Of a DNA stretch of 64,000 bases, positions 1 to 64,000 are shown piece by piece. Origin of the DNA: Martinezella lusitana (GTDB taxonomy: Bacteria > Pseudomonadota > Alphaproteobacteria > Rhizobiales > Rhizobiaceae); the NCBI RefSeq assembly GCF_010668395.1, contig NZ_WUEY01000013.1, forward strand, positions 124,001 to 188,000. The letters are read 5' to 3'. Each line of letters opens with the position of its first letter. Position 1 is the first letter of the stretch. A program made the translations under genes and the position numbers. Under the pieces are notes generated by a model that was not told where the DNA came from, did not search any database, and saw only the letters and a list, made by a program, of their open reading frames with translations.

Positions 1-1674
1 GAGCCTGGTTTCCGTAACGGCGCCGTTTCCGGCGGCATCGGTATCGGAGCCGTGGTTGGAGCCAGGGGCCTTTCCGTCCACCGTCACCTGGAAGCGGATC
101 GGCTTTCCATCGGCGGACGGCCCGAGGACGAGATGCAGGTCGCGGGCGCTGAAACGATAGCTTATGCCGCCGCCTGCCGTGTCGAGCGAAGCCTGTTCCG
201 GGCCGACGGTCCATGTTCCGGCCAGCCCCCATTGGTTCAGGTCGGGATTGGCAATCGAATAGTTGGCAGGGGTATCGGCCTTCAGGCCCTCGGGAGAGAC
301 GAAGCCGGTCGCCTGTTTGTAGCCGACGTAGGTCTCGCCCGAGCGGATATGGCCGAGATCGGGGCTCGCTTCGGCACCCTTTGCATCCGGAACGACCGGG
401 CCGCTTTGGGCCATGTCGCTGCCTGCCTCGTGTAGAAGATCCTGGATCGCCTGTTCGGTCTGGCGATAGTTGCCTTCGCCGAAATGCTGGTAGCGGACCT
501 GCCCCTTGGCATCGATCAGGTAATGGGCGGGCCAGTAGTTGTTCTCGAAGGCGCGCCAGATGCGATAGTCGTTGTCGATCGCGACGGGATAGCCGATCTT
601 GAAGTCGGCGATTGCCTTCCTGACGTTATCGACATTCTTCTCGAAGGCGAATTCGGGAGCGTGGACGCCGATCACGACAAGGCCCCGATCCCTATACTTT
701 TCCGCCCAGGCGCGAACATAGGGTATGGTGCGGATGCAGTTGATGCAGGAATAGGTCCAGAAATCGACGAGCACGACCTTGCCGCGAAGCTCGGCTGACG
801 TCAGCGGCTCGGAATTCAGCCATGTGACGGCGCCGTCGAGGGAAGGGGCTGGGCCTTCGATCGGAAGATCGCTGTGGAACGGGTGTGCCGCTTCGCTGGC
901 AATCTTCATTGCGCCGTTGCTGGCAATTTCGGTCTCCGGACCTGGCGCTTTCGCGTGCAGCTTTTCCAGCAATGCCTGCTCGAAGGAGCCGGTGCTTGCA
1001 TAGGAAAGGCGGGCGAGCAGGCCGGTATCGAGGCCAAGGGCGATGGCTGCGACGCCGGCGAGAACAGCGGCGCCTGCGAGCTGGCGGATGCGTTCGCTGA
1101 CGCCCAGAGATCGCTTCATGCCGGCAAAGATCCTGCCGCCGGCAAACAGCGCGACGGCGAGCGAGGTCGCGGCACCGGCGCCATAAGCCAGCAGCAGGAA
1201 CGTCGTCTGCAGGTTGGCGCCCTTCAACGCCGCGCCCGTCAGCACAAGCCCGAGGATCGGGCCGGCGCAGGGCGCCCAAAGCAGGCCGGTCGCAATGCCG
1301 AGCACGAAGGAGCTTTTGACGCTTGCGCTCGCACGATGCGCGCCGGCGGCGTTCAGGAGATTGTTGCCGAGATCGACGGCCGGCCGGGACAGGGCGCTGG
1401 CGATACGCGGCGAAATCAGGCCCAGGCCGAAGAGCCCGAGCAGGACGATTGCCGCGAGGCGGCCGTATTCATTGGCGCGGATGGCCCAGGCGCCACCGAT
1501 CGCGGCAAGGGTTGCGACACATGCGAAGGTGAGCGCCATGCCCGCAAGCATAGGCAGCGTGCTCCTGACGAAGGGCTGTCCGGCGCGGGCGAAGACGAAG
1601 GGGAGGATGGGCAGGATACACGGACTGAGGATCGTCAGCGCGCCGCCGAGATAGGCTATGATGAGAAGCGTCAT
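1..1674 (-). CDS. dipZ: DipZ-like cytochrome c biogenesis / thiol-disulfide protein (C-terminus cut by window edge)
   Basis: Membrane protein that passes reductant across the inner membrane to a periplasmic thioredoxin-like domain. The open frame runs unbroken from ATG at 1674 to base 1 (558 codons), so the C-terminus is missing. The N-terminal CcdA/DsbD region has several hydrophobic helices with the paired cysteines of LSPCILP (Cys19) and WAPCAGP. After a linker comes a thioredoxin/AhpC-TSA-like domain with a CINC redox motif at about residues 310-313, followed by the start of the DipZ C-terminal beta-rich domain. AAGGAG lies just upstream of the ATG. It is divergent from the Tat-exported hydrolase, and both may answer to the OmpR/HK pair beside it. 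Family assignment is firm; substrate unknown. Confidence 0.9.
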   Translation of the reverse strand, partial: MTLLIIAYLGGALTILSPCILPILPFVFARAGQPFVRSTLPMLAGMALTFACVATLAAIGGAWAIRANEYGRLAAIVLLGLFGLGLISPRIASALSRPAVDLGNNLLNAAGAHRASASVKSSFVLGIATGLLWAPCAGPILGLVLTGAALKGANLQTTFLLLAYGAGAATSLAVALFAGGRIFAGMKRSLGVSERIRQLAGAAVLAGVAAIALGLDTGLLARLSYASTGSFEQALLEKLHAKAPGPETEIASNGAMKIASEAAHPFHSDLPIEGPAPSLDGAVTWLNSEPLTSAELRGKVVLVDFWTYSCINCIRTIPYVRAWAEKYRDRGLVVIGVHAPEFAFEKNVDNVRKAIADFKIGYPVAIDNDYRIWRAFENNYWPAHYLIDAKGQVRYQHFGEGNYRQTEQAIQDLLHEAGSDMAQSGPVVPDAKGAEASPDLGHIRSGETYVGYKQATGFVSPEGLKADTPANYSIANPDLNQWGLAGTWTVGPEQASLDTAGGGISYRFSARDLHLVLGPSADGKPIRFQVTVDGKAPGSNHGSDTDAAGNGAVTETRL

Positions 1675-1818
1675 CGTCTTGCTCCTTTGGAAGCGATTGA
1701 CCGGCTGCCAACGGCGACGTGCCGTGCTCAGCGGTGAGGCCACCTGCCGCTGGCGACGTATCTCGAATGTGTCGGGCTGGACGGGAGAATGTACCGAAAC
1801 GTCGATGTCGTCGGCCTC

Positions 1819-1924
1819 GATACAATGCGATACAAATTGGCGGATGCGCGTGTGATCTTGCCGGCGTTTCGGGCGCTGCCAGGCCTTGGCCGATCAAAGG
1901 AATCGGATTGTATCAGACTGTATC
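1819..1924. promoter_or_regulatory. Mirrored pairs of GATACA repeats in the dipZ/hydrolase divergent region
   Basis: The 359-bp region between the two divergent starts has no gene. It holds GATACA at 1819 and 1829 (10-bp period) and the reverse complement TGTATC at 1909 and 1919 (10-bp period). One tandem pair therefore faces each way, 90 bp apart; a lone GATACA occurs at 1981. Tandem repeats with a one-turn period are typical of OmpR/PhoB-type response-regulator sites, and such a regulator is encoded at 3201. The repeats are seen; the link to that regulator is inference. Confidence 0.55.
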
Positions 1925-2033
1925 TGTACGGCCTGAAGCTACAAAGGCATTCAAAAGGCCGCCGCATGCGACACATCGACGATACAAGCGGCTGGTTTTC
2001 TCGATCTCACGATCCAATCGACAGGAGAGACAG

Positions 2034-3086
2034 ATGTCCGAGGAACTCAATCACAGCCGCCGCCGCTTTTTCGGTCTTGCCGCCGTCGCCGTCGCAGCCG
2101 CCGAATTCGGCCTGCCGGCCATGGCCGGCGCCGCCCAACCGAAGGCTTCCGCTTCGAGCCTGCCTGCCGTCAAGGCCGGAAGCCATACGTCCTTCGACGC
2201 GCTGAAGCAGATCGATGCTGGCGTGCTCAACATCGGTTACGCCGAAGCCGGTCCGGCCGATGGCCCGGTCGTGCTGCTGCTGCACGGCTGGCCCTACGAT
2301 ATCCATAGCTTCGTCGATGTCGCGCCGCTCTTGGCCGGTGCCGGCTACCGTGTCGTCATTCCCTATCTGCGCGGATACGGGACCACTCGCTTCCTTTCGA
2401 AGGAAACCCCGCGCAACGGCCAGCAGGCAGCGCTGGCGGCCGATATGATCGCGCTTCTCGATGCGCTGAAGATCGAAAAGGCCGTTGTTGCCGGTTACGA
2501 CTGGGGCGGCCGCACCGCCAACGTCATGGCGGCGCTCTGGCCCGAGCGTTGCAAGGCGATGGTTTCGGTCAGCGGCTATCTGATCGGCAGCCAGGAGATC
2601 AACCGCAAGCCCTTGCCGCCGAAAGCCGAACTTGCCTGGTGGTATCAGTTCTATTTCGCCACCGAGCGCGGACGTCTCGGCTATGAGGAAAATCGGCATG
2701 ATTTCGCAAAGCTGATCTGGCACACCGCCTCGCCGCAATGGGCCTTCGACGATGCCACCTACGATCGGTCGGCCGCGGCCTTCGACAATCCAGACCATGT
2801 CGATATCGTCATCCACAATTACCGCTGGCGCCTCGGTCTGGTCGAAGGCGAGACAAAGTTCGATGCCTACGAGAAGACGCTGGCCGCAGGGCCGGCGGTT
2901 GCCATACCGACGATCACCATGGAAGGCGACGCAAACGGGGCGCCGCACCCGGAGCCGTCGGCCTATCGCGGCAAATTCTCGGGCAAGTACGAGCATCGCA
3001 CCATCACCGGCGGCATCGGCCACAATCTGCCCCAGGAAGCGCCGCAAGCCTTCGCTCAGGCCGTGATAGATGTTGATCGATTCTAG
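2034..3086 (+). CDS. Tat-exported alpha/beta hydrolase, epoxide hydrolase / dehalogenase type
   Basis: A 350-aa alpha/beta-hydrolase with an N-terminal twin-arginine signal (SRRRFFG, then an Ala-rich hydrophobic stretch ending near AMAGAA), so probably folded in the cytoplasm and exported. The oxyanion motif HGWP is at about 84-87. The nucleophile elbow is GYDWGG with Asp156 in place of Ser, as in epoxide hydrolases and haloalkane/haloacid dehalogenases. The catalytic His is in GIGHNLP (about His330). The start at 2034 was chosen because AGGAGAGA precedes it and the Tat signal follows; the frame is open further upstream without a convincing site. It precedes the response-regulator gene by 114 bp. 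The natural substrate cannot be told. Confidence 0.85.
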   Translation: MSEELNHSRRRFFGLAAVAVAAAEFGLPAMAGAAQPKASASSLPAVKAGSHTSFDALKQIDAGVLNIGYAEAGPADGPVVLLLHGWPYDIHSFVDVAPLLAGAGYRVVIPYLRGYGTTRFLSKETPRNGQQAALAADMIALLDALKIEKAVVAGYDWGGRTANVMAALWPERCKAMVSVSGYLIGSQEINRKPLPPKAELAWWYQFYFATERGRLGYEENRHDFAKLIWHTASPQWAFDDATYDRSAAAFDNPDHVDIVIHNYRWRLGLVEGETKFDAYEKTLAAGPAVAIPTITMEGDANGAPHPEPSAYRGKFSGKYEHRTITGGIGHNLPQEAPQAFAQAVIDVDRF

Positions 3087-3200
3087 CACGGCGATAGTGT
3101 GCGTGCGGGCGCCGGCATATGCTGGCGCCCTCCGCCGTTGGCACGGCAAGAGGATGAATATTCGTAGGTCGATGCTTGCGATGATGGGTGGGAAATCAAA

Positions 3201-3941
3201 ATGGACCATGTCGACCATATCCTGATCGTGGATGACGATCGGGAAATCCGTGAGCTGGTGTCGAGCTATCTGAAGAAGAACGGCTTGCGGGCGACGACGG
3301 CTGCCGACGGCCGGCAGATGCGCAGTTTCCTCGAGGCCAACTCGGTCGATCTGATCGTGCTCGACGTGATGATGCCGGGCGACGACGGCCTGGTGCTGTG
3401 TCGCGAGCTTCGCGCCGGAAAGCACAAGGCGACGCCGGTCCTGATGCTGACGGCGCGCGACGACGAGATGGACCGGATTCTCGGCCTGGAAATGGGCGCC
3501 GACGATTATCTGGCAAAGCCCTTCGCCGCCCGTGAGCTGCTTGCCCGCATCAAGGCGGTTCTCCGGCGCACGCGCATGTTGCCGCCCAACCTGCAGATCA
3601 GCGAAGCCGGCCAAATACTGGTCTTCGGGGATTGGCGGCTGGACACGGTCGGACGTCATCTTCTCGACCGGGACGGAACCGAGATCGCGCTCAGCGGTGC
3701 CGAATACCGCCTGCTGCGCGTCTTCATCGACCACCCGCAGCGGGTGCTCAATCGCGATCAATTGCTGAACCTGACACAGGGCCGCGACGCCGATCTTTTC
3801 GACCGCTCCATCGATCTGCTCGTCAGCCGGCTGCGCCAGCGTCTGGGGGACGACGCGCGTGAGCCGATCTACATCAAGACGGTTCGCAGCGAAGGCTATG
3901 TCTTCTCCGTGCCGGTGGAAATTGCGGAGCTGCGCCCATGA
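3201..3941 (+). CDS. OmpR-family response regulator
   Basis: A 246-aa two-domain regulator. The receiver domain has the acidic pocket IVDDD, phospho-acceptor Asp55 in VLDVMMPG and the conserved Lys of YLAKPF. A winged-helix DNA-binding domain follows (LSGAEYRLLRVF, then SRLRQRLGDD and the TVRSEGYVF hairpin). The stop overlaps the kinase start by 4 bp (ATGA), so the two are translationally coupled. By position it probably controls the upstream hydrolase and dipZ, whose shared promoter region carries tandem 10-bp-spaced GATACA repeats; this is inference. The stimulus is unknown, but redox or envelope stress would fit the neighbours. Confidence 0.93.
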   Translation: MDHVDHILIVDDDREIRELVSSYLKKNGLRATTAADGRQMRSFLEANSVDLIVLDVMMPGDDGLVLCRELRAGKHKATPVLMLTARDDEMDRILGLEMGADDYLAKPFAARELLARIKAVLRRTRMLPPNLQISEAGQILVFGDWRLDTVGRHLLDRDGTEIALSGAEYRLLRVFIDHPQRVLNRDQLLNLTQGRDADLFDRSIDLLVSRLRQRLGDDAREPIYIKTVRSEGYVFSVPVEIAELRP

Positions 3942-5260
3942 CGATGGCGGGCCTCCCAGTCCGATGGCCCTGGTGGCCCAGTACGCTGCGCTCGCGGATT
4001 TCCCTGATCCTGCTTGCCGGGCTTGCGATTGCCTACGGTCTGTCCTTCAGCGTGCTCTACATCGAGCGTTACATGTCGGCAAAGGCCGTCATGCTCGGTA
4101 CGCTGGAAAACGACGTCGCGACCTCGATCGCGGTGCTCGATCGCCTGCCGGCGGATGAAAGGGCGAATTTCGTCGATTGGCTGAGCCGCGGCAATTATAA
4201 CTTCGAGCTGGGGGCCGGCCTGCCGGGCGTGCCCGATACCTCCACCCATGGCGCGGAGATCGCCGCCAAGATTGAGGATGCCGTCGGCCATCGCTTTCCG
4301 ATCCGCATGGAATCGATACCCGGCCCGATCTCGCGACTGCAGGCGCATCTGAACTTGAGCGACGGCAGTCCGCTGACGATCGATGTCACGCCGAGGGGAA
4401 TCATGCCGATCGCGGCGTGGCTGCCTTACGTCTTCGTCGTCCAGATGCTGGTGATTGTCCTGTGCACCTGGTTTGCGGTTCGCCAGGCGATCCGGCCGCT
4501 CGCCGAACTTGCCGCCGCCGCTGACGCCCTCGATCCCAACAAGAAGGGGGCGGCTTTGAGCGACGGGGGCCCGAGCGAGGTGGCGCACGCCGCCAAGGCC
4601 TTCAATGCAATGCGGGATCGCATAGCGCACTATCTCGAGGAGCGGGTGCAGATTCTCGCAGCCATTTCGCACGATCTCCAGACGCCGATCACGCGCATGC
4701 GCCTGCGCGCCGATATCGCCGACGATTCACCCGAAAAGGCCAAGCTTCTGCAGGATCTCGGAGAAATCGAGCGCCTCGTGCAGGATGGGATCGCCTATGC
4801 GCGCAGCGCCCATAGCAATGGCGAGAAGAGTTCGCGAATCGATCTTGCTTCCTTCATCGAGAGCATCAGCTACGACTATCAGGATACCGGAAAATCGGTC
4901 GAGATTCTCGGCCTCATTCGCGGAACGGCGACGACAAAGCCGCATGCCCTTCGCCGCATCCTTACCAACTTCATCGACAATGCCCTGAAATTTGCCGGCG
5001 CCGCTGAAATTGCTGTGGAACGCAGGGACGCGGGCGAGATTGCGATAACGGTGCTGGATCGCGGGCCGGGTATTCCCCGGGACCAGATCGAGGCGGCCAT
5101 GCAGCCTTTTTTCCGGCTGGAGCAATCGCGCAACCGCAACACCGGCGGCACCGGACTTGGGCTCGCGATCGCCCACCAGCTCGCCCAGACGCTCGGCGGT
5201 TCCGTCCGGCTCTATAACCGCCAAGGCGGCGGTCTGGCCGCCGAAGTGGTCATCTCCTGA
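3938..5260 (+). CDS. Sensor histidine kinase, partner of the adjacent OmpR regulator
   Basis: A 440-aa EnvZ/RstB-style membrane kinase. A transmembrane helix near residues 20-40, a periplasmic region of about 120 residues and a second helix near 155-175 are followed by HAMP. The HisKA H-box is ISHDLQTP (His245), and the ATPase domain has the N-box NFIDNALKF, DRGPGIP and GGTGLGLAI. It starts inside the stop of the response regulator (4-bp overlap). A short CTCT-CGG-AGAG hairpin followed by TTTTT just after the stop could be a weak terminator. The sensor domain is not one I recognise. Confidence 0.92.
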   Translation: MTMAGLPVRWPWWPSTLRSRISLILLAGLAIAYGLSFSVLYIERYMSAKAVMLGTLENDVATSIAVLDRLPADERANFVDWLSRGNYNFELGAGLPGVPDTSTHGAEIAAKIEDAVGHRFPIRMESIPGPISRLQAHLNLSDGSPLTIDVTPRGIMPIAAWLPYVFVVQMLVIVLCTWFAVRQAIRPLAELAAAADALDPNKKGAALSDGGPSEVAHAAKAFNAMRDRIAHYLEERVQILAAISHDLQTPITRMRLRADIADDSPEKAKLLQDLGEIERLVQDGIAYARSAHSNGEKSSRIDLASFIESISYDYQDTGKSVEILGLIRGTATTKPHALRRILTNFIDNALKFAGAAEIAVERRDAGEIAITVLDRGPGIPRDQIEAAMQPFFRLEQSRNRNTGGTGLGLAIAHQLAQTLGGSVRLYNRQGGGLAAEVVIS

Positions 5261-5314
5261 GCGCTCTCGGAGAGGATTTTTGAGGAGTGGGTCTTCCGGT
5301 CGCCTGGATGGCGG

Positions 5315-5437
5315 TCAAATCCATCCAAGCAGCCAGGCGAGCAGCAAAGGAACGAGGGCGAGCGCCAGCCAGGTCAGGAATCGCTCTCTGGCGCTGCGCT
5401 TGGCATTCTCCTTGGAAACAACCCGACATGCCTCCAT
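5315..5437 (-). CDS. Possible 40-aa single-helix membrane protein
   Basis: A short minus-strand frame of 40 codons between the kinase gene and ohr. It begins MEACRVVSKENAKRSARERF, a basic polar segment, and ends in one strongly hydrophobic helix (LTWLALALVPLLLAWLLGWI). The charged head plus C-terminal helix is typical of small inner-membrane proteins, and the frame explains an otherwise gene-free 380-bp gap. The ribosome site is weak (GGCGGAAAAG about 10 bases upstream). No family recognised; this could still be chance. Confidence 0.4.
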   Translation of the reverse strand: MEACRVVSKENAKRSARERFLTWLALALVPLLLAWLLGWI

Positions 5438-5644
5438 GCGAGTCTTTTCCGCCCATTTTGACCTGCTTACGATCCTCAGGATCTTTGTAAGCATTTGTAT
5501 CCGACCTGTTCGGGCCTACGTTTTGTAACACTTCCGGCGATTCCGGAAACATGCCGGATACCTCGATCCAGCAAAAACAGCTCCGTCAACGGACGTCGCC
5601 CCTCACCACACAACAGAGCGGGTAACGCAACAACGGAGTGTTCC

Positions 5645-6061
5645 ATGACCAAGATCGACAAGGTTCTCTACACCGGCAGAACACACACCATCGGCGGCCG
5701 CGACGGCTCGGCCCGCAGCGATGACGGCCAACTGGAGGTCAAGCTCTCGCCTCCCGGCAGCGCTCACGCCGGCACCAATCCCGAGCAGCTCTTCGCGGCC
5801 GGCTGGTCGGCTTGCTTCATCGGCGCAATGGGTCTGGCCGCCGGCAAGCGCAAGGTCAAGCTGCCCGCCGCTCTCGCCGTCGATGCCGAAGTGGATCTGG
5901 GCACCACGGACGGCGCCTACTTCCTGCAGGCTCGCCTCACCATCAGCATGCCCGGCATCGAGCCTGAGCTGGCGCGGGTGCTGGTCGAGGAAGCGCACCA
6001 GACCTGCCCCTACTCGAAGGCGACTCGCGGCAACATCGATGTCGAGCTGAAGCTCGCCTGA
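5645..6061 (+). CDS. ohr: Organic hydroperoxide resistance protein Ohr
   Basis: A 138-aa OsmC/Ohr-family thiol peroxidase that reduces organic and fatty-acid hydroperoxides with dithiol (lipoamide-type) reductant in the cytoplasm. The peroxidatic Cys57 lies in GWSACFIG and the resolving Cys121 in HQTCPYSKATRGN, both in their family positions. Length matches Ohr. The start at 5645 follows GGAG and gives the usual MxxxxxVLYTG opening. The usual MarR-type repressor OhrR is not adjacent in this window, so control would be from elsewhere or of another kind. Confidence 0.95.
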   Translation: MTKIDKVLYTGRTHTIGGRDGSARSDDGQLEVKLSPPGSAHAGTNPEQLFAAGWSACFIGAMGLAAGKRKVKLPAALAVDAEVDLGTTDGAYFLQARLTISMPGIEPELARVLVEEAHQTCPYSKATRGNIDVELKLA

Positions 6062-6082
6062 GAATCGTTCACGTCTCGATAT

Positions 6083-6112
6083 TGCGCGCCGTACCGGAGG
6101 GTGGGGCGCGCA
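6083..6112 (+). terminator. Candidate hairpin terminator after ohr
   Basis: TGCGCGCC pairs perfectly with GGCGCGCA across a 14-nt loop, 22 bases after the ohr stop. A run of five T occurs about 10 bases further on rather than directly at the stem, so termination would be weak. Confidence 0.4.
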
Positions 6113-6178
6113 GAATCGTTAATTTTTCTGCATCGGATATCCAGCAAGGCGGCGTACGCCTCGCGCCCGGAGGATCTC

Positions 6179-6322
6179 ATGAGACCGATCATTCTTTTCC
6201 TTGCGGGAGCTGCGATTTTTGCCGCTCCATGCGTCTACGACCCCGGTTCCAACGAGCCTTCTGCGCTCGCGAGCATTGCCGTTTTGTGGGGCGGTTCCGG
6301 CTCCAACGAGAGCTCGCGTTAA
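6179..6322 (+). CDS. Small (47-aa) secreted or membrane-anchored protein
   Basis: A short frame with a good ribosome site (CGGAGGATCTC before ATG) and an N-terminal hydrophobic segment (MRPIILFLAGAAIFAAP) that looks like a signal sequence. A Cys follows directly, but the -1 residue is Pro, so it is not a clean lipobox. The rest is small and polar (Gly, Ser, Asn rich). Its stop codon TAA lies inside the CtrA box that precedes minC. Not recognised as a family. Confidence 0.5.
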   Translation: MRPIILFLAGAAIFAAPCVYDPGSNEPSALASIAVLWGGSGSNESSR

Positions 6323-6334
6323 CCACTTGTTAAC
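6319..6334 (+). promoter_or_regulatory. CtrA-binding box upstream of minC
   Basis: TTAA-CCACTTG-TTAAC is an exact match to the alphaproteobacterial CtrA consensus TTAA-N7-TTAAC, ending 40 bases before the minC start. The same bases read as a direct repeat GTTAACCA-CTT-GTTAACCA. CtrA control of the min genes is known in Sinorhizobium meliloti, so a cell-cycle role here is well supported by analogy. Whether it represses or activates cannot be read. Confidence 0.75.
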
Positions 6335-6374
6335 CATATGAGCGCTACAAACGGTCAACGATTTATTTACATAG

Positions 6375-7106
6375 ATGACCAAAGTGCTAACAGACGCTCG
6401 TTCGATCCGTATCAAGGGCCGCTCCTTTCTGGCGGTCGTACTTTCGCCGGATCTTCCGCTGGAACAGTGGTTGATCCGGCTTGATGATCTGGCAGCCCGT
6501 TCGGCCGGCTTCTTTCTGGGGCGGCCGGTCGTGCTTGACATCACCGACCTGCCGATCGATCGCCCTCAGCTCAAGGAGCTGATCGGCGAGCTTACGGCCC
6601 GCAATGTCAGCATCATGGGCATCGAGGGCGGACGTCCGTCGATCGCTGGGCCTGGGATGCCGCCAATCCTGAAGGGTGGACGTCCGGCTGCCGACTTCGA
6701 AGTCGCCGAGGCGGAGCCCGTGGTGGAGCGTCGCAACAGCGAGCCCAAGTCGCCGCCGCCGGAAATCCGGCCGGTGACGCAGTCATTGATTATTCGCGAG
6801 CCGGTGCGTTCGGGCCAGTCGGTGATCTTCCCCGAGGGCGATGTCACCATCATCGGTTCGGTGGCATCGGGCGCGGAAGTGATCGCGGGTGGATCCGTCC
6901 ACATTTACGGCGCCCTGCGGGGGCGTGCCATGGCGGGTTCGATCGGCAACGCTTCGGCGCGAATCTTTTGCCGCAAGCTCGAGGCCGAGCTGCTGGCGAT
7001 CGATGGAATCTACAAGATGGCGGAAGACGTATCACCCGGCCTCAGGGGGCAAGCCGTCCAGCTCTGGCTGGATGGTGAGACGATCATGGCCGAGAAACTA
7101 ATCTGA
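6375..7106 (+). CDS. minC: Septum-site determining protein MinC
   Basis: A 243-aa inhibitor of FtsZ assembly, recruited to the membrane by MinD so that Z-rings form only at mid-cell. The N-terminal domain (about 1-100) contains SIRIKGRSFLAVVL and the segment before GRPVVLDI. A Pro-rich linker follows, then the C-terminal beta-helix dimer domain with QSVIFPEGDVTIIGSV, GAEVIAGGSVHIYGAL and GRAMAG. It opens the minCDE operon, 29 bp before minD, with a CtrA box 40 bp upstream. Confidence 0.95.
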   Translation: MTKVLTDARSIRIKGRSFLAVVLSPDLPLEQWLIRLDDLAARSAGFFLGRPVVLDITDLPIDRPQLKELIGELTARNVSIMGIEGGRPSIAGPGMPPILKGGRPAADFEVAEAEPVVERRNSEPKSPPPEIRPVTQSLIIREPVRSGQSVIFPEGDVTIIGSVASGAEVIAGGSVHIYGALRGRAMAGSIGNASARIFCRKLEAELLAIDGIYKMAEDVSPGLRGQAVQLWLDGETIMAEKLI

Positions 7107-7135
7107 GCCGAAGCCGGCCAAAACAGGAGAGCGAG

Positions 7136-7951
7136 ATGGGCAAGGTAATCGTCGTCACATCAGGCAAGGGCGGAGTTGGAAAGACAACTTCCACGGCCGC
7201 ACTGGGGGCGGCTCTGGCGCAGAGAAACGAGAAGGTCGTCGTGGTCGATTTCGACGTCGGTCTGCGCAATCTCGATCTGGTCATGGGTGCGGAACGCCGC
7301 GTTGTCTACGACCTCGTCAACGTCATCCATGGCGATGCCAAGCTGCCGCAGGCCCTGATCCGCGACAAGCGGCTGGAGACGCTCTTCCTCCTGCCGGCTT
7401 CGCAGACGCGTGACAAGGACAATCTGACGCCCGAGGGTGTCGAGCGCGTCATCAATGAGCTCAGGAGCTATTTCGACTGGGTCATCTGCGACAGCCCGGC
7501 CGGCATCGAGCGCGGCGCAACGCTTGCCATGCGCCATGCCGATGTTGCCGTCGTCGTCACCAACCCGGAAGTCTCCTCGGTGCGCGATTCCGATCGCATC
7601 ATCGGCCTGCTGGATGCAAAGACGCTCAAGGCGGAGCGCGGCGAGCGCATGGAAAAGCACCTCCTGCTGACCCGCTTCGATGCCGCCCGCGCCGAACGCG
7701 GCGACATGCTGAAGGTCGACGACGTGCTGGAGATCCTCTCCATCCCGCTGCTCGGCATCATCCCGGAGAGCACGGACGTGCTGCGCGCCTCCAACCTCGG
7801 TTCGCCAGTTACGCTTGCCGATGCCCGTTGCGCGCCGTCTGTAGCCTATTTCGAAGCAGCACGCCGTCTTGCCGGCGAGCAGCTGCCGATCACCATCCCC
7901 GGCGAGAAGCGGGGTATCTTCGGCAAAATCTTCGCAAGGAGGGCCGCATGA
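7136..7951 (+). CDS. minD: Septum-site determining ATPase MinD
   Basis: A 271-aa ParA/MinD-family ATPase that cycles on the inner membrane and carries MinC. The deviant Walker A is GKGGVGKTT with Lys11 and Lys16. Further motifs are [13 protein letters not shown] and the switch region [11 protein letters not shown]. The C-terminal amphipathic membrane-targeting helix is present ([11 protein letters not shown]). AGGAGAG precedes the ATG. The stop overlaps the minE start (ATGA), which keeps MinD and MinE production coupled. Confidence 0.97.
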
Positions 7952-8208
7952 GCATTTTCGGACTGTTTCGCAAGCAGAGATCTGCACCGATGGCGCGCGA
8001 GCGCCTGCAGATCCTCCTTGCCCACGAGCGCGCCTCGGTGGGTTCGGATCTCGTATCCGTGCTGAGAGAGGAAATTCTCGCCGTCATCGCCAAGCATGTC
8101 CAGGTCGATCGTGACAAGGTGCAGGTGAAGATGGATCGCGACAAGGATGTCTCCATGCTGGAGATCGATGTCGAGATCCCGCGCGATGCGACCTTGCAGG
8201 CCGCCTGA
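7948..8208 (+). CDS. minE: Cell division topological specificity factor MinE
   Basis: An 86-aa activator of MinD ATPase that drives pole-to-pole oscillation. It begins [14 protein letters not shown], the membrane-binding amphipathic helix, followed by the MinD-contact helix (AHERA) and the dimerisation fold ([18 protein letters not shown], then [21 protein letters not shown]). It starts inside the minD stop codon and is preceded by AAGGAGGGCCGC within minD. A strong bidirectional-looking terminator lies about 190 bp downstream. Confidence 0.96.
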
Positions 8209-8395
8209 CGCAAATCGGGGGCGGCAGATATGTGCGAATAATGCCAAATGGCTCTGCCATGTGGCGGAGCTTTGAAGTTTTTCGAAGTTAGCCCTTGCAA
8301 AGGGTGCGATTCGCTATTATCTGCGCTCCATCACCTGTATCGATGGCCTGCCGGGCCGGCATTTTCGTGTCGAGCCGGCGTTTGCTGTCCGGGTT

Positions 8396-8444
8396 AAAAA
8401 GCAAGGGCGCTCCCCGGAAACGGGTAGAGCGCCCTTTGCTTTTG
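8396..8444 (+). terminator. Strong intrinsic terminator downstream of minE
   Basis: GCAAGGGCGCT pairs with AGCGCCCTTTGC (one bulged T), with an inner CCCG/CGGG stem and a GAAA loop. The stem is flanked by five A on the left and four T on the right, so it could work in both directions. It lies directly before the polysaccharide deacetylase frame, which therefore needs its own promoter or readthrough. Confidence 0.85.
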
Positions 8445-8497
8445 TCGCGTTCGCGGCGCTTTCCTTGTCCGATGCGATATGCCAGTTTGCCTTATTC

Positions 8498-9295
8498 ATG
8501 CGGGAGGCGGCTGGCTTGGGCGGATTGAACAGTCTGGAGAATGCACTGGGCAGATTGTTGTTGACCGCTATCCTTGTTGCGGTCTCCGCCATCGCCGGCC
8601 AGGCGGCGGACAGAACGATCTATCTCACATTTGACGATGGTCCGTTGCCGGGAACGCAGAATGTTCTTTCGGTGCTGCGCCAGGAGAATGTGCCGGCCGT
8701 CATGTTCATGGTCGGGTTGCATGTGGAAACCAGCCCTGGGGGACGGGACCTGCTGGCGGAAGCCAAGGCAATGCCACTGGTGACCGTCGGCAATCACAGC
8801 TACAGCCACGCCAACAACCGCTACAGGCGATATTACTCCAATACGCAGGCTGTGGTGGCGGACATGTTGCACGCCAATCAGGTGCTTGGGTTGACGCCGA
8901 CCGTGAATGCGCGGCTGCCGGGCAGGGACGTCTTCCGGCTTCCGACGGTATCGCGAGAGGATCTGTCCATCAATGTCGCCCAATGGGAGCGCGAGTGGCT
9001 GGACTATGAACTCGTCGCCGAAGCAGGCTTCTATCTCTATGGCTGGGATTTCGAATGGGTGCATCGCGATGATGGCAAGCCGGTTCAATCGGTCGATCAC
9101 CTGGTCAACGAGATCGATCACCTATTTCAATATGGCCGTTTCACCCAACGGGGAAAGATGATCCTGCTGATGCACGATCAGATGTTTCAGGACCAGTTCG
9201 ACGGCCAGGAAAATCTGCAAGCCCTCATCCGCAGGCTGAAGGAGCGCGGTTATGCCTTCGGCGATATCAGAAGCTACGCCTCGTCGACCCCTTGA
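8498..9295 (+). CDS. Exported polysaccharide deacetylase (NodB-homology domain)
   Basis: A carbohydrate esterase family 4-type protein of about 265 aa that would remove acetyl groups from a surface or cell-wall polysaccharide. An N-terminal hydrophobic segment (LLLTAILVAVSAIAGQA) is a likely signal peptide. The NodB domain opens with YLTFDDGPLPGT (metal Asp and catalytic Asp) and has the HSYSHA metal-binding pair. The start is uncertain: ATG 8498 is used here; TTG at 8465 and at about 8525 are alternatives, and none has a strong ribosome site. It is preceded closely by the minE terminator and is convergent with the TetR gene. Confidence 0.85.
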   Translation: MREAAGLGGLNSLENALGRLLLTAILVAVSAIAGQAADRTIYLTFDDGPLPGTQNVLSVLRQENVPAVMFMVGLHVETSPGGRDLLAEAKAMPLVTVGNHSYSHANNRYRRYYSNTQAVVADMLHANQVLGLTPTVNARLPGRDVFRLPTVSREDLSINVAQWEREWLDYELVAEAGFYLYGWDFEWVHRDDGKPVQSVDHLVNEIDHLFQYGRFTQRGKMILLMHDQMFQDQFDGQENLQALIRRLKERGYAFGDIRSYASSTP

Positions 9296-9310
9296 CGGGC
9301 GCGAACTTGC

Positions 9311-9919
9311 CTACGCCTGTCTCGCCGCGGCGCCCGCTGCAATCGTCAGGATAAAGTCATCCAGCTCAAGTTCCAGGCTCTCGATCGGCAGGCCGACGAA
9401 TCGACCTTCGAGGCTAATGCTGACGACGCCGTGCACGGCACCGAACAAGGTTCTCGCGCGAATGGCCCGTGCCGTCTCGGACATCGTGGGCTGCAACTCG
9501 GCGAGCGGCGCGGCAATGACGCCCATCAGGAACATGTGTTCTTCCAGATGCCATTCGGGGCTCGGGCGGTCGTCCGGCGGTCGATGGTCGAAGAGCGCCT
9601 TCCATAGGTTGCGGTGGGTGACCGCAAACCGCAAATAGCCGCGTGCGAGGTTGCGCAGCTGGTCGGCCGGCGTGTGATTCTTGACTTCCGCGAGTGTCAG
9701 GGAAGCCTCCAGCGCCTTCAGCGTTGCCGAATTGACGTGGATGATGAGATCGTCGAGATCGGTAAAGACCGTATAGAGACCGCCGAGCGCACAGCCGACG
9801 TCCTGCGTGACGTCGCGCGCCCGCAGGTTGGAAAGCCCATCGGCCGCTATGCGATTGCGCGCCGCCTCGATCAGCCGCAGCTTCAGATCCTCGCGCTTTT
9901 CCAGCGTTTTTCTCGCCAT
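9311..9919 (-). CDS. TetR-family repressor of the pspA-yiaA-aas operon
   Basis: A TetR regulator of about 202 aa. The N-terminal helix-turn-helix is in LRARDVTQDVGCALGGLYTVF, and the rest is an all-helical ligand/dimer domain. ATG 9919 (MARKTLEKREDLK) is preferred over the upstream ATG at 9955, because the latter lies inside the first operator palindrome. It is divergent from pspA. Three copies of a 15-bp palindrome fill the 111-bp gap, so autoregulation and repression of the operon are very likely. The inducer is unknown; a lysolipid, fatty acid or membrane-active compound would fit the targets. Confidence 0.9.
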   Translation of the reverse strand: MARKTLEKREDLKLRLIEAARNRIAADGLSNLRARDVTQDVGCALGGLYTVFTDLDDLIIHVNSATLKALEASLTLAEVKNHTPADQLRNLARGYLRFAVTHRNLWKALFDHRPPDDRPSPEWHLEEHMFLMGVIAAPLAELQPTMSETARAIRARTLFGAVHGVVSISLEGRFVGLPIESLELELDDFILTIAAGAAARQA

Positions 9920-9940
9920 TGTCAATTCCAATCCAATTTT

Positions 9941-10014
9941 TTGAACGTTGTTCAAAATTGTTCTTGAACAACGTTCATGATTCTGGCATATCTCGTTTCA
10001 TGAACATCGTTCAT
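9941..10014. promoter_or_regulatory. Triple palindromic operator between tetR and pspA
   Basis: Three copies of a 15-bp inverted repeat: TTGAACGTTGTTCAA (9941-9955), TTGAACAACGTTCAT (9964-9978) and ATGAACATCGTTCAT (10000-10014). All share GAAC-NNN-GTTC. Centres are 23 and 36 bp apart. The position between divergent tetR and pspA and the length are typical of TetR operators. Confidence 0.85.
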
Positions 10015-10030
10015 AAACGGGAGACGACAA

Positions 10031-10720
10031 ATGTTCAATGTAATTCTGACGCTCATTCGCGGTCGGGCCTTCGATGCGGAGCAGGCGTTCATCGATCGCA
10101 ACGCCGTGCCGCTGCTGGCGCAGCAGATCCGCGACGCGGCAAGCGCCATTCAGTCGGCGCGCCGCGCGGTGGCAATCGCCGTCGCGCAGAACGAACAGGA
10201 AAAGAGCCAGCACGCGGCGGTTGCCGGCCGCATCGCGGATCTGGAAAGCCGGGCCGTTGCCGCCTTGCAGAAGGGCAGTGACGAACTTGCCCGGCAGGCG
10301 GCCGAGGCAATCGCCCAGCTTGAGGCCGAGCGCGACGCTTCCGAGAAGGCGCAGGCGCAATTTACCCAGACAATCGGCAGGCTCAAGGCCACGGTCCAAG
10401 CATCGGAAGCGCGTCTGCAGGAGTTGCAGCGCGGCGAGCGGCTGGCGCGCGCCACGGCGCAGACGCAGAAGCTGAATGCCGTCTGTGACGATAATTCCGG
10501 CCTGGCAACCCTGGACGAGGCCGAGGAAACCTTGGCCCGCCTTCGGGCCTACCAGGGGCGCTGCGAGATTGCGGCCTCGACCATGAAGGAAATGGACGCG
10601 GCGAGCCGGCAGACGGCCATCGTCGAAAAGCTTGCCAATGCCGGCTTTGGCGCACCGCTTGGCCCTTCGGCGGACGACGTGCTCGCCCGCCTTCGCGCGC
10701 GCATGAATTCAGCAGCCTGA
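10031..10720 (+). CDS. pspA: PspA/IM30 (ESCRT-III-like) membrane-stress protein
   Basis: A 229-aa, almost wholly helical coiled-coil protein of the PspA/IM30/Vipp1 family, which assembles on damaged inner membrane and limits proton leakage. The N-terminus MFNVILTLIRGRAFDAEQAF is the amphipathic membrane-binding helix. Long heptad-rich helices follow (about 25-150, many Ala, Gln, Glu). Length matches the family. A ribosome site (GGGAGACGAC) precedes ATG 10031. It is first in an operon with yiaA and the aas fusion and lies under the three TetR palindromes. No pspF or pspBC is nearby, so control differs from the enterobacterial Psp system. Confidence 0.85.
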   Translation: MFNVILTLIRGRAFDAEQAFIDRNAVPLLAQQIRDAASAIQSARRAVAIAVAQNEQEKSQHAAVAGRIADLESRAVAALQKGSDELARQAAEAIAQLEAERDASEKAQAQFTQTIGRLKATVQASEARLQELQRGERLARATAQTQKLNAVCDDNSGLATLDEAEETLARLRAYQGRCEIAASTMKEMDAASRQTAIVEKLANAGFGAPLGPSADDVLARLRARMNSAA

Positions 10721-10757
10721 ACCCGAACACACCAAACTCATAAGAGAGGACACGACC

Positions 10758-11039
10758 ATGAACGACAGCTTCCAGAAACACTCGCAGGCTTGGGTCAGCT
10801 TTTCCTATATTTCCTTTGGCGCCGCCGCCTTCATGCTTTTCGTCGGCCTTTACATGATGCCGATCGATCTGTGGGGCAAAGGCTATCTCGCCATGGGCAT
10901 CCTGATGCTGGTGCAGACGGCGGTCAATGTCACCAAGACGATCCGCGACAACAGCGAGGCTGACAAGCTGATCCGCAAGGTGGAGGATGCCCGCACGGAG
11001 AAGCTGCTCGTTAAGTTCAATCGTGACGGTCAGGACTAA
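10758..11039 (+). CDS. YiaA/YiaB two-helix inner membrane protein
   Basis: A 93-aa protein of the YiaAB family with two close hydrophobic helices (WVSFSYISFGAAAFMLFVGLY and GYLAMGILMLVQTAVNVTK) and a charged C-terminal tail that should lie in the cytoplasm. The function of the family is not established. AGAGGA precedes the ATG. It sits between pspA and aas in the same direction, which suggests a part in sensing or holding the PspA-linked response at the membrane. Confidence 0.85.
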   Translation: MNDSFQKHSQAWVSFSYISFGAAAFMLFVGLYMMPIDLWGKGYLAMGILMLVQTAVNVTKTIRDNSEADKLIRKVEDARTEKLLVKFNRDGQD

Positions 11040-11050
11040 ACTTTGTTAAC

Positions 11051-11104
11051 GACGCCGCAGAGTTGCATTGGCGCTCAACCTTTGCGTAATAACTCTGTGG
11101 CGTC
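11051..11104 (+). promoter_or_regulatory. Long hairpin between yiaA and aas
   Basis: GACGCCGCAGAGTT (11051-11064) pairs with AACTCTGTGGCGTC (11091-11104), 14 bp with one G-U pair, around a 26-nt loop. No T run follows, so it is not a standard terminator. It ends 25 bases before the aas ATG and could tune aas expression or stability within the operon. Confidence 0.5.
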
Positions 11105-11129
11105 TTGTTGGCTGAACGAGGGGTACGTC

Positions 11130-14100
11130 ATGCAAAACCACCTGATGAAATCGAGGAAATTCGCGCCGCTGTTCTGGACGCAGTTCCTCACCGCCTTCAA
11201 CGATAACTTTCTCAAGCAGACACTGGTTTTCGTCATTCTCGCGCAGATGGCGACGGAAGGTGCGGCGCTGGTGACACTTGCCGGCGGCATCTTCATCGTG
11301 CCGTTCCTGCTGTTGTCGGCGATTGCCGGCGAGCTTGCCGACAAATACGACAAGGCCAAGATGGCGGAGCTTCTGAAGCGCTGCGAGCTTGGGGTCGCAG
11401 CCATTTCCGTCGTCGGCATCGCCTTCTCCTCGATCTGGATCCTGATGCTTGCCCTCTTCGGCTTCGGCGTCATTTCCTCTCTTTTCGGGCCGATCAAATA
11501 CGGCATCCTGCCGGATCACCTGGAAAACAGGGATCTCCCGAGGGCCAACGCCTGGATCGAGGGCGGCACCTTCATCGCCATTCTCACCGGCACCATGGTC
11601 GCCGCGGTCGCCTTTCGCGAGGGCGAGAATGTCTGGATCTTCGGCCCGATGATGATGGGGCTTTCGATCCTTTGCTGGTTTTCCGCCCGCATGATCCCCT
11701 CGACCGGCTCCAAGGCGCCGGATCTCATCGTCGATACCAATGTCGTCCGTTCAAGCTACAGGCTGGTCAACGAGCTTCGCGCCGACAGCCGCATCTGGCG
11801 CGCATCGCTGATGAACTGCTGGTTCTGGTTCGTCGGCGCCTTCATCATGTCGATGCTGCCGGTCATGGTGACCGACATTCTTGGCGGCTCGGAAATCGTC
11901 GTTCCCGCCTATCTGGCAATCTTTGCCGTGTCCGTGGCCATCGGCTCGGCTATCGCCGGCTGGATGGCTGCCGGCCGCATCGTGCTTCTGCCGGCGCCCG
12001 TCGGCATGCTGATCGTCGCTCTTTTCGGTCTCGATCTCGCCTGGAACCTCTGGGGTCTGCAGTCGACCGCCCATGCCGAAACCATTCTCGCCTTCTTTGA
12101 GGGGCCGAAGACGATCCGCGTCGCCATCGATCTTGCCGGCATGGCAATCGGCGGCGCTTTCCTTGCCGTCCCGACCTTTGCGGCCATGCAGAGCTGGGCA
12201 AACGAGGATCGCCGCGCCCGCGTCATCGGTGCGGCGAACGTGCTGTCCGCTCTCTTCATCGCGGTCGGCCTGGCGCTTGTGGCCGTCCTGCAGGCCGTCG
12301 GCCTGTCGGTTCCGGTCATTATTCTCAGCATCTCCGTGCTCAACATCGCGATCGCCTGGGTCATGCTGAAGATGCTGCCCACCAACGCCTTCCGCGACCT
12401 CATCTCCATCATTTTCCGCGCCTTCATGCGGTTGGAAGTCGAGGGACTGGAAAATATCCGCAAGGCGGGTTCCGCTCCGATCATCGCGCTTAATCATGTG
12501 AGCCTGCTCGATGGCGCGCTGGCGCTCGCCATCACCGAGGAAGAGCCCGTCTTCGCCATCGACTATGCCTTCGCCAAGAAATGGTGGGTGCGGCCACTGC
12601 TGACAAAGTGCAAGTTCCTGCCGCTCGACCCGACGAAGCCGATGGCGACGCGTTCGCTGATCAAGGTGATCCAGGACGGCAGCCCCGTCGGCATCTTTCC
12701 CGAGGGGCGGCTGACCGTGACAGGCACGCTGATGAAGGTCTACGACGGCGCCGCCATGGTCGCAGACAAGACCGGCGCGATGATCGTGCCCGTTCGCATC
12801 GACGGCCTTGAAAAGAGCTATGCCTCCTATCTGACGTCGAGCCATGTTCGCCGCCGTCTTTTCCCCAAGGTCAAGGTCACGATCCTGGAGCCGGTCAAGC
12901 TTGACGTCCCGGCGGAGCTGAAGGGCAGGAAGCGCCGCATTGCTGCCGGTGCCGCCCTCTATCAGATCATGTCGACGCTGATGTTCCGCACCGCCGATAC
13001 GAACAACACGGTCCTCGGCCGCGTCATCGAAAGCGCCCATGAGTACGGCGGCAAGAAACTCGCGGTCGAGGATCCGATTGCCGGCAAGCTTTCCTATGCC
13101 AAGCTTCTGACCGGCGCCGCGGTGCTCGGTGCGAAGTTCAGGAGGATGTTCCCTGAGGAGAAGACGCTCGGCGTCATGCTGCCGAATGCAAACGGCACGG
13201 CGGCTACGGTCCTCGGCGTCATGTCGGCAGGCAAGGTTCCGGCCATGCTGAATTTTACGGCGGGTGCGACCAATATCCTGTCCGCCTGCCGGACCGCCGA
13301 GGTTAAGCACGTTCTCAGCTCGCGCGCCTTCATCACGCAGGCCAAGCTCGGCCCGGTGGTCGAGGAACTCGAAAAGCAGGTGGCGTTCGTCTGGCTGGAC
13401 GAGCTGCGCACGCAGGTCACTTTCCTCAACAAGATCGTCGGTCTCATCCGTAAATATCGACCGCTGGTCAAGCGCAGCGCCGATGATCCGGCAGTCATCC
13501 TTTTCACCTCCGGTTCCGAAGGTGCGCCGAAGGGTGTGGTGCTGAGCCATCGCAATATCCTGTCGAACGCCGCCCAGGCGGCTTCGCGTATCGACTTCCA
13601 TCCCGGCGACAAGGTGTTCAACATCCTGCCGATGTTCCACTCCTTCGGCCTGACGGCCGGCACCATCCTGCCGCTGGTCTCGGGTGTGCCGATCTTCCTC
13701 TATCCGTCACCGTTGCACTATCGCATCGTGCCGGAGCTGATTTACGTCTCGAACGCGACCATTGTCTTCGGCACGGATACGTTCCTGAACGGCTATGCGC
13801 GCAGCGCTCACCCCTACGACCTGAGGTCGATCCGCTATATCTTCTCCGGCGCAGAGCCGGTGAAGGCCTCGACCCGCGAGGTCTATATGGAGAAATTCGG
13901 CCTGCGCATCCTGGAGGGCTATGGCGTTACCGAGGCAGCCCCGGTCATCTCGCTGAACACGCCGATGTACAACCGCACGGGAACGGTCGGCAAGATCATG
14001 CCCGGCATGGAATGGAAACTCGAGCCGGTTCCCGGCATCGACGAGGGCGGCCGTCTCCACATCCGCGGCGCCAATGTCATGGCCGGCTACCTGCGGGCCG

Positions 14101-14525
14101 ACAATCCGGGTATCCTCGAGCCGCTGCCGGAGGGCTGGCACGATACCGGTGACATCGTCACCATCGATGAAGACGGTTTCGTCAAGATCCGCGGCCGCGC
14201 CAAGCGCTTCGCCAAGATCGGCGGCGAAATGATTTCGCTGGCCGCGGTGGAGACCCTTGCGGCGCAGCTTTGGCCGGGTGCTCTCAGCGTCGTCTCGGCG
14301 GTGCCCGACCAGAAGAAGGGTGAGCGTCTCGTGCTCCTGACCGATGCGCCGGAGGCCACGCGAAGCGATTTCCTGGCATTCGCCAAATCGAAGGGCGCCA
14401 CGGAAATGATGGTTCCCGCCGAAGTCACCGTTGGCAAGGTTCCTGTCCTCGGTTCCGGCAAAGTCGACTTCGTGACGGCGCGCGCCATGGCTTTGGAAGC
14501 TCAGGCGCAATCGCAGGCGGCGTAG
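11130..14525 (+). CDS. aas: Fused lysophospholipid transporter / acyltransferase / acyl-ACP synthetase (LplT-Aas type)
   Basis: A 1131-aa three-part protein. Residues about 1-400 are an MFS transporter like LplT (TQFLTAFNDNFLKQTLVF), which flips lysophospholipid inwards. About 430-630 is a PlsC acyltransferase with the NHVSLLD (HX4D) motif near 455 and FPEGR near 523. About 660-1120 is an AMP-forming acyl-ACP synthetase with FTSGSEGAPKG near 791, EGYGVTE and a C-terminal lid. Together they re-acylate lysophosphatidylethanolamine. In E. coli LplT and Aas are separate proteins; the fusion occurs in other proteobacteria. ATG 11130 is chosen (MQNHLMKSRKFAPLFW); an in-frame ATG 15 bases later is possible. 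It ends at a strong terminator. Confidence 0.9.
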   Translation: MQNHLMKSRKFAPLFWTQFLTAFNDNFLKQTLVFVILAQMATEGAALVTLAGGIFIVPFLLLSAIAGELADKYDKAKMAELLKRCELGVAAISVVGIAFSSIWILMLALFGFGVISSLFGPIKYGILPDHLENRDLPRANAWIEGGTFIAILTGTMVAAVAFREGENVWIFGPMMMGLSILCWFSARMIPSTGSKAPDLIVDTNVVRSSYRLVNELRADSRIWRASLMNCWFWFVGAFIMSMLPVMVTDILGGSEIVVPAYLAIFAVSVAIGSAIAGWMAAGRIVLLPAPVGMLIVALFGLDLAWNLWGLQSTAHAETILAFFEGPKTIRVAIDLAGMAIGGAFLAVPTFAAMQSWANEDRRARVIGAANVLSALFIAVGLALVAVLQAVGLSVPVIILSISVLNIAIAWVMLKMLPTNAFRDLISIIFRAFMRLEVEGLENIRKAGSAPIIALNHVSLLDGALALAITEEEPVFAIDYAFAKKWWVRPLLTKCKFLPLDPTKPMATRSLIKVIQDGSPVGIFPEGRLTVTGTLMKVYDGAAMVADKTGAMIVPVRIDGLEKSYASYLTSSHVRRRLFPKVKVTILEPVKLDVPAELKGRKRRIAAGAALYQIMSTLMFRTADTNNTVLGRVIESAHEYGGKKLAVEDPIAGKLSYAKLLTGAAVLGAKFRRMFPEEKTLGVMLPNANGTAATVLGVMSAGKVPAMLNFTAGATNILSACRTAEVKHVLSSRAFITQAKLGPVVEELEKQVAFVWLDELRTQVTFLNKIVGLIRKYRPLVKRSADDPAVILFTSGSEGAPKGVVLSHRNILSNAAQAASRIDFHPGDKVFNILPMFHSFGLTAGTILPLVSGVPIFLYPSPLHYRIVPELIYVSNATIVFGTDTFLNGYARSAHPYDLRSIRYIFSGAEPVKASTREVYMEKFGLRILEGYGVTEAAPVISLNTPMYNRTGTVGKIMPGMEWKLEPVPGIDEGGRLHIRGANVMAGYLRADNPGILEPLPEGWHDTGDIVTIDEDGFVKIRGRAKRFAKIGGEMISLAAVETLAAQLWPGALSVVSAVPDQKKGERLVLLTDAPEATRSDFLAFAKSKGATEMMVPAEVTVGKVPVLGSGKVDFVTARAMALEAQAQSQAA

Positions 14526-14544
14526 AACTCTGCAGGTGAGCGCC

Positions 14545-14580
14545 AAAGCGGCCGGTGGTTCTATCCTCCGGCCGCTTTTT
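14545..14580 (+). terminator. Intrinsic terminator of the pspA-yiaA-aas operon
   Basis: AAAGCGGCCGG pairs perfectly (11 bp) with CCGGCCGCTTT around a 12-nt loop, followed by further T. It lies 20 bases after the aas stop and just before the convergent histidine-kinase gene. Confidence 0.9.
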
Positions 14581-14621
14581 GCTGGCGAAACCTGGACATA
14601 CCAGGTCGAATCGGTCCCGCT

Positions 14622-15638
14622 TCAGGAAATGCGAGGCAATATGATCTGAAAGGTCGTGCCGTCCTTGCTGCTCTCAAGCAGCTCAATGCTGCCGCCATGC
14701 GCTGCGAGCATCGCTCTGATGATGCCGAGGCCCATGCCCGTGCCGCCATCCTCGCGTCGTGTCGAGAAGAAGGGTTCGAAGATGTGATCCCGATTGCCAT
14801 CGGCAACGCCGCGCCCATTGTCGCGCACCTGGATCGTCATTTTCCGCTCTTCGTCGCTTGCCATGATTGCAAGGGTTGTGGCGCCGTTCTGAAAGGCATT
14901 TTCCGCAAGATTGGAGAAGACAATGCCGGCTGCTTCGACTGGCAGAGTCAGCATCTCGTCGTCGTCGGCGCCTTCGTTGCTGATAGCCAGTTGGCGAAAC
15001 TGCATTTTGAGCTGGGCGATAATGTCGCTAAGGCTGCTTGTACCCTGCTCGGACGGCAGTTCGGCTTTCGCCAGCTCCCGCAGGCGCGACAACAGCCGGT
15101 CCAGCCGTTCGGTATCGGCGATGATGTTGGCAAGGAATCGCTCGCGCTGCTCCGGGCTCATCGGATTGCTGTCGTCATCGTCGCGCAGCAGCTCCGCCGC
15201 GCCCTTGATCGAGGTGAGCGGCGATTTCAGCTCGTGGGAGACATGGGTGGCAAAGGATCGCACGTAGTCGGAGTGGTCGACCAGTTTGCCGGCGAGGTCG
15301 AGAAAGCTCTGCGAGAGGCTTGCGACCTCGCGCGTACCATAGATTTCGAGCGGCCGGATCGCAGAGCGTCCACCGCGAGCGATCTCGTCCGCGCGGGCGA
15401 TCAATGCGTTGATCGGCACGGTCAGGGTGCGTGTCAGTACATAGGCGACGCCCAAGGTCAGGATGAGGACGACGGCAAGGGTTGCGATTTCGGCCGGCGC
15501 GATGGCGCCGGAGGCCGCGCGCACGACGCGGAACCAGATGAGGGTCAGCACCGGAAGCGTCATCACCGTCAGAAGCACGGCATAGACGATGAGGGCGAGC
15601 GGCGGTCGCCATTTCGGTTTCACCCGTGGCGCGCGCAT
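14622..15638 (-). CDS. Sensor histidine kinase (compact, two-helix)
   Basis: A 338-aa membrane kinase. Transmembrane helices lie near 13-37 and 50-68 with a periplasmic loop of only about a dozen residues, so the signal is probably sensed in or at the membrane. HAMP is at about 68-122, HisKA at 128-195 (HVSHELKSP, His135), and HATPase_c has NLAENAFQNGA, DNGRGV and GGTGMGLGI. Its ATG overlaps the stop of the response regulator (TGATG). The HK is last in a DUF4173-RR-HK group. It is convergent with aas, separated by that operon's terminator. Confidence 0.92.
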   Translation of the reverse strand: MRAPRVKPKWRPPLALIVYAVLLTVMTLPVLTLIWFRVVRAASGAIAPAEIATLAVVLILTLGVAYVLTRTLTVPINALIARADEIARGGRSAIRPLEIYGTREVASLSQSFLDLAGKLVDHSDYVRSFATHVSHELKSPLTSIKGAAELLRDDDDSNPMSPEQRERFLANIIADTERLDRLLSRLRELAKAELPSEQGTSSLSDIIAQLKMQFRQLAISNEGADDDEMLTLPVEAAGIVFSNLAENAFQNGATTLAIMASDEERKMTIQVRDNGRGVADGNRDHIFEPFFSTRREDGGTGMGLGIIRAMLAAHGGSIELLESSKDGTTFQIILPRIS

Positions 15639-16363
15639 CAGGCGCTTCCTTCCATGCCCGATGTCAGCTTGAAGCCGATACCGTGGACGGTGGCGATGAT
15701 GCCCTTGCCGCCGGCCGCCGCAAGCTTGGCGCGGATATTGCGGATATGGCTATCGATGGTGCGATCGGCGACCTGCATATCGGTGCCGTAAGCGGCCTCC
15801 ATAAGCTGATCGCGGCTGAACACGATCTCCGGCCGCGACAATAGCGTGTCGAGGATCGCGAATTCCAGCGCCGTCAAGGCGAGCGGCATATCGGCGAAAC
15901 TGGCGGTACGGCCACCTCGATTGAGCCGCAACGACCCCATGGAAATGGAGTGGTTGTTCGTGTCCGGCTCCGAACCGTGCCCGCTTCGCTTGAGGATGGC
16001 CCGAACCCGCGCGACCAGTTCGCGTGGGCTGAAGGGTTTTGTCACATAATCGTCGCCGCCTATTTCCAGGCCGACGATCCTGTCGATTTCCTCGTCGCGG
16101 GCCGAGAGGAAGAGGATTGGAACATTCGAGGTCTTCCGGACGCGCCGGCAGACTTCCAGCCCATCCATTTCAGGCATGCCGATATCGAGCACGAGCAGAT
16201 CGAGGTCGCCCCTGTGAAAGGCCATCATGGCCTCGGTGCCATTACGGGCTGTCGTCGTCTTCATGCCGGCGCGATCGAGCGCGAAGCAGATCACGTCGCG
16301 TATATTGGGCTCGTCGTCGACGACGAGGATGCGCTGTGCCATGTGAGATGCGTCCCGGTTCAC
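15638..16363 (-). CDS. OmpR-family response regulator
   Basis: A 241-aa receiver plus winged-helix regulator. Features are ILVVDDEPNIRD, phospho-acceptor Asp60 in VLDIGMPEMDG, the Lys of YVTKPFSPREL, and a C-terminal wHTH (LTALEFAILDTLL, then DSHIRNIRAKL and TVHGIGFKL). A shorter start at MAQRILVVDD (16342) is possible. One base of its stop is shared with the kinase start, so the pair is coupled. The DUF4173 membrane protein ends 24 bp upstream on the same strand and may be co-transcribed. Confidence 0.93.
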   Translation of the reverse strand: MNRDASHMAQRILVVDDEPNIRDVICFALDRAGMKTTTARNGTEAMMAFHRGDLDLLVLDIGMPEMDGLEVCRRVRKTSNVPILFLSARDEEIDRIVGLEIGGDDYVTKPFSPRELVARVRAILKRSGHGSEPDTNNHSISMGSLRLNRGGRTASFADMPLALTALEFAILDTLLSRPEIVFSRDQLMEAAYGTDMQVADRTIDSHIRNIRAKLAAAGGKGIIATVHGIGFKLTSGMEGSA

Positions 16364-16387
16364 CCGCCCGTTTTCTTCGTTTCGGCC

Positions 16388-17875
16388 TCATCTTGCAAGT
16401 GCTGCCTCGTGTCTGAGGTCGTCGTCGAGGCGCGCGGCGCGATATGTCCAACTTCGCCAATCGGGCGAGCGGCCCTCCTGCTGCCGTAGAAGCGCGTCCC
16501 GAACCCTGCGGACGTCGCTGTCGGCAGGAAGCGATACCAGATAGGTATCGAGTGCCGGTATGGCCGATGGGCCGAGCGCTGCGAGATAATCAAGGTCAAG
16601 CACGATGCCTTCACCCGATATTTCGCGACTATGGGCGACATTGAAGCGGGCAATGAGGGCGGGGATATCGGCCACTGCGGCGGCGTAAAGCGTCATGGCC
16701 AGCGTCGCGGAGCTGAGTGCGATCAGCCATTCGTTGGAGCGGCGAAGCAGAATGCGCAGCAGGATGAAGAAAAGGCCGACCGCCACGAGGCCCATCCATA
16801 TGCCGGCCGCAACGCGTAGCTCCGTCAGCGAATAGACTTCGACGTAGAGATCCAGGCGTAGAATCGAGGAGAGGCAGAGCAGGATATTCTGGGCGATCCA
16901 CAGATGCACCAGGCCGCGAACAAGGACGCTTTTGTCTCCCGGACCGCCGGGGCGCATGGCAACAAGCACGAAGATGGCGGCAAGAAGCGCGGTGACCATC
17001 AGCGGATAGGCGCCGCGATGAGCATATTCGGCATGGCTCATGCCATCGGGCAGGCTCGCTCCGCCCCAGAGATAGGCAAGATCGAGCAGCGTCTGCACGG
17101 CGAACAGTGCGTTGAACACGATCAGCGAACGTAGCAACGCGGCATGGCCGAACAGCCCATCCTCAACGCTCGTGACGACTTCCGCGGCCCCGCGCCGATG
17201 ACGGCGGCGCCGCATCAGGCCTGGGCGCAACAGCACGGAAAGGACGGCTGCGACAACAAGCCAGAAGCCGATGCGCCACATGCTCAACAATTGCAGCAGG
17301 AAAGTGAGGTCGATGCTGCGCAGTGTCCTGTCGATCAGCGGATTGGCCGCCGCGAAGAGCGCAAGAAAGCCGGCGGCAAACGTCAGCGGCATGATCCAGC
17401 CACGAAGGTGATGGCGAACGCCTCGCGCCGATGGCTTTTGCAGGCGTTGCAACCAACGATAGCTCACACGTCGGAAAGGCCGCGCCGGCAAGTCCAGGAC
17501 GAAGCGGAGAAGCACGAGCGGCAGGCGGGTCCATTGCCGGGGCAACAGCCCGCCGGCGCCAAGCGAGACGCAGGAAAGGCCGAGCAAGCAGATCGTAATA
17601 CCCATCCAGGATGGGGTCTCGATAAGAGGGACCGATGCGATGAGACCGCATAACAGGAGCCCAGCGGCTTTCGAAAAGGACAGGGATTTTCTGGAGCAGA
17701 TCAGTAGACCTGCTGCGACGGCATTGGCGAAAACGAAGAGGTTGAGGCCGGGCTCCCTGTCGAAAAGAAGAAAGTCGGCAAATATTACAAGAGCGAAAAG
17801 TATCAGGAATTTGCGGTTGGAGTTGCTTGTTGGTTTGGCGTGAAGGATAGGGGCATCGGATATGCTCATCGGCAT
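16388..17875 (-). CDS. Polytopic membrane protein, DUF4173 (DUF4153-like)
   Basis: About 495 aa with some twelve hydrophobic segments in the N-terminal and middle parts (for example FLILFALVIFADFLLF and LLRFVLDLPARPFRR) and a soluble C-terminal tail of about 100 residues (YLAALGPSAIPALDTYLVSLPAD region). Matches the DUF4173 family of unknown function. GGGGAG lies just before ATG 17875; the nearby ATG at 17869 is equally possible. It lies 24 bp upstream of the response regulator on the same strand. A shared role with the two-component pair is inferred from position only. Confidence 0.8.
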   Translation of the reverse strand: MPMSISDAPILHAKPTSNSNRKFLILFALVIFADFLLFDREPGLNLFVFANAVAAGLLICSRKSLSFSKAAGLLLCGLIASVPLIETPSWMGITICLLGLSCVSLGAGGLLPRQWTRLPLVLLRFVLDLPARPFRRVSYRWLQRLQKPSARGVRHHLRGWIMPLTFAAGFLALFAAANPLIDRTLRSIDLTFLLQLLSMWRIGFWLVVAAVLSVLLRPGLMRRRRHRRGAAEVVTSVEDGLFGHAALLRSLIVFNALFAVQTLLDLAYLWGGASLPDGMSHAEYAHRGAYPLMVTALLAAIFVLVAMRPGGPGDKSVLVRGLVHLWIAQNILLCLSSILRLDLYVEVYSLTELRVAAGIWMGLVAVGLFFILLRILLRRSNEWLIALSSATLAMTLYAAAVADIPALIARFNVAHSREISGEGIVLDLDYLAALGPSAIPALDTYLVSLPADSDVRRVRDALLRQQEGRSPDWRSWTYRAARLDDDLRHEAALAR

Positions 17876-18635
17876 CGGCTCCCCGCGCGGCGTTCGATGG
17901 CGGCAAAGGGTATGATGGTGGCAGGCTGAGCCGGCAAATCGGCCTGAGAGTGACGATTGTCCGCCAGCCACCAGCCTTCCCTAAGGAGGCTATGTGGCAG
18001 GCGAACGGATGGAGTGCTTGGTGTCTCGGATGTGTTGCTCATGGTGCGACGATGACGCCGGGCTTTGCAGAAACTGTGCAGAGCACGAGCAGCTGTTCAG
18101 GAAAATTGGTGAAGTTGGAAAGTCGGCCTCTTGGGCATTGTGCGAGATCTGAACAGCAATTGCTTCAGGTGACGCTAATCTTGGCCAGGATAAATTTGAA
18201 CTTTGAGCGATAGACGTGCCGAAATGGGGCAGTCACTTGTGGAACTTAAGCTTGTGTTTTCCAGCTTCCAGTCACCCTATGGATTGCTGGTTTGAAAATC
18301 GATTTGTTGTCCGTGCTGTCGTACTCACCCCTGACGACAGCCGGGAGTCTCGGCGGCGGCCCTTCAGCTGCAACTGAGATTCCCGTCAGAGAAAACCGAT
18401 GTCATCGGGCATACCCCGAACGAAGCAAGCGGCGGCTTGGAAGCATCGGGATATCGGGATCCGGCGCCTTGCGAGCTTCGCGGATTGGCGATCGCCGGAG
18501 GATAAGCGTCAAATAAGCCGGCAATCAGCTTTCCATGCCGCTTGTTCAGGCTTTATCCTACGAGCAAGTGTCATAACTGAAGACTCGCCTGACAAGGACT
18601 TCAGAAATGCATGAGCGAGGCGCAGAGGACGGCAT
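17876..18635. other. 760-bp gene-free stretch between DUF4173 and the diguanylate cyclase
   Basis: No frame here has convincing codon use, start site or family resemblance, and base composition is lower in GC than the flanking genes around 18050-18330. It contains the divergent promoters of the two flanking genes, but I cannot place them. A GGAAC-like box at 18239 is not followed by a matching CGTT at ECF spacing. No convincing hairpin or repeat was found. Confidence 0.5.
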
Positions 18636-20444
18636 ATGAGAATTACGACAATTACGAATTGGGCCTACGGCATCACCGTGGTCCTGACCGTGCTGTCCGC
18701 CGTGGCGTTCATTCTCTCGGCTCGGAGTGCTGTGCAGGAAAGGCAGGCCGTCGAACAGCATCTGCTGCTGAACAGCATGGGCGAGGAGCTTGCCCTCGGT
18801 GCCGAGGAAACGACCGATGAAGCCCGTCTCTACGTGATGCGCGGAGAGGAGAGGCATCTCGATGCTTTCACCGTCGATGAAGGCGAAGAGCGTCGTCGCG
18901 ATACGGCGATCAACAACCTGCGCGGCATCGGCATACCGGATGCGGAGCTTCAGGTGGTCGAAGACGTGGCGGTGAACGCGCAAGCGCTGGACAAGGTGGA
19001 AGAAGCCGCGGTCGCCGCCTATACCGGCGGCAATCAGGCCGGTGCGCGGGACGCCCTGTTCGGCCCGGAGCACGAACGCGTGCAGACGACGCTTCTCAAC
19101 AGCGTCAGCCAGTTTCGCGCATTGGCGACGGCTCGCACCGAGGCCGCCGTCCGCTCGGCACAGGCGCGCAGCGATCTCTGGGCCGATGTCGCCAAGGTGA
19201 TGCTCGCATTGACTGCGGCGATTTTCCTCGGCGTGCTCTACTTCATATTGCGGCGCCGGGTTGCGCTGCCGCTGGTCCGCATGACGGGAATCGTCAACCG
19301 GCTGGCAAAGCAGGACTATGCCGTCGAAGTGCCGACCGATCGCCGTCGCGACGAGATCGGCGAAATGAACGACGCCATACAGATTTTTCGCGAGAACGGC
19401 CTGGAGCGCAACCGGCTGGATGCCGAGCGCAAGCGCGACCTGGAGACCAAGGATCTCATCCTGCAGATGATGCACCGTCTGCAGGCCTGCTACGCACAGG
19501 GCGAGCTTGCCGAAGTGGTCGCGCTTTTCGTGCCGCAGATCTTTCCCGGCATCGCGGGATGTCTTTATACGATGAACGAGAGCAGGACGGCGTTGACGGA
19601 AGTCAGCCGATGGCTGGATCCCACCCATACCGAGCCTTCTTTTGCGGCGTCCGCCTGCTGGGGCCTGCGCCGGGGGCGACCGCATGTCAGCCATGTGGCG
19701 AACAACGATATTCCCTGCCAGCATCTGGATGACTCCGGCGTACCCGGCCTCTGCGTTCCCCTGACCGCGCTCGGCGAGGCCATCGGCCTGCTTTATTTCG
19801 AGGACCGCTCGAAGGACGCGACCGCTGCCGATGCGCCACGGCTCTATCTGGAGCTGATCGCAGAAAATATCGGCCTTGCCATCGCCAACCTGCAATTGCG
19901 TGACAGGCTCATCAATCTTGCCGTGCGCGATGCGCTGACCGGTCTGCTCAACAGGCGCTCCCTGGACGAGACGCTCAACAATCTCCACAGGGATCAATCC
20001 GCCCGCACGGTCATCTGCATGATGATCGACATCGATCACTTCAAGCGCTTCAACGACGAGTTCGGCCATGACGCCGGCGACGAGGTGTTGCGGCATGTCG
20101 GGCAGATTGTCGCCGATACGGTCGGCGAAGCCGGCACGGTCTATCGCTTCGGCGGGGAGGAGCTGACCGTCATTGCCACCGACATGGCCGACGAGGCAGG
20201 CTTTGCGCTTGCCGAGAAGCTTCGCATGCGCGTCTTCGCCACGCCATTTTCCTATCGCGCGCGCATCGTCGGGCCGCTGTCCGTTTCCGTGGGGATCGCC
20301 TCGTCTCCGGTTTCGGGCCCGACCACGACCTTGATCAACCGCGCGGACGGAGCTTTGCTGAAGGCTAAGCTGAACGGGAGAAACAGGACGGTAGCGGCGT
20401 TTGCTTTGGAGGCGGAAGAAGAAGCGAAGATGGGGCAGGCCTGA
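18636..20444 (+). CDS. Membrane diguanylate cyclase (HAMP-GAF-GGDEF)
   Basis: A 602-aa enzyme making c-di-GMP from two GTP. A transmembrane helix near 9-30 and another near 190-210 bracket a helical periplasmic region, followed by HAMP (about 210-265), a GAF-like domain (about 285-420) and GGDEF (about 430-590) with DALTGLLNRRSLDE and the active-site GGEEL at about 506. The inhibitory RxxD I-site expected five residues before GGEEL is absent, so product inhibition may be lost. AGAGGAC precedes ATG 18636. No EAL domain. It stands alone, so its target process cannot be told. Confidence 0.92.
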   Translation: MRITTITNWAYGITVVLTVLSAVAFILSARSAVQERQAVEQHLLLNSMGEELALGAEETTDEARLYVMRGEERHLDAFTVDEGEERRRDTAINNLRGIGIPDAELQVVEDVAVNAQALDKVEEAAVAAYTGGNQAGARDALFGPEHERVQTTLLNSVSQFRALATARTEAAVRSAQARSDLWADVAKVMLALTAAIFLGVLYFILRRRVALPLVRMTGIVNRLAKQDYAVEVPTDRRRDEIGEMNDAIQIFRENGLERNRLDAERKRDLETKDLILQMMHRLQACYAQGELAEVVALFVPQIFPGIAGCLYTMNESRTALTEVSRWLDPTHTEPSFAASACWGLRRGRPHVSHVANNDIPCQHLDDSGVPGLCVPLTALGEAIGLLYFEDRSKDATAADAPRLYLELIAENIGLAIANLQLRDRLINLAVRDALTGLLNRRSLDETLNNLHRDQSARTVICMMIDIDHFKRFNDEFGHDAGDEVLRHVGQIVADTVGEAGTVYRFGGEELTVIATDMADEAGFALAEKLRMRVFATPFSYRARIVGPLSVSVGIASSPVSGPTTTLINRADGALLKAKLNGRNRTVAAFALEAEEEAKMGQA

Positions 20445-20539
20445 TTTGAAGTCGGCGAAATTGCCGTTTGATCGCCTTGCCGGGTACGCGCTTTGATTGT
20501 AGCTTGAGGTAAGAGCGACTTAACGCAGGCGGAGGTTTC

Positions 20540-21613
20540 ATGGGCATCGGACAGAACGCTTCCCCCTTGTCGCCGGATGGCGAAACATTGCAGGCTGTGG
20601 GCTTCGATCCGACGCTTCGGCGCAAGCTTGAAGCCAGTATCGAAGCTGGCCTGTTACGCGACTTGCATGTGGTGCTTGCTGCGCGATCCCAGCATGCATT
20701 CCTGGAGCATTATGCCGTCGGTATCGATGAAAACTGGGGCACTCCGCTCGGCGAGGTCGCTTTCGACGCGCACACGCTGCATGATCTTCGCTCGGTCACA
20801 AAGAGCATCGTCGGCCTTCTATATGGCATCGCGCTCGACCAGGGATTGGTCCCTCCGCCGAATGCGCCTCTCTTCGAGCAATTTCCGGAATACGACGATC
20901 TCGCCAAAGATGCCGAGCGCGCCAAGATCACCGTCGGCCATGCACTGACCATGACGCTGGGGATGGAGTGGGACGAGAACCGTCCCTATACCGACCCGCA
21001 AAACAGCGAGATTGCCATGGAGAATGCGCCGGATCGCTATCGCTTCGTTCTGGAGCAGCCGGTGATCGCCGAGCCTGGGACGCGCTGGATTTATTCCGGT
21101 GGCAGCGTTGCGCTCGTGGGGGCCATCATCGAGCGAGGCAGCGGCAAGCGGCTACCCGATTTTGCGCGGAATGTTCTCTTCGAGCCGCTGGGTATCGCAC
21201 AGTTTCATTGGACGGCCGGATATGACGGCGTGGCTTCGGCAGCATCCGGCTTGCGACTGACTGCTCCCGACCTGCTGAAGATCGGCATGCTTCTGCTTCG
21301 GAAGGGCGTGTGGAACGGCCATAGGATCGTTTCGGAGGATTGGATCAGCCAATCCTTGACGCCGGCGATTTCGACTGAAGATGGTCTGAGCTATGGCAGG
21401 CTGTGGTTTTGCGGAGATGCGCCGGCACCGGCATTCGCCAATTCGCGTCCGTGGTATGCCGGGTTCGGAAACGGCGGGCAGAGGCTCTGGCTCATGCCCG
21501 ATGCGGATATCGCCGCCGTCATCTATTCCGGCAAGTATAATTCATGGGATGCCTGGATAACGCCCAACCGCGTCTGGCGCGAGATCATCCTTGCCAATTT
21601 CCTGAGAGCCTGA
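20540..21613 (+). CDS. Serine hydrolase, class C beta-lactamase fold
   Basis: A 357-aa cytoplasmic (no signal peptide) member of the beta-lactamase/6-aminohexanoate-dimer-hydrolase superfamily. The catalytic Ser85 and Lys88 are in RSVTKS (SxxK). The second motif Tyr is in WIYSGGS, and GFGNGGQ takes the place of the KTG-like motif. Its substrate may be an ester or amide; a true beta-lactamase role is not supported, since export is lacking. GGAGG precedes the ATG. The GNAT gene begins 2 bases after its stop, so the two probably form a transcript. Confidence 0.85.
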   Translation: MGIGQNASPLSPDGETLQAVGFDPTLRRKLEASIEAGLLRDLHVVLAARSQHAFLEHYAVGIDENWGTPLGEVAFDAHTLHDLRSVTKSIVGLLYGIALDQGLVPPPNAPLFEQFPEYDDLAKDAERAKITVGHALTMTLGMEWDENRPYTDPQNSEIAMENAPDRYRFVLEQPVIAEPGTRWIYSGGSVALVGAIIERGSGKRLPDFARNVLFEPLGIAQFHWTAGYDGVASAASGLRLTAPDLLKIGMLLLRKGVWNGHRIVSEDWISQSLTPAISTEDGLSYGRLWFCGDAPAPAFANSRPWYAGFGNGGQRLWLMPDADIAAVIYSGKYNSWDAWITPNRVWREIILANFLRA

Positions 21614-21615
21614 AA

Positions 21616-22167
21616 TTGGCGCCGCCAAGACACAAGTTTCCCGCGCTATTGACCGACCGGCTGCGGCTTCGGGAAGCGAGCATGGATGATTGCGACGCCT
21701 TCCAGGCGTTGATTTCTATTCCCGACGTCACGCGCTTTACGAACTGGCCCGACGCGCCGAAAAAGACACAGATGCAGCGTTACTTGAAATGGATGGACAA
21801 GATCTTCTCCAAGGGAACGGGCTGTGCCTGGATCATCGAGGATCGGGTCTCCGGCCAGTTGCTCGGCGGTATCCGCTTCAACTGGATCGACCGGCGCGCC
21901 AGATGTGCCGAGGTAGGGTATGAACTGCATCCCTCGGCCTGGGGCAAGGGGCTGATGAGCGAAGCGGCGAGAGCCGTCGTCCAATGCGGCTTCGAGGAAT
22001 TTTCGTTGAACCGCATCGAGGCCTGGACGCTGCCGGGAAACACCGCTTCCGATCGGGTTCTGGAAAAGGCGGGTTTCCGGTATGAGGGCACGCTTCGACA
22101 GAAAGCCCGGTTCAAGGAAGCCTTCCATGATTTTCGGATGTTCGGCTGCCTAGCTGATGATCGATAG
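21616..22167 (+). CDS. GNAT N-acetyltransferase, RimJ/RimL type
   Basis: A 183-aa acetyltransferase. It begins with TDRLRLREAS, has the acetyl-CoA loop in GYELHPSAWGKGLMSEA and the C-terminal NTASDRVLEKAGFRYEG typical of RimJ/RimL-like proteins that acetylate protein N-termini or amino groups of small molecules. The TTG start at 21616 was chosen because it directly follows the stop of the serine hydrolase; an ATG at 21544 would overlap that gene by 70 bases. It is convergent with the AraC gene. Confidence 0.85.
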   Translation: MAPPRHKFPALLTDRLRLREASMDDCDAFQALISIPDVTRFTNWPDAPKKTQMQRYLKWMDKIFSKGTGCAWIIEDRVSGQLLGGIRFNWIDRRARCAEVGYELHPSAWGKGLMSEAARAVVQCGFEEFSLNRIEAWTLPGNTASDRVLEKAGFRYEGTLRQKARFKEAFHDFRMFGCLADDR

Positions 22168-22188
22168 AGATTGTTTCTCGCCAACACC

Positions 22189-22998
22189 CTAGCTGGTCTC
22201 GTCGGGCGGCGGCGCTGATTGAAAATAGTCCCGTGGCGAACGGCCAAGCGAGCGCCGGAACATGGCTGAAAAGGCGCTTGGGCTGTCATAGCCGCAGTCC
22301 AGTGCGACATCGAGAATGTTCCGGCCCTCCGCAAGCAAGGCCAGTGCCTTCAGCATCCGTGCCTGCTGCCGCCAGCGGCCGAAGCTCAATCCCGTCTCGC
22401 GTTGAAACAGCCGCATAAGCGTTGCCCGGCTCATATAAAGAGCGCTTGCCGCTTCTTCGATCGAAATTGTATGGGCGAGATCGCCGAGCATCGTCTCGCA
22501 GAAGGCGGAGAGAGCCGGGTGCTTCGGCAGCGGCAGGTTCAATGGCTGTGCCGGCAGGAAGGTGAGTTCGAGAAGCAGCAGCCGAATGACCGCCTCTGCC
22601 ATTTCCGTGCGATCGGGTTTGTCGACAAGGCCGGCAAGCCTCAGGATAAGCTCGCGCAAAAGCGGCGTGACCTCGACGACCATGCATGCCGTCGGCAGGG
22701 CGTCATTGCTCCCGACATTGATCAGCAGCGAGCGAAATCGAACGCTCGCGTGGCTCGCCGTCACATGCTCGAGGTTCGGCGGCAGCCAGACCGCGCGGCT
22801 TGGCGGAACGACCCAGGTGCCGCTATCCGTGGTCAACGATATCACGCCATCGACGGCGTAGAGCAACTGTGCCTGCTTATGACTATGCCGGGAGCTGGTA
22901 AAGCGGCGGTCGTCATGGGCGATAACGGCGATACCCTCGGCGACATCGGCGCCGTGCTGCAGATAGACTTGATCCTTTTGCGACGATAATTGATCCAT
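22189..22998 (-). CDS. AraC-family transcriptional regulator
   Basis: A 269-aa regulator with an N-terminal cupin-like domain (SRHSHKQAQLLYAVDGVISL) and two C-terminal helix-turn-helix motifs (ISIEEAASALYMSRATLMRLFQ and NILDVALDCGYDSPSAFSAMFRR) ending in LGRSPRDYF. This layout is that of YdeO/NimR-like regulators that often control an adjacent efflux or metabolic gene. The only divergent neighbour is leuA, 296 bp away, but no operator is visible and control of leuA is not assumed. Confidence 0.9.
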   Translation of the reverse strand: MDQLSSQKDQVYLQHGADVAEGIAVIAHDDRRFTSSRHSHKQAQLLYAVDGVISLTTDSGTWVVPPSRAVWLPPNLEHVTASHASVRFRSLLINVGSNDALPTACMVVEVTPLLRELILRLAGLVDKPDRTEMAEAVIRLLLLELTFLPAQPLNLPLPKHPALSAFCETMLGDLAHTISIEEAASALYMSRATLMRLFQRETGLSFGRWRQQARMLKALALLAEGRNILDVALDCGYDSPSAFSAMFRRSLGRSPRDYFQSAPPPDETS

Positions 22999-23127
22999 AT
23001 GCGTGAGAATATCAAAACCTCCGGCAATATCCTAGAACTCCTTTGAAGCAGGATAGCTCGCCAGGTGTTTGTCCCATTCCAGAAGCCGCATCGATCAGAC
23101 CGGCCGCATCATGCCGCCGTCGCATCG

Positions 23128-23262
23128 TTGCGCGTCCGGACGGACGCCAGGGCGGCATCCCGCACCCGCGCTCCTCTTTGGCTTTCCGTTGCACTGCGAC
23201 TTAGCGGCGGTCGTCGGGCCTGACGGCATCCCGGCGACCGTAGGCTACTGTCCGCTTTTTTT
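23128..23262 (+). promoter_or_regulatory. Candidate leuA leader peptide and attenuator
   Basis: A possible 31-codon leader frame runs from TTG 23128 to TGA 23221 and has four Leu codons within nine (ctt, ctt, ctg, ctt at 23176-23202: PLWLSVALRL). Overlapping its end, CGGTCGTCGGG (23208-23218) pairs with CCCGGCGACCG (23230-23240), and AGCGG (23203) can extend to CCGCT (23252) directly before seven T (23256-23262). This is terminator-like and lies 31 bases before leuA. The start codon and the antiterminator fold are unproven. Confidence 0.5.
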
Positions 23263-23293
23263 CCCGATTAGACCGAGTGCAACGGAACGGATC

Positions 23294-24967
<1,674 letters not shown>

Positions 24968-24984
24968 CGACTAGCCGCATCGCC

Positions 24985-25013
24985 CGCTATCGGCCGCGTC
25001 TCGACCGATAGCG
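24985..25013. terminator. Hairpin between convergent leuA and DUF4166 gene
   Basis: CGCTATCGG pairs perfectly with CCGATAGCG across an 11-nt loop, 18 bases after the leuA stop. There is no T run. Its position between two convergent genes suggests a shared terminator. Confidence 0.55.
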
Positions 25014-25043
25014 ACGAGCGTTGAACAGAGATGGCCGGCCGCA

Positions 25044-26669
25044 TCAAGCAAGCTGCCGCAGCCAGCCCCGATAATGAACCACGGGGCCGATGACGGGCAG
25101 GGCGATCGACACGTCGAAATGGAAGTGTTCATCCTCCGCCCATTCATAGGCGGTACTGCGCGGTGCGAGGACGAGCGGCAGGCGGATGCGCAGGAGCGAC
25201 CATTGCCTGATCTCCATGCTGAGCCCACTACCGCGTACAAGCAGATCGAATGCGAAGCGGAAGGGACCGAAGCGTTCGACGAGGCGGCCCCGCTCCTCGC
25301 TCAAATGGCTGGAGAAGCGCTGGCCGGAAAAATCCCGGATCCATTGTTCGATGCCGCCATGCTCCTCAAAGGAGACATGCAGCTCGTGCTTTCCCGCCGC
25401 AGGGAAACCGAATAATCCGGCAACCAGCCGGGCAGCAGGCGACTGCCCGCGGGTAACAACGGCCTCGCCGCTTGCACCGCCATCGCCGAAGACCTCGTGC
25501 ATGGCGCGCACCGGCCTGGACAACTGCGTGAATGTGGAACCCATCACACGTTGATAGAGCGGCGCATAGGCTGCTTCCACCGTTTCCTCGCTGACCGTGA
25601 GATCGCGGAGCAATGTTCGGAAATCCGCAAGGGTCAGCAGGCCGCCGGCATGGCGGGCGCCGGACGAAAATCGTCCCTCGCGCAGCGCACGCGCCAGCAA
25701 TTGCGCCGGAAGGGTCGGGATTTCCACGCCGTCGCCATTTTCGGCAATGAGCGTCCAGCGCCGGGATCGCATTTCGCCGTGTTGGATTCCCTTCACTACG
25801 ATTGCCACGGCGGATCGGGCGGTGCCGAGCCGTGCCGTCAGGCCCTGCAATGGCAGGAGAAGATGGCTTATCTTTTTCAGAGATGCCAGCCGGCCCCAGA
25901 CGACCGGCCAGGATAGCAGCCACAGAGCCAGCGTCTGAAAGGCAAATTCGGGTCCGGCCCGGAAGATGACACTCGGATGTCCGGCAATCGTGTCGACCAG
26001 CAGGTCGTGATCCGGCACATCGGCAAGCGCTACAAGTCGGTGCAGAGGAGGGTGGCCTGAGACTGCGTAGGTTTTACGCTTCACCATATGCCAGCCGATC
26101 GCGTCCCGCCACCGCCGGCCGCGCCAGAGCCGCACCGGCTTGCCGACATAGCTGAGGATCGCCGATGCGACGGAGGCGCCCGCGGTTGCGCGGTTGGAAG
26201 CGCTGATCGACATGTCTATCGAACGAACGTCCTGCATGCCCTCGCCAAGCTCCGCTACGACGGCGCTCGACAGGGCCGGCACGCTCGATGCGCCTGAGAT
26301 GACGGCGACGCCGGCGGCCCTGGCCTCTCCGTCGAGCGAACCGATCGCGCCGACGAAATCGCGCGCATCGGCAAGATCGATGTAGTGGACGCCGGCCTTT
26401 ATGCAGGCCCGCGCGACCCGGTCGTCGCTTTGCTGGAAGGGGCCGGCCGCATCGATGAGCAAAAAGGGTCTGTGTTCGTCAAGGGTCGCGGCGATATCGC
26501 CGTTGCGATCGGCCTGCAGCGCAGTCGCGTTCGGCAATCGTGAGGCCAGCGTCTTGGCTGCTTCCAGGTTGCGTCCCGCAACCAGAACCTCGAAGCCATC
26601 GCCGGCAAGGCGCCGCGACAAGCGCGCGCCAAACCCGCCATAGCCGCCGAGAACCAGAACCCTCTTCAA
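25044..26669 (-). CDS. Saccharopine-dehydrogenase-like NAD(P) protein with DUF4166 domain
   Basis: About 541 aa. The N-terminal Rossmann domain starts KRVLVLGGYGGFGARLSRRL, followed by a saccharopine-dehydrogenase-like body (LIDAAGPFQ, GVHYIDLADARDF, SGASSVPALSSAVV). The C-terminal DUF4166 domain covers about 380-541. The reaction is unknown. The start used is TTG 26669, whose TTGA overlaps the stop of the DCC gene (translational coupling); TTG 26708 is the alternative and would overlap by 43 bases. The DCC partner recurs with DUF4166 proteins, which suggests a joint redox role. Confidence 0.8.
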   Translation of the reverse strand: MKRVLVLGGYGGFGARLSRRLAGDGFEVLVAGRNLEAAKTLASRLPNATALQADRNGDIAATLDEHRPFLLIDAAGPFQQSDDRVARACIKAGVHYIDLADARDFVGAIGSLDGEARAAGVAVISGASSVPALSSAVVAELGEGMQDVRSIDMSISASNRATAGASVASAILSYVGKPVRLWRGRRWRDAIGWHMVKRKTYAVSGHPPLHRLVALADVPDHDLLVDTIAGHPSVIFRAGPEFAFQTLALWLLSWPVVWGRLASLKKISHLLLPLQGLTARLGTARSAVAIVVKGIQHGEMRSRRWTLIAENGDGVEIPTLPAQLLARALREGRFSSGARHAGGLLTLADFRTLLRDLTVSEETVEAAYAPLYQRVMGSTFTQLSRPVRAMHEVFGDGGASGEAVVTRGQSPAARLVAGLFGFPAAGKHELHVSFEEHGGIEQWIRDFSGQRFSSHLSEERGRLVERFGPFRFAFDLLVRGSGLSMEIRQWSLLRIRLPLVLAPRSTAYEWAEDEHFHFDVSIALPVIGPVVHYRGWLRQLA

Positions 26670-27085
26670 AGGATGCGGCTCGCCTGATCGGGTGTCGGCA
26701 GCCAGCAAGTCTCCCGCTTGCCGAAAATGCGATAGCGATTGCGGGCAAGCCAGCGATAGATCGGGTCGCGCAGCATGCGGGGCACGAAGCGCAGCGCGGA
26801 AATAACCTTCCAGGGCCAGCCGAGACCGCCATAGATGGCAAGCACCGCGTCGCTGTCCCGCAGCACGCCTGCACCATCCACGATAATCAGGCTGTCGGGA
26901 TTGGCAGGGTCTATCCCGCAGCGACGATAGAGAGCAGCGCCGGTCTCATTCTGCATGGAAGCGAGACGGAAGCGGCCGATGCGGTCATGGCGCAATACGA
27001 ACTGGGCATTGGCCGAACACAGCACGCACATGGCGTCGAATACGATGATCGGCCCTTGATAGTCGCTGATGTTGCTTTTGCTCAT
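26666..27085 (-). CDS. DCC-family thiol-disulfide oxidoreductase-like protein
   Basis: About 139 aa of the DCC family (DUF393), named for its conserved N-terminal motif, here FDAMCVLCSANAQF with the CxxC pair at about 20-23. The middle LASMQNETGAALYRR and the C-terminal WLARNRYRIFGK are typical. ATG 27085 places the motif close to the N-terminus as in relatives; an ATG at 27172 is possible. Its stop overlaps the start of the DUF4166 gene by 4 bases. The biochemical role of the family is poorly known. Confidence 0.82.
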   Translation of the reverse strand: MSKSNISDYQGPIIVFDAMCVLCSANAQFVLRHDRIGRFRLASMQNETGAALYRRCGIDPANPDSLIIVDGAGVLRDSDAVLAIYGGLGWPWKVISALRFVPRMLRDPIYRWLARNRYRIFGKRETCWLPTPDQASRIL

Positions 27086-27207
27086 GCTGGCGTTTTCTGT
27101 GATCCGGTCTACCCCCACAGACTTGCCCGGTTGAGTTCCCGCCGTCAATTGCACGTTTTCCGGGGCAGCCATGCCAAACCGGCAAAAGACGTGAGATGAT
27201 GGTCTCG

Positions 27208-27224
27208 TTCTTGACCGGTCGTTC
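27208..27224. promoter_or_regulatory. TetR operator copy 1 (before tetR)
   Basis: TTCTTGACCGGTCGTTC, ending 21 bases before the tetR ATG. It shares the pattern TTCT-N-GA-N-CG-N-TC-N-TTC with a second copy before the quinone oxidoreductase gene; both fit a palindrome close to GAACGAYCGTTC. Confidence 0.6.
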
Positions 27225-27245
27225 TGAAATTCCTATCTTGTAGTC

Positions 27246-27812
27246 ATGGCACGACCAAAAGAATTCGATGAAATGACGGCTCTGGATGCTGCGATCGGGG
27301 TTTTCCGCGATAAGGGATATGCTGCGACCTCGGCATCCACGCTCGTCGACGCGCTTCATATCGGCCGCCAGAGCCTCTACGACACGTTCGGCGACAAATG
27401 GCGTCTGTATCTCGAAGCCGTGCGTCGATATGCGGCACAGGAGACAGATGCGCATCTCGCTGCATTGAAAACGGGGCCGCGGGCTCTCGATGGTATCGAG
27501 GCCATGCTGATGCGGGTCGTGGCCACGGCCTCGGAAACCTGCCTCGGCGTCGGTTCGATCTGCGAATTCGGAACCACGCAGCCGGAACTTACGAAAATCC
27601 ATGAAGCCGCAGGCTTGCGCCTGCATTCCGCCGTCCTTGAACGGGTGCGTAGCGCGCAGAGCGAGGGCAGTATTGCTTCCGTCATCGACCCCGAGCAGGC
27701 AGCACAGTTCTTGACGGCAAATATCGCCGCAATCCGCGTGGCGGCCAGGGCCGGTTCGAGGGCCGAGGATCTCTCCGCTCTTGCCCGCCTTGCTCTTCGC
27801 GGCCTGCGTTAG
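27246..27812 (+). CDS. TetR-family regulator next to a quinone oxidoreductase
   Basis: A 188-aa TetR protein. The helix-turn-helix is in YAATSASTLVDALHIGRQSLYDTFGDKWRLYLEAV; the C-terminal domain carries a Cys pair (TASETCLGVGSICEFG) like redox- or quinone-responsive members such as the AcuR/YxaF-like group. It is 49 bp upstream of the oxidoreductase on the same strand, and a shared 17-bp motif precedes each gene, so it probably represses both itself and its partner. The inducer is unknown; an electrophile or quinone is a reasonable guess. Confidence 0.9.
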   Translation: MARPKEFDEMTALDAAIGVFRDKGYAATSASTLVDALHIGRQSLYDTFGDKWRLYLEAVRRYAAQETDAHLAALKTGPRALDGIEAMLMRVVATASETCLGVGSICEFGTTQPELTKIHEAAGLRLHSAVLERVRSAQSEGSIASVIDPEQAAQFLTANIAAIRVAARAGSRAEDLSALARLALRGLR

Positions 27813-27828
27813 GAATTTTTTTGCTTAA

Positions 27829-27845
27829 TTCTGGAACGATCATTC
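27829..27845. promoter_or_regulatory. TetR operator copy 2 (before the quinone oxidoreductase)
   Basis: TTCTGGAACGATCATTC, 16 bases before the oxidoreductase ATG. It matches copy 1 at 12 of 17 positions and contains the near-palindrome GAACGATCATTC. A second operator within the gap suggests the oxidoreductase has its own regulated promoter or a roadblock site. Confidence 0.6.
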
Positions 27846-27861
27846 AAATAAGGAGATGCAG

Positions 27862-28830
27862 ATGAAATCGATCGTCATGACCGCCGTCGGTGGTTCGAAC
27901 GTCCTGGAGTATGTCGACCGACCGGATCCGATTCCCGGCGTGGGAGAGGTTCTGGTGCAGGTCCATGCCGCCGGTGTGAATTTTATGGATATCGGCGTCC
28001 GGCAGGGAATGGCCTGGACGCATATGCCCAATCCCAAGACGCTTGGCGTCGAAGGCGCAGGAAGGGTGCTTGCGTTGGGCAAGGATGTCGCAAGCGTCAA
28101 GATTGGCGATCGTGTCGCCTGGGTCTATGCGCCCGGAAGTTACGCCGAGCGCGTCGTCATGCCCGAAGCCTCCCTGGTCAAGGTGCCTGACGCGATCGAT
28201 GATCGCACGGCCGCCGCGATCATCATGCAGGGGCTGACGGCCAGCCATTTCGCGACTGATTTCTATCCCGTGCAACCGGGCGACATCGCGCTCGTCCATG
28301 CAGCAGCAGGCGGTGTCGGCCTGCTGCTGACGCAGATCATCAAACTGCGCGGCGGCCATGTGATCGGCCGTGTCTCCAGTCAGGCCAAGGTCGATGTTGC
28401 GAAATCCGCGGGCGCCGACCATGTCATCGTCGATGCGGAAGGCAAATTCGCCGAAGAGGCCATCCGCTTGTCCGGCGGCGGGGGTGTCCATGTGGTCTAT
28501 GACGGCTCGGGTCCGACGACGTTTCAGGGCTCCCTGGATTCTCTTCGTCGGTCGGGGACCTTCTGCTGGTTCGGCCCGGTGCTGGGCGGCCCCGGTCCGC
28601 TCGATATCATGAGCCTGCCGCGCAGCATCAAGATCGGCTACGCCGTCTTCTCCGACCATATTCACACGCCGGAGCTGTTCAGGGCGCATTCGACCCAGCT
28701 CTTCGAATGGATCGAGCAAGGTAAACTGAAGGTCACCATAGGCGGGGTCTACCCGCTGGCGGACGCTCGGCGTGCGCATGAGAATATGGAGAGCCGCAGA
28801 ACGACGGGGAAATTGCTTCTTCTGCCTTGA
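27862..28830 (+). CDS. NADPH:quinone oxidoreductase (zeta-crystallin type MDR)
   Basis: A 322-aa zinc-free medium-chain reductase that reduces quinones or alpha,beta-enones with NADPH. It has the N-terminal GroES-like fold (GVNFMDIGVRQG), then the Rossmann segment HAAAGGVGLLLTQIIKLRG with the AAxGGVG nucleotide motif, and GADHVI. No zinc ligands are present. ATG 27862 is chosen because AGGAG sits six bases upstream; the earlier in-frame ATG 27856 abuts that AGGAG and cannot use it. It is likely controlled by the adjacent TetR protein. Confidence 0.92.
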   Translation: MKSIVMTAVGGSNVLEYVDRPDPIPGVGEVLVQVHAAGVNFMDIGVRQGMAWTHMPNPKTLGVEGAGRVLALGKDVASVKIGDRVAWVYAPGSYAERVVMPEASLVKVPDAIDDRTAAAIIMQGLTASHFATDFYPVQPGDIALVHAAAGGVGLLLTQIIKLRGGHVIGRVSSQAKVDVAKSAGADHVIVDAEGKFAEEAIRLSGGGGVHVVYDGSGPTTFQGSLDSLRRSGTFCWFGPVLGGPGPLDIMSLPRSIKIGYAVFSDHIHTPELFRAHSTQLFEWIEQGKLKVTIGGVYPLADARRAHENMESRRTTGKLLLLP

Positions 28831-28881
28831 CCAGGCAGACGGGCATCGAAGCCGGCAAGGCGACAGAGCTATCGGCCGGCG

Positions 28882-28910
28882 CGCGACCCGATCTCCAGGA
28901 CCGGGTCGCG
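28882..28910. terminator. Hairpin between convergent oxidoreductase and GCG_CRPN genes
   Basis: CGCGACCCG pairs perfectly with CGGGTCGCG around an 11-nt loop. There is no T run. It lies between the ends of two convergent genes and probably stops both. Confidence 0.5.
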
Positions 28911-28929
28911 TCCCAATCAGGATAGAGGC

Positions 28930-29187
28930 TTAGCGGTAGCGCCAGCCACCATGCCACCGCTCACGGTGCACCCAATAGCGGTGCCCATCCCAGTATCCGC
29001 GTCCCGGATAAAAGACGCCGACTGCCGGTCCGGCCGGCACAACGACGACCGGCCGTCCTTCGTTCGGGCGGCAATGGCCATAGGGACCACGATGAAAGCC
29101 GACGCCGCATCCCTCGCGCGCTTCGACCGGGGAGATCGTCGCAAAGCAAGCAGTTGCAGCAAAAGCCAGTAATATGATCTTTTTCAT
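28930..29187 (-). CDS. Small secreted GCG_CRPN-type protein
   Basis: An 85-aa precursor with a clear signal peptide (MKKIILLAFAATACFATISPVEA, cut near VEA-RE). The mature part begins with the GCGVGFHRGPYGHCRPNEG signature found in many rhizobial small periplasmic or outer-surface proteins, followed by a Val/Pro, then a Gly/Trp/His/Arg-rich tail (YWDGHRYWVHRERWHGGWRYR). GAGGAC precedes ATG 29187. The function of this family is unknown; the two Cys may form a disulfide and the His/Arg-rich tail may bind metal or anionic polymer. Confidence 0.82.
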   Translation of the reverse strand: MKKIILLAFAATACFATISPVEAREGCGVGFHRGPYGHCRPNEGRPVVVVPAGPAVGVFYPGRGYWDGHRYWVHRERWHGGWRYR

Positions 29188-29330
29188 GATGTCCTCATTC
29201 ATCCTTGAAGAGCTTAGGCTGTTGTCCCTTCAGCGATTGAACGGCCGTGATCGGCAAATCCGTCGCTGCGTCTCGATCAATTTTGCATTCACATCAGAAT
29301 CACATCGGGGAGGCCGGGCTTATGCGGCGC

Positions 29331-30347
29331 TCACGTCCTTAAGCTTAGCCGAAAACAGCACTTGCCGGCTAGCTCAGGACCGAATTTCGAGAATCCCGGA
29401 TGTGTGGCCGGCCTTTGCCGGGCATCCCTTGGCGGCGGGTACCACTTTTTTCCCATCCTGGGCATGCCCCGTGCCAAGGCACGCAGAACGGCCAGGAGCG
29501 TTTTGTATTGCTCTCCCGGGCACAGGCGACCGTCGGCGCCATAGGCAAAGAGAAGGCGACGCCCGGCAAAGATATGCGCCAGCCATAGTGCGAAGGCCAC
29601 GCCGATGCCCCAGCCCATCAGCGTGTCGCTCGCCCAATGAGCGCCTACCCACTGACGCGACAGGCAGATCAACACACCGACGGGCATGAATACCGGGCGG
29701 AGGCGGGGAAAGACGAGTGCCAGCGACATGGCCATGGCGCCTGCCGTGGCCGAATGTCCGGAAGGAAACGATGCGAAGTCGGAGTGAAAGGCGAAAGGTC
29801 GAAAGGAGAAGGCGCCGTTCGTCTGCAGGAGCTCCGGCCTGGCGCGGCCGATGACGTTCTTGGCAAGTGAATCGACAATGCCGCCGCCGGCAACCGCCAC
29901 GAAGATGAACGCCGCTGCGGCAGCGATGAGATCCGTGCCTGTGCGTATCGATTTCCGCAACGTTTGCGCCGGTGCGAGGATGGCGAATATCAGCAGGGCG
30001 CCGCTGAATGTGAGCTCAAGCAGCCCGGTGCCGAGACTGCTGATCCATTTGGCCATGCCACGCAACTGCTGAGGAAACGACGTCATCCAGATGCCCAGCG
30101 GATAATCGGCTGTCCACATGACGAACAATGACAGGACGAGGAAAATGGCGATGACGGCCAGTGGCCGCTCGAGAAATGCGCGATTTGCCGGAGGCGCAAC
30201 CACAGGCGCGTTGAAGACGCAGCGAAGTCCGGCGACCACGCGTCTGCAACCGGTGTCGGCAGATCGCTCCAGCGCTTTTTTCACAGCCCTTTGGCCTCGC
30301 CGCCATGCCCGCATAAAGCCGACTTTCCGTTGCCGTCGATCACTCAT
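29331..30347 (-). CDS. PAP2-family membrane phosphatase
   Basis: A 338-aa integral membrane phosphatase likely acting on lipid phosphates (phosphatidate, undecaprenyl pyrophosphate or lipid A phosphate) at the periplasmic face. The three catalytic motifs are complete: KNVIGRARP, PSGHS and SRQWVGAHWASD. Five or six transmembrane helices lie between about 65 and 265. A basic N-terminus of about 60 residues and a Cys/Arg-rich C-terminal tail of about 65 residues extend beyond the core; the tail is not conserved in style and may be a late addition. Confidence 0.9.
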   Translation of the reverse strand: MSDRRQRKVGFMRAWRRGQRAVKKALERSADTGCRRVVAGLRCVFNAPVVAPPANRAFLERPLAVIAIFLVLSLFVMWTADYPLGIWMTSFPQQLRGMAKWISSLGTGLLELTFSGALLIFAILAPAQTLRKSIRTGTDLIAAAAAFIFVAVAGGGIVDSLAKNVIGRARPELLQTNGAFSFRPFAFHSDFASFPSGHSATAGAMAMSLALVFPRLRPVFMPVGVLICLSRQWVGAHWASDTLMGWGIGVAFALWLAHIFAGRRLLFAYGADGRLCPGEQYKTLLAVLRALARGMPRMGKKWYPPPRDARQRPATHPGFSKFGPELAGKCCFRLSLRT

Positions 30348-30694
30348 CCATGAAGCCGGTGTTTGCGAACACGGATTTTCTCTTCATTTCCTTGAGGCAA
30401 GGCTGCTACAGCGACTCGCTGACAGCCGCCTGAAAGGCTGCAAACCCGGCGATTTTTGGCGTTGGCCCGCCCGCAATTTCCACCGCCCGCGGCGTTCGAC
30501 ATTGGTGGGCGCGGATTCATTTTCCGAAATGCTGCGGCTGTGGCAGGAGCGGTGGGATGGGCGGCGCCGAAAAAGACTTTATCGCCAATGGGATAATGGC
30601 GGAATCCGGTATTCTCGGGCGAAAGGCGCTGGGAGGATTGCCACAGCCGGCTTTTTTAGCGACAATTGCAGCAGCGTTCCGTGGGAGGAGCCTA
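30348..30694. other. 347-bp divergent intergenic region before the AcoR-like gene
   Basis: No convincing gene. An open frame from 30557 runs into the regulator gene but lacks family resemblance before 30695. A C/A-rich segment is followed by GCCGGCTTTTTT near 30650. Promoters for both flanking genes must be here; I cannot place them. Confidence 0.45.
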
Positions 30695-31645
30695 ATGCAC
30701 GAATATTCCGCGCATGCGGATCAGGTCTATGCGTCGGCGCAATCTGCGGCGGCAAGTTCGCCCGTCGTCGCCTCGTGGAGACGCTGCATGACGATGCATC
30801 GCCTTGCGCCGGAGGACAAGCGTTTGCCCATGCGGCTGACGGGGCAGGAATTCCAGGCGGCGCTTGAACGGTCGCAACGACTGGTTGCCGAAGCCTCGAA
30901 CGAGCTGGATCGTCTGTTCCTTGCGGTCGGGAAGGCCGGCTGCTGCCTGTTGCTGACCGATCGTGACGGCATTGCGCTCGAGCGGCGTGGCGCGATCGCC
31001 GACGACAAGGAGTTTCACGACCTTGGTCTGTGGACGGGTTCGGTGTGGACCGAAGCCAGCATCGGCACCAATGGTATCGGCACCGCGCTTGCCGACGAGC
31101 GGGCCGTCGCGATCTTTCGCGACCAGCATTTCTTCAGCTCCAATATCGACCTGAGCTGCACCACGGCCCCGATCCGCGATCATCGTGGCCAGCTTGCCGG
31201 CGCGCTCGACATTTCCACCTGCCGCGAGGATGTCAACGACGCGACATTGATGATCCTGTCGCAGACGGTGCGTGACGCGGCGGTGCGCATCGAGCTCAAT
31301 CTGTTCCGCAGTGCCTTTGCCGGTGCCCGTTTCGTCATGGTTCCGACGGATACGGCGTCCACTTCCGCGCTGCTGGCAGTCGACCGCAACGACCTCGTGC
31401 TCGGCGCAACGCGAGCGGCTCGTCTTGCGCTGAGGCTCGACGATCATCGCATTGCCGCTGGAATTCCCGCTTCCGATGTTCTGCGCGAGCAGGGGGCTGC
31501 GAGCGAGGATCTTCTCGAGGTCGAACGCGCGGCGCTGCTGCGGGCCCTTTCGCGCGCCAACGGCAATGTCTCTCAGGCAGCGACCGCGCTCGGCATGAGC
31601 CGTTCGACGCTGCATCGGAAGATGAAGCGGCTCAATCTGCACTGA
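30695..31645 (+). CDS. AcoR-like regulator: GAF domain plus Fis-type HTH, without AAA+ domain
   Basis: A 316-aa protein resembling the ends of AcoR/DhaR-type activators. The N-terminal part has the family start (VVASWRRCM..HRLAPE), a GAF domain (about 70-200: LLLTDRDGIALERRG, GTNGIGTALADERAVAIF, CTTAPIRD), and after a PAS-like linker the C-terminal Fis HTH_8 (LLRALSRANGNVSQAATALGMSRSTLHRKMKRL). The central sigma-54 AAA+ ATPase is absent, with no GAFTGA or Walker motif. GGAGGAG precedes ATG 30695. It lies 156 bp upstream of the aldehyde dehydrogenase, a usual target of such regulators. Confidence 0.85.
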   Translation: MHEYSAHADQVYASAQSAAASSPVVASWRRCMTMHRLAPEDKRLPMRLTGQEFQAALERSQRLVAEASNELDRLFLAVGKAGCCLLLTDRDGIALERRGAIADDKEFHDLGLWTGSVWTEASIGTNGIGTALADERAVAIFRDQHFFSSNIDLSCTTAPIRDHRGQLAGALDISTCREDVNDATLMILSQTVRDAAVRIELNLFRSAFAGARFVMVPTDTASTSALLAVDRNDLVLGATRAARLALRLDDHRIAAGIPASDVLREQGAASEDLLEVERAALLRALSRANGNVSQAATALGMSRSTLHRKMKRLNLH

Positions 31646-31801
31646 ATTGCCGCCAGGGACACATTCGGTCGAGCAGATGTCGCATGGTTGCGACACTGTG
31701 CGCTGCAGCATGAGGCGCCGACCCTACCGCCCGAAGGCATATGCACGCACACTTCTCTCATTGGGTTCATTTACCGGACCTGCCGACCAAGGGAGGATGG
31801 C

Positions 31802-33310
31802 ATGCTGCATCAGAAGATCGTCGAATCTCCGTTCAAGCTGAAATATGGCAACTATATCGGTGGCGAGTGGCGCGACCCGATCGGCGGCAAGTATTTCGAC
31901 AACCTGACGCCGATCACAGGCGGCAAGATCTGCGAAATTCCGCGCTCCGACGAGAAGGATATCAATGCCGCTCTCGATGCCGCCCATGCGGCAAAGGACA
32001 AGTGGGGCAAGACGTCGACGACCGATCGCTCCAACATCCTGATGAAGATCGCCCAGCGCATGGAAGACAAGCTCGAGGTGCTGGCGCAGGCGGAAAGCTG
32101 GGACAACGGCAAGCCGATCCGCGAAACCATGGCTGCCGACATTCCGCTGGCCATCGATCATTTCCGTTATTTTGCTTCCTGCATCCGCGCCCAGGAAGGT
32201 TCGATCGGCGAGATCGACCACGATACCGTCGCCTATCACTTCCATGAGCCGCTCGGGGTCGTCGGCCAGATCATTCCGTGGAACTTCCCGATCCTGATGG
32301 CGGCCTGGAAACTTGCCCCGGCACTCGCCGCCGGCAATTGCGTCGTCATCAAGCCAGCCGAGCAGACGCCGGCCTCGCTTCTGGTCTGGGCCGAGCTGGT
32401 TGGTGATCTCTTGCCGCCGGGCGTTCTCAACATCGTCAATGGCTTCGGCCTGGAGGCCGGCAAGCCGCTGGCGACCAGCCCGCGTATCGCCAAGATCGCG
32501 TTTACCGGCGAGACGACGACTGGCCGGCTGATCATGCAGTATGCCAGCCAGAACCTTATCCCCGTCACGCTCGAGCTCGGCGGCAAGTCGCCGAACATCT
32601 TCTTTGCCGATGTCGCGGCCGAGGACGATGATTTCTTTGACAAGGCACTCGAAGGCTTTGCGATGTTCGCGCTGAACCAGGGCGAAGTCTGCACATGCCC
32701 CAGCCGCGCATTGATCCAGGAATCGGTCTACGACCGCTTCATGGAAAGGGCCATCAAGCGCGTGGAAGCGATCAAGCAGGGCAACCCGCTGGATTCCGCG
32801 ACCATGATCGGCGCCCAGGCGTCGAGCGAGCAGATGGAGAAGATCCTCTCCTATCTCGATATTGGCAGACAGGAAGGTGCCGAAGTCCTGACGGGCGGCG
32901 CACGCGCCGATCTCGGTGGGGAGCTGGCGAGCGGCTATTACATCAAGCCGACCATCTTCAAGGGCCACAACAAGATGCGCATCTTCCAGGAGGAGATCTT
33001 CGGCCCGGTCGTGTCGGTGACGACCTTCAAGGATGAGAAGGAAGCGCTCGAAATCGCCAACGACACGCTTTACGGTCTCGGCGCCGGCGTGTGGACCCGC
33101 GACGGCAACCGCGCCTATCGCTTCGGCCGCGAGATCCAGGCCGGCCGTGTCTGGACCAATTGCTACCATGCCTATCCGGCGCATGCGGCCTTCGGCGGCT
33201 ACAAGCAATCCGGCATCGGTCGCGAGAACCACAAGATGATGCTCGATCACTACCAGCAGACCAAGAACATGCTGGTGAGCTACAGCCCGAAGGCGCTCGG
33301 TTTCTTCTGA
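31802..33310 (+). CDS. NAD-dependent aldehyde dehydrogenase (ExaC/AcoD type)
   Basis: A 502-aa ALDH that oxidises acetaldehyde or other short or aromatic aldehydes to acids. It opens [16 protein letters not shown] as in ExaC/AcoD enzymes and has PWNFPILM, general base Glu in LELGGKSPN and catalytic Cys297 in [17 protein letters not shown] precedes ATG 31802. It is followed by DUF779, which commonly accompanies this ALDH class, and preceded by an AcoR-like regulator. The group is a typical aldehyde-detoxification or alcohol-catabolism unit. Confidence 0.93.
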
Positions 33311-33332
33311 GACCTCCCAACAAAGCCAATGA

Positions 33333-33356
33333 GGCTCCCAGCGGAAGCTGGGGGCC
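33333..33356 (+). ncRNA. GNRA-capped hairpin between aldehyde dehydrogenase and DUF779
   Basis: GGCTCCCAGC-GGAA-GCTGGGGGCC: 10 paired bases (one U-G) closed by a GGAA tetraloop of the stable GNRA class. No T run follows. An upstream AGCC-AATGA-GGCT could form instead. It may be an mRNA processing or stability element that sets the ratio of the two products; not a known RNA family. Confidence 0.4.
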
Positions 33357-33392
33357 TTCAAGCATTTGCACTGAGACGATTGGAGGATGGTC

Positions 33393-33785
33393 ATGGACGA
33401 CAATGGCTTAGAGCCGCGGGTGTTGGCGACCGACAAGGCGCTCGAGCTGATCCGCGAGATACAGCAGGACCATCCCGACATCCTTTTCCACCAGTCGGGC
33501 GGCTGCTGCGACGGCTCTTCGCCGATGTGCTATCCGACGAACGAATTCATGGTCGGCGACAACGACGTCAAGCTCGGGGAGATCGGCGGCGTGCCCGTCT
33601 ATATCAGCGGCAGCCAGTTCGAGGCCTGGAAACATACCCAGCTTATCATCGACGTCGTTCCCGGCCGCGGCGGCATGTTTTCCCTCGACAATGGGCGGGA
33701 GAAGCGTTTTCTTACCCGCTCCCGCCTCTTTGGCGGCGGCGAGGCTTGTGCCGTTCCGGATATTCGCCGGCCGCCGGCGCCATAA
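33393..33785 (+). CDS. DUF779 protein, partner of the aldehyde dehydrogenase
   Basis: A 130-aa DUF779 protein with the conserved FHQSGGCCDGSSPMCYP segment (paired Cys plus a third Cys) and VYISGSQFEAWKHTQLIIDVV. The family is nearly always encoded beside ALDH or alcohol dehydrogenase genes; its role is not established, though the Cys cluster suggests metal or thiol chemistry. ATG 33393 is chosen because GGAGG lies six bases upstream; the earlier ATG at 33387 abuts GGAGG. It is 82 bp behind the dehydrogenase in the same direction. Confidence 0.88.
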   Translation: MDDNGLEPRVLATDKALELIREIQQDHPDILFHQSGGCCDGSSPMCYPTNEFMVGDNDVKLGEIGGVPVYISGSQFEAWKHTQLIIDVVPGRGGMFSLDNGREKRFLTRSRLFGGGEACAVPDIRRPPAP

Positions 33786-33877
33786 ATCACGTTGTAAACG
33801 GCGTGTAGTATTCGCCTAATACCCGCGCGTTGCGATGCTTTGCTAAAGTGCAGACGTTGGTTTTTAGGGAGGAAGAC

Positions 33878-34474
33878 ATGCCAGCAGCAAAGATCCTGAT
33901 GATTACCGGTGATTTCACCGAAGACTACGAAACCATGGTGCCGTTTCAGACGCTGCTTGCCTGCGGCTATACGGTGCATGCCGTTTGCCCCGGCAAGAAT
34001 GCCGGTGAGACGGTGGCGACGGCCATTCACGACTTCGAAGGCGACCAGACCTATTCCGAAAAGCGCGGCCATAATTTTGCGTTGAACGCAACGTTTGCCA
34101 GCATCCGTGCCGAGGATTACGATGCGCTCGTCGTTCCGGGCGGCCGTGCGCCGGAATATCTCCGTCTGAACCCCGACGTCATCAAGGCGGTGCAGCATTT
34201 CTTCGAGGCGGACAAGCCGGTTGCCGCTATTTGCCACGGCGCGCAATTGCTCGCCGCTGCGGGCGTTCTCAAGGGGCGCACCTGCTCGGCCTATCCCGCC
34301 TGCCGGCCCGAAGTGGAGCTTGCAGGCGGCACTTACGCCGATATCGCCATCAACGACGCCGTCGCGGACGGCAAGCTCGTAACCGCACCGGCCTGGCCGG
34401 CGCATCCGTCATGGTTGCGCCAGTTCATGGCCGTGCTTGACGCCAACGCGTTGTCGCAGGCAAACGCCGCCTGA
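33878..34474 (+). CDS. DJ-1/PfpI-family protein
   Basis: A 198-aa DJ-1/PfpI protein. The nucleophile Cys is in [18 protein letters not shown] and the acidic partner in [20 protein letters not shown] is the family elbow. Members include glyoxalase/deglycase-like and peptidase-like proteins active against reactive aldehydes, which agrees with the aldehyde dehydrogenase nearby. GGGAGGAAGAC precedes ATG 33878. The RHH gene follows after 21 bp and is probably in the same transcript. Confidence 0.9.
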
Positions 34475-34495
34475 ACCAGAAGAAAGGGAACGCGC

Positions 34496-34846
34496 ATGTG
34501 CGAATTGTTCATCAAGGCCGATGCCAGGCTCTGGGAAAGCACCACGCGTTCCCTGCGCATCGACGGCATGGTGACCAGCGTGAGGCTGGAGAACTTTTTC
34601 TGGTCGAAGCTGGAGGAAATCGCACGGCGCGACCGCATGAACGTGGTGCAGCTGATTACAAAGCTGCACCATGAATCGATCGACGCCGGCCACGATCTCG
34701 GCAATTTCACGTCGTTCCTGCGTGTCTGCTGCGCGCGCTATATCGACTTGCAGCTTGCCGGCGACATTTCGCGAGATCTTTCCCAGCCGATCGCCGGTGT
34801 CGACGCCCCTGCCATCCTGGGGCGGGAGCGTTTGAAATATCATTGA
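34496..34846 (+). CDS. Ribbon-helix-helix domain protein
   Basis: A 116-aa protein with a C-terminal region like rhizobial RHH_4-type proteins (TSVRLENFFWSKLEEIARRDRMNVVQLITKLHHE), which bind DNA as dimers through the SVRL strand. The N-terminal MCELFIKADARLWESTTRSLRIDG and the later NFTSFLRVCCARYI are also typical. It follows the DJ-1 gene by 21 bp. No operator is evident; targets are unknown. Confidence 0.78.
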   Translation: MCELFIKADARLWESTTRSLRIDGMVTSVRLENFFWSKLEEIARRDRMNVVQLITKLHHESIDAGHDLGNFTSFLRVCCARYIDLQLAGDISRDLSQPIAGVDAPAILGRERLKYH

Positions 34847-34961
34847 TCGCATCGCGAGGGTGGTAAACCTGTCGCAGGGCTTTTGCTGAGCGTTGATGCG
34901 CCGACCGTCGGCTTGGGCATCGACCGGGGGCTTAAATGACCTTGGCGAAGCGATGCAACTT

Positions 34962-34983
34962 ATGGCAAAGTTTTCTTTGCCAT
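34962..34983. terminator. AT-rich perfect hairpin between RHH gene and hypothetical gene
   Basis: ATGGCAAAG-TTTT-CTTTGCCAT, nine perfect pairs, followed by TTTATAT. It is 115 bases after the RHH stop and 127 before the next gene. It may be a late terminator for the RHH transcript or a DNA-binding site; the two cannot be told apart by eye. Confidence 0.45.
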
Positions 34984-35109
34984 TTATATCCTGAGTTATA
35001 TAAGCCTTAACCAACCCTTGGTAGTGATCTTGTGTCGACTATCGCATGAGGCATAGAGCTTTGCGTCAGGCTTTCATGAAAGAGAAGCCGAAGCGCGCGA
35101 GGATTCGCG

Positions 35110-35667
35110 ATGACATCCGTTTCCAACATATCTTCGGTGGCGCTAACCATCCTGCGGGGGCTGAATGCCATTAGCACTGCAGCACCGCAACAACCAAAAT
35201 CCAGGGCCGACAATCTTATTGCCGCGGCAAGCGGCCAGGCTGACAAGATAGCAGCATCAAAGCAGCCGACGCCGGCGCAATCGAAAGTCTCCGAGGCATT
35301 TTTCGGCACAGACGGCAAAGCCGATCTCACAGCGATGAAGCTCGATCTCATCTATCGCACAGGCAAGGCGCTGGGCGTCGATCACGAAGACTACAGTTCG
35401 GTGCACGATTTTGCGAAGGCCATGCAAAAGGCCTATCACGAGCTGGAGCCTTCCGAGGTCAACAGGATTGAGCACGATCTCGGTCTGGATAAACTCGGTC
35501 TGTCACTGGAAGATGTGATCAACAGCGCCAGGGATCCCGAACGCAATGACAAGGTGACACGCGCGCTCAAGCAGCAGATGGACAAGGGCGAGGGCGGCGA
35601 CGCAAAGATGAGTCCGCAAGCGATTGTCGGGCCGGATGGCCTCTATGGTCTCTCTCCAGTCAAGTAG
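35110..35667 (+). CDS. Hypothetical protein (185 aa), soluble, helix-rich
   Basis: I do not recognise a named family. The N-terminus MTSVSNISSVALTILRGLNAI is mildly amphipathic and followed by a Ser/Ala/Gln-rich linker. The body (about 55-140) has a regular charged helical pattern (SEAFFGTDGKADLTAMKLDL, VHDFAKAMQKAYHELEPSE, EHDLGLDKLGLSLEDVINSA). The C-terminus ends in a Gly/Pro-rich tail. No signal peptide or membrane helix. It resembles flagellar/secreted-type soluble proteins only in general style. It stands alone; the ROK gene is convergent. Confidence 0.65.
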   Translation: MTSVSNISSVALTILRGLNAISTAAPQQPKSRADNLIAAASGQADKIAASKQPTPAQSKVSEAFFGTDGKADLTAMKLDLIYRTGKALGVDHEDYSSVHDFAKAMQKAYHELEPSEVNRIEHDLGLDKLGLSLEDVINSARDPERNDKVTRALKQQMDKGEGGDAKMSPQAIVGPDGLYGLSPVK

Positions 35668-35689
35668 CTGCAGCCTTTTGGCCCAAGTT

Positions 35690-35809
35690 TGCGTAGGCCG
35701 GCGAGGCCATCTCCGATAAGATCGGCCGCTGCATCCACGGCAATTTCCACATAGCCCGGATCGCGATGGGAGCGGCACGCCGCCGCCATCGCCCGGCCGT
35801 TCATTGCAT
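35690..35809 (-). pseudogene. Decayed C-terminal tail of a TetR-family regulator
   Basis: In one minus-strand frame this gap reads ...MNGRAMAAACRSHRDPGYV and then EIAVDAAADLIGDGLAGLR. It aligns with the last residues of the intact TetR at 40428-41048 (HRDPSYMETAAEAAADLIRG), sharing HRDP-Y-E-A--AAADLI. DNA similarity to 40480-40540 is visible as well. No N-terminal or DNA-binding part remains, because the ROK gene lies directly upstream. It is a remnant of a duplicated or transferred regulator. Confidence 0.6.
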
Positions 35810-36529
35810 CTAGAAACTCAAGCTTTCATCCGTCCACAGGCGAAAACCTCCGAGAAAGGCATTCTCGTTGTCACCGGCGCGGCAGCCTTGAGGGAGCGTC
35901 TCGAGTTTTTCGAGGTTGCCGCCACCAATGACGGTTTCATGCGGCAGGAGCGCCGCTTGCAACCTGCCCACGACCTTCTCGACCGATTTGCGCCATTTCT
36001 TTTTCCCGTACTTGTCGAGCCCGCGCTCGCCGACGAAGTCCTCGAAGGTTTCATTCTTCTTGTAGGGCAGATGCGCGAGTTCCATCGGCAAACATACGTG
36101 ATTGACGATCATTGCCGAACCCAGCCCGGTGCCGAGCCCGAGAAACAACATATTCCCGCCGTTATAGCTGCCGATTGCCTGCATGACGGCATCGTTGACA
36201 AGCCTGACGGGCTTGCCGAAAGCGGCCGAAAAATCGAAGTCTTTCCAGCCGGGGCCAAGGTTGTGCGGTTCCAGCGCCGGCTTATTGCCGGCAACTGGCC
36301 CGGGATACCCCATGCCGATGACGTCGTACTGCCAGTCGCCTGCAAGCTTTTTGACCGTTTCGACCATCTGCTGGGCCGACATCGCCACGCCCGAGACGGC
36401 TGCTCTCCGGTCGCTGCCCGAACTCAGGCGGACTTTGACGTGCGAACCGCCAAGATCGATTGCCAGTACCACGAGATCTTTCGACGCTTTGGACGTCGGT
36501 TGCTTCGGAGTTTTTGGCCTTGTATTCAC
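35810..36529 (-). CDS. ROK-family kinase resembling polyphosphate glucokinase
   Basis: A 239-aa sugar kinase that probably phosphorylates glucose. It has the phosphate-1 motif AIDLGGSHVKVRL, GMGYPGPVAG, LVNDAVMQA and the phosphate-2 motif LGLGTGLGSAM, the arrangement of polyphosphate/ATP glucokinases. The zinc-binding CxCGxxGCxE motif of many ROK proteins is absent, as usual for the polyphosphate type. It follows the GH15 gene by 40 bp on the same strand, so glucose released by that enzyme could be trapped as glucose-6-phosphate. Confidence 0.85.
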   Translation of the reverse strand: MNTRPKTPKQPTSKASKDLVVLAIDLGGSHVKVRLSSGSDRRAAVSGVAMSAQQMVETVKKLAGDWQYDVIGMGYPGPVAGNKPALEPHNLGPGWKDFDFSAAFGKPVRLVNDAVMQAIGSYNGGNMLFLGLGTGLGSAMIVNHVCLPMELAHLPYKKNETFEDFVGERGLDKYGKKKWRKSVEKVVGRLQAALLPHETVIGGGNLEKLETLPQGCRAGDNENAFLGGFRLWTDESLSF

Positions 36530-36569
36530 GATGGATCTCTCCTCCAGGTGCGTCTGTTGTCAGTAAGGT

Positions 36570-38993
36570 CTAGCGAGCGCCGTCGGCCACGGCCACGGAG
36601 AAATCTACCCCCTCCCAATGGTCGGTATCGGGCCAATAAAATGTGAAGGTGACCAAGGCCCCCTTGGGCAGCCGTTCCGTCGCAAGCTCCGCAACGTCGA
36701 TGCCGAAGCCGTTTTTGCGCGTTTCGATATCGCTTTCGCTCGTCCACCCGTCGGAGCTCCAGCGGACGACGGCCTTCGCCATTACCTCGATCCTGAGACG
36801 CTTGCCGACGAGAACCTGCGAAGTCTTGTTGTTGAAGCGCCAGAGCACGAAGGGCGCCGTTGTCTTGTTTTTGATATAGCGTTCGACACCCTGCGGAGGC
36901 ATGTCGAAAACGGCATTGTCTCTCAGCGAACGCAGCAGCTTGATATGTTCGGCATGGGCCCAGACAAGCGGCATGGCGCTGCCGGAGGGCTCGCCGAAAA
37001 CAAGGCCCCGCTCCGGCATGTCGGGCTTATCCCAGACCTGTTCGGGCAAAAGGCCACCCGGGCCAGCCGATCCTTCAAGAGCATTGAGCAATGCCATGGC
37101 CGCTTTCGGCCTGCCGGCAGCAAGTTCGTAATGGGCCCGTTCGCCGGCGAGCAGCGGCCACGGCCGACCGATGCCGGTGCCGTCGAATGCGCTGCCGTCC
37201 TCATGTTCGCCATATCCGTCGCCCGTATAGCGATACCAGAGCGGCCCCTGCGGCAGGTCGCATTTGAGCTGCGCGTCGATGATTCTCACCGTGTCGACGA
37301 TGCGCGGATCGTTGGCGGCGCGCAATCCGAACCGAACCAGCGCCAGGGCATCCGGGCTGACGACGCGGGCCGTCGGCAGATAGGAATCAGCAGGCGGTCG
37401 GTTCTTGATCGGCACGAAACCGTCGGCGGGTGATGCGCCATCGGCGATATCGGGCGGGGCGATGCGCACATAATAGCCGTTGACCCCAAGGTCGGCGCTG
37501 GCAGCATCGGCGTCGACATAGGTCCAGCGCTCTATCTGGTCGTTCCAGGCATCCGCCGTCTGCCTGAGATAGTCGGCATTGTGATCGTGGCCGGCAATTT
37601 CCAGAATATCGGCGGCGGCGAGCAGCGCGGCGATCTCGACGGCGAGCGTGAAGGGAGAAAAGCCGCCATCCTCTTCCCAGCGGTCCTCGCCGGTGACGGG
37701 GCCGTTGACAACCACATAGCACGCCGCTCTCTCGATCATCGAAACGTAGGACAAGAGCGCATCCCCGGTGAGGGCTCCTTCGCGACGGAGTGCGTCGGCA
37801 AGCAGGATGGGAAAGGCGCATTCGTCCATCTGTATGCCGGTCCAGTAGGGCTCGCCGTCGAGCCAGGCGTTCTGCGGCCAATGTCCGTCCGCCTCCTGGA
37901 TCGCGCGTAGATAGGCAAGAATGCGAAGTGCGTCCTGCGGTGCGCCGGCCGCAAGAAATCCGCCAGCCGTCTCGACGAGATCGCGCGGCCACACCAGGTG
38001 ATAGCCTCCGAGATCCTCGTCGCCCTTGGCAAAGCCCCAGGGAATGGAGAGCGAGGCGACTGCCGGCCCCTCGAAGGACAGAGGCCGGTGCGTTGCAAGA
38101 ACGGCCGTCGATATCCGATAGCGATTGAGTTCGGGTGGCGGCGCCCTTGGTTCATCCAGCGGCAGCAGAGTGCTCTGCCATCTCCGCCAGTCGGCGACAT
38201 AGCTGCGCTCGGCATCCTTGTATCCGGCTTGCAGACTGGCGAGTGCGTTGTAGGCCGCCTCTTCGGGACGGTTTCCAAAGCCAAGCGACAGAAGCACGGT
38301 GTCGCTTCCGGCAGCAAGGTCGATTTCACCGGTCAGTGCGACGTTGCCGTCGGCGGCATGGGTGATGCGCGGGTCCAATTCTCCGGTATCCTGCAACTGA
38401 CGCCAGCCATCGGAAATGCCGACATAGCCAGCCGAGGCCGATCGCCATCCGCCGCTGACGGCGAGCGCCAGCGAGATGCCACCCTTGCCGGTCGCAAAAA
38501 GCATCGGCGTGCCTTTGTAATCCCCGACCCAGCCCGTATTGCCGCTGCCGGCATTGACCAGATGCGGAGCGGCCAGCACATATAGCCGATAGTCGTGAAC
38601 CGACCCGTGCAGCGCTTCGAACGATATTTGCTGAAGCAGGCTGTTCCGCGCCGGATCGACGATAATGCGCTTGATGATGCGGTAGCGCCCGTCGATTGCC
38701 GTATTGACGAGCCGATAGGCCGGAACGCCATCTTCGACGGTTGTGACGACGCTTTCGGCATCACGCTTTTCCTCGGAAAAATAGCCATCCGGACCGGTAA
38801 CGATCAAACCGAGGTCGCGTGTGCAGGCGCAATCGACGCGCGGAAAATAAACTTCATTGAGGATGCCGTGGCTGAGTGTGAACCAAATGCGGCACGCCGG
38901 CGAGAGCGCCGTGCCCACCCCGCTCTTCGCACTGGATGTCCAGCGAGGAGCGATACCCCCCGCACCAACGCCCGAAGTATCGTCCTGAGTCAT
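36570..38993 (-). CDS. Glycoside hydrolase family 15 (glucoamylase / glucodextranase type)
   Basis: A 807-aa enzyme of glucodextranase build. The N-terminal beta-sandwich (about 20-270) is followed by the (alpha/alpha)6 GH15 barrel (about 290-680) with WPRDLVETAGGF, the likely general acid in TGIQMDECAF and the general base in RPWPLLAGERAHYELA, then a C-terminal beta domain. No signal peptide, so it acts on internal alpha-glucan or imported oligosaccharide. ATG 38993 follows GGAG; an upstream start at 39059 looks less likely. It releases glucose for the ROK kinase encoded 40 bp downstream. Confidence 0.9.
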   Translation of the reverse strand: MTQDDTSGVGAGGIAPRWTSSAKSGVGTALSPACRIWFTLSHGILNEVYFPRVDCACTRDLGLIVTGPDGYFSEEKRDAESVVTTVEDGVPAYRLVNTAIDGRYRIIKRIIVDPARNSLLQQISFEALHGSVHDYRLYVLAAPHLVNAGSGNTGWVGDYKGTPMLFATGKGGISLALAVSGGWRSASAGYVGISDGWRQLQDTGELDPRITHAADGNVALTGEIDLAAGSDTVLLSLGFGNRPEEAAYNALASLQAGYKDAERSYVADWRRWQSTLLPLDEPRAPPPELNRYRISTAVLATHRPLSFEGPAVASLSIPWGFAKGDEDLGGYHLVWPRDLVETAGGFLAAGAPQDALRILAYLRAIQEADGHWPQNAWLDGEPYWTGIQMDECAFPILLADALRREGALTGDALLSYVSMIERAACYVVVNGPVTGEDRWEEDGGFSPFTLAVEIAALLAAADILEIAGHDHNADYLRQTADAWNDQIERWTYVDADAASADLGVNGYYVRIAPPDIADGASPADGFVPIKNRPPADSYLPTARVVSPDALALVRFGLRAANDPRIVDTVRIIDAQLKCDLPQGPLWYRYTGDGYGEHEDGSAFDGTGIGRPWPLLAGERAHYELAAGRPKAAMALLNALEGSAGPGGLLPEQVWDKPDMPERGLVFGEPSGSAMPLVWAHAEHIKLLRSLRDNAVFDMPPQGVERYIKNKTTAPFVLWRFNNKTSQVLVGKRLRIEVMAKAVVRWSSDGWTSESDIETRKNGFGIDVAELATERLPKGALVTFTFYWPDTDHWEGVDFSVAVADGAR

Positions 38994-39382
38994 GCGTTCA
39001 TCTCCGTTGTCGTTGCAATCTGCTCTGACAAACCGGCTTCGGCAAGAGCTGCTCGTCACGACGTTGGCCGGGACTTTGGAATGATGCGTCCGCTGTCGTC
39101 AAATTGCGCAATGGCGGCCGGTGAAGAAGCCGAGCCTGTGACCAGAGGTTCATCCCAAGGCACAGTCCGCGAACCGTATAAGTATGGCCAAGGATAGCCA
39201 GCCACTATTCCTACACGGTTCCGACGGGATCGTCGAAGATCTCCGGTCCATAAGGCTGCGGTGGTCGTTGAGGCTGCGGGTACTCGCCCCAAAACGAATG
39301 GCGGGTTGAGATACGTTCGATCAGCCGCTATCTGGGTGCCGAGCCCAAGAGGGCTCTTCGTGAACAAAAAGGTGATGCCGTC
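38994..39382. other. 389-bp intergenic region between GH15 and MYG1 genes
   Basis: No gene supported. A minus-strand frame reading into the region (ending at 39056) and another near 39205-39335 are Pro/Trp-rich but lack start codons and family resemblance. Divergent promoters for both flanking genes should lie here; none could be placed. Confidence 0.4.
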
Positions 39383-40339
39383 ATGATTCCAGATTTCCTC
39401 GTCACCCATTCCGGTGGCTTCCATGCGGACGAATTGCTGTCGAGCGTCATCCTGACCCGGCTTTTCCCGCAGGCCCGCCTCGTCCGCAGCAGGGCTCCGG
39501 AATGGATCACGGCCGGCGCAGATCGGATCATCTATGATGTCGGCGGGAAATATGACGCAGCTGAGCGGATATTCGATCACCATCAGCGCGGGGCGCCGCT
39601 ACGGGACGATGGCCAGCCGTACAGCTCGTTCGGATTGATCTGGAGACATTATGGTCGTGATTATCTTGCCGCGCTCGGCCTTCCGGAAGCCCATATAGAT
39701 ACGGTTCACGTTTCTTTCGACACGAGTTTTGTGCTGCCAATCGATCTGGTGGACAATGGTGCGCTTAGTCCCTCGATTGCAGGGCCGCTGGCCGGGCTCA
39801 CGCTGTCGGCGCTGCTGGAAACCTTAAAACCGGTCTTCGATGAGACGGACCCTGAGGCCGACGATCGCTGTTTCCACGCAGCGCTTGCCATCGCCCGTAG
39901 TTTCGTCGAGGCAAGGATAGGGCAAAGCGCTGCAAAATTGCGGGCCGAGGCACTTGTACACCAGGCAATCGTGGAGACGGGCAAGGGGCGAGTTCTGGAG
40001 CTGCCGATGGGAATGCCGTTCCGTCCCGCCATCATGAAGGCGGGCGCTGATCACCTGCTGTTTGTCGTTCATCCGCGCGAAAAGGATTGGTGCCTGACCG
40101 GCATCCGGCGCGCGGAGGAGGGGTTTGAGCTTCGCGCCGATCTGCCAATGGCCTGGGCCGGTCTGACCAATGGCGATCTGGAGGCGGCTTGTGGCGTGGA
40201 GGGCGCAAGCTTTTGCCACAACGGCCGTTTCATCGCCGCGGCCCGGACGCGCGAGGCCGCTCTTGCCATGGCCGAGTTGGCCGTACGAGAGGCAATTTCC
40301 AGCGAAGCGGGATCAGCAGCCCACACCGGTCTACGCTGA
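39383..40339 (+). CDS. MYG1 family protein (UPF0160)
   Basis: A 318-aa protein of the MYG1/UPF0160 family, DHH-phosphoesterase-like enzymes (the eukaryotic member is a 3'-5' RNA exonuclease). Metal-binding motifs THSGGFHADE (residues 8-17), IYDVGG and FDHHQRG are all present, as is the C-terminal substrate domain with HPREKDWCLTGI. Length agrees. The bacterial role is not established; nuclease activity on RNA is the best guess from the family. Confidence 0.88.
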   Translation: MIPDFLVTHSGGFHADELLSSVILTRLFPQARLVRSRAPEWITAGADRIIYDVGGKYDAAERIFDHHQRGAPLRDDGQPYSSFGLIWRHYGRDYLAALGLPEAHIDTVHVSFDTSFVLPIDLVDNGALSPSIAGPLAGLTLSALLETLKPVFDETDPEADDRCFHAALAIARSFVEARIGQSAAKLRAEALVHQAIVETGKGRVLELPMGMPFRPAIMKAGADHLLFVVHPREKDWCLTGIRRAEEGFELRADLPMAWAGLTNGDLEAACGVEGASFCHNGRFIAAARTREAALAMAELAVREAISSEAGSAAHTGLR

Positions 40340-40427
40340 ACTGTCCCGGCACTCTTGCTATTGCGAGTGAAAGCTCGCGATCTGTCGCATGTGCAGTGGG
40401 TTGGGGAACATTCGGGCTTGTCTGCGA

Positions 40428-41048
40428 TCAGGTCGTCCGGCCTGCGGCTCTCGATCCAGGGTCGTTTGAGCCGGGGAGGCGGCCTCTAATAAGATCAGCC
40501 GCCGCTTCCGCTGCAGTTTCCATATAGCTCGGGTCGCGATGGAGCAGGACGACCGCAAAGGCGCCGTCGAGAAGCAACATGACCTGGCGCGCAAGTAACG
40601 AGGCATCGCCATCCGCTCCCGCTTTCATGAAGACCGACCCCAGCCAGTCTTCCACACGCTTCTTGTGGGCTCGGGCTGTGACCAGGGCCGGATGGCCGGG
40701 AAGGTTGACGAGTTCCACCGAGGTTCGCAGGAAGCCGCAGCCCTTCCATTTGGCGTTCCGCGCCGATTGCGCCAGATGGCGAAAGATGCCGGCAACTTTC
40801 TCGGCAGCATCGCCTTCCGTCTCATCGAACCAACGCTTGAAGAGGGAGAGGTTCGGTTCGTCGCGGGCTTGCAGATGGGCAGCGATCAGGTCGTCCTTGC
40901 TGCGGAAATGATAGTAGAGGGTCCGCTTGGTGAGGCCTGCCTTTTCGGCGATGGCGTCGACGCTGATCGCGCGGATTCCATCCTGCCGGAAGAGTTTTCC
41001 GGCGGCCTGGAGAATGCGTTCGCGTGTCGGCTGCGAGCTGTCTTTCAT
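40428..41048 (-). CDS. TetR-family regulator, divergent from an alpha/beta hydrolase
   Basis: A 206-aa TetR protein with the helix-turn-helix AISVDAIAEKAGLTKRTLYYHFRSKDDLIAAHL and a C-terminal domain of the YcdC/TetR_C class (KWKGCGFLRTSVELVNLPGHPA, LLLDGAFAVVLLHRDPSYMETA). A 24-bp palindrome covers the 61-bp gap to the divergent hydrolase gene, so it most likely controls both. A broken copy of its C-terminus occurs at about 35690-35809. Confidence 0.92.
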   Translation of the reverse strand: MKDSSQPTRERILQAAGKLFRQDGIRAISVDAIAEKAGLTKRTLYYHFRSKDDLIAAHLQARDEPNLSLFKRWFDETEGDAAEKVAGIFRHLAQSARNAKWKGCGFLRTSVELVNLPGHPALVTARAHKKRVEDWLGSVFMKAGADGDASLLARQVMLLLDGAFAVVLLHRDPSYMETAAEAAADLIRGRLPGSNDPGSRAAGRTT

Positions 41049-41055
41049 GGCTCAA

Positions 41056-41079
41056 TGTATACCGGGTAGTGAGTATACA
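41056..41079. promoter_or_regulatory. TetR operator palindrome TGTATAC-N10-GTATACA
   Basis: A perfect 7-bp inverted repeat with a 10-bp spacer, 24 bp in total, lying 7 bases upstream of the tetR ATG and 30 upstream of the divergent hydrolase ATG. Size and place are typical for TetR control of both genes. Confidence 0.75.
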
Positions 41080-41109
41080 CAATGAGGCCGTCGTCTCATC
41101 TTGTCGGCC

Positions 41110-42027
41110 ATGACCGAGCAACCCTTTTCATCTTCGAACACAAGCAGCCTGGCGATTTCCATTCGTTGCCGGGATGGCGTCGTTCTCGGCGGCCATCTTT
41201 GGCCGGCGGAGACCAAGAGGCCGGAAGGCAGTGTGATCATCAATCCCGCTACGGGCGTTCTTGCGCGCTACTATCACCGTTATGCGCAGTTTCTGGCGCG
41301 ACATGGATTTGACGTCCTGACCTTCGATTATCGCGGCATCGGCCGATCGCGTCCGCAGCAGCTGCGCGGGTCCGGATATCGCTGGCGGGATTGGGGCGAA
41401 CAGGATTTCGAGGCGGCGTTACGGTGGTTGGCGGCCGATCGGCGTAGCGGTCCGCTCATGGTGGTGGGCCATAGCATCGGCGGCTTCCTGCCGGGACTGG
41501 CCGAAAGCGCGCCTGAGATCGACAGGATGCTAACGGTCGGAGCTCAATATGCCTGGTGGGGCGACTACAAGCCGCGTCGGCGGGCTGCCTTGTTTCTCAA
41601 ATGGCATGTCGCCATGCCGGCGCTGACGGCGGCCTGTGGCTATTTTCCGGGCCGCCGGCTCGGCTGGCTGGAAGATCTGCCGTCCGGCGTGGCGAACGAA
41701 TGGAGCTTTCGCGGGCCGCGGTTTGAACGCAGCCATCCGAGAAGCGAGAGGAAGGACGCACTGAGGCGCATGGCGGCTGCCAGGGCACGCATTCTCGCAG
41801 TCGCGGTTTCCGACGATGAACTGGGCACGCTGCCGGCCATTCGTCGCGCGCTCGATTACTATACCGGTGCGCAGCGCACGTCGGTACTGCTGCACCCAGC
41901 TGATTTCGGCCGTGGTGCGATCGGCCATTTCGGCCTGTTCCACGACCGTTACACAGACAGCTTCTGGACCGATACGCTTTCATGGCTGCGGGAGGGTCGC
42001 AATCCCTGGCCCTCCCGAATTGTCTGA
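41110..42027 (+). CDS. Alpha/beta hydrolase (esterase-like)
   Basis: A 305-aa cytoplasmic alpha/beta hydrolase. Nucleophile elbow GHSIGGFLPG; the catalytic His is in GAIGHFGLFH near the C-terminus; DYRGIGRSRP is the usual strand-loop before the elbow. It resembles the YheT/COG4757-type predicted hydrolases. ATG 41110 is preferred to the TTG at 41101. It is controlled by the divergent TetR protein by inference. Substrate unknown. Confidence 0.85.
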   Translation: MTEQPFSSSNTSSLAISIRCRDGVVLGGHLWPAETKRPEGSVIINPATGVLARYYHRYAQFLARHGFDVLTFDYRGIGRSRPQQLRGSGYRWRDWGEQDFEAALRWLAADRRSGPLMVVGHSIGGFLPGLAESAPEIDRMLTVGAQYAWWGDYKPRRRAALFLKWHVAMPALTAACGYFPGRRLGWLEDLPSGVANEWSFRGPRFERSHPRSERKDALRRMAAARARILAVAVSDDELGTLPAIRRALDYYTGAQRTSVLLHPADFGRGAIGHFGLFHDRYTDSFWTDTLSWLREGRNPWPSRIV

Positions 42028-42104
42028 ACGGCGAACCTGCTCGTCCGCCGGCGGCAAAGAAGCGCCGTGAGAGGCTTGGTTTGATAAGCCGCCTCCCTGC
42101 TCGC

Positions 42105-43163
42105 TCAGGCTGCTCCCGGCACCGAAAGCGAGGCCATATCGATCACGAAGCGATAGGGAATGTCCGCGCGCTGCAGTGTCGCGAAAGCGTCGTTGATCTC
42201 TTCCGGGCGGATGATCCGGCATTCGGGAAGAATGCCCTTGCGTGCGCAGAAATCGATCACTTCCTGCGTTTCGCGCATTCCGCCGATCGGCGATCCGGCA
42301 ACTCGGCGCCGGCCGATAAGGAAAGGAAGGCCGTTCACTTCGCCCCAGGGGCCGACCTGCCCGACCACGACCAGCGTACCGTCGATATCCAGCAGAGGCA
42401 TGTAGGCATCGAGATCATGCTTGACGGGAACCGTGTCGATGATCAGGTCGAAGGCGTTGGCAGCGGCATTCATGGCCGCAGCATGGGTTGAGATCAGGAA
42501 GTCGTCGGCGCCGATTTCGCGGGCAATCTTTTCCTTGTCCGGCGAGCGCGAGATCATCGTCACTTTGGCGCCCATGGCAGCTGCCAGCTTGACGGCCATG
42601 TGACCGAGGCCGCCCATACCGATGACGCCGACGCGGCTATGCGGACCGACATTCCAGGTGCGAAGCGGCGAATAAGTGGTGATGCCGGCGCAAAGGATCG
42701 GAGCGGTGCGCGAGAGATCCATACCCTCGGGCACGGTGCAGACGAACTCCTCGCGCACGACGATATGCTTCGAGTAGCCGCCTTTCGTGATCGATCCGTC
42801 GATCCGATCGGGAACGCTGTAGGTGCCCGTATTGCCTTCGCGGCAGAACTGCTCCTCGCCGCGCCGGCACTGATCGCAATGCTGGCAGCTGTCGACCATG
42901 CAGCCGACCGCACCGTGGTCGCCGATCCTGAATTTGGTGACATCGCTGCCGACCTCGATCACTCGGCCGACGATTTCATGGCCCGGGACCAGGGGGTAGC
43001 TCGAAAAACCCCAATCGTTGTGCGCCATGTGGACGTCCGAGTGGCAGATTCCGGCATAGACGATCTCCATCACCACGTCGTTCGGGCGCGGTGCGCGCCG
43101 TTCGAAAGAGTAGGGCTCCAGCGGAGTCTCCGCCGAGGTGCACGCATAGCCAATGGTCTTCAT
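42105..43163 (-). CDS. Zinc-dependent alcohol/aldehyde reductase (YahK/CAD type)
   Basis: A 352-aa medium-chain dehydrogenase of the cinnamyl-alcohol-dehydrogenase/YahK group, which reduces a broad range of aldehydes with NADPH. Catalytic zinc ligands lie in GICHSDVH and PGHEIVG, structural zinc Cys in CQHCDQCRRGEEQFC, and the Rossmann loop in VIGMGGLGHMAVKLA. GGCGGAC precedes ATG 43163, the family start (MKTIGYACTS); an upstream ATG at 43214 is less likely. It is divergent from the aldo/keto reductase. Confidence 0.93.
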   Translation of the reverse strand: MKTIGYACTSAETPLEPYSFERRAPRPNDVVMEIVYAGICHSDVHMAHNDWGFSSYPLVPGHEIVGRVIEVGSDVTKFRIGDHGAVGCMVDSCQHCDQCRRGEEQFCREGNTGTYSVPDRIDGSITKGGYSKHIVVREEFVCTVPEGMDLSRTAPILCAGITTYSPLRTWNVGPHSRVGVIGMGGLGHMAVKLAAAMGAKVTMISRSPDKEKIAREIGADDFLISTHAAAMNAAANAFDLIIDTVPVKHDLDAYMPLLDIDGTLVVVGQVGPWGEVNGLPFLIGRRRVAGSPIGGMRETQEVIDFCARKGILPECRIIRPEEINDAFATLQRADIPYRFVIDMASLSVPGAA

Positions 43164-43355
43164 GTTTCGTCCGCCTTTTATGTCGTGGAGCGCTCTTGCA
43201 CGCCGATTGATCATCGGGAGAGAATCTATCCGACGCCGGCCGCAACGTTAAGACAGGCAATCGTGTTCGTCATCATCTCTGTCCATCATGAATGGTATGC
43301 GACAGGATGCGATCGAAAGCGTCAGGCTGGCCGGTGACGGAGCCATTATCCGAAA

Positions 43356-43430
43356 TCACGAATTCTAAAATCGTGAATCCGCGCCTAATTCCTTTGTTTG
43401 ACGAACTTACATATGAGATAGGATATATGT
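43356..43430. promoter_or_regulatory. Two inverted repeats before the aldo/keto reductase gene
   Basis: TCACGA-N9-TCGTGA (43356-43376) and ACATAT-N10-ATATGT (43409-43430, extended by TTAC/GTAA flanks) lie in the 294-bp gap to the divergent alcohol dehydrogenase. A TTGACG box at about 43399 precedes the second repeat, which could cover a -10 region. No matching regulator gene is adjacent. Confidence 0.45.
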
Positions 43431-43457
43431 GGACGTAAGCCGGTCGGGGGACCATGC

Positions 43458-44456
43458 ATGCACCTTGATGACTATGCCGCACTCGGTCGTTCGGAGTTGC
43501 GCGTCAGTCCGCTTGCGCTCGGAACGATGACCTTCGATGCGGATTCCAGCTGGTATTTGCGTGAAAACAGGCATGCGGCAATTCTGGACCGCTATCTCGA
43601 ACTTGGCGGCAATTATCTCGATACCGGCAGTGGAGACCTGAAAGCGGGTGGGCAGACGGTTGTCGGCAACTATTTTGCGCAGCGGTCCCATCAACGCGAT
43701 CGGCTTGTGATCGCCGCCAAGTTCGGCATCGACCGGCATGGGCAGGAGTTCAGTCGCAGTGCCTTGACGGCCGATGTCGAGCAGACTCTGCGGCGCCTGC
43801 GTACCGATTATCTCGATGTCTACTGGCTGGACAACTGGGATATTCAGGCTCCCCTTGAAGAAGTGCTGGGCGCCCTTCACGATCTCACCCAATCGGGAAA
43901 ACTGCGCTATTTCGGCATTGCCGACACGCCGGCCTGGAAGGTCGCGCATGCGCACATGCTTGCGCAATGCAATGGCTGGGCTCCGTTCATCGGCCTGCAG
44001 ATCGAATATTCCCTGGCGGCCCGGCTCTTCGAGGTCGAACTCGTTCCGATGGCGCGAGGATTGGGGCTTGGCGTCGTCGCACATTCGCCGTTGAGCGGCG
44101 GCCTCATCAGCGGGCAATATACGCGCGCCAACAACAGGGCCGGTCATGCGGCGCAGCTGGCGCAACGGCCAGACGAGCAGGATCTCGAAATCGTCGATGC
44201 CCTGTTCCGCGTCGCAGCCGAACTTGGCACGACGACTGCCCGCGTGGCTCTTGCCTGGGCGATGGCGCGGCTGGCGGTATCGTCAACGATCATTGGCGTG
44301 CATACGCTGGAGCAACTTGACGAAGATATCGGCGCGCTCCAGGTTCAGCTTTCTCCCGAACAGACGGAGACGCTCGACGCACTCACCATACCCAACCCTT
44401 CTCTTTCCCTGCCGCTGCTTCTGCGGAACGCCGCGCCTTTGAGCTGTGTAGACTGA
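43458..44456 (+). CDS. Aldo/keto reductase-like protein lacking catalytic Tyr and His
   Basis: A 332-aa protein of the AKR barrel fold (DYAALGRSELRVSPLALGTMTF, the AKR start). In active AKRs the tetrad is Asp-Tyr-Lys-His. Here Asp55 (NYLDTGSGD) and Lys88 (LVIAAKFG) are kept, but the Tyr position (five after Asp55) is Asp60, and the His of the usual YQLH motif is Asp125 (VYWLDNWD). The C-terminal NADPH-binding part (TIIGVHTLEQL) is intact. It may bind NADPH without normal reductase activity, or use other chemistry. Confidence 0.85.
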   Translation: MHLDDYAALGRSELRVSPLALGTMTFDADSSWYLRENRHAAILDRYLELGGNYLDTGSGDLKAGGQTVVGNYFAQRSHQRDRLVIAAKFGIDRHGQEFSRSALTADVEQTLRRLRTDYLDVYWLDNWDIQAPLEEVLGALHDLTQSGKLRYFGIADTPAWKVAHAHMLAQCNGWAPFIGLQIEYSLAARLFEVELVPMARGLGLGVVAHSPLSGGLISGQYTRANNRAGHAAQLAQRPDEQDLEIVDALFRVAAELGTTTARVALAWAMARLAVSSTIIGVHTLEQLDEDIGALQVQLSPEQTETLDALTIPNPSLSLPLLLRNAAPLSCVD

Positions 44457-44550
44457 ACCGCGAGCTCTGATCCCTGCCGATGCCGGCTCCGCTGGCGGTT
44501 GCATGGCTTCTTTTCTCGGCCCGCACTCCTATCTAAGCTGCCAGGGTTGA

Positions 44551-46065
44551 ATGAGGCAGCATATGAGTGACGGGTTACAGCCGCTGAATGTGAATCGGAA
44601 CGTCTTGCGCGAGCTCGTTTCAGGACTGAGCGACGGTATCGTCCTGCTCGATCCGGATGGCACGATCTCCTGGGCGAACAGCGCTGCGCTGCGGATGCAC
44701 CGGATTTCGACGATCGAAGAGCTGGGGGGCGATGCCGCCGGCTATCGGCAGGCTTTCACGCTTCGTTACCGCAACAACCATCTGCTCGCCGAAGGGGAGT
44801 ATCCCATCGAACGCCTGCTGAAGGGCGAGACCGTCGATGAGGTAACGGTCGAAATATCGCCCGCCGCCGATCTCGATCTCATCTGGGTTCATACCGTTCG
44901 CAGCCTCATCATCGCCGATGCCGGCGCCCGTCTGGACGTGCTTGCGCTCATCATTCGGGACGAGACGCCGCTATTTGAGGCCGAGGAGCGCTTCGAGCGG
45001 GCGTTCAACGCCAATCCTGCACCCGGTCTGATCTGCCGCCTCGACGACCTTCGCTTCATCCGGGTCAATCAGGGTTTCGTCGAGATGACGAACTATGCCA
45101 AGGAAGACGTGATCGGAAAGACCGTCGACGACATAGGGCTTTTCGCCAATTGCGATAGCGGCGAAGACGCGCTGGCAAAGCTCGCGGAAGGTCGGTTGAT
45201 CCGTCAGCGCGAGGCGCTGATTCCGCTTCCCGCCGGTGGCGACCGGCTCGTCATCATCGCCGGTGAGCCGATCGCCGTCGGCGAGGAGCCTTGTATGCTT
45301 TTTACCTTTGCCGATCTCGATGCGCGGCGAAAGGCACAGAATGCGCTCAGGCAAAGCGAGGAACGCTTCTCCAAGTCGTTCCGGCTGTCGCCGGCGCCAG
45401 CCGCCATTTCCCGTCTGGATGATTTCGTCTTTACCGAGGTCAATGACGCCTTTGTCGTACTTTCGGGCTACAGCCTTGAAGAAATTGTCGGAAAGACAGC
45501 CAGCGAATTGCGGCTGTGGGGCGATGTCGCCGCCCGGCGAGCGATGGAACGAAAGCTGATCGACAATACGCCGCTTCGCGATGAGGCCATGCGGATGAAG
45601 CAGAAGAACGGTGGGAACGCGGATTGCCTCGTCTCCGCCGAGCGCGTCGAAATCAATGATCAGCAGTGTGTCATATGGTCACTGCAGGATGTCACGGAGC
45701 GCATGCGCAGCGAGGCCGAGCTCGTCGAAGCGATCGAGAGCGTGATGGCCGATACCTCGTGGTTCAGTCGTTCCATCGTCGATCGGCTTGCGACCTTGCG
45801 GCAGGTATCCGACGGCAAGGTGCCGTCCGCCCAGCTTCTCGACCTCAGCGACCGCGAGAGGGAAATTCTTGCCTTGATCTGCCGTGGCCAAAGCGATGCC
45901 GAGATGAGTGAGACGCTGCATCTTTCCAGAAACACCATCCGTAATCATGTCGCGTCGCTCTATGCAAAGATCGGCGTGAACCGGCGTTCCGCTGCCGTGA
46001 TATGGGCTCGCGAGCGCGGCTTTACCGGCATGTCCGCCATACCGAAAGGCCGGAAACCGAAATAG
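44551..46065 (+). CDS. Multi-PAS protein with LuxR-type HTH
   Basis: A 504-aa regulator with three PAS domains (about 15-130, 148-262, 270-395; each has the NxGF/NDAF PAS core, such as RVNQGFVEMTNY and EVNDAFVVLSGYS) and a C-terminal LuxR/FixJ HTH (LSDREREILALICRGQSDAEMSETLHLSRNTIRNHVASLYAKIGV shortened in relatives). No receiver or kinase domain, so the PAS domains must sense ligand, redox state or light and act on the HTH directly. ATG 44551 or 44563. Targets are unknown; csbD/BON/DUF992 genes lie directly downstream. Confidence 0.85.
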   Translation: MRQHMSDGLQPLNVNRNVLRELVSGLSDGIVLLDPDGTISWANSAALRMHRISTIEELGGDAAGYRQAFTLRYRNNHLLAEGEYPIERLLKGETVDEVTVEISPAADLDLIWVHTVRSLIIADAGARLDVLALIIRDETPLFEAEERFERAFNANPAPGLICRLDDLRFIRVNQGFVEMTNYAKEDVIGKTVDDIGLFANCDSGEDALAKLAEGRLIRQREALIPLPAGGDRLVIIAGEPIAVGEEPCMLFTFADLDARRKAQNALRQSEERFSKSFRLSPAPAAISRLDDFVFTEVNDAFVVLSGYSLEEIVGKTASELRLWGDVAARRAMERKLIDNTPLRDEAMRMKQKNGGNADCLVSAERVEINDQQCVIWSLQDVTERMRSEAELVEAIESVMADTSWFSRSIVDRLATLRQVSDGKVPSAQLLDLSDREREILALICRGQSDAEMSETLHLSRNTIRNHVASLYAKIGVNRRSAAVIWARERGFTGMSAIPKGRKPK

Positions 46066-46257
46066 CGGCGGCACTCCTTGGATCGAACAGCCGCATGTAA
46101 CGGAAAATATATGCATCCAGCCTAAAAAAGGCTATTTTCTACCAGCACAAATAGTAGTTTCTGCTCTGCAAGCATCCGTATTGCCGCCCTACTTGATTGT
46201 TCATGGCTTCGGTCGAAGGCCGATGCCTCCTCTTTTGGAAACACAAGGAGATAAGAC

Positions 46258-46437
46258 ATGGACAAGAATCACGTCAAAGGTGCAGTCAAGGAAGCCAGCG
46301 GCTCGCTCAAGGAAGCCGCCGGAAAGTTGACGGGCAACGACAAGCTCAAGGTCGAGGGAGCTGCGGAAAAGGCCGAAGGCAAGATCCAGACGCAAATCGG
46401 CAAGGCCAAGGATGCCATCAAGAAGACGCTTAGCTGA
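46258..46437 (+). CDS. CsbD-family stress protein (59 aa)
   Basis: A 59-aa CsbD-like protein with the family pattern KGAVKEASGSLKEAAGKLTG, then NDKLKVEGAAEKAEGKI and a Lys-rich end. CsbD proteins are general-stress induced (sigma-B in Bacillus; common in alphaproteobacteria) and of unknown action. AAGGAG lies 7 bases before ATG 46258. The frame is too short for many gene callers but is clear-cut. It opens a group with BON and DUF992 proteins. Confidence 0.9.
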   Translation: MDKNHVKGAVKEASGSLKEAAGKLTGNDKLKVEGAAEKAEGKIQTQIGKAKDAIKKTLS

Positions 46438-46481
46438 CGCCATAAGGCGATATCTTTGCTCTTGTGATCTTCGAGGTTCCG

Positions 46482-46826
46482 ATGCTTTTCCTGGCCAAAC
46501 TTTCGTCGATGACGACATCACCGGATCGCTGCGCCACCTGTGCCGCGATCCGGTGCCTGATTGCCTACGCCGAAGGCCTCGAAGATTGCCGCATCGAGGT
46601 CGCCGTCGCGGACGGCGCCATCCTCCTGTCGGGGACCGCGCCGACCGACGACGCTCGGCAGCGCGCCATTGCCATTGCCGGCGAATATGCCGGAACCCGC
46701 GTCATCAGCAATATCGCTATACCGGACGATCATGGGCTGTCCCTCCATCCCGAGATCGACCTTTCGAGTTCCCCTGCGCCGACCGGAGTGACCGCGGCGC
46801 TCAAACCGCCGAAGGAGACGTCATGA
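46482..46826 (+). CDS. BON-domain protein
   Basis: A 114-aa protein containing one BON domain (about 30-90: CRIEVAVADGAILLSGTAP, then DARQRAIAIAGEYAGTRVISNIAI), a small lipid- or membrane-binding fold found in osmotic-stress proteins such as OsmY. No clear signal peptide; the N-terminus MLFLAKLSSMTT is short and hydrophobic. GAGG precedes ATG 46482; GTG 46464 is an alternative. Its TGA overlaps the ATG of the DUF992 gene (ATGA), so the two are translationally coupled. Confidence 0.82.
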   Translation: MLFLAKLSSMTTSPDRCATCAAIRCLIAYAEGLEDCRIEVAVADGAILLSGTAPTDDARQRAIAIAGEYAGTRVISNIAIPDDHGLSLHPEIDLSSSPAPTGVTAALKPPKETS

Positions 46827-47341
46827 AAAAGACCCTTATTGCGGCCGCGGCCATCGCCGTGGCTTTCGGTTCTGCGGCTTCCGCCGCCAGCACTCATCAG
46901 CATCCCAAGAAGCAGTCGGCGCAGGTTGCGTCCGAGCCGAAGCAGCGCCTTGGCACGCTTTCCTGCGAAGTTGCCGGCGGCGTCGGCATGATTATCGGCT
47001 CCAACAAGCAGGTCAGTTGCACTTTCAAGCAGCGAACCGGCAGGGTCGAGCGCTATACGGGTACGATCGGCAAGCTCGGGATCGACATCGGGGTCACCCG
47101 CAAGACCTATCTGAGCTGGGTCGTCGTCAATACCGCGCCCACCCGCGTCGGTGACGGTGCTCTGGCAGGAACCTATGTCGGCGCATCCGCAGGTGCTTCC
47201 GTCGGCCTCGGCCTCGGAGCCAACGCTCTCGTCGGCGGCAACTCCAGGAATTTCGCCCTGCAGCCGTTGAGCGCTGAAGCTGGAACCGGCCTGAATGTCG
47301 CAGCCGGTGTTTCACGCTTGCAATTGCGTCCTGCCAGCTGA
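46823..47341 (+). CDS. Exported DUF992 protein
   Basis: A 172-aa precursor with a signal peptide (MKKTLIAAAAIAVAFGSAASA) and a DUF992 domain (LGTLSCEVAGGVGMIIGSNK, VERYTGTIGKLGIDIGVTRK) in the periplasm. The two Cys of the SCEV and SCTF segments could form a disulfide. The C-terminal part is Gly/Ala-rich (GTYVGASAGASVGLGLGANAL). Function unknown. GAAGGAGAC lies just upstream. It is coupled to the BON gene by an ATGA overlap. Confidence 0.9.
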   Translation: MKKTLIAAAAIAVAFGSAASAASTHQHPKKQSAQVASEPKQRLGTLSCEVAGGVGMIIGSNKQVSCTFKQRTGRVERYTGTIGKLGIDIGVTRKTYLSWVVVNTAPTRVGDGALAGTYVGASAGASVGLGLGANALVGGNSRNFALQPLSAEAGTGLNVAAGVSRLQLRPAS

Positions 47342-47690
47342 CGCGTCGCTCGGCGACGGCGCCACTGCCCATAGGAACGCCGTTTGCCGCCACCGCGAAC
47401 TGGGTCTTTTCCGGCAATAGTGCAGCCGCACCGGAGACGGTGGGGGCTACGTAGTATTGTCTGCAAGACGATCGACATTTAGCTGATCGACGGCCCGGGA
47501 GCGGCTCAGCTCTTCACGGGTGGACATCCACACGACATGCTTGTTCTCCAAGCTGCGTCCTATGAGGCCCCTTCACCCTTCTCTGAGTGGGCGCCCCTCG
47601 TGTTCAGCGACTTCTCTCATTGATTGCATTAGAAGTATCGACTTCATTAATGAATGCATCTTAAGATGGTGGCTTCGGGAGAATACACCT
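47342..47690. other. 349-bp intergenic region before an acyltransferase gene, with a nested hairpin
   Basis: No gene seen. TGCATT (47625) and AATGCA (47653) bracket GAAGT-ATCG-ACTTC (47631-47645), giving two nested inverted repeats within 34 bp that end 33 bases before the acyltransferase ATG. This may be an operator or a 5'-UTR hairpin. Confidence 0.4.
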
Positions 47691-48725
47691 ATGGCCATCG
47701 ATATCGGAGCTGAAAAGCAGCCTCATATACCGGCGCTCGACGGTTGGCGTGGGCTCGCCGTCCTGTTGGTGCTGATTGGCCATTTCGGTGGGGACCAATA
47801 CCTCCCGCATCTCGGATCGGCCGGCGTCGATCTTTTCTTCGTTCTTTCCGGACGTCTTATGGCTGAGATCCTGTTTGTGCGGAAAATGCCTCTCGGGATA
47901 TTTTTCTTCCGTCGTTTCAGCCGCGTCTATCCGGCCCTGGTCGCCTTTGTCGTGATCAGTTCCGTCATTTTTCTGCCAACGCCGATGACGCCGGGCGCTT
48001 TGGGGGTGCTGTCCGCGCTCTCCTTCACGTTGAACTACGTCATTATCGAGGGCCGTGCCTTCATACCGATATTCGATCATATCTGGTCATTGTGTGTGGA
48101 GGAACACAGCTATCTGCTGCTCGGCTTGCTTGCGCTGGCGTTTCGCGGAGTCGACATGCGGTTCGCCGGACTTGTCATCCTGGCACTAGGTCTCGCGGCA
48201 TTGGTCAACGGCATTTTGCAGTATGACGTTTACGGGCAGAACCCCTTCATCGTCTTTTGGCCCACGCAGGTGGGCGCCGCACCGATATTGGTTTCGGCCG
48301 CATTCTTCCTGCTGGTCGGCCAGCATCGCAAGCGGTCGTCCATGGAGTGGCTGGTACCCCTGGCCTTTTCTCTGGGCTTGGCCGTGCGGCTATTCGCGGA
48401 CGCCGCCTGGTTGTTCTTTGGCGCGAAAACCCTGCTGCTGGCAGTTGCCGTTTGTGGGCTGGAGCGCGCTGTGCGCTTTTCCGCCGCCTTGTTCGAAGGC
48501 GCTGTCATCCAACGGGTGGGGCGGATGTCCTTTTCACTCTACCTGTGGCAACAGCCCTTTCAGGTTCTGGCCCAGCAGGGTTTGCTGCCGCGGCTCATCG
48601 CACTGGCTTTGGGGATCGGCTTCGCGTTGCTAAGTTTCCATTTGATCGAGCAACCGGCCCGCATGCGACTGAACGCATGGATGGATGAGGGAAAGCGGCA
48701 AGGCGCCGTGTTGAAAGCCGGTTAA
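47691..48725 (+). CDS. Acyltransferase 3 family membrane protein
   Basis: A 344-aa OafA/YrhL/NolL-type integral membrane acyltransferase that probably adds acetyl or similar groups to a surface glycan. It opens HIPALDGWRGLAVLLVLIGHF (the family RxxR/His region) and has SAGVDLFFVLSGRLM, then about ten membrane helices; HIWSLCVEEHSYLLL is the second family motif. GGGAG precedes ATG 47691. It ends at a perfect hairpin shared with katG. Substrate unknown. Confidence 0.88.
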   Translation: MAIDIGAEKQPHIPALDGWRGLAVLLVLIGHFGGDQYLPHLGSAGVDLFFVLSGRLMAEILFVRKMPLGIFFFRRFSRVYPALVAFVVISSVIFLPTPMTPGALGVLSALSFTLNYVIIEGRAFIPIFDHIWSLCVEEHSYLLLGLLALAFRGVDMRFAGLVILALGLAALVNGILQYDVYGQNPFIVFWPTQVGAAPILVSAAFFLLVGQHRKRSSMEWLVPLAFSLGLAVRLFADAAWLFFGAKTLLLAVAVCGLERAVRFSAALFEGAVIQRVGRMSFSLYLWQQPFQVLAQQGLLPRLIALALGIGFALLSFHLIEQPARMRLNAWMDEGKRQGAVLKAG

Positions 48726-48727
48726 AA

Positions 48728-48755
48728 CGGACGCGACCTGGATTGGTCGCGTCCG
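48728..48755. terminator. Bidirectional terminator between acyltransferase and katG
   Basis: CGGACGCGACC-TGGATT-GGTCGCGTCCG, 11 perfect pairs. On the minus strand the stem is followed directly by TTTTAAC, making a good katG terminator; on the plus strand ATGTCTTTT follows, so it may also stop the acyltransferase transcript. Confidence 0.85.
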
Positions 48756-48768
48756 ATGTCTTTTAATT

Positions 48769-51309
<2,541 letters not shown>

Positions 51310-52329
51310 ATGACGAACCTTACCCTCAAACAGTTGCGCTATTTCGAAGCATTGGCGCGGCACGGCCACTTCGGTCGTGCCGCCGATGTATGCGCTATCT
51401 CGCAGCCGGCGCTATCGATGCAAATCAAGGAACTGGAGGAGCAGCTGGGCACGGAGCTCTTCGAAAGAAGCGCACGCCAGGTCCGCCTGACGAATTTCGG
51501 AGAGGCGTTCGCGATCCGCGTCCGCGATATCCTCCGCTCTGTTGACGAGCTCGGCGACCTCGCACGCGCATCCCACAATCAACCTGTTGGCCGGTTGCGG
51601 ATCGGTGTCATTCCCACGGTCGCGCCCTACCTGCTGCCGGGCATCATCGGCAATCTGACCCGCATATATGACGGGCTGGATATCCATGTGCGCGAAACCT
51701 TGACGTCGAAACTGGTCGAAGAACTGGAGGAAGGGCGCCTGGATACGGCTATCGTCGCCCTGCCCATCTCGGAATCGTCCTTGACGGAAGTGCCGTTGTT
51801 TGCCGAAAACTTCGTGCTGGTAAGGCCGAGCGAGGATGAAGGCAAGCCGGTCCCCAACCGGGAGGCGCTTCGCGAAATGCGATTGCTGCTGTTGGAGGAG
51901 GGGCATTGCTTCCGCGATCAGGCGCTTTCTTTCTGCAATATACAGTCGGCGCTTCCGCGCGAGCTGATGGACGGCAGCTCGCTGTCGACGCTGGTACAGA
52001 TGGTCAGCGCCGGCATTGGTGTCACCTTGATACCGGAGATGGCTGTGGCGGTGGAAACCCGTTCCGCCTCGGTGTCGACGGTACGCTTCCAAAGCCCGCA
52101 GCCTTCGCGGACGATTGGCATGATCTGGCGCAAGACGAGCCCGCTGGCCAAACAGCTGCAGCAGATTTCCGAAGTTGTGCGGGAGGCCGCCGACGCGATG
52201 CGCGAACAGCATGATTCGATCTGGCGCACGCAAGATCTGGAGTTCAATGCCCGGCTGCTGCGGCCCATAAGCGGTCGCACTGGCAGCAGTGTTTCGTTTG
52301 GCGCGGGCGATGATCCTGCCTTGGGCTGA
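51310..52329 (+). CDS. oxyR: OxyR-type LysR regulator
   Basis: A 339-aa LysR regulator. The N-terminal HTH starts LTLKQLRYFEALARHGHFGRAA. The redox pair is kept: Cys200 (LLLEEGHCFRDQ) and Cys209 (ALSFCNIQ), matching the OxyR Cys199/Cys208 peroxide switch. Long C-terminal tail of about 30 residues beyond the usual end. It is divergent from katG. Oxidised OxyR activates peroxide-defence genes; katG and possibly ohr are likely targets. Confidence 0.95.
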   Translation: MTNLTLKQLRYFEALARHGHFGRAADVCAISQPALSMQIKELEEQLGTELFERSARQVRLTNFGEAFAIRVRDILRSVDELGDLARASHNQPVGRLRIGVIPTVAPYLLPGIIGNLTRIYDGLDIHVRETLTSKLVEELEEGRLDTAIVALPISESSLTEVPLFAENFVLVRPSEDEGKPVPNREALREMRLLLLEEGHCFRDQALSFCNIQSALPRELMDGSSLSTLVQMVSAGIGVTLIPEMAVAVETRSASVSTVRFQSPQPSRTIGMIWRKTSPLAKQLQQISEVVREAADAMREQHDSIWRTQDLEFNARLLRPISGRTGSSVSFGAGDDPALG

Positions 52330-52388
52330 TTGTCACCGGCCGTTCATATTAACGCTGTCCGAAATTTTTCCACAGGCGCGAATAATTC

Positions 52389-52424
52389 AAACGATTGAAA
52401 CTATTTTAATCGTTTAAATAGTTT
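52389..52424. promoter_or_regulatory. 36-bp AT-rich pair of interleaved palindromes
   Basis: AAACGATT (52389) with AATCGTTT (52408), and AAACTATTT (52398) with AAATAGTTT (52416), form two perfect inverted repeats offset by nine bases. As RNA only one can fold at a time; as DNA they are four half-sites. The block lies 66 bp upstream of a 58-aa gene and 60 bp after oxyR. Confidence 0.6.
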
Positions 52425-52489
52425 AACGCCTTGATTTACAAAGAAACTCTTCCATGTCATGCCATTGATGCATGACAATGGAGGTCGTG

Positions 52490-52666
52490 ATGCGAGAGTT
52501 TGAAAACGTAAGAGATGAAATTCCTACGTATGTGATTGATCGCCTGGAAAATGAATGGCGCGTGATGCAGGATCAGGGCTCCGAGCCGAAGATCGGGTTG
52601 CGGACAGATACTCCTGCAAATGATAGGCCCGCAGCATCCGACAGCCTTGGCCCGCTCGAAAAGTAA
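52490..52666 (+). CDS. Small hypothetical protein (58 aa)
   Basis: A 58-aa frame starting at ATG 52490 with GGAGG five bases upstream. It reads MREFENVRDEIPTYVIDRLENEWRVMQDQ at its start, an acidic and aromatic helix-like segment, and ends in a polar disordered tail. No family recognised. The strong ribosome site and the palindromic block upstream support it as a real, regulated gene. Confidence 0.6.
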   Translation: MREFENVRDEIPTYVIDRLENEWRVMQDQGSEPKIGLRTDTPANDRPAASDSLGPLEK

Positions 52667-52769
52667 TCACTTTGGCAAACCGGATCGCACCGCCCTCTGA
52701 GGCTGTCACGCCTGGGCAATGATGATCACCGGCATTCCTCCCGTTTCCGTCAGCACCGAAGAACGGATC

Positions 52770-52793
52770 AGCCCCTGCCTTTAGCCAGGGGCT
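52770..52793 (+). terminator. Hairpin downstream of the 58-aa gene
   Basis: AGCCCCTG pairs with CAGGGGCT across an 8-nt loop in the 285-bp gap before the M20 gene. No T run. It may stop the small-gene transcript; support is modest. Nothing else is seen in the gap. Confidence 0.4.
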
Positions 52794-52951
52794 GTCGCTT
52801 GTCGTGCGGGCTGGCCGTGCATAAGCTCAGCCAGAGCAATTCCAGGAAATGTGGATGGCGGTTTTCCGTCCGGAATTGCATAAGAATAAAAGGAAAGAGC
52901 GTTTTCGCGATTCGAAGAAAAGCGGAAAGGCTCTATTGGCTCCGACATTCA

Positions 52952-54133
52952 TCAGGCGTCGAGATAGCGCTCGGTCAGCCGCGCCCACATGGCGGCACCG
53001 ACGGTCAGGCTTTCGTCGGCGAAATCATATCTGGCGCTGTGCAGGACCGCAGAATCGACGCCGTTACCGAGGCGCAGGAAGCTGCCGGGCTTGTGTTCCA
53101 GAAAATAGGAGAAGTCCTCGCTGCCTGGAATGAGATTGCATATGCCGACCTTGTCGGCGCCAACGAGTTCTTCTGCCACGATGCGTGCGAATTCGGTTTC
53201 CTTGTCCGAATTGACGACGACCGGATAGCCGTGGATGTAGTCGATCTCGACACTGGCGCCATAGCCTTCCGCGACGGATTGCGCCAGCTTGCGGATTCTT
53301 GCCTCGAGGAATTCCCGTATCTTCGGATCGAAGGAGCGCACGCTCAGGGCCATCTTCGCGCTCTCGGGGATCACGTTCGATGCTTCGCCGGCGTGGATGG
53401 TGCCGACCGTCACGACGGCCGTTTGCGTGGGGTCGATACTGCGGGCAACCACCGTCTGCAGGCTGACCACGAGATTGCAGGCGACGACGATGGGATCGAT
53501 GGTCAGATGTGGCCGCGAGGCATGTCCGCCCTTGCCGGTTATGGTGATTTCAACGGTATCGGCCGCCGCCATCAGCGGCCCTGAGCGCACCAGCCAGGTG
53601 CCTTCCGGCGCGCCTGGATGGTTGTGCAGCCCGAAAATCGCGTCGAAGGGGAAGCGCTCGAATAGGCCATCCTTGATCATCGCCTGCGCACCGCTGACGA
53701 CGCCCGCCTCTTCGGCCGGCTGGAAGATCAGGTTCACTGTGCCGTTGAAGCGGCGCGTGCGGGCAAGATATTCGGCGGCCCCGAGCAACATGGTCGTGTG
53801 GCCGTCGTGACCGCAGGCATGCATCTTGCCGGGCACCTTGCTGGCATAGGGACGGCCGGTCTGCTCGACGATCGGCAGGGCGTCCATGTCGGCGCGGATC
53901 GCGATGCTCTTCTTGCCGGCCCCGACCGTCAGTCGGGCGACGACGCCGTGGCCGCCGACATTGCGGGTAACTTCATAGCCCCAGGCTTCCAGCTTCTCGG
54001 CGACGAAACGCGCGGTTTCCGCCTCCTCGAAGGAAAGTTCGGGATTGGCGTGCAGGTGCTGGCGGATGCCGGTCAGTTCCGCCTTCATCGGCTCGAAGTC
54101 CGACAGGCGGGCGAAATCGTTGTCGAGGGTCAT
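52952..54133 (-). CDS. M20 family amidohydrolase (HipO/IAA-amino acid hydrolase type)
   Basis: A 393-aa zinc metallopeptidase-like amidohydrolase that removes acyl groups from amino acids. Metal motifs MHACGHDGHT, FQPAEE and SGPLMAAADTVE, followed by the dimerisation domain and GSEDFSYF. Closest known roles are N-acyl amino acid (hippurate, indole-acetyl-amino acid) hydrolysis. It is 75 bp downstream of the ABC transporter genes on the same strand, so it probably works on a substrate that transporter brings in. Confidence 0.93.
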   Translation of the reverse strand: MTLDNDFARLSDFEPMKAELTGIRQHLHANPELSFEEAETARFVAEKLEAWGYEVTRNVGGHGVVARLTVGAGKKSIAIRADMDALPIVEQTGRPYASKVPGKMHACGHDGHTTMLLGAAEYLARTRRFNGTVNLIFQPAEEAGVVSGAQAMIKDGLFERFPFDAIFGLHNHPGAPEGTWLVRSGPLMAAADTVEITITGKGGHASRPHLTIDPIVVACNLVVSLQTVVARSIDPTQTAVVTVGTIHAGEASNVIPESAKMALSVRSFDPKIREFLEARIRKLAQSVAEGYGASVEIDYIHGYPVVVNSDKETEFARIVAEELVGADKVGICNLIPGSEDFSYFLEHKPGSFLRLGNGVDSAVLHSARYDFADESLTVGAAMWARLTERYLDA

Positions 54134-54208
54134 GACTGTTCCAATGGTTCGCTTGAGCCGCCATCCGCCATAAAGCGTGCAGGCCTCACTGATGATGGGG
54201 CTGCCGCG

Positions 54209-55000
54209 CTAGATGAAGCGCGACAGGAAGCTTCTGGTGCGGGGGTGCTGCGGATTGCCGATCACATCCTCCGGCTTGCCCTGCTCGACGATCTTGCCGC
54301 CGTCCATGAAGACGACACGGTCGGCCGCCTCGCGGGCAAAGCCGATCTCGTGGGTGACGACGATCATCGTCAGGCCCTGGCTGGCGAGGTCGCGCATGGT
54401 GGCGAGCACTTCGCCGACCAGCTCGGGGTCGAGCGCCGAGGTCGGCTCGTCGAACAGCATCAGCTTCGGCTTGATCGCCAGTGCTCTGGCAATCGCCACA
54501 CGCTGCTGTTGGCCGCCGGAGAGCTGCCGCGGATAGTTGTCGGCCTTGGCCGAAAGCCCGACGCGGTCGAGCAGTGCACGCGCATTTTCCGTCGCCTGCC
54601 TCCTGCTTTCGCCATGGATGCCGATCGGCGCCTCGATGACGTTCTGCAGCGCCGTCATATGCGGATAGAGATTGAACTGCTGGAAGACCATGCCGATCTT
54701 GCGCCGCTGCAGCGCGATCGCATGATTGGACAGTTTCACCAGTCGGCCCTTGTTCAGCCGGTAGCCGATCTGCTCTCCATCCACCTCGATCGATCCGCGG
54801 TTGATCGATTCCAGATGATTGATGCAGCGCAGGAAGGTCGATTTGCCGGAACCGGATGGCCCGAGGATGACGACGACTTCGCCCGGCGCCACATCGAGGT
54901 CGATGCCCTTCAGCACTTCGAGATTTTCGAAGGATTTGTGGACATTGCGCGCATGCACCAATGGCGGCATGTTGGCGTTGGTTTTCAGTGGGGCGTTCAT
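54209..55000 (-). CDS. Polar amino acid ABC transporter, ATPase
   Basis: A 263-aa GlnQ/HisP-type ATPase energising amino-acid uptake. It has Walker [10 protein letters not shown], signature LSGGQQQR, Walker [13 protein letters not shown] and the switch His in VVTHEIGFA. It overlaps the permease gene by 4 bp. It belongs to the SBP-permease-ATPase-M20 operon. Confidence 0.95.
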
Positions 55001-55950
55001 TGGCCCGCCTCCTGTGCCGGCACGAGCGCCGGCGTAGTGTCCTTTGCGGCCTTCGTCGTGCCGGAACGGCGGTCGGCGCGGCTATAGTGGCGCTCGATGT
55101 AGCTCTGGCCGATATTCAGCACCGACGTAATCAGCAAATACCAGATGACGGCCACGAGCAGCATCGGGATGACTTCGAAGGTGCGGTTGTAGATCGACTG
55201 CACGGAGTAGAGCAGGTCGGCCATGGCGATGACGCTGACGAGCGAGGTCGCCTTGATCATGCTGATGAGCTGGTTGCCCGTCGGCGGCACGATGGAGCGC
55301 ATGGCCTGCGGAATGATGACGCGGCGCAGCGCGCGAATGCGCGTCATGCCGAAGGCTTCCGCCGTTTCGAACTGACCCTTGTCGACCGAGAGCAGGCCGC
55401 CGCGAATGATCTCGGCCATGTAGGCGGCTTCGTTGAGCGCCAGGCCCGCGATCGCAGCCGTCATCGGGCTGATGACCGAATTCGTGTCCCAGCTGACGAA
55501 GGTCGGCCCGAAGGGAATACCGATCGACAGCGTCGGGAAGAGCGTCGAGAGATTGTACCAGAAGATCAGCTGCACGAGCAGCGGCGTGCCACGGAAGAAC
55601 CAGATGTAGAGCGAGGCAAGGGTGCTTGCCAGCGTATCCTTCGACAGACGGGCGACCGCCAAAAGCAGGCCGAGCACGATGCCGAAGGCCATGGCGACGA
55701 CCGTCAGGCCAAGCGAGACATAGAGGCCGTCGATAACGACGGGATCGAAGAAATACTGGGCGACGACATGCCAGCCGAAGTTCTCATTGTGAGCGACCGA
55801 CCAGGCGAAATAGGCTGCGATCAACAGCGTTACGGCCCAGGCCGCGACACGGCCTGCCGGGAATGGCGTATGGGCATTCGCCACATCGCGCTGTGCGGCG
55901 TTTGCACCGCCGCCTGGCGGCGGTGCATTCTCCTTGTTCGCGTCCGTCAT
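54997..55950 (-). CDS. Polar amino acid ABC transporter, permease
   Basis: A 317-aa HisM/GlnP-type permease. A cytoplasmic N-terminal extension of about 30 residues is followed by a membrane helix ([16 protein letters not shown]) and then the usual core with the EAA loop ([21 protein letters not shown]) preceding the last helices. A single fused permease suffices in this family by homodimer. It overlaps the SBP gene and the ATPase gene by 4 bp each. Confidence 0.94.
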
Positions 55951-56846
55951 TTGTTCGCCTGCGTAGCCAGGTTGATGCCCGGCTCCTTGATCATGTTGTT
56001 CTCAAGCCCCCATTTCTTCATGATGGCGGCATAGGTGCCGTTATCGACCAGTTCCTTGATGGCGTCACGCAAGATGGGGCTGAGCGGCGAATTCTTCGGC
56101 AATACGGCGCCCTGGAACAGATCATCGAAGCCGTTCTTCTGACCGACGCCTGCAAGTTCCAGCTGGCCGTTCGCCTGGGATACGAAATAGGTCAGCGGCG
56201 CCTGTGACGAGAAGAACGCGTCCGAACGCTTGGAGCGGACGGAGAGGATCGATGTCGGCTGGTCGGTGAAGGACTGGACCTGCAGTGCCGGCTTGCCGTC
56301 CTTCGTGCATTTTTCCGCCTGGGCCTTGATGACTTTTTCGGCTGATCCGCCCGCCATGACGGCGATGCGGTGACCGCATGCGCTATCAAGCGTGGTAATG
56401 CCCTTCGGATTGCCCTTTTCGACAGCGAAGACGACGAATTCCTGCACATAGTCGACGAAGTCATTGGCATCCTCGCGCGATGCGAAGTCGCCAACCGGAC
56501 CCTCGGCGTATTGGAAGCGGCCCGAATTGATGCCGCTGAGCAGCGCCGGCAATCCACCGACTGTCGCATGGGTGATCTCGACGCCGAGGATCTGCCCGAT
56601 TGCCTTGGTCAATTCCGCGCTCGCCCCGGTGACGTCGGAGGCGCCGTTGACGATCTCATAGGGCGGAAAGGAGCCGCTGTTGACGGATACCATCTTGCCT
56701 GACGTACGGATGCTTTCCGGCAACTTGGCGCGCAGCTGCTCATTGACCGAAAGTTTCGGCAGGCCGGCGTCCTCAGCAAAGGCCGAGCCTGAAATCATCA
56801 GGCTTGCAGCAACGATATAAGTTAGTTTTTTCAACGACATGCTCAT
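55947..56846 (-). CDS. Amino acid ABC transporter, substrate-binding protein
   Basis: A 299-aa periplasmic binding protein of family 3 (SBP_bac_3) with a signal peptide (LKKLTYIVAASLMISGSAFA). Binding-domain segments are VSVNSGSFPPYEIVNG, AELTKAIGQILGVEI and ILRDAIKELVDNGTYAAIMKKWG at the C-terminus. The ligand cannot be read from sequence; coupling to an M20 amidohydrolase suggests an N-acylated or otherwise conjugated amino acid. Confidence 0.94.
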   Translation of the reverse strand: MSMSLKKLTYIVAASLMISGSAFAEDAGLPKLSVNEQLRAKLPESIRTSGKMVSVNSGSFPPYEIVNGASDVTGASAELTKAIGQILGVEITHATVGGLPALLSGINSGRFQYAEGPVGDFASREDANDFVDYVQEFVVFAVEKGNPKGITTLDSACGHRIAVMAGGSAEKVIKAQAEKCTKDGKPALQVQSFTDQPTSILSVRSKRSDAFFSSQAPLTYFVSQANGQLELAGVGQKNGFDDLFQGAVLPKNSPLSPILRDAIKELVDNGTYAAIMKKWGLENNMIKEPGINLATQANK

Positions 56847-56884
56847 TCCCCTTTTGCTTTGCGTCCTTGAATTTCGGTTGATGC

Positions 56885-57862
56885 TCAGAGTGTGTTCGTC
56901 CGGCTGCCGTCGACGTCGAAGGGAAAGAGTTCTTCCGGCGTCATCAAGCGCGGCAAAATGCCCTGCACATGCAGTTCCCCGGCGAAATCGGCGATCATCT
57001 TGCGATTGGTGGCAAAGCCGCTCGCATCCCAGCCCTCGGGCAGTTCGGCGGCCGATTTCAGCAGCTCGTCGAGCATGAAGGGCGTCGTGTCGGCATATTT
57101 GCGCCGCTTGTTCAGCCAGACGCGCTGCGATTCATCGAGCAAGGCATTCAGCTCCGCCATGACCCAGGGATGCTCGGCGACGAATTCCGCCTTGAAGCCG
57201 ATGAGATGCATACCCGGTACATAGCCCACATCGGCAAAGTAGCGATGCTCGGCGGCGCGGAAATCCGGCAGCAGCTGGCGGAAGCCGGAATTGCCGGCGA
57301 AATAGCCGTCCGGCATGAAGGGCGTAAAGATCGCGTCGAGCTGGCCTTCCTTCAGAAGATTCACCATCGGCCTTTCGCCCGGTGCAGCCTCGATGCGGCC
57401 GGGCCGACCGAACCCGTCGAGGCGGTCGGCGATCGGATGCGCTTCGGTGAGGCGACCGGCATACCACATGGCGTCCTCGACGCCGACGCCTTCGCGCCGG
57501 AGGGCCGCGCGTGTCCAGGTATTGCCGGAATCGCGCCAGCCGGTAACGCCGATGCGCTTGCCGGCCAGCTGCGCAAAGCTCGTGATCGGGCTGTCCTTGG
57601 CGGTGACGACGCATCGATGGCGAAAGCCGCGCATGATGAAGTTCGGGATGCCGACCACGCTTTCATCGCCATCGATGCGCATCTGCGTATAGCGGCTGAA
57701 CGAGGTTTCGGCGGCGTCGTAGGCGTCGCTCTTGCCGACATGGGAAATCAGCGTGCCGACCCGGTCCACCCTGATGTCGAGTTTCGGGGAGGAGACATCG
57801 CCCAGGACCAATGGCGTGATGTAGTCCCAATCGCGAAGGGCAAGGCGAAGAGTAAGGGGCAT
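56885..57862 (-). CDS. Cytosolic protein of NMT1/dihydroxyphthalate-decarboxylase-like (periplasmic-binding fold)
   Basis: A 325-aa protein like the 4,5-dihydroxyphthalate decarboxylase/NMT1 group, with a type II periplasmic-binding fold (KRIGVTGWRDSGNTWTRAALRREG, then GQLDAIFTPFMPDGYF). There is no signal peptide, so it is either a cytosolic enzyme or receptor. The ATG at 57862 is chosen over GTG 57871. It is the first gene of the transporter operon, 38 bp before the SBP gene, and 100 bp from the divergent MocR gene. It may act on the imported compound. Confidence 0.78.
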   Translation of the reverse strand: MPLTLRLALRDWDYITPLVLGDVSSPKLDIRVDRVGTLISHVGKSDAYDAAETSFSRYTQMRIDGDESVVGIPNFIMRGFRHRCVVTAKDSPITSFAQLAGKRIGVTGWRDSGNTWTRAALRREGVGVEDAMWYAGRLTEAHPIADRLDGFGRPGRIEAAPGERPMVNLLKEGQLDAIFTPFMPDGYFAGNSGFRQLLPDFRAAEHRYFADVGYVPGMHLIGFKAEFVAEHPWVMAELNALLDESQRVWLNKRRKYADTTPFMLDELLKSAAELPEGWDASGFATNRKMIADFAGELHVQGILPRLMTPEELFPFDVDGSRTNTL

Positions 57863-57901
57863 GAAATTCACTCGCGGGATAACTTGTTTTTCAAATGATT
57901 A

Positions 57902-57947
57902 AATGTTCAAAATGGCTCGATCAAATGTTATTACGTTATTGAACATT
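57902..57947. promoter_or_regulatory. Inverted repeat AATGTTCAA-N28-TTGAACATT in the MocR/operon gap
   Basis: Perfect 9-bp inverted repeat with centres 37 bp apart (about 3.5 helical turns) in the 100-bp gap between the transporter operon and the MocR gene. Wide-spaced half-sites suit the dimeric MocR-type regulators. A TCAAATG direct repeat (57891, 57921) lies here as well. Confidence 0.6.
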
Positions 57948-57962
57948 AAAATTGGCGCATAA

Positions 57963-59291
57963 ATGAGCGAAACTCGGGACGCGAACTGGTTTGCCGAAAA
58001 ATTGAACGATCGGTCGATCCGAGGCATCGCATTGGAGACGAGCGCGCTCATTCGGGCCGGCGCCCTGCCGGTCGGCACCAAATTGCCGCCCATCCGCGAT
58101 CTCGCTTTTGCGCTCGGTATCAGCCCTGCAACCCTCTCGGAAGCCTGGAGCGAACTCAGGCGCCAGAAGATCATCAGCGGCCGGGGTCGCAACGGCACCT
58201 GGGTCAGCGGCGATCGCTTCATCAGCCAGCCGGCGCGGCTTGCAAGCGCCGGCCACTATGGCGATCATGTCCTTGATCTGACGTCAGCCGGGCCGGATGT
58301 TCGGCTGCTTCCGAAGTTGGAGACGGCGATGGCGCATGGCGCATCGGCGGAGAACCTGAACAGCTATGAGCGCAGCCGTATCCTGCCGGAGCTGGAGACG
58401 GCGGTCAGGAAGACCTGGCCTTACGAGCCGGAGGCGTTCCTCGCGACCAATGGCGGCTACAATGCCGTCTATACCCTGGTCAACGCCCTCGTGATGCCCG
58501 GCGCCGCCGTCGCGATCGAGGATCCGACCGGCATGCGGCTTCTGGATATCCTCGAGGATCGCGGCGCTCGTATCATTCCGGTCAAATGCGATGAGGAAGG
58601 GCCGCTGCCGTCTTCGCTGGAAGAGGCACTGAGATACCGCCCGGTCGCCTTTATTTTCCAGCCGCGGTTGCATTCCGTCACCGGTCAGAGCGTGAGTGCG
58701 GCCCGCATGGCGCGCATCGCGGAAATCCTGCGGGACAGGGATACGCTGATCGTGGAGGATGACGGTGTTGGCGATATCTCGACGGCGCCGCGGCATTCGC
58801 TGGGCCGGATCTACCCCGATCGAGTCATCCATATTCTCTCCTATTCGAAGACGCATGGGCCGGATCTGCGTCTGGCGGTGTTGTCGAGCTCCCGCGCCAT
58901 AGTTGATCAAATCCAGTCCTACCGCAGTTTCAGCTCCGGCTGGACCAGTCGTATTCTGCAGTCCGCGGTCGCCTGGCTGCTGCGGGATCCCACGACCGAG
59001 GCCTGCCTGGATCACGCTCGCAGCATCTATCGGGAGCGCCGCGCCGGCCTGATCGACGCGCTCGCAGAGCGCGGAGTCCCCGCGCAGCATGGCGGCGGCT
59101 TATGCGCGTGGATACCGATTTCGTCGGAACCGTTCGCGATGGTGACGCTTGCAGCACGCGGCATAGCGGTCAGCCCCGGGGCTAAATTTTCCATTCTGCC
59201 GAGCAGCCACCTGCGCGTCGTGACGGCGACGCTTTCCGAACGGCTTGAGGAAGTCGCGGACGCCATCGCCTTGGCTGCCGTGCATACCTGA
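57963..59291 (+). CDS. MocR/PdxR-type regulator (GntR HTH + aminotransferase domain)
   Basis: A 442-aa two-domain regulator. The N-terminal GntR winged helix (about 20-85: LPVGTKLPPIRDLAFALGIS) is followed by a fold-type I aminotransferase domain with the PLP Lys in HILSYSKTHGPDLRL and Asn/Asp positions in NGGYNAVYTLVN and VEDDGVGDIS. MocR proteins bind PLP and often an amino-compound effector. It is divergent from the M20/ABC operon, its likely target. The GABA or taurine type of effector is a possibility but not supported. Confidence 0.92.
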   Translation: MSETRDANWFAEKLNDRSIRGIALETSALIRAGALPVGTKLPPIRDLAFALGISPATLSEAWSELRRQKIISGRGRNGTWVSGDRFISQPARLASAGHYGDHVLDLTSAGPDVRLLPKLETAMAHGASAENLNSYERSRILPELETAVRKTWPYEPEAFLATNGGYNAVYTLVNALVMPGAAVAIEDPTGMRLLDILEDRGARIIPVKCDEEGPLPSSLEEALRYRPVAFIFQPRLHSVTGQSVSAARMARIAEILRDRDTLIVEDDGVGDISTAPRHSLGRIYPDRVIHILSYSKTHGPDLRLAVLSSSRAIVDQIQSYRSFSSGWTSRILQSAVAWLLRDPTTEACLDHARSIYRERRAGLIDALAERGVPAQHGGGLCAWIPISSEPFAMVTLAARGIAVSPGAKFSILPSSHLRVVTATLSERLEEVADAIALAAVHT

Positions 59292-59318
59292 TCGACGGGC
59301 ATGCCTGATCTTTGAGGG

Positions 59319-60389
59319 CTAGCCGCCCTGGCGTGCCTCCACGCTGTTGGTCGAGTTTCTCCATAAGCCGGCAAATCGAACCAGCACCGCAGCCAGTTTT
59401 GCCGAGATGAGCGCGATGACGGAAACCACAACAAGATAGATTGCGATATAGATCGGCTGCGGCAGCTGGATATTGTGCATCAGCTGCGCGTAGATCTCGG
59501 TAAAGCCGCGATGGCACATATAGATCGGATAGGAGAGATAGCCGAGAAATATGCCGAGCCGCTGCAGCCTGGCCGGCAATTCGAGCATCGTGCCGGCCAG
59601 CACGATCAGCGGCGAAATCAGGATGCAGAAGATCAGCGCATATTTCAGCGAATAGGTCGGAAGAAGCAGCAGGACGCAGATTGCCGCGATCGGCAGGAGG
59701 GCCGCATAGCTGTTCATGGTCCGGCCGAACACTGTATTGCTTCGCAGCCGATAGAGGATCATTCCGAGCGTGAAGGAGAAGAAGACGCGGGCAAACCCGC
59801 CATCCACCGAACGCCATTCCCAGCCGAGATCGAGCGATTTGTGATAGAAGACCGAGGCGATGAGAAGCGCGAGCGACGCCGCGGCGACAAGAATGAGGCT
59901 TCGCGTTTTCAGCCGAAACAGCCCGAGCGCGAACACCAGGTTGGCGAGCAGTTCCCAAAACAGCGACCAGGCGGGGCCGTTCAAGGGATAGAGCGCCAGG
60001 ATGTCTCCCGCCGACCGGGTGAGAAAACTCGGCGAGGGCAGCATGAAAGCCGTCGATAATATGCTTGCCCCAAGGTCGGCCCGTCCGACGCCTGATGCCT
60101 TCCAATGCAGCAGCAATTGCACAAGGCCGTAGACGCTGCCGATGAGGAAGAGCGGATAGAGGCGTGCATAGCGTGCCTTCATGAAGGCCAGAACGGTCAT
60201 GCCGCCCGCGAGTTTTTCCCCATAGGCCCGGGCGATGACGAACCCACTGAGCACGAAGAAGAAATCGACGGCGATGTAGGCCGATGGCGCATACGGCCTG
60301 TCGAGGTGATAGACGACGACGGCGAATGCGGCGAGCCCGCGCATTGCGTCGAGGGCGGCATATCTATGTCTCGTTGCATCGGCCGGCAT
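59319..60389 (-). CDS. Acyltransferase 3 family membrane protein (OafA-like)
   Basis: A 356-aa integral membrane acyltransferase with RYAALDAMRGLAAFAVVVYHL at the N-terminus, AVDFFFVLSGFVIARAYG and about ten membrane helices. It probably O-acetylates or succinylates exopolysaccharide or O-antigen. It closes a group on the minus strand with a glycosyltransferase and a Wzx-like flippase, so its substrate is probably the same glycan. Confidence 0.88.
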   Translation of the reverse strand: MPADATRHRYAALDAMRGLAAFAVVVYHLDRPYAPSAYIAVDFFFVLSGFVIARAYGEKLAGGMTVLAFMKARYARLYPLFLIGSVYGLVQLLLHWKASGVGRADLGASILSTAFMLPSPSFLTRSAGDILALYPLNGPAWSLFWELLANLVFALGLFRLKTRSLILVAAASLALLIASVFYHKSLDLGWEWRSVDGGFARVFFSFTLGMILYRLRSNTVFGRTMNSYAALLPIAAICVLLLLPTYSLKYALIFCILISPLIVLAGTMLELPARLQRLGIFLGYLSYPIYMCHRGFTEIYAQLMHNIQLPQPIYIAIYLVVVSVIALISAKLAAVLVRFAGLWRNSTNSVEARQGG

Positions 60390-60428
60390 CGATCGAAACC
60401 TCGTTGAGCGAAAGGGTGTGTGCGTGAG

Positions 60429-61244
60429 CTATCCGGCGGCGCGCATTCCGAAGAACTCGCTTTTCAGATTGCGATCGAGCGGCCGTACCCGCGAAAGGTT
60501 GCCCAGCAGCTGGCGGGGATGCGTCAGCACCGATCGGTTCAGGAAATGGGTCCGAAGCAGGTTGGACGACTTGCTGTGGGCGCCGCTATGCCCGACCCGA
60601 TAGATTGCGCCGCGGAAGGGAAGCGATCCGAGCGGGGAGCCTGCCTCGGAAAGCAGCTTGCCGATGCGCACATGGCTGCCGAGCATGGATTTGATGTAGT
60701 CGACGTCCGCCTGTTCGAAGGTCGCCGGCAACCGGTAGAGATCGGACCGGATGATCAGCGACGTGCCGCAGTAGTTGGCAAAGTCGTTATGATGCAGCAG
60801 CAGCCGGCCGCCTTCGTTCCAAAGATAACCCCGGTCGATCTTCCAGCCGTTGGCATCGCTGTTTCGGGCGGCGAAATCGACGATATTGGCGCTGACGAAA
60901 TCATCGTCGTCGACGATCATGAAGAAGCGCGTGTCGCGCGCGGAAAGCATGCCGCTCAGAACGCGCCGGCCCTTGTCCAGGCGGAATGCGTCGTAGACCT
61001 TCTCTCGGTCGGCGCCATCGATATCGTGAAGCTGGTTCGGCGGAAACGTGACGCGCTCGGCCGAGAAATTCGGCGGCAGTTCGGGCAGGTCGGCCCCCTC
61101 GTTGGCAACGATCACGCCGCGCCAATTGCCATTCGACTGCCCGGAAATCGAAGCGATGGTCTGAGCCAGGCGCCTTTTCAGCGAGGGCCAGTCATTGGAG
61201 TTGGCCTGATGGCGAACGGGAATGATAAACGTAACCAGTGTCAT
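60429..61244 (-). CDS. Family 2-like glycosyltransferase
   Basis: A 271-aa GT-A fold transferase beginning MTLVTFIIPVRHQ. The metal-binding DXD-like motif is FMIVDDDDFVSANIV; RGYLWNEGGRLLLHHNDF and the DVDYIKSMLG region follow. No membrane helix, so it acts at the cytoplasmic face. Its role is to extend a surface polysaccharide; the sugar is unknown. ATG 61244 is chosen for AAAGGCGC just upstream; ATG 61262 is possible. It lies 93 bp behind the flippase. Confidence 0.85.
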   Translation of the reverse strand: MTLVTFIIPVRHQANSNDWPSLKRRLAQTIASISGQSNGNWRGVIVANEGADLPELPPNFSAERVTFPPNQLHDIDGADREKVYDAFRLDKGRRVLSGMLSARDTRFFMIVDDDDFVSANIVDFAARNSDANGWKIDRGYLWNEGGRLLLHHNDFANYCGTSLIIRSDLYRLPATFEQADVDYIKSMLGSHVRIGKLLSEAGSPLGSLPFRGAIYRVGHSGAHSKSSNLLRTHFLNRSVLTHPRQLLGNLSRVRPLDRNLKSEFFGMRAAG

Positions 61245-61337
61245 GATGCGCCTTTCTGACATTTGGTGTTGCTGTCGCGGGGATCAGGGAGGCAATGGGG
61301 GATTTGCTCTCTCCGGATCCCATGGTCGCGACGGCCG

Positions 61338-62834
61338 CTACTGTGCCTTTGCGCGGCGACCTTGCAGCGTCGTCCGCACGAGGAAGAGGATCCTTTCCCT
61401 GCATAGAAGAAGGATAAGGCCCGAATAGGTGAGGCCGCCGACCAGAATTTCGCAGACCAGGCGCGTGGCGAGGGACCAGTCGCCAAGGGCGGAGGATGTT
61501 GCCAGCACTGCGACGAGCATGCCGAGGTAAGCGGCGATCGGCCTCAGGAACTGGCCGAAATATTCCGCGATGCTGAGCCCGATCAGTTTCGAGACCATCC
61601 AAAGCGTTACCGGCCATAGCAGGATCACGCCCAGCATCAGCCCAAAGACGACGGTTGCGACGCCGTACTCGTGAAGAAGGAGAACGGTGAGGATGGCGAC
61701 GATGTTGCGTACCAGCTGATAGTAGAACCACCAGTCGGACTTGCCCTGGCTGGTAATCAGCGATGCCTGGATGACACCGATGCCGGCCATCAGGCCGATC
61801 ACGCAGAAGAAACGAACGGGCCAGATGGCCGCCGTCCAATGGGGTCCGAAGATCAGCGGAATGGCGTCGTCGGCGACGGCTGCAAGCCCCATGAAGGCCG
61901 GGAAGGACACGAGAGAGCAGCCGAAGGTCGCCATGAGGAAGGCTTCGCGCACCTTGTTCTGGTCGTGCTGCAGGGAGGAGAGCAGCACATGGCTGACCGA
62001 CGTCAGGCCGCCAGCCACCACGTTGTTGAGCATCTCATAGAGCCGACGGGCGAAATTGTAGATGCCGAGAGCGGCAGGGCTGACCAGGGTGCCGATAATC
62101 AGCTGGTCGAGATTCATCGTCTGCAGGAAGCGGTTGCCCGAGGCGAAGATGCCGTAGTGCAGAAGCTCCCGCAGGCTGGAGAGCTTGATCCTGAAACCCG
62201 GCAGCCACCGTGCGCCCCAGAAGGCTGCGATGCAGGCTGCGGCTGGCGCGGCGATCTGGGCAATCGCAAGCGCCCAGAGTCCGAAGCCGGCGAAAATCAG
62301 CGAAAGGCAGATGGTCGCCGAGACGAAGGTGGCGATCGCGGTGCGTACGGCTGCAAGATGAAAGGACATCGTCCGGCCGATCAGGGCATTGGGGACGATA
62401 ATCATCATGTCGAAGAAGATTTTCAGCCCGATAATCATCAACAGGCTGACGATCTCGTCATGGCCCACCCAATGGGCAAGCGTCGGCGAAAGGACAAACA
62501 GCGCGGCATAGAGAATTGCCGCCGAGAAGAAGGACAGCCAGAAGACGGTATCGAGATGGCTGCGCCGTATCGATTTCTGCTGGATCAAGGCCTCGCCGAA
62601 GGCCGTCGGCCCAAAACCGGCGGCGAAACTGACGATGGCGAAGGCGAGTGCGACAAGGCCAAAATCCTGCGGCAGGAGAAAGCGGGAAGTGACGACGAAG
62701 ACCAGGCTGTTGAGCGCCGTGGGGATCAGCGTGTCCAGCGCCGACCAGAAGGCGCCTCTCAGCGCAGCCCGCGACCGGTTTTCGCTCAGATGTTCAAAGA
62801 CGATTTCATCGGCTTCGGAAACCAGCAAACGCAC
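61338..62834 (-). CDS. Wzx-type polysaccharide flippase
   Basis: A 498-aa protein of the MOP/PST flippase family with about 12-14 membrane helices (SRFLLPQDFGLVALAFAIVSF at the second helix is a family mark). It moves lipid-linked sugar repeat units across the inner membrane. Start GTG 62834 with a TTG at 62828 as alternative; GGCGAGG is close by. First of a minus-strand group with the glycosyltransferase and acyltransferase. A 15-bp palindrome lies 128 bp upstream. Confidence 0.9.
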   Translation of the reverse strand: MRLLVSEADEIVFEHLSENRSRAALRGAFWSALDTLIPTALNSLVFVVTSRFLLPQDFGLVALAFAIVSFAAGFGPTAFGEALIQQKSIRRSHLDTVFWLSFFSAAILYAALFVLSPTLAHWVGHDEIVSLLMIIGLKIFFDMMIIVPNALIGRTMSFHLAAVRTAIATFVSATICLSLIFAGFGLWALAIAQIAAPAAACIAAFWGARWLPGFRIKLSSLRELLHYGIFASGNRFLQTMNLDQLIIGTLVSPAALGIYNFARRLYEMLNNVVAGGLTSVSHVLLSSLQHDQNKVREAFLMATFGCSLVSFPAFMGLAAVADDAIPLIFGPHWTAAIWPVRFFCVIGLMAGIGVIQASLITSQGKSDWWFYYQLVRNIVAILTVLLLHEYGVATVVFGLMLGVILLWPVTLWMVSKLIGLSIAEYFGQFLRPIAAYLGMLVAVLATSSALGDWSLATRLVCEILVGGLTYSGLILLLCRERILFLVRTTLQGRRAKAQ

Positions 62835-62962
62835 ACCTCGCCATCCAGATTGTCGTCATATGCCGAGTTCCGGCATCCGCTCGCGCCGCAATTCGCCCGG
62901 CGGGCGTGACGGCGTGTCGGATGCTTGATCTAGGCCAGCTCTTCGATTTGTCTAGGGAGGAT

Positions 62963-62977
62963 TGTTGCATTGCAACA
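62963..62977. promoter_or_regulatory. Palindrome TGTTGCA-T-TGCAACA upstream of the flippase gene
   Basis: A perfect 7-bp inverted repeat with a one-base centre, 128 bp upstream of the flippase start and 77 bp from the end of the J-domain gene. It is a candidate operator for the polysaccharide group. No regulator gene is adjacent. Confidence 0.45.
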
Positions 62978-63053
62978 TTGCGTTGCTGAAAATGATTGCG
63001 CGATCAAGGCAGACGCGAAATCCGTGTCCTCAATGCGGCCGGAAATGCCGTCA

Positions 63054-63683
63054 CTATTGCGCGGCGGAACGAATCTGCGGCTCATCCCACTCGATTTCGG
63101 CAGCTACATCCGCCTCGTCCTGCAGCTCGTTCAGTTCATAGAGATAGCCTTCAAGCATGTCGCAGGCACGTTCGCTCGCGCCGATCTTTGCTTCCGTTTC
63201 GCTGATGGCGGTGGCGATCGCCTTGATACGGGCGCGCAGCATGTGGCCGACCACATCCTTGCCGGGTCGCTTGCCAAGTCGCTCGAGGTGAAGGCCGATG
63301 CGATTGGAATGCCGTTCGAGTTCGCTCTTGCTGAAATTCGCCTTGCGAATGTCTTCGAGAAGGCTCGTGCGCATCTTGGCGACGGGATCGAAGGTTCCGG
63401 GCTCGCGCTCGTCCAGCACCATCTCGGTAATGAGCTTTTCGATGGCGACCAGCGCTTGAAGATCGACGGCATCGGTCAATTCGACGTCATAGCCGGTATC
63501 GTCGAACACCTTGCGGCGCACGGGATCGAGAAGCAACTCGTAGGCTTTCTGCAAACGGGCGAAAGCATCCGTATCGCCGCCGGAATCCGGATGGGCTGCT
63601 TTCGCGCGCTTGCGATAAGCCGCCTTGACCTGCTCTTCGTTCGCATCGCGCGCAACGCCGAGTATATCGTATGGATCAGTCAC
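63054..63683 (-). CDS. J-domain protein (DnaJ-like co-chaperone)
   Basis: A 209-aa protein with an N-terminal J domain (PYDILGVARDANEEQVKAAYRKRAKAAHPDSGG, HPD at 31-33) that stimulates DnaK. No Gly/Phe-rich or zinc-finger region. The remaining 140 residues are a charged helical region (about 75-200) that I do not recognise and that may bind a specific client. The start is GTG 63683 with GGAG upstream. Confidence 0.87.
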   Translation of the reverse strand: MTDPYDILGVARDANEEQVKAAYRKRAKAAHPDSGGDTDAFARLQKAYELLLDPVRRKVFDDTGYDVELTDAVDLQALVAIEKLITEMVLDEREPGTFDPVAKMRTSLLEDIRKANFSKSELERHSNRIGLHLERLGKRPGKDVVGHMLRARIKAIATAISETEAKIGASERACDMLEGYLYELNELQDEADVAAEIEWDEPQIRSAAQ

Positions 63684-64000
63684 TCCAACTCCTGCCGCCG
63701 CCTATTCCTGCTTCCAGGGCCTTTTGCCGCTGATCTTGCTGGCGGGTTTAAACGTGCCGCCGGCCTGTTTCAATCGGCTCCGGCGCTATTTGTACCATCA
63801 CCAAGGCAGAGTTTGGACAAAAAGCGACATGTGTCAAAGGCGAACTGCCTCTTCTGTGGAAATGCGTGACCTCGGATCACCCCGTCGAGGAAGGCGGTCG
63901 AGCGTGCCTGTTTGAGCCGGCAGAGCTGGGCAAGGCGGTTGGCCCGAGCGGCAGGGCCTGCTGGTGATACAACGACAATCGGCCCGCTCCCTTGGAGGAA
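63684..64000. other. Right-hand end, no gene supported
   Basis: Two overlapping open frames reach this stretch: a minus-strand one that enters from the right edge and stops near 63778 (about 74 codons, high GC at codon third positions near the edge) and a plus-strand frame of about 75 codons ending near 63979 without a start. Neither resembles a family. The edge frame might be the end of a gene beyond the window. Confidence 0.25.

Follow-up and report, generated by a model that had tools for sequence, protein, structure and literature searches.

A close known counterpart of the locus reported here is the PspFABC system of the enterobacteria, which it resembles in combining a PspA/IM30 effector and a small membrane protein in what appears to be an inducible operon for inner-membrane stress. 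It differs from PspFABC in having a TetR regulator with three palindromic putative operators, and in carrying an additional enzyme for lysophospholipid re-acylation. A second counterpart is lplT-aas of E. coli, which encodes a lysophospholipid flippase and an acyltransferase/acyl-ACP synthetase; the families are the same (LplT-like MFS, PlsC and acyl-ACP synthetase), but here they form a single fused protein of the NF005291 type inside a PspA operon. For the regulator, the closest solved relative is 3cjd, a TetR protein of Jannaschia sp. CCS1. Each of these families is known; a search of open-access main texts gave no publication that unites them under such a TetR regulator and operator. Within the same limits, no paper was found that combined PspA with TetR and YiaA, or PspA with YiaAB or YiaA, and a term search of the main text of two PSP surveys (PMC11237479, PMC9239133) gave no TetR, YiaA, Aas or Rhizobi. 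The locus bears on what activates PspA systems beyond the enterobacterial model, and on the chemical signal that they read.

Gene layout and the classical Psp partners

The window, by which we mean the whole stretch of 64,000 nucleotides analyzed, contains tetR at 9311..9919 on the reverse strand, which encodes a regulator of the TetR_C_33 (WHG) type (PF13305, 53.2 bits against a cut-off of 26.8). Divergent from it on the forward strand lie pspA (PspA/IM30) at 10031..10720 (PF04012, 78.9 bits against a cut-off of 33.9, residues 2-224), yiaAB at 10758..11039, encoding an inner-membrane protein of two helices and a charged tail (PF05360, 64.5 bits against a cut-off of 26.6), and aas at 11130..14525, encoding a fusion of an LplT-like MFS protein, PlsC and an acyl-ACP synthetase (1131 aa). 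These three genes are co-directional up to a single intrinsic terminator at 14545..14580 on the forward strand (MFE -33 kcal/mol, z -4.1), an 11-pair stem with a T run that ends the operon between convergent genes; it was absent from a simple terminator scan, probably because its loop is longer than 8 bases. The gene calls and the terminator fold thus bear out the earlier note, which had described pspA, yiaAB and aas as running in one direction to a strong terminator with a divergent TetR in front. A polysaccharide deacetylase precedes tetR, and a convergent histidine kinase/response regulator pair lies beyond the terminator.

The MFS, PlsC acyltransferase and AMP-binding domains of Aas each scored over the Pfam cut-off, and with the NCBIfam equivalog model NF005291 (acyl-[ACP]--phospholipid O-acyltransferase) the protein scored 1725 bits, above the cut-off of 1349. 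The motifs HVSLLD (456), FPEGR (523), FTSGSEGAPKG (792), YGVTE (931) and TGD (1006), which we take to be catalytic and intact, are all present. The ATG at 11130 was used as the start because it aligns among relatives; an ORF of 1160 aa from the TTG at 11043 is merely mechanical.

The PspA profile also picked up solved Vipp1/PspA chains (E 1.1e-5), and an NCBIfam search with the window's PspA matched no model. One further PF04012 protein was found in the same genome, on contig C55 and adjoining a YqiJ protein. It belongs to the same PspA/IM30 family but is 381 aa long and has a different neighbour, and no operator-type palindrome was found on its contig. Profile searches of the genome for PspC (PF04024) and PspB (PF06667) were empty, while the former profile matched 7 of 14 control genomes, E. 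coli included, and the latter 1 of 14, E. coli, so that the absence of PspB and PspC claimed earlier held up against a positive control. PspF was not among the eight genes read around the operon.

Regulator, putative operators and the hairpin before aas

The TetR protein is the sole strong member of its subfamily in its own genome (E 1.8e-88; next best 2.5e-21). Its AlphaFold2 model (pLDDT 90.9) is predicted to be all-helical, with nine helices and a TetR-family fold, and the best PDB match of this model is 3cjd (TM 0.82/0.91), which is also matched by sequence (E 1.8e-33). The window's TetR does not match PF00440 at E 0.001, and three relatives do. The farther structural neighbours of the model include both fatty-acid regulators and the phenolic binders RolR and PhlH, so the fold alone names no ligand.

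The 111-bp region between tetR and pspA contains three exact palindromes of the form TGAAC-RNY-GTTCA (TGAACRNYGTTCA; TGAACNNNGTTCA), which we regard as putative operators. Operator 1 (TGAACGTTGTTCA, 9942..9954) lies 22 bp from the tetR start codon, operator 2 (TGAACAACGTTCA, 9965..9977) overlaps the presumed -35 box of pspA, and operator 3 (TGAACATCGTTCA, 10001..10013) is at its presumed transcription start. We infer a pspA promoter at 9964..9992 on the forward strand, TTGAAC - 17 bp - CATATC, of the extended -10 kind with a TG one base upstream of the -10, which would place the -35 inside operator 2 and the transcription start at operator 3. A generic promoter scan did not list it; among 51 distinct loci with the same spacing, 46-51 retain each position of the TGnCATA that follows operator 2. 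Neither these operators nor the hairpin described below had been part of the earlier note.

Six copies of the palindrome occur in the 7.75-Mb genome, three of them at this locus, against three for a reversed-pattern control. Two of the remaining three have non-RNY centres and the third is inside an ABC-transporter ORF, so that the regulon here seems not to extend beyond the module, which agrees with the self-contained control proposed earlier. In the best 80 of the 84 loci retrieved from named genomes, 77 fetched stretches had three palindromes, two had two and one had one, with no additional palindrome beyond the operators. The first and second sites are 21-24 bp apart and the second and third 33-36 bp in the 77 loci with three sites, and the RNY centre was found in all 204 palindromes of the 68 distinct loci of this kind. 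At the order level it was found in 111 of 135 palindromes (loci L090-L146, repeats of one site counted). A hairpin formed by operators 1 and 2 was considered and rejected. Exact reverse complementarity of their centres was seen in 32 of the 68 distinct loci (shuffled mean 7.2), and that of operators 1 and 3 in 3 of 68 (shuffled mean 8.6); because many operator pairs at the order level lack such complementarity, we treat this as a local feature outside the mechanism.

The gap of 90 bp between yiaAB and aas (folding z -4.1) has an intercistronic RNA hairpin with 11 conserved pairs at 11056..11099 on the forward strand, in which 11056-11066 pairs with 11089-11099. It was examined in an alignment of 40 sequences, made up of 39 of the 63 distinct gaps of the window's type and the window itself. 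The stem was intact in 97.7% of cells (95.6 in shuffles), and changes on both sides of a pair occurred in 11 cells, compared to 1.4 in shuffles and reached by 0 of 500. Two of the five covariation measures were weak: the changes on both sides fell in 3 pairs (1.2 in shuffles; 25 of 500 as high), and the number of further pair types was reached by 185 of 500 shuffles. The many A-U/G-U exchanges in the stem suggest RNA pairing rather than a DNA site. The hairpin had no Rfam match, and a single match in its own genome ruled it out as a repeat. A model built on it matched R. tropici (L073) and the window; 27 further sources gave no match, some of them being too short to contain the gap. Among the sources searched, it is known only from Rhizobium-type loci. 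When gaps from outside Rhizobium were folded, z ranged from -6.7 to +1.2 (-2.5 to -3.8 for three Rhizobium-type gaps alongside), a spread that does not establish a general gap hairpin. No operator palindrome was found in any of 75 yiaAB-aas gaps.

Conservation and wider distribution of the operator

A search with PspA matched 67 of 150 genomes, 58 of them of the same genus, one of which (G032) is a partial match only (29%); a full-length PspA of the window's type is present in 57 of the 90 same-genus genomes. TetR, three operators, PspA, YiaAB and Aas were present in all 32 of these 57 loci that were read (a set of 30 together with G037 and G043), and both the gene order and the three operators, at near-equal spacing, were kept in 30 of 30 same-genus loci, the window's own included. 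Lack of conserved gene order in relatives, which the earlier note had named as evidence against a module, was thus not seen. In one locus (L022) yiaAB is split across two frames. Aas was missing (E 1e-100) from 30 of the 32 same-genus genomes that lack PspA. The two exceptions are a fragment at a contig end in a genome that is 82% complete (G003) and a protein of 53% identity with no LplT part and one stop (G025).

Among the named genomes, the best 80 of 84 loci were taken as the sample. A divergent TetR was present in 79 of these 80, three operators in 77, YiaAB in 79 (tblastn over the whole locus) and an Aas fused across three domains in 75. The single YiaAB miss is a contig ending in pspA, and a stricter position filter had given 70 of 80; two of the five loci without Aas are contigs that end less than 520 bp after pspA. 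The outer neighbours were rarer in the same best 80 of 84, MinC with the deacetylase being found in 19 and the kinase (at least 50% identity) in 18. Pairwise distances of the four proteins correlate in 75 loci (r 0.85-0.96, a statistic that ignores shared ancestry), and the conservation of neighbours within the genus is in part shared ancestry. The genera with the module include Rhizobium, Neorhizobium, Endobacterium and Mesorhizobium and, in a form that lacks Aas, Ruegeria, where R. halocynthiae (L217) has TetR, the three operators, PspA and YiaAB. Annotated plasmid records of Ensifer and Shinella list a TetR or WHG protein, PspA, YiaA/B and an acyl-[ACP]--phospholipid O-acyltransferase, and one of Thioclava has the module without Aas.

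The tandem operator was found in 62 of 297 genomes of the order and 16 of 385 of the class, and its reversed-pattern control in none of either set. We read 30 of the order loci, one per genome (further matches exist): 10 front PspA, 10 front LplT-Aas without PspA and 10 front neither. Wider stretches around the ten LplT-Aas loci showed a complete LplT-PlsC-AAS fusion adjoining the operators in 10 of 10 and an adjoining TetR of the window's subfamily in 8 of 10, with neither PspA nor YiaAB in the 12 kb covered. Among the 16 loci read in the class, four front PspA (the window's own included), one fronts YiaAB-Aas and 11 front neither, five of these 11 carrying a TetR of the window's profile. In L075/L249 TetR and YiaAB-Aas, with the full fusion, occur without PspA. 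The same operator type and TetR subfamily therefore front PspA and LplT-Aas both apart and together, which suggests one response; this is the best evidence that the two share it.

Among the other operator loci, L077 has a CDP-alcohol phosphatidyltransferase and an alpha/beta hydrolase, L078 the same with a PlsC-like acyltransferase, L079 a fatty acid hydroxylase, L128 a type III polyketide synthase and L082 a ceramidase-like match below its cut-off. The VIT/VWA protein of L117 and the MFS transporter of L139 argue against a pure lipid theme, and L085 gave no family match.

Approached from PspA, 55 of the 297 order genomes matched, and 30 loci were read (27 new loci together with L003, L020 and L028). 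At least two operators were found in 23 of them, one in four and no exact operator in three, the count in L112 being possibly due to a repeat; 26 had an adjacent TetR and four did not, and 25 had YiaAB. An Aas start lay within the 1.5-kb flank in 9 of the 30 and in none of the other 21, which speaks against the explanation that we prefer. The three genes can be separated, since some relatives have TetR-PspA-YiaAB without Aas and others TetR-Aas without PspA. The earlier view of the module as a unit therefore stands insofar as the genes are co-inherited and the operators lie in a shared promoter, and does not extend to those relatives in which the genes are found apart.

Acid induction, proposed response and alternatives

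The only published inducer that we found in the open-access literature is pH 4.5. In R. tropici CIAT 899 grown in minimal medium (three replicates, DEG threshold p < 0.15), the main text reports RS28825 (PspA) with a log2FC of 4.87 in cells adapted to pH 4.5 and 4.42 after a 45-min shift, and RS28820, labelled hypothetical, with 4.46 in adapted cells (PMC5936775). From these values, pspA and the next gene are up about 20-30-fold. Both tags are located on pRtrCIAT899c, and RS28830 (TetR), which the authors related to efflux pumps, is named in the text among the differentially expressed genes (PMC5936775). The single match to the module's PspA on the unannotated record of pRtrCIAT899c lies within a complete three-operator module, in the direction that the tags imply, and the YqiJ-type PspA has no match there; RS28820 would accordingly be yiaAB. 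The study does not mention RS28815, the tag expected for aas, in its main text; the gene after RS28820 is unlisted in its printed table, and at 45 min pspA is the sole module gene there (PMC5936775).

On balance, and with moderate confidence, we read the module as a variant of the phage-shock response to membrane stress under the control of TetR, with a lipid-type signal and a re-acylation loop. The four genes would probably form a unit that senses membrane damage and repairs lipids, the likely signal being damage to the membrane lipids. A TetR dimer would occupy operator 1, before tetR, as well as operators 2 and 3, over the presumed -35 and start site, and would so repress both pspA-yiaAB-aas and its own gene. 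Damage to the membrane, by acid among other causes, would yield a small hydrophobic signal, most likely a free fatty acid or lysophospholipid, whose entry into the TetR pocket would release the DNA. PspA would then polymerise where the inner membrane is damaged, partnered in the membrane by YiaAB, while LplT would move lysophospholipid to the inner leaflet and PlsC/AAS would re-acylate it with fatty acid. Repair would in turn shut the operon down, since Aas would consume the inducers presumed here. The hairpin before aas probably lowers the aas part of the message or leads to its separate processing. In this way a one-component, soluble regulator acting at a defined operator of three sites would tie PspA to lysophospholipid repair, and a direct in vitro test of the signal would need just this one protein and 111 bp of DNA. 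A more specific form, in which TetR binds the very substrates of Aas in a closed loop across the Hyphomicrobiales and Rhodobacterales, PspA with YiaAB replaces PspB/PspC and the Rhizobium hairpin sets the scaffold:enzyme ratio, is possible but rather doubtful. The Rhodobacterales concerned include Ruegeria and Thioclava.

Many TetR regulators of known ligand bind xenobiotics, and the protein might instead sense a foreign membrane-active compound such as a drug, a plant phenolic or an organic acid, with PspA, YiaAB and Aas serving as a general cleanup kit. The phenolic binders among its structural neighbours, alongside the fatty acid regulators, and the MFS transporter at L139 would fit this, but the module encodes neither an efflux pump nor a detoxifying enzyme, lipid genes adjoin several of the operators elsewhere, and pspA was induced by low pH in minimal medium (PMC5936775); we consider the idea unlikely. 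Distinctly unlikely, in our judgement, is a signal that consists of the loss of proton-motive force or of low cytoplasmic pH itself, with TetR acting indirectly and Aas rebuilding the membrane after acid. PspA does answer loss of proton-motive force in E. coli. Induction at pH 4.5 inside 45 min (PMC5936775) would agree with such a signal, yet the genome lacks a membrane sensor of the PspB/PspC type, the regulator is a soluble one-component protein, and the TetR, operators, PspA and YiaAB of R. halocynthiae have no evident acid link.

If the real unit were TetR-PspA-YiaAB, aas would be a separately controlled neighbour, there by chance or reached by weak read-through, and the covarying hairpin in front of it, its missing tag in the main text of the induction study (PMC5936775) and the 21 of 30 order PspA loci with no Aas alongside all point that way. 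Set against them are the 10 of 30 operator loci in which the operator type fronts the complete fusion alone (8 with TetR), the fused Aas that follows in 75 of the best 80 of 84 named loci, its joint absence with PspA in 30 of 32 genomes, and the 75 yiaAB-aas gaps with no operator of their own, and we hold a separate aas to be very improbable.

The TetR-governed, lipid-responsive reading suggests a role that can be tested for the poorly understood YiaAB family, and sets the strongly acid-induced pspA of a bean-nodulating rhizobium within a concrete circuit. The YiaAB tail (EDAxTEKLL-like), which is absent from the one YiaAB without PspA (L075), was considered as a PspA-specific docking motif and rejected, since YiaAB proteins of Pseudanabaena and Tsukamurella that are not beside PspA reach the same residues. 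A search of the literature by locus tags gave no match. In R. leguminosarum, RL1106 pspA is listed as required for attachment to roots at pH 7.0 (PMC11406972), and the chromosome of strain 3841 carries a full module with operators at 1.1885-1.1886 Mb, a position that would fit the RL1106 tag number.

Lipid genes behind tandem operators

The complete LplT-PlsC-AAS fusion was found immediately downstream of tandem operators at ten loci (L239-L248) from genomes of the order-level sample, with neither PspA nor YiaAB found within 12 kb. A TetR gene adjoins the operator-fronted fusion in 8 of the 10. At two alphaproteobacterial loci from the class-level sample, L077 and L078, the same tandem operators as in the module precede a gene for a CDP-alcohol phosphatidyltransferase, whose partner is a hydrolase or a PlsC-like acyltransferase. 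These genes may constitute a second lipid operon. A TetR of the same profile as that of the module is also present in L077, and none was found within the stretch read of L078.

Potential hairpins within the module

The centres of operators 1 and 2, predicted TetR sites (window 9942-9977), are reverse-complementary in 32 of 68 distinct loci, compared with a mean of 7.2 for shuffled sequences, and the pair could therefore form a 15-bp hairpin; this complementarity is not general among the loci of the order. A further hairpin, a covarying stem of 11 pairs, lies in the gap between yiaAB and aas (window 11056-11099). It had no match in an Rfam search and occurs as one copy only in a search of its own genome.

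The module and related sequences elsewhere

The module is complete on the Rhizobium johnstonii 3841 chromosome at approximately 1.1886 Mb, where its pspA is probably RL1106, a gene that PMC11406972 places among those required for attachment to roots at pH 7.0. At L022, in genome G073, YiaAB is broken across two reading frames, while the stretch read contains the remaining parts of the module, TetR, operators, PspA and Aas, in intact form. Paired TGAACNNNGTTCA palindromes recur every ~170 bp at L130 (genome G667, contig C34), an array that is apparently a repeat with a layout unrelated to that of the operators. The Martinezella lusitana genome itself encodes a second PspA-family protein of 381 amino acids, followed by a YqiJ protein (contig C55, locus L002, 997-2799).
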